Below, piece by piece: positions 1-7,753 of a DNA stretch of 7,753 bases. This stretch comes from an uncultured Eubacteriales bacterium. GTDB taxonomy: Bacteria > Bacillota > Clostridia > Oscillospirales > Acutalibacteraceae. The DNA lies in the NCBI GenBank assembly GCA_934718145.1, contig CAKUZC010000040.1:1-7753 (forward strand). Reading direction: 5' to 3'. The position numbers and the translations under genes are program-made. Position 1 is the stretch's first letter, and the number at the start of each line of letters is the position of its first letter. Under the pieces are notes generated by a model. The model was not told the DNA's origin and ran no database searches. It saw only the letters and a list, made by a program, of their open reading frames with translations.

Positions 1-635
1 GTTTTAGAAGTGGAGCTTTTAAGTCTTTCTGTGGATTTGCCGGATCTATTTTTGCATCAATTTTGTCGGTATTTGTCGGAGAAAAAATTTCTTTTATGGT
101 GTATAATAATCTTATTCTGCCGTATTTAAAAGATATAGTTAATGATTTGGTATTAAGATGTGGCTCTGAAGGTTTTGATGTTTTAGACGAAGTTCCTTAT
201 ATTTTTGCTGTATTTTTGAAAAATCGAGGGATAACATCCACGGTATTGAGTCATATTATGAATAGTAATGCATCTTCCGTAGTTTCTCGTAAAATAGTTC
301 AATTACTTGAACCAAGTATTCGAAGCAGTGTTAAATCCGGTATGGTTTTTGTTTCATTTTTAGTGCTTTCAAAGTTCGTTAAATTTTGTTTGAAGCGTAT
401 TTTCAGATTTTTTCGTTCTACCGCTTTAAAGGGTGCTTCAGAAATATTGGGAGGAGTTTTTGGATTACTTAAGGGGTATATTGTAGTTGCAGTATGTATG
501 TGTTGTATAAAAACAATTGTGGTTCATATTGATGTGGTGCCAAAGATATTTTCTGATGATTCGATATCCGGAAGTATAGTATTTAAAGAGCTTTACAATC
601 GTAATCCTATTTATGATTTTTTGAGTAATATTTAA
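1..635 (+). CDS. CvpA-family membrane protein (5' end outside window)
   Basis: The reading frame is open from the left edge (first complete codon at base 3) to a TAA at 633-635, so the gene is truncated by the window and its true start is not visible. A TTG at 63 could be read as a start, but the codons before it encode a plausible continuation (R-S-G-A-F-K-S-F-C-G-F-A-G, then a hydrophobic stretch) that resembles the beginning of the second membrane segment of CvpA proteins. A hydrophobic segment follows around the visible SGMVFVSFLVLSKFV, and near the C-terminus comes the pattern L-K-G-A-S-E-I-L-G-G-V-F-G-L-L-K-G plus a last membrane helix, typical of the CvpA (colicin V production) family. 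The family consists of small inner-membrane proteins of poorly defined role, linked to envelope homeostasis. It ends 20 bases before the preferred pgsA start, suggesting co-transcription. The family call is by recognised pattern only. Confidence 0.7.
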   Translation, partial: FRSGAFKSFCGFAGSIFASILSVFVGEKISFMVYNNLILPYLKDIVNDLVLRCGSEGFDVLDEVPYIFAVFLKNRGITSTVLSHIMNSNASSVVSRKIVQLLEPSIRSSVKSGMVFVSFLVLSKFVKFCLKRIFRFFRSTALKGASEILGGVFGLLKGYIVVAVCMCCIKTIVVHIDVVPKIFSDDSISGSIVFKELYNRNPIYDFLSNI

Positions 636-655
636 TAGTGAGGATTCTATTACAA

Positions 656-1228
656 ATGAAAGAATCATTTAAAATCAGTAATTTACTTAATATTCCCAAT
701 TTTCTTTCTATAATAAGAATAGTTCTTATTTGCCCATTTGTAATAAGTGTTATTAGGGATGATTATTTTTCAGCAGTGATTATATTGGCATTTTCCGGGA
801 TTAGTGATTTACTTGACGGAATTATTGCAAGAAAGCTGAATCAAGTTACTAAATTTGGAAAAATACTTGACCCCGCCGCCGATAAATTGACTTTAATGGC
901 TGTAATGGTTTGTGTCGGTATAAAGTTCCCGAAAATATTTCCTTTTATGATTTTATTAATATTGAAAGAGTCTTTGATGGTTATAGCAAGTATATTTTTA
1001 CTCAAGCGCAGAAAGGCTCCTACTTCAGCAAAATGGTTTGGAAAAGTTGCTACAGTAGTTTTTTATGTATCCGTACTTGTTATAATAGGTTTAAAAGCGA
1101 TTTTTAATATTGATAATGATGGTATAAATATTACGCTTATGGTTGTTACGGCATGCTTTATGTTTTACGCAATGTGGAGATATTTTAAAATTTTCGTTTT
1201 GATTATAAAAAATGACAAAATCACATAA
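656..1228 (+). CDS. pgsA: CDP-diacylglycerol-glycerol-3-phosphate 3-phosphatidyltransferase
   Basis: This integral membrane enzyme makes phosphatidylglycerophosphate from CDP-diacylglycerol and glycerol 3-phosphate, the committed step to phosphatidylglycerol and cardiolipin. The CDP-alcohol phosphatidyltransferase signature D-x2-D-G-x2-A-R-x8-G-x3-D-x3-D is complete: D51, D54, G55, A58, R59, G68, D72, D76 counted from the ATG at 656. The N-terminal N-I-P-N-F-L-S-I-I-R-I is the usual opening of PgsA. About five to six hydrophobic segments follow. At 190 aa the length is normal. The start is a choice: a GTG at 638 would add six residues, but has no Shine-Dalgarno sequence in front of it, whereas GTGAGG at 638-643 lies 12 bases before the ATG. 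Other CDP-alcohol transferases share the signature; the N-terminus and length favour PgsA. It follows the CvpA-family gene closely and was probably transcribed with it. Confidence 0.88.
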   Translation: MKESFKISNLLNIPNFLSIIRIVLICPFVISVIRDDYFSAVIILAFSGISDLLDGIIARKLNQVTKFGKILDPAADKLTLMAVMVCVGIKFPKIFPFMILLILKESLMVIASIFLLKRRKAPTSAKWFGKVATVVFYVSVLVIIGLKAIFNIDNDGINITLMVVTACFMFYAMWRYFKIFVLIIKNDKIT

Positions 1229-1270
1229 ATGCCCATGGTATATTACTTAAGAATAAATTATAAGTTAATT

Positions 1271-1276
1271 AAGGAG
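1271..1276 (+). promoter_or_regulatory. Ribosome binding site deciding the GTG start of the Clp gene
   Basis: AAGGAG lies 11 bases before the GTG at 1288. An ATG at 1280 is nearer but out of frame and soon meets a stop. The only in-frame start that keeps the first zinc-finger CxxC pair is the GTG. In the 59 bases between pgsA and this gene I see no CIRCE element, no CtsR heptad repeat and no clear promoter. Confidence 0.6.
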
Positions 1277-1287
1277 TTGATGTTTAC

Positions 1288-3597
1288 GTGCTTTGTTCAA
1301 GATGCAAAAAAAGACCTGCGGTAGTGTTTGTTTCTTCCGGAAATAGTAGTTCAGATGCTAAAGCTTTGTGCGTTCCGTGTGCCAAAGAAATGGGCATAAA
1401 ACCGCTTGAAAATATAATGGATAAACTGGGAATATCTGAAGAAGATGTAATGGAAGGAATGAGTCAACAGTTTTCTGATATTTTAGGCAATGAAAACGAC
1501 GAAGAAGACGGTTCTGAGTCTGACGAAGATTTGGATGATGAGAATTTTACAAAAGGTGGCGCCACGACTTTTCCTTTTATTAAGGGACTTTTTTCGAACA
1601 TGCTTTTTTCAAATAAAGATGATTTTTCTGAAGAAAATCAAGATCAATCTGAAAAATCCGATAAATTGAAATCTAAAAAGAAATCTAAGAAAAAAAATCT
1701 CAATATTTACTGTACCAATTTAACTGATAAAGCAAAGAAGAATGAATTGGATAGAGTTATAGGAAGAGATAAGGAAATCGACCGTACAGTTCAAATTCTT
1801 TGCAGGAGAACAAAAAATAATCCGTGTCTTATCGGAGAACCAGGAGTGGGAAAAACGGCTATAGCTGAGGGGTTAGCTATAAGAATTTCACAAGGAAATG
1901 TTCCGTATATTTTGAAAAATAAAGAAATATTTCTTTTAGATTTGACCGCTCTTGTAGCAGGGACGCAGTTTAGAGGTCAATTTGAAAGTAGAATAAAAGG
2001 TCTTATCGATGAAATAAAAAAAGACGGAAACGTAATATTATTCATAGATGAGGTTCATAATCTTGTCGGTGCCGGAGATTCTGAAGGTTCGATGAGTGCC
2101 GCCAACATATTAAAACCCGCACTTTCAAGAGGAGAAATTCAAGTTATAGGTGCCACAACTTTTGCAGAATACAGAAAACATATAGAGAAGGATTCAGCTT
2201 TGGAAAGACGTTTTCAATCTGTTAAAGTTCTTGAACCATCTATAAAAGAAACTGTTGAAATGTTAAAAGGAATAAAGGATTACTATGAAAATCATCACAG
2301 AGTAACCGTTTCCGATGCTTTAATTAATAGACTTACAGTACTTTCAGAGCGGTACATAACAGATAGATTTTTGCCGGATAAAGCAATAGATCTTCTTGAT
2401 GAAGCTTGTACCTATGCAGCTTTGGAAAATAAAAATCTTGCTCAATATGATAAGCTTGTTTACGAACTGGAAAAACTCAAATCTGAAGAAGAAAAAATTT
2501 TGGCTTCCGGAGAAGAAGCAGATTATAAGAGACTTGCAGAAGTCAGATGCGATATAGCAAGACACGAAGAGTCTTCTGAACAACTTAAATCTTTAGCGTT
2601 AGGTAAAGAGGTAACCGAAAACGACGTTGCTCATGTGATAGAATTGTGGACAGGGATACCTTCTTCAAAGATTACAGAAAATGAATTTAAAAAGCTTGAT
2701 AATCTTGAAGAAAAATTACATGAGAAGATAATAGGTCAAGACAAGGCAATAAAGGAAGTTTCGGCTGCTATAAGAAGAAATCGTGTTCAGATAAGTCCAA
2801 GACGTAGACCGGCTTCATTTATATTTGTCGGACCTACTGGAGTAGGAAAAACGGAACTCGTTAAAGTTTTGGCGAATGAACTTTTTGACGACCCTGATTC
2901 TTTAATTCGCATTGATATGTCGGAATATATGGAAAAACATTCAGCTGCGAAGATAGTCGGTTCTCCTCCAGGTTATGTTGGATATGATGAGGCGGGCCAA
3001 CTTACTGAGAAAGTAAGACAACGTCCTTATTCTGTAATACTTTTTGATGAAATAGAAAAAGCGCATCCTGACGTTTTGAATATTCTTTTGCAGGTACTCG
3101 ATGAAGGAAGAATAACAGATTCTCATGGAAGAGTAATAAATTTTGAAAATACCGTCATTGTAATGACTTCAAATGCAGGCAGCAACAGAGAAGGAGGTTC
3201 GCTTGGATTCGGAAAAACTCAAAATGACCTCGTGAAAGACAAAGCAATAAAAGCTTTGAAAGAGTTTTTACGTCCTGAGTTTATAAGTAGATTAGATGAA
3301 ATAATTGTTTTTAACAAGCTTACAAAAGATGATTTCATAAAGATTGCAGCTTTAATGGTTGATGAATACGTCGAAACGCTTAAAGAAAGAGGAATTAAAT
3401 TGAGCTACGATAATTCCGCACTTGAAAAATTAGCGGAAAAATCAATAAACGGAACCAGTGGAGCTCGTGATTTAAGAAATCTTATAAGGAAAGAAGTAGA
3501 AGATAGGATTGCATCGGTTATAATAAAAAATGATGGATTTAACATAGGTTCTGTACGTCTTACCGGTGATCCTGAATTAAATTTAATTGTGGAATAA
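1288..3597 (+). CDS. ClpE/ClpC-like AAA+ unfoldase with N-terminal zinc finger
   Basis: This is a two-ring Hsp100 ATPase that unfolds proteins and feeds them to ClpP. Order of parts in 769 aa: zinc finger C3-x2-C6 ... C28-x2-C31; an acidic linker at about 68-86 and a lysine-rich one at 127-136; first AAA+ module with Walker A GEPGVGKT (183-190), Walker B VILFIDE (249-255), pore-loop F228 in GTQFRG and arginine finger R307/R308; a middle coiled-coil with a UVR-like stretch (about 380-435); second AAA+ module with Walker A GPTGVGKT (515-522), Walker B VILFDE (583-588), pore loop GYVG (562-565) and sensor-2 GARDLR (725-730). L639-G640-F641 sits where ClpC carries its ClpP-docking tripeptide, so ClpP partnership is likely. 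The double Clp-N domain of ClpC is absent and replaced by the zinc finger, as in ClpE and a related clostridial group. The start is GTG. No mcsA, mcsB or ctsR is adjacent. The gene runs 18 bases from nrdR. Confidence 0.9.
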   Translation: MLCSRCKKRPAVVFVSSGNSSSDAKALCVPCAKEMGIKPLENIMDKLGISEEDVMEGMSQQFSDILGNENDEEDGSESDEDLDDENFTKGGATTFPFIKGLFSNMLFSNKDDFSEENQDQSEKSDKLKSKKKSKKKNLNIYCTNLTDKAKKNELDRVIGRDKEIDRTVQILCRRTKNNPCLIGEPGVGKTAIAEGLAIRISQGNVPYILKNKEIFLLDLTALVAGTQFRGQFESRIKGLIDEIKKDGNVILFIDEVHNLVGAGDSEGSMSAANILKPALSRGEIQVIGATTFAEYRKHIEKDSALERRFQSVKVLEPSIKETVEMLKGIKDYYENHHRVTVSDALINRLTVLSERYITDRFLPDKAIDLLDEACTYAALENKNLAQYDKLVYELEKLKSEEEKILASGEEADYKRLAEVRCDIARHEESSEQLKSLALGKEVTENDVAHVIELWTGIPSSKITENEFKKLDNLEEKLHEKIIGQDKAIKEVSAAIRRNRVQISPRRRPASFIFVGPTGVGKTELVKVLANELFDDPDSLIRIDMSEYMEKHSAAKIVGSPPGYVGYDEAGQLTEKVRQRPYSVILFDEIEKAHPDVLNILLQVLDEGRITDSHGRVINFENTVIVMTSNAGSNREGGSLGFGKTQNDLVKDKAIKALKEFLRPEFISRLDEIIVFNKLTKDDFIKIAALMVDEYVETLKERGIKLSYDNSALEKLAEKSINGTSGARDLRNLIRKEVEDRIASVIIKNDGFNIGSVRLTGDPELNLIVE

Positions 3598-3603
3598 TTT
3601 TAT

Positions 3604-3608
3604 GGAGG
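3604..3608 (+). promoter_or_regulatory. Ribosome binding site deciding the TTG start of nrdR
   Basis: GGAGG lies seven bases before the TTG at 3616. This is ideal spacing and fixes the rare start codon; the next residues Lys-Cys-Pro are the invariant beginning of NrdR proteins. Confidence 0.75.
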
Positions 3609-3615
3609 AAAACGC

Positions 3616-4071
3616 TTGAAATGTCCTTATTGTGGTCATGCAGACAGTAAAGTTATTGAATCTCGTTGTACAGAAGACGGTTCTAAAGTACGGCGACGTA
3701 GAGAGTGTGTTCATTGTTTTCGTCGCTTTACTACTTATGAAGTCGTAGAACATATACCTATAATAGTAATTAAAAGGAATGGCTCTAGAGAGAAGTTTGA
3801 ACGTAAAAAAGTGTTTGACGGTCTTATGAGAGCTTCTGAAAAAAGAGCTATTTCACTCGAACAAATCGAAAAAATGGTTGACGATATCGAACTTAAAATA
3901 CAAAATTCCTTAGATAGAGAAGTTAAGTCTTCTTATATAGGAGAACTTTCCATGGAAGCTTTAAGAGAAAAAGATGAGGTTGCGTATATTCGTTTTGCTT
4001 CTGTGTATCGTAAATTTAAAGATGTTCGAGCTTTTATGGATGAGTTAGAGAGTTTTTTAAAGAAGAATTAG
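3616..4071 (+). CDS. nrdR: Transcriptional repressor NrdR
   Basis: NrdR senses ATP/dATP and represses ribonucleotide reductase genes by binding paired NrdR boxes. The 151-aa protein has the family's normal length. It opens with a zinc ribbon, C3-x2-C6 and C31-x2-C34, with the basic R-R-R-R-E-C stretch (26-31) and R-F-T-T-Y-E after it, the DNA-binding part. An ATP-cone domain follows from about residue 49 (I-V-I-K-R-N-G-S-R-E-K-F) to about 139, including the V-A-Y-I-R-F-A-S-V-Y segment usual for this domain. Translation starts at TTG. It follows the Clp gene by 18 bases, so the two are probably co-transcribed. No ribonucleotide reductase gene and no convincing NrdR box is visible, so its targets lie elsewhere. 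C18 sits in the zinc-ribbon loop where other members I recall carry a different residue; it is probably harmless. Confidence 0.96.
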   Translation: MKCPYCGHADSKVIESRCTEDGSKVRRRRECVHCFRRFTTYEVVEHIPIIVIKRNGSREKFERKKVFDGLMRASEKRAISLEQIEKMVDDIELKIQNSLDREVKSSYIGELSMEALREKDEVAYIRFASVYRKFKDVRAFMDELESFLKKN

Positions 4072-4078
4072 ATTTGTG

Positions 4079-4107
4079 TTGACTTTTTTTTAAAATAGGT
4101 GTATAAT
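4079..4107 (+). promoter_or_regulatory. Sigma-A promoter of the glycine-rich exported protein gene
   Basis: The -35 box TTGACT (4079-4084) and the perfect -10 box TATAAT (4102-4107) are separated by exactly 17 bp. Transcription should begin around 4113-4115, giving a short leader of about 25 bases with GGAGG at 4127-4131. The promoter begins only eight bases after the nrdR stop and separates the exported-protein gene from the upstream operon. No terminator hairpin is seen between nrdR and this promoter, so some read-through is possible. Confidence 0.85.
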
Positions 4108-4126
4108 AGGAACATACATAAAGTTT

Positions 4127-4131
4127 GGAGG
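4127..4131 (+). promoter_or_regulatory. Ribosome binding site deciding the TTG start at 4139
   Basis: GGAGG lies seven bases before the TTG at 4139. An ATG at 4151 is 19 bases away, too far for this site, so the TTG is preferred. Either start leaves a complete signal peptide. Confidence 0.65.
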
Positions 4132-4138
4132 AATTGGT

Positions 4139-5143
4139 TTGAAAGGGAATATGTTCAAAAAAATTGCTTTTTTATCTGCTTTACTTTTACTTGGTTCAGG
4201 TTCGGTGGCAAACGTAGCTAATGCAGCAGATGTCGACGTGAATCAAAAATCTTTTCAAGATGAAATTTCAAAAAAATATTATGTAAGAGATTTCTTTGAA
4301 TTGTCTATAGCGGTTAATAAGGCTCAAGATGGCGATGAAATAGTTTTGAAGAATGATATATCTCTTGAAAACAAGATAGTGATTAAGTCATCCATATGTT
4401 TAAACCTAGATGACCATTCTATTTTTGTTAAGAGTGATAAAGCCGGTATCGTTATTGGAGACAAAAAGTTTGATCATCTTGAGAATTATACAATAAAACA
4501 CCCTGGAGAGTACAGGTGGGAACCAACAGAAAAAACTGTATTTATTCCGTCTAGAAATGAAATAGATTCTAATGGGGGGCCTGTTTTTATACCTGCTAAG
4601 ACAGTAAAAGTTATAAAAAATAAACGTGTATGGTATCCAGAGAGAAATGAAACGTGCACAAGAGAAGTGTACACTTACAGAGACGATATAGCTGTAATGA
4701 TGAAAAACGGAAGAGTGTTGAAATCTAAAGGTCAAGATGGAAGAGACGGCATAGAGGATTCTGAAGATAGCTATAACGGAGAAGACGGTAAGACGCCAAA
4801 TGCACCGGTTGAAGTTCTTTCAGGTACGCTCAGACTGAACGGTATGAGATTAAGAGGTGGAAACGGTGGAGACGGCGGAAGAGGTGGATATCAACGCCTT
4901 GTTCACTTTATATTCGGCGGTGGAGACGCAGGAAAAGGCGGAGACGGTGCCAAAGGTGGATACGCTTTGTATATTCATAGAAAAGGTAGATGTTCGGTTG
5001 TTTTAGATAAGTATACCGATTTGAAAGCGGGTAAATCCGGTAGAGGGGGAAAAGCCGGAGAAGTAAACCCAGGCTATTGGTTGTATTCAGGTTGTGAAGC
5101 TAAAGACGGAAAGAACGGGGAAGAATCTCCTGCTTGTAACTAG
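4139..5143 (+). CDS. Exported glycine-rich protein, probable beta-helix
   Basis: I cannot assign a function. The 334-aa product has a clear Sec signal peptide: basic start, hydrophobic core at about 9-21, and a likely signal peptidase I site A27-N28-A29. Residues 55-110 (A-V-N-K-A-Q-D-G-D-E-I-V-L-K-N-D-I then N-K-I-V-I-K-S-S-I-C-L-N-L-D-D-H-S-I) follow the pattern seen in right-handed parallel beta-helix surface proteins. A middle part repeats V-F-I-P at 134-137 and 149-152. From about 198 on it is glycine-rich: a collagen-like G-x-x-G stretch (198-219) and three glycine blocks (239-250, 260-274, 298-312), each ending in Gly-Tyr and a hydrophobic strand. Five cysteines (87, 173, 285, 319, 333) could form disulfides. 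No LPxTG motif, lipobox or C-terminal membrane anchor is present, so it is probably released or held to the wall non-covalently. It is monocistronic, with its own promoter and terminator. Confidence 0.7.
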   Translation: MKGNMFKKIAFLSALLLLGSGSVANVANAADVDVNQKSFQDEISKKYYVRDFFELSIAVNKAQDGDEIVLKNDISLENKIVIKSSICLNLDDHSIFVKSDKAGIVIGDKKFDHLENYTIKHPGEYRWEPTEKTVFIPSRNEIDSNGGPVFIPAKTVKVIKNKRVWYPERNETCTREVYTYRDDIAVMMKNGRVLKSKGQDGRDGIEDSEDSYNGEDGKTPNAPVEVLSGTLRLNGMRLRGGNGGDGGRGGYQRLVHFIFGGGDAGKGGDGAKGGYALYIHRKGRCSVVLDKYTDLKAGKSGRGGKAGEVNPGYWLYSGCEAKDGKNGEESPACN

Positions 5144-5151
5144 TTGTTTTT

Positions 5152-5175
5152 AAAGAGCCTTTAGGCTCTTTTTTT
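5152..5175 (+). terminator. Intrinsic terminator after the exported-protein gene
   Basis: AAAGAGCC (5152-5159) pairs perfectly with GGCTCTTT (5164-5171) around a TTTA loop, followed by a T run to 5175. It begins nine bases after the stop codon and closes this unit. Confidence 0.92.
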
Positions 5176-5239
5176 ATGCTCAATTATAATTTAAATACAA
5201 TAAATTTAATATGAATTTTCAAAAATAATGAATTATAAA

Positions 5240-5257
5240 ATATTTTTTAAAAAATAT
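5240..5257. repeat. 18-bp perfect AT palindrome upstream of the phase-variable-type promoter
   Basis: The sequence ATATTTTTTAAAAAATAT is a perfect palindrome made of a T6 and an A6 tract. Its downstream end is 13 bases before the -35 box at 5271 and it covers roughly -63 to -46 relative to the predicted start of transcription. That is where an UP element contacted by RNA polymerase alpha subunits would lie; an operator or intrinsically bent DNA is the alternative. In DNA this AT-rich a palindrome of this kind can also arise by chance. Confidence 0.4.
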
Positions 5258-5270
5258 CACAAAAAAACAC

Positions 5271-5296
5271 TTGACAAATATATATATATATATAAT
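5271..5296 (+). promoter_or_regulatory. Promoter with (TA)8 spacer, possibly phase-variable
   Basis: The -35 box is a perfect TTGACA (5271-5276) and the -10 box a perfect TATAAT (5291-5296), but only 14 bp separate them. The spacer is AA followed by an alternating TA run (5279-5294) that continues into the -10 box. At the normal 16-18 bp spacing there is no good -10 alternative. Gain of one or two TA units would give 16 or 18 bp, so slippage could switch the promoter from weak to strong. It drives the two small paralogs. The predicted transcript start is near 5303. Confidence 0.7.
5279..5294. repeat. (TA)8 dinucleotide repeat
   Basis: Sixteen bases of uninterrupted alternating TA lie inside the spacer of the promoter at 5271-5296. 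Dinucleotide runs of this length are prone to slipped-strand mispairing, and its position in a promoter spacer makes the length functionally important. Confidence 0.9.
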
Positions 5297-5303
5297 GTAT
5301 ATC

Positions 5304-5319
5304 AATAGCGAAAACAGAA
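5304..5319 (+). repeat. Left arm of 16-bp inverted repeat around the paralog pair
   Basis: AATAGCGAAAACAGAA is the exact reverse complement of 6152-6167. The arm begins at the predicted first transcribed base, in the leader of the two-gene unit. It ends seven bases before the Shine-Dalgarno sequence. Confidence 0.9.
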
Positions 5320-5326
5320 AAAATTA

Positions 5327-5332
5327 AGGAGG
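5327..5332 (+). promoter_or_regulatory. Ribosome binding site of first small paralog
   Basis: AGGAGG is placed eight bases before the ATG. The 20 bases from here to the second codon (AGGAGGTAAAAATTATGGCA) are repeated exactly at 5711-5730 before the second paralog, so the whole initiation region was duplicated with the gene. Confidence 0.85.
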
Positions 5333-5340
5333 TAAAAATT

Positions 5341-5700
5341 ATGGCAATATCTTCAACTATTAAAATTAAAGTAACTAAATACGCAAAAGAACTTGGCGAC
5401 CCAAACAAGTGTTCTTTGATTAAAACTGAGGAAAAAGGACAGCGTGATAAAATAGTATGTTATTTTTTTCCTAAACTAGGCCAAGTAAAAGATGAAAAGG
5501 AAAAAAAAGAGATGGAAGATGATTTAAAAGAATTAATCAAAGGTAAAAAAGTAGATAAAAAAAATGTAGCATATAGCATGTATGTCGATTCAAGTCTACT
5601 TAATAAGGAAATGTATGTGTGGTACGAGTATTATCGTACCGCTAAAGATGGACCTATATATTCTGAAGAACTTAAGAATCAATATGCAAAATTAAAATAG
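5341..5700 (+). CDS. Small protein of unknown function, tandem paralog A
   Basis: I do not recognise this 119-aa, lysine-rich, probably cytoplasmic protein: it has no signal peptide, no membrane segment and no known catalytic motif. The ATG is set by a strong AGGAGG. Visible parts are the N-terminal K-V-T-K-Y-A (10-15), a strand-like I-V-C-Y-F-F-P-K (38-45), a highly charged helix (about 49-67), a K-K-V-D-K-K-N-V-A-Y-S-M-Y-V segment (69-82) and an aromatic-rich C-terminal part with Y92, W94, Y95, Y97 and Y98. The next gene encodes a divergent paralog sharing K-V-T-K-Y-A, Y-x-F-P-K and the K-V-x-K segment in the same order. The gene is first in a two-gene unit driven by the (TA)8 promoter, with one arm of a 16-bp inverted repeat in its leader. 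The context suggests an accessory, variably expressed function, but gives no biochemical role. Confidence 0.85.
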   Translation: MAISSTIKIKVTKYAKELGDPNKCSLIKTEEKGQRDKIVCYFFPKLGQVKDEKEKKEMEDDLKELIKGKKVDKKNVAYSMYVDSSLLNKEMYVWYEYYRTAKDGPIYSEELKNQYAKLK

Positions 5701-5710
5701 TTAAAAAATG

Positions 5711-5716
5711 AGGAGG
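5711..5716 (+). promoter_or_regulatory. Ribosome binding site of second small paralog
   Basis: AGGAGG lies eight bases before the ATG at 5725 and is part of the 20-base initiation region duplicated from the first gene. Confidence 0.85.
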
Positions 5717-5724
5717 TAAAAATT

Positions 5725-6126
5725 ATGGCAGGTAAAGCGAATCAAAAAATGAAAGTAACTAAATACGCAGAAAAACTTAACCCAAAAGATTGTTGTTATG
5801 TTAGGATGAATAAGGCGGTAGAAGGTGAATATAAGGTCCTATATTATATTTTCCCTAAACCGGATAAAATTAAAAAAGAAATGATAGAAGAAGCAATAAA
5901 AGATTTAGAATGTTTGACCGCGGGAACAAAGGTACCTAAGAATCATATAGCATTTGACTTTGTTGTCTGTTATTCTACAGTATATACACCAGATCAACAA
6001 AAGTGGATAAATAATTCTAAAAAGCATATCGTTGTCGATTTAGATGAAGAGGGTTATTTGAAAGAGTATAAATTTTCTGATGTGATTGAAAAAGAAAATA
6101 TTGCGAAAGAATATAAAATGAGTTAG
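5725..6126 (+). CDS. Small protein of unknown function, tandem paralog B
   Basis: This 133-aa protein is a divergent copy of the one encoded 24 bases upstream. Shared landmarks are K-V-T-K-Y-A (10-15), Y-I-F-P-K (41-45), a charged helix (about 49-63) and T-K-V-P-K-N-H-I-A-F-D-F-V-V (68-81, equivalent to 69-82 of the first). The DNA for the K-V-T-K-Y-A segment is identical in both genes over 18 bases (5368-5385 and 5752-5769), while most of the rest differs. After residue 90 the two proteins no longer align: this one continues with an acidic stretch (105-112) and a charged tail, and has four cysteines (23, 24, 63, 82). It has no signal peptide or membrane segment and I recognise no family. Co-expression of two unlike copies would fit a heteromer or a functionally split pair, but this is inference. 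Confidence 0.85.
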   Translation: MAGKANQKMKVTKYAEKLNPKDCCYVRMNKAVEGEYKVLYYIFPKPDKIKKEMIEEAIKDLECLTAGTKVPKNHIAFDFVVCYSTVYTPDQQKWINNSKKHIVVDLDEEGYLKEYKFSDVIEKENIAKEYKMS

Positions 6127-6151
6127 GGTGAATCAAAATAAAATTATGTAA

Positions 6152-6167
6152 TTCTGTTTTCGCTATT
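6152..6167 (-). repeat. Right arm of 16-bp inverted repeat around the paralog pair
   Basis: TTCTGTTTTCGCTATT is the exact reverse complement of 5304-5319. It lies 25 bases after the second paralog's stop and eight bases before the terminator stem. With its partner it brackets both genes. No target-site duplication is evident outside the arms and no recombinase or transposase lies between them. Confidence 0.9.
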
Positions 6168-6175
6168 TTAAATTT

Positions 6176-6210
6176 TTGCATGCAGGTATATGTTCTGTGT
6201 GCAATTTTTT
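6176..6210 (+). terminator. Intrinsic terminator of the two-paralog unit
   Basis: TTGCATGCAGG (6176-6186) pairs with TCTGTGTGCAA (6194-6204) through eight Watson-Crick and three G-U pairs around a seven-base loop, followed by six T residues (6205-6210). The wobble pairs mean it works as RNA on the + strand only. It ends four bases before the smpB -35 box. Confidence 0.75.
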
Positions 6211-6214
6211 GTTG

Positions 6215-6243
6215 TTGACTTATTCGGTTATTTGTGTTAAAAT
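6215..6243 (+). promoter_or_regulatory. Promoter of smpB
   Basis: TTGACT (6215-6220) and TAAAAT (6238-6243) are 17 bp apart, and TGT just before the -10 box forms an extended -10 element. Transcription would start near 6250, leaving a leader of about 15 bases that is nearly all Shine-Dalgarno sequence (AGGAGGTGA, 6253-6261). Confidence 0.8.
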
Positions 6244-6264
6244 TAAGCACGTAGGAGGTGAAAT

Positions 6265-6732
6265 ATGAGTGGGGTATCAATAAAAAATATAGCTAAGAAC
6301 AAGAAAGCTTCTCATGATTATTTTATAATCGAAAGTATAGAAGCGGGCATTGAGTTGAAAGGAACGGAAGTTAAGTCAATCCGGAAAAATAGTGTCAATC
6401 TAAAAGATTCTTGGTGTTCTGTGGTTGATGGTGAGCTTTTTGCAAACGGAATTCATATAGGAGCATATGAACAGGGTAATATTTTCAATGTGGATTCTCG
6501 CAGAGTTAGGAAACTTTTGGTTCATAAGCGAGAAATATCAAAGCTTTATGGCCAGACTAAACAAAAAGGCTATTCTATAATACCTATTTCCTTGTATTTT
6601 AAAGGTTCAAGAGTTAAGATTCAAATAGGTCTTTGTAAAGGTAAAAAGCTTTATGATAAGCGAGAAGATTTAGCTCGAAAATCTGCACAACGTGATATGG
6701 AACGAGCTTTCAAGGAAAAAAATCATTTTTAG
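6265..6732 (+). CDS. smpB: SsrA-binding protein SmpB
   Basis: SmpB binds the tRNA-like part of tmRNA, stands in for the missing anticodon arm in the ribosomal A site and is essential for trans-translation. The 155-aa length is typical. Family landmarks are present in order: A-x-H-D-Y-F-I near 15-21, [12 protein letters not shown] (27-38), S-V-N-L-K-D-S, Y-E-Q-G-N (68-72), [10 protein letters not shown] (82-91), L-Y-F-K-G-S-R-V-K, and the C-terminal G-K-K-L-Y-D-K-R followed by a basic helix that enters the mRNA channel. The ATG is preceded by a near-perfect AGGAGGTGA six bases away. It has its own promoter, directly after the terminator of the upstream cassette. Its RNA partner ssrA lies about 520 bases downstream on the same strand, with one gene between. 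Confidence 0.97.
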
Positions 6733-6753
6733 AATTGAAAAGGAATATTTGCC

Positions 6754-7251
6754 ATGGTATTTAGATGTGAATTTCCGTGTTCAGCAAAGAAAGATTTTAG
6801 TTTTCTGGATATCAATGAAAATTTGGTTTATGAAGTTGAAAGTGTTCGCAAAATCGGAAAAAATTCCATATTATACTTGAAAGATAGTAGTGGTGACTTT
6901 TTATACTGGATGATGAAGAAATCCAAAATATTTCATAGTGAGTATATAATTGATGATTTTGTAAGCGGAAAGCCTACATATGCTTACTGTAGAGGGAAGA
7001 GAATTTATATTTTTCTTGATGGAAGTTCGTCTTTTCTTGTTTTGGTAAGACATATAATCAGAAAAGATTTTGAAATTTATTTGGATAATAAGTTGATTCT
7101 CAGTGCTTACTCAGATGGATTTTTTTCTATGAAGTATACACTGAATATTGAAGACGAAAACTATACTGAGTTGTGTTTATGTCTCGTTGCTATATTGTAT
7201 GATATTGTGAGTAGAGATTTTAAAAAATTTGGAATTTTAAATAGATTTTAG
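6754..7251 (+). CDS. Predicted tubby/LURP-one-like (LOR) barrel protein
   Basis: This 165-aa protein has no signal peptide or clear membrane helix. It shows a regular run of short beta-strands separated by turns: F-S-F-L-D-I-N-E-N-L-V-Y-E-V-E-S (15-30), N-S-I-L-Y-L-K-D-S-S-G-D-F-L-Y-W (37-52), S-E-Y-I-I-D-D, R-I-Y-I-F-L-D-G, D-F-E-I-Y-L-D-N-K-L-I-L, F-S-M-K-Y-T-L-N-I, and then a hydrophobic C-terminal helix beginning Y-T-E-L-C-L-C-L-V-A-I-L-Y-D (137-150). Strand pairs with an acidic turn and a closing hydrophobic helix are the layout of the LURP-one-related/tubby-like fold, bacterial members of which have no settled function. The call rests on pattern alone, so treat the protein as otherwise uncharacterised. 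The ATG has AAGGA ten bases upstream. It starts 21 bases after smpB and ends four bases before ssrA, so the three may be co-transcribed. Confidence 0.6.
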   Translation: MVFRCEFPCSAKKDFSFLDINENLVYEVESVRKIGKNSILYLKDSSGDFLYWMMKKSKIFHSEYIIDDFVSGKPTYAYCRGKRIYIFLDGSSSFLVLVRHIIRKDFEIYLDNKLILSAYSDGFFSMKYTLNIEDENYTELCLCLVAILYDIVSRDFKKFGILNRF

Positions 7252-7255
7252 ATAT

Positions 7256-7669
7256 GGGGGCGTAATGGTTTCGACGGGAAGTATGAGTTTAAGTAAGCGA
7301 GTAGCAAGGCGGAACTGCTTTAAAAGTCGCATTTTTCAATTAAATGGAAAAACAACTTATGGCGATAAGCCAAACAACAGCGAAAGCAATGTAATTCATG
7401 CTAATTTTGGAGGAGTTGCAGTAGCTGCTTAATAAGCCTTAATAACTAGGCGACATCTTTTTTCGGAGTACCGCGACCGATTTAAGGTGACTAATTTGCG
7501 GTGAACGTGAACTGAAAATTTTCTCGGTTTTAGTCATGAATTAGAGGATACTGTATTGTTGAGGTTTCCGTTGGACTCTCGATGCAGGAAATTTAATCAA
7601 CGGATACACTCGTAGAAAGCTTAGGTAAATGCTTTTCGGACAGGGGTTCAACTCCCCTCGCCTCCACCA
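7256..7669 (+). ncRNA. ssrA: Transfer-messenger RNA (tmRNA)
   Basis: The 5' end GGGGGCG (7256-7262) pairs with CGCCTCC (7660-7666) to form the acceptor stem, including the G3-U wobble that marks alanine tRNAs; the encoded CCA is 7667-7669. The D-like region GGTTTCGACGGG and a T arm AGGGG-TTCAACT-CCCCT (7643-7659) match tmRNAs. The tag frame ends in ...GVAVAA followed by TAA TAA at 7430-7435. The resume codon cannot be fixed by eye; GGC at 7361 is a good candidate because B. subtilis and S. aureus tags also begin with Gly, and would give a 23-codon tag beginning G-D-K-P-N-N. The RNA charges with alanine, rescues stalled ribosomes with SmpB and marks the product for proteolysis. At about 414 nt it is on the long side. 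A weak promoter (TTTAAA, 7219; TAGATT, 7242) may exist; otherwise it is read from the smpB promoter and processed. Confidence 0.96.
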
Positions 7670-7707
7670 TACCAATACCTCGATTTAGATACAATGTAGT
7701 TTTTATG

Positions 7708-7751
7708 TAACGATTACTTCTTTAATTTTGGGAATAATCGTTAATTTTTTT
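7708..7751 (+). terminator. Intrinsic terminator after ssrA
   Basis: TAACGATTA (7708-7716) pairs with TAATCGTTA (7735-7743), with further pairs of TTC and GAA inside the loop after one bulged base, followed by a T7 run (7745-7751). It starts about 40 bases after the mature tmRNA end, so the 3' trailer must be trimmed to expose CCA. Confidence 0.85.
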
Positions 7752-7753
7752 GT

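What the first reader, a model, noticed from the sequence alone, without database searches (positions are those of the whole stretch)
5271..5296. Possible slippage-controlled promoter: perfect -35 and -10 boxes held 14 bp apart by a (TA)8 run
The sequence shows TTGACA and TATAAT, both perfect, separated by AA plus an alternating TA run that reads into the -10 box. Fourteen base pairs is too short for efficient sigma-70 type promoters, while one or two more TA units would give 16 or 18 bp. A known precedent is the Haemophilus influenzae hif fimbrial promoter, where TA copy number in the spacer sets expression. If the analogy holds, this assembled copy is the weak or OFF state of a phase-variable switch for the two small paralogs.
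Basis: partly seen in the sequence, partly recalled or inferred. Interest (0 to 1): 0.78.

Follow-up and report, generated by a model that had tools for sequence, protein, structure and literature searches.

The report
TA-repeat promoter switch in uncultured Clostridia
Two small sister genes in a bacterium akin to uncultured Clostridia sit behind a promoter whose two recognition boxes are spaced by a TA repeat, and related genomes hold at least 18 promoters of this build with spacers of 11 to 21 bases, so repeat slippage likely turns such genes on and off.

Summary
No genome or strain of the window's species is held, but 11 genomes of a related genus give the key evidence: 18 TTGACA-(TA)n-TATAAT sites in 7 of 11 genomes, reversed-pattern control 0. 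Ordinary TTGACA...TATAAT pairs in three of them have 16-18 bp in 104 of 142 rows; the TA class in 3 of 18 (Fisher P 5e-6). Orthologous promoters differ in TA number: 15 against 13 bp with 285 of 300 upstream bases identical, 13 against 17, 21 against 13. Long TA tracts lie between promoter boxes in 13 of 29 cases, 0.9% expected. I conclude: a slippage-variable promoter of a genus-wide set, its 14-bp state predicted weak. Variation at this very locus, switching within a population and expression are untested. Unexpected: a perfect 16-bp inverted repeat links the 5' leader with the 3' end of the cassette.

The parts
5152..5171 (+). terminator-like hairpin that closes the preceding gene and isolates the cassette
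   Evidence: 8 pairs, T tail; consensus match only
5261..5270 (+). A-run plus CAC just before the -35 box (AAAAAAACAC), shared with relatives such as L160 and L164
   Evidence: by eye
5271..5276 (+). -35 box TTGACA, perfect
5279..5294 (+). (TA)8 run that sets the 14-bp spacer and overlaps the -10 box
5291..5296 (+). -10 box TATAAT, perfect
5304..5319 (+). left arm of a perfect 16-bp inverted repeat, in the 5' leader, at or next to the predicted transcript start
5327..5332 (+). AGGAGG ribosome-binding site of the first gene
5341..5700 (+). first orphan gene, 119 aa
   Evidence: no Pfam or NCBIfam family
5725..6126 (+). second orphan gene, 133 aa, paralog of the first
   Evidence: no Pfam or NCBIfam family
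6152..6167 (+). right arm of the 16-bp inverted repeat, after the last stop codon
6176..6204 (+). terminator-like hairpin after the cassette
   Evidence: 11 pairs, T tail; consensus match only

Best explanation
A perfect -35 box and a perfect -10 box stand 14 bp apart around a (TA)8 run in front of two small paralogous genes, and gain or loss of TA units by replication slippage would likely change this spacing in 2-bp steps and so turn the pair up or down. Shown: the boxes, the repeat, the gene pair, terminator-like hairpins on both sides, and a genus-wide class of promoters of the same build whose TA number differs between orthologs. Inferred: that the housekeeping RNA polymerase uses these boxes; that (TA)8 with 14 bp is a weak or OFF state while (TA)9 with 16 bp and (TA)10 with 18 bp would be active; that slippage is frequent enough to give mixed populations. 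The locus would then be one of a set of contingency promoters, which in relatives stand before other short, mostly unrelated proteins, some with double-glycine leaders.
For: Promoter class: 18 distinct sites (23 rows) in 7 of 11 genus genomes, reversed control 0 in all 11; the window's promoter aligns with L164 at 97% over 37 nt and with L160 at 92.5% over 40 nt. Spacing: 3 of 18 TA sites at 16-18 bp against 104 of 142 other rows (P 4.9e-6). As an outside yardstick, 19 of 21 viral-contig matches to TTGACAAATATATAT-N0-12-TATAAT have 16-18 bp by their coordinates. Changing TA number at orthologous sites: L161/L168, 94% over 1024 nt, 15 against 13 bp; L156/L157, 73% over 632 nt, 13 against 17; L153/L177, 82% over 332 nt, 21 against 13; L217, L218, L231, 13, 21 and 23 bp. 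Position: 13 of 29 long TA tracts lie between a TTGACA-like box and TATAAT, null 0.9%. No other + strand site of 16-18 bp spacing is listed between 5172 and 5340.
Against: No length variation has been seen at the window's own locus and no expression data exist. Orthologs compared are different species, so slow drift would look the same. The contig break inside a tract in G071 shows one base difference, not a length difference. Sixteen of the 29 long TA tracts are not in this position, and in G185 four lie just upstream of TTGACA. In the outside-genus set one YicC-like gene has a 23-bp reading (name recalled). TA runs of 19-21 bp could offer an inner TATA as -10 box, so long spacers need not be OFF.
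Confidence: 0.68

Rival explanations
1. The TA run is a passive, mutable tract: the 14-bp copy is a weak or decayed promoter, and TA numbers drift between species without selected switching.
For: Most TA sites of the genus are off the 16-18 bp optimum (15 of 18); one site (L166) is followed by an early stop in the reading with the best ribosome-binding site, by eye.
Against: The boxes of 18 sites are perfect by the search itself, but the class also shares upstream A-runs and leader layout and recurs in 7 of 11 genomes; TA tracts are strongly concentrated between promoter boxes, which plain drift does not predict; the two window genes keep intact frames.
Confidence: 0.2
2. The 16-bp inverted repeat marks an invertible or mobile cassette: flipping 5304-6167 would detach both genes from the promoter, so the switch is inversion and the TA run is incidental.
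For: Perfect 16-bp arms exactly flank the two genes, one arm just after the -10 box; shuffled leaders reached at most 13 of 60 tries.
Against: No recombinase among the nine window genes scanned; the arm sequence (first 14 nt) occurs in none of 234 fetched loci; the arm sits where 11 of 21 relatives have a leader hairpin, which fits RNA pairing better.
Confidence: 0.08
3. The repeat lies in a bidirectional promoter as in hif: on the minus strand TTGATA-17-TATATT (5305-5277) shares the TA run, so TA number tunes a minus-strand RNA.
For: One search lists this minus-strand pair with 10 of 12 matches.
Against: No convincing minus-strand gene lies upstream; the minus-strand ORF of 53 aa at 5247-5408 spans the promoter itself. 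By eye most relatives have GTTTAC, GTACAC or similar where the window has TATCAA, so the reverse box is not shared.
Confidence: 0.04

Closest known systems
Haemophilus influenzae hifA/hifB fimbrial promoter
   Same: TA dinucleotide run in the spacer between -10 and -35, unit number alters the spacing; (TA)9-11 reported (PMC2651432 and PMC3899988, passages).
   Different: hif is one bidirectional promoter of divergent fimbrial genes in a cultured pathogen; here a one-way promoter of two orphan paralogs, (TA)8, with at least 18 sites of the same build in relatives and often a leader hairpin.
Neisseria meningitidis porA promoter
   Same: A repeat in the -10/-35 spacer sets transcript level (PMC3899988, passages).
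   Different: Poly-G homopolymer with one-base steps; here TA with two-base steps.
Mycoplasma hyorhinis vlp lipoprotein genes
   Same: Phase-variable surface proteins with promoter repeats (named in PMC3899988, passages; several genes in one small genome is recalled).
   Different: Homopolymer A run and related lipoproteins (recalled); here TA runs before mostly unrelated proteins.

Membership tests
promoter-spacer repeat phase variation | tandem repeat between recognisable -35 and -10 boxes | tested here: met
promoter-spacer repeat phase variation | repeat number differs at the same locus between relatives | tested here: inconclusive
   met at orthologous sites of related species; the window's own locus has no ortholog among the 11 genomes
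promoter-spacer repeat phase variation | mixed repeat numbers within one population | not testable with these tools
   no reads; the G071 contig break showed equal length
promoter-spacer repeat phase variation | expression follows repeat number | not testable with these tools
   needs reporter fusions or RNA data
hif promoter | bidirectional promoter of divergent genes | tested here: not met
   neighbouring genes all run on the + strand; a reverse TTGATA-17-TATATT exists but leads to no convincing gene
hif promoter | drives fimbrial genes | tested here: not met
   no Pfam or NCBIfam family in either protein
invertible DNA switch | inverted repeats flanking the switched segment | tested here: met
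   perfect 16-bp arms 5304-5319 and 6152-6167
invertible DNA switch | site-specific recombinase encoded nearby | tested here: not met
   none among the nine window genes scanned; the rest of the genome is not held
invertible DNA switch | both orientations observed | not testable with these tools
   no second copy or reads of this locus

The most novel reading that the evidence does not exclude
A small-genome lineage of uncultured Clostridia runs a genome-wide set of TA-slippage promoters, several per genome, that independently switch a changing repertoire of orphan, secretion-leader and effector-like proteins, giving each cell its own combination; the window's pair is one such switch, caught in its weak state, with an RNA whose two ends pair.
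Probability: 0.5. Interest if true: 0.78.

Novelty: new variant of a known kind. Interest (0 to 1): 0.66.

Why it matters
Slippage in a promoter spacer is known from loci of a few cultured pathogens. Here the same build recurs many times across a genus of uncultured Clostridia, before mostly unrelated short genes, which would make it a general contingency system in a group without genetics. It is directly testable: TA numbers can be counted in metagenome reads without culturing anything. It also gives a search key, TTGACA-(TA)n-TATAAT, that may mark interaction genes among orphans.

Tried and rejected
Rejected: chance. Rejected: another ordinary promoter, since no other + strand site of 16-18 bp spacing is listed between 5172 and 5340. 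Structure of the first protein: mean pLDDT 60, too poor for a fold search. The 21 viral-contig matches were used for their spacers only. I first read the G071 contig break (C11 end, C30 start) as two tract lengths; the count shows 17 bp in both and one base difference, so it is not used as evidence of length change.

Rows dropped: one search uses the 146 listed rows of G259, G304 and G305 (142 after setting apart 4 TA rows); the four listed G071 rows were left out because that listing is cut. One search uses 29 of 30 distinct tracts (G305:C69 not fetched). Searches have no leader for L157 and L161, where the contig ends at the tract, and L190 was not found by my search string. The reversed control is nearly the same pattern and says nothing.

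Literature: (listings; one search failed). No listing showed TA-spacer promoters in Clostridia. Of three papers I saw passages (PMC2651432, PMC3899988, PMC9820224). This is not proof that none is in print.

Full report
OBSERVATION. The two boxes with a free 14-bp spacer and up to one mismatch would occur 0.14 times per window by chance; with the TA run and up to three mismatches, 0 of 200 shuffles match. Upstream lies a terminator-like hairpin (5152-5171) after the preceding gene; downstream come AGGAGG and two paralogous ORFs (33% over 88 positions, E 6e-10), then another terminator-like hairpin (6176-6204). The promoter scan, which takes spacers of 16-18 bp only, lists no + strand candidate between 5172 and 5340. 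Two other candidates of the window, before the 334-aa gene (4079) and before smpB (6215), have 17 bp.

PLACE. The window carries cvpA-like, pgsA-like, clpC-like and nrdR genes, a glycine-rich gene with a signal-like N-terminus (by eye), the cassette, smpB, a LURP-one-related gene and tmRNA (gene names are my reading of the Pfam hits). NrdR is 69-78% identical to those of four Clostridia metagenome genomes, and all four share the cvpA-pgsA-clp-nrdR order. The window's own genome is not held. The two proteins are near-orphans: the second has no relative in the genome collection, neither has one in viral contigs, the second none in phages or plasmids. Among 5.8 billion proteins the second finds its own cluster (5 members, 7 contigs) and one 83%-identical relative; the first finds one 99%-identical cluster.

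A GENUS-WIDE PROMOTER CLASS. Searching the 11 genus genomes for TTGACA-N0-5-(AT)5-N0-22-AAT gave 23 rows at 18 distinct sites in 7 genomes; the reversed control gave 0 in all 11. A common form reads aaaaaacac-TTGACA-A-(TA)n-TAAT (by eye); the window's promoter aligns with L164 at 97% over 37 nt and with L160 at 92.5% over 40 nt. Spacers are 11,11,11,12,13,13,13,14,15,15,15,15,17,17,17,19,20,21. The other TTGACA...TATAAT rows of three genus genomes have 16-18 bp in 104 of 142 cases and 14 bp in 2; the TA class has 16-18 in 3 of 18 (Fisher P 4.9e-6). Five further sites with one changed box position (L172, L173, L176, L177, L189) bring the genus count to 23. In viral contigs 19 of 21 matches to TTGACAAATATATAT-N0-12-TATAAT have 16-18 bp by their coordinates and two have 12, so a TA-rich spacer does not by itself bring odd spacing.

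TA NUMBER CHANGES AT ORTHOLOGOUS SITES. L161 (G259) and L168 (G071) are 94% identical over 1024 nt and 285 of the 300 bases just upstream agree, yet the spacers are 15 and 13 bp. L156 and L157: 73% over 632 nt, 13 and 17 bp. L153 and L177: 82% over 332 nt, 21 and 13, the second with TTGATA. Outside the genus three genomes share a promoter and gene start with 13, 21 and 23 bp (L217, L218, L231). In G307 two sites 1.8 kb apart have 17 and 13 bp (L160, L164). These are comparisons between species or loci, not within one population.

TA TRACTS SIT IN PROMOTERS. A pattern for (TA)7 without promoter boxes gave 58 rows, 30 distinct places by my count (it requires a non-A at both ends, so it is a sample). 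Of the 29 that I had in hand, 13 lie between a TTGACA-like box (up to one mismatch) and TATAAT; random AT-rich flanks give 0.9% (P about 1e-19). Sixteen do not. In G185 four tracts lie just upstream of TTGACA or close to it (L182-L184, L186). In 300 family genomes a stricter pattern hits 14 genomes; 16 sites in 12 of them are outside the genus, so the class is thinner there. Among these, genes that look like greA and pyrC (names recalled) have 17 bp, a yicC-like one reads 23, and the others range from 12 to 27.

WHAT STANDS DOWNSTREAM. The 21 relative proteins called are mostly short and unrelated to each other; four pairs among them match at E 0.01 or better besides the window's own two paralogs, one of those being a weak window-L171 match. 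By eye six of the 21 (L150, L153, L160, L164, L168, L177) have a double-glycine leader. Library support is thin: Nif11-like leader in L160 (E 2.8e-5) and L177 (E 0.002), both below the curated cut-off; bacteriocin models for L150, L153 and L164 only at E 0.007 to 0.2. Single cases resemble a calpain-family peptidase (L149, E 2e-18), a phosphotransferase stretch (L177, E 4e-6) and, weakly, ankyrin repeats (L171, E 0.001). The window's two proteins have no such leader and no family.

LEADER STRUCTURE. In 11 of 21 relative leaders the first 45 nt after the -10 box fold with a z-score at or below -1.8, as a hairpin close to the 5' end. The window's leader has no local hairpin, but 5304-5319 is perfectly complementary over 16 nt to 6152-6167, after the last stop and before the terminator; 60 shuffles of the leader reached at most 13, and the longest such match of the 21 relatives was 11, though one shuffled leader (L155) reached 15. 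The arm lies where relatives have their hairpin, so the two ends of the transcript likely pair and shield the RNA (inferred). An invertible segment is a less likely reading.

MECHANISM AND LIMITS. Sigma-70-type promoters prefer about 17 bp (recalled, and in line). With AA before the run the window can reach 14, 16 or 18 bp; relatives with a single A reach 13, 15, 17. One more TA unit would move the window to 16 bp. I commit to a slippage-variable promoter with a predicted weak present state. Not shown: length variation at this locus, mixing within a population, expression. The nearest precedent is the hif promoter of H. influenzae, (TA)9-11 (PMC2651432 and PMC3899988, passages).

Noticed in passing
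5304-5319 and 6152-6167: Perfect 16-bp inverted repeat that flanks the two-gene cassette, joining the 5' leader and the 3' end of the expected transcript; no match to its first 14 nt in 234 fetched loci.
   Followed up: partly
L182, L183, L184, L186 (G185): In this genus member long TA runs lie just upstream of a TTGAC-type box instead of between the boxes, perhaps another way for repeats to tune a promoter.
   Followed up: no
4139-5143; L002, L003, L004, L126: The 334-aa glycine-rich gene has homologs, sometimes two per locus, in the nrdR-smpB interval of relatives, beside other genes such as a glutamate-dehydrogenase-like one (name recalled): a variable interval.
   Followed up: partly
5277-5305, minus strand: Reverse promoter-like pair TTGATA-17-TATATT shares the TA run.
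   Followed up: partly
L157 end and L205 start (G071); L161 (G259:C52 start): Three contig ends lie at TA-spacer promoters; the two G071 ends agree in tract length and differ by one base.
   Followed up: partly
L217, L218, L231: A small protein starting MRII(I/L)DTDK has a TA-spacer promoter with 13, 21 and 23 bp in three family genomes outside the genus.
   Followed up: partly
L149: A TA-spacer promoter (12 bp) stands before a gene with a calpain-family peptidase domain, E 2e-18.
   Followed up: no
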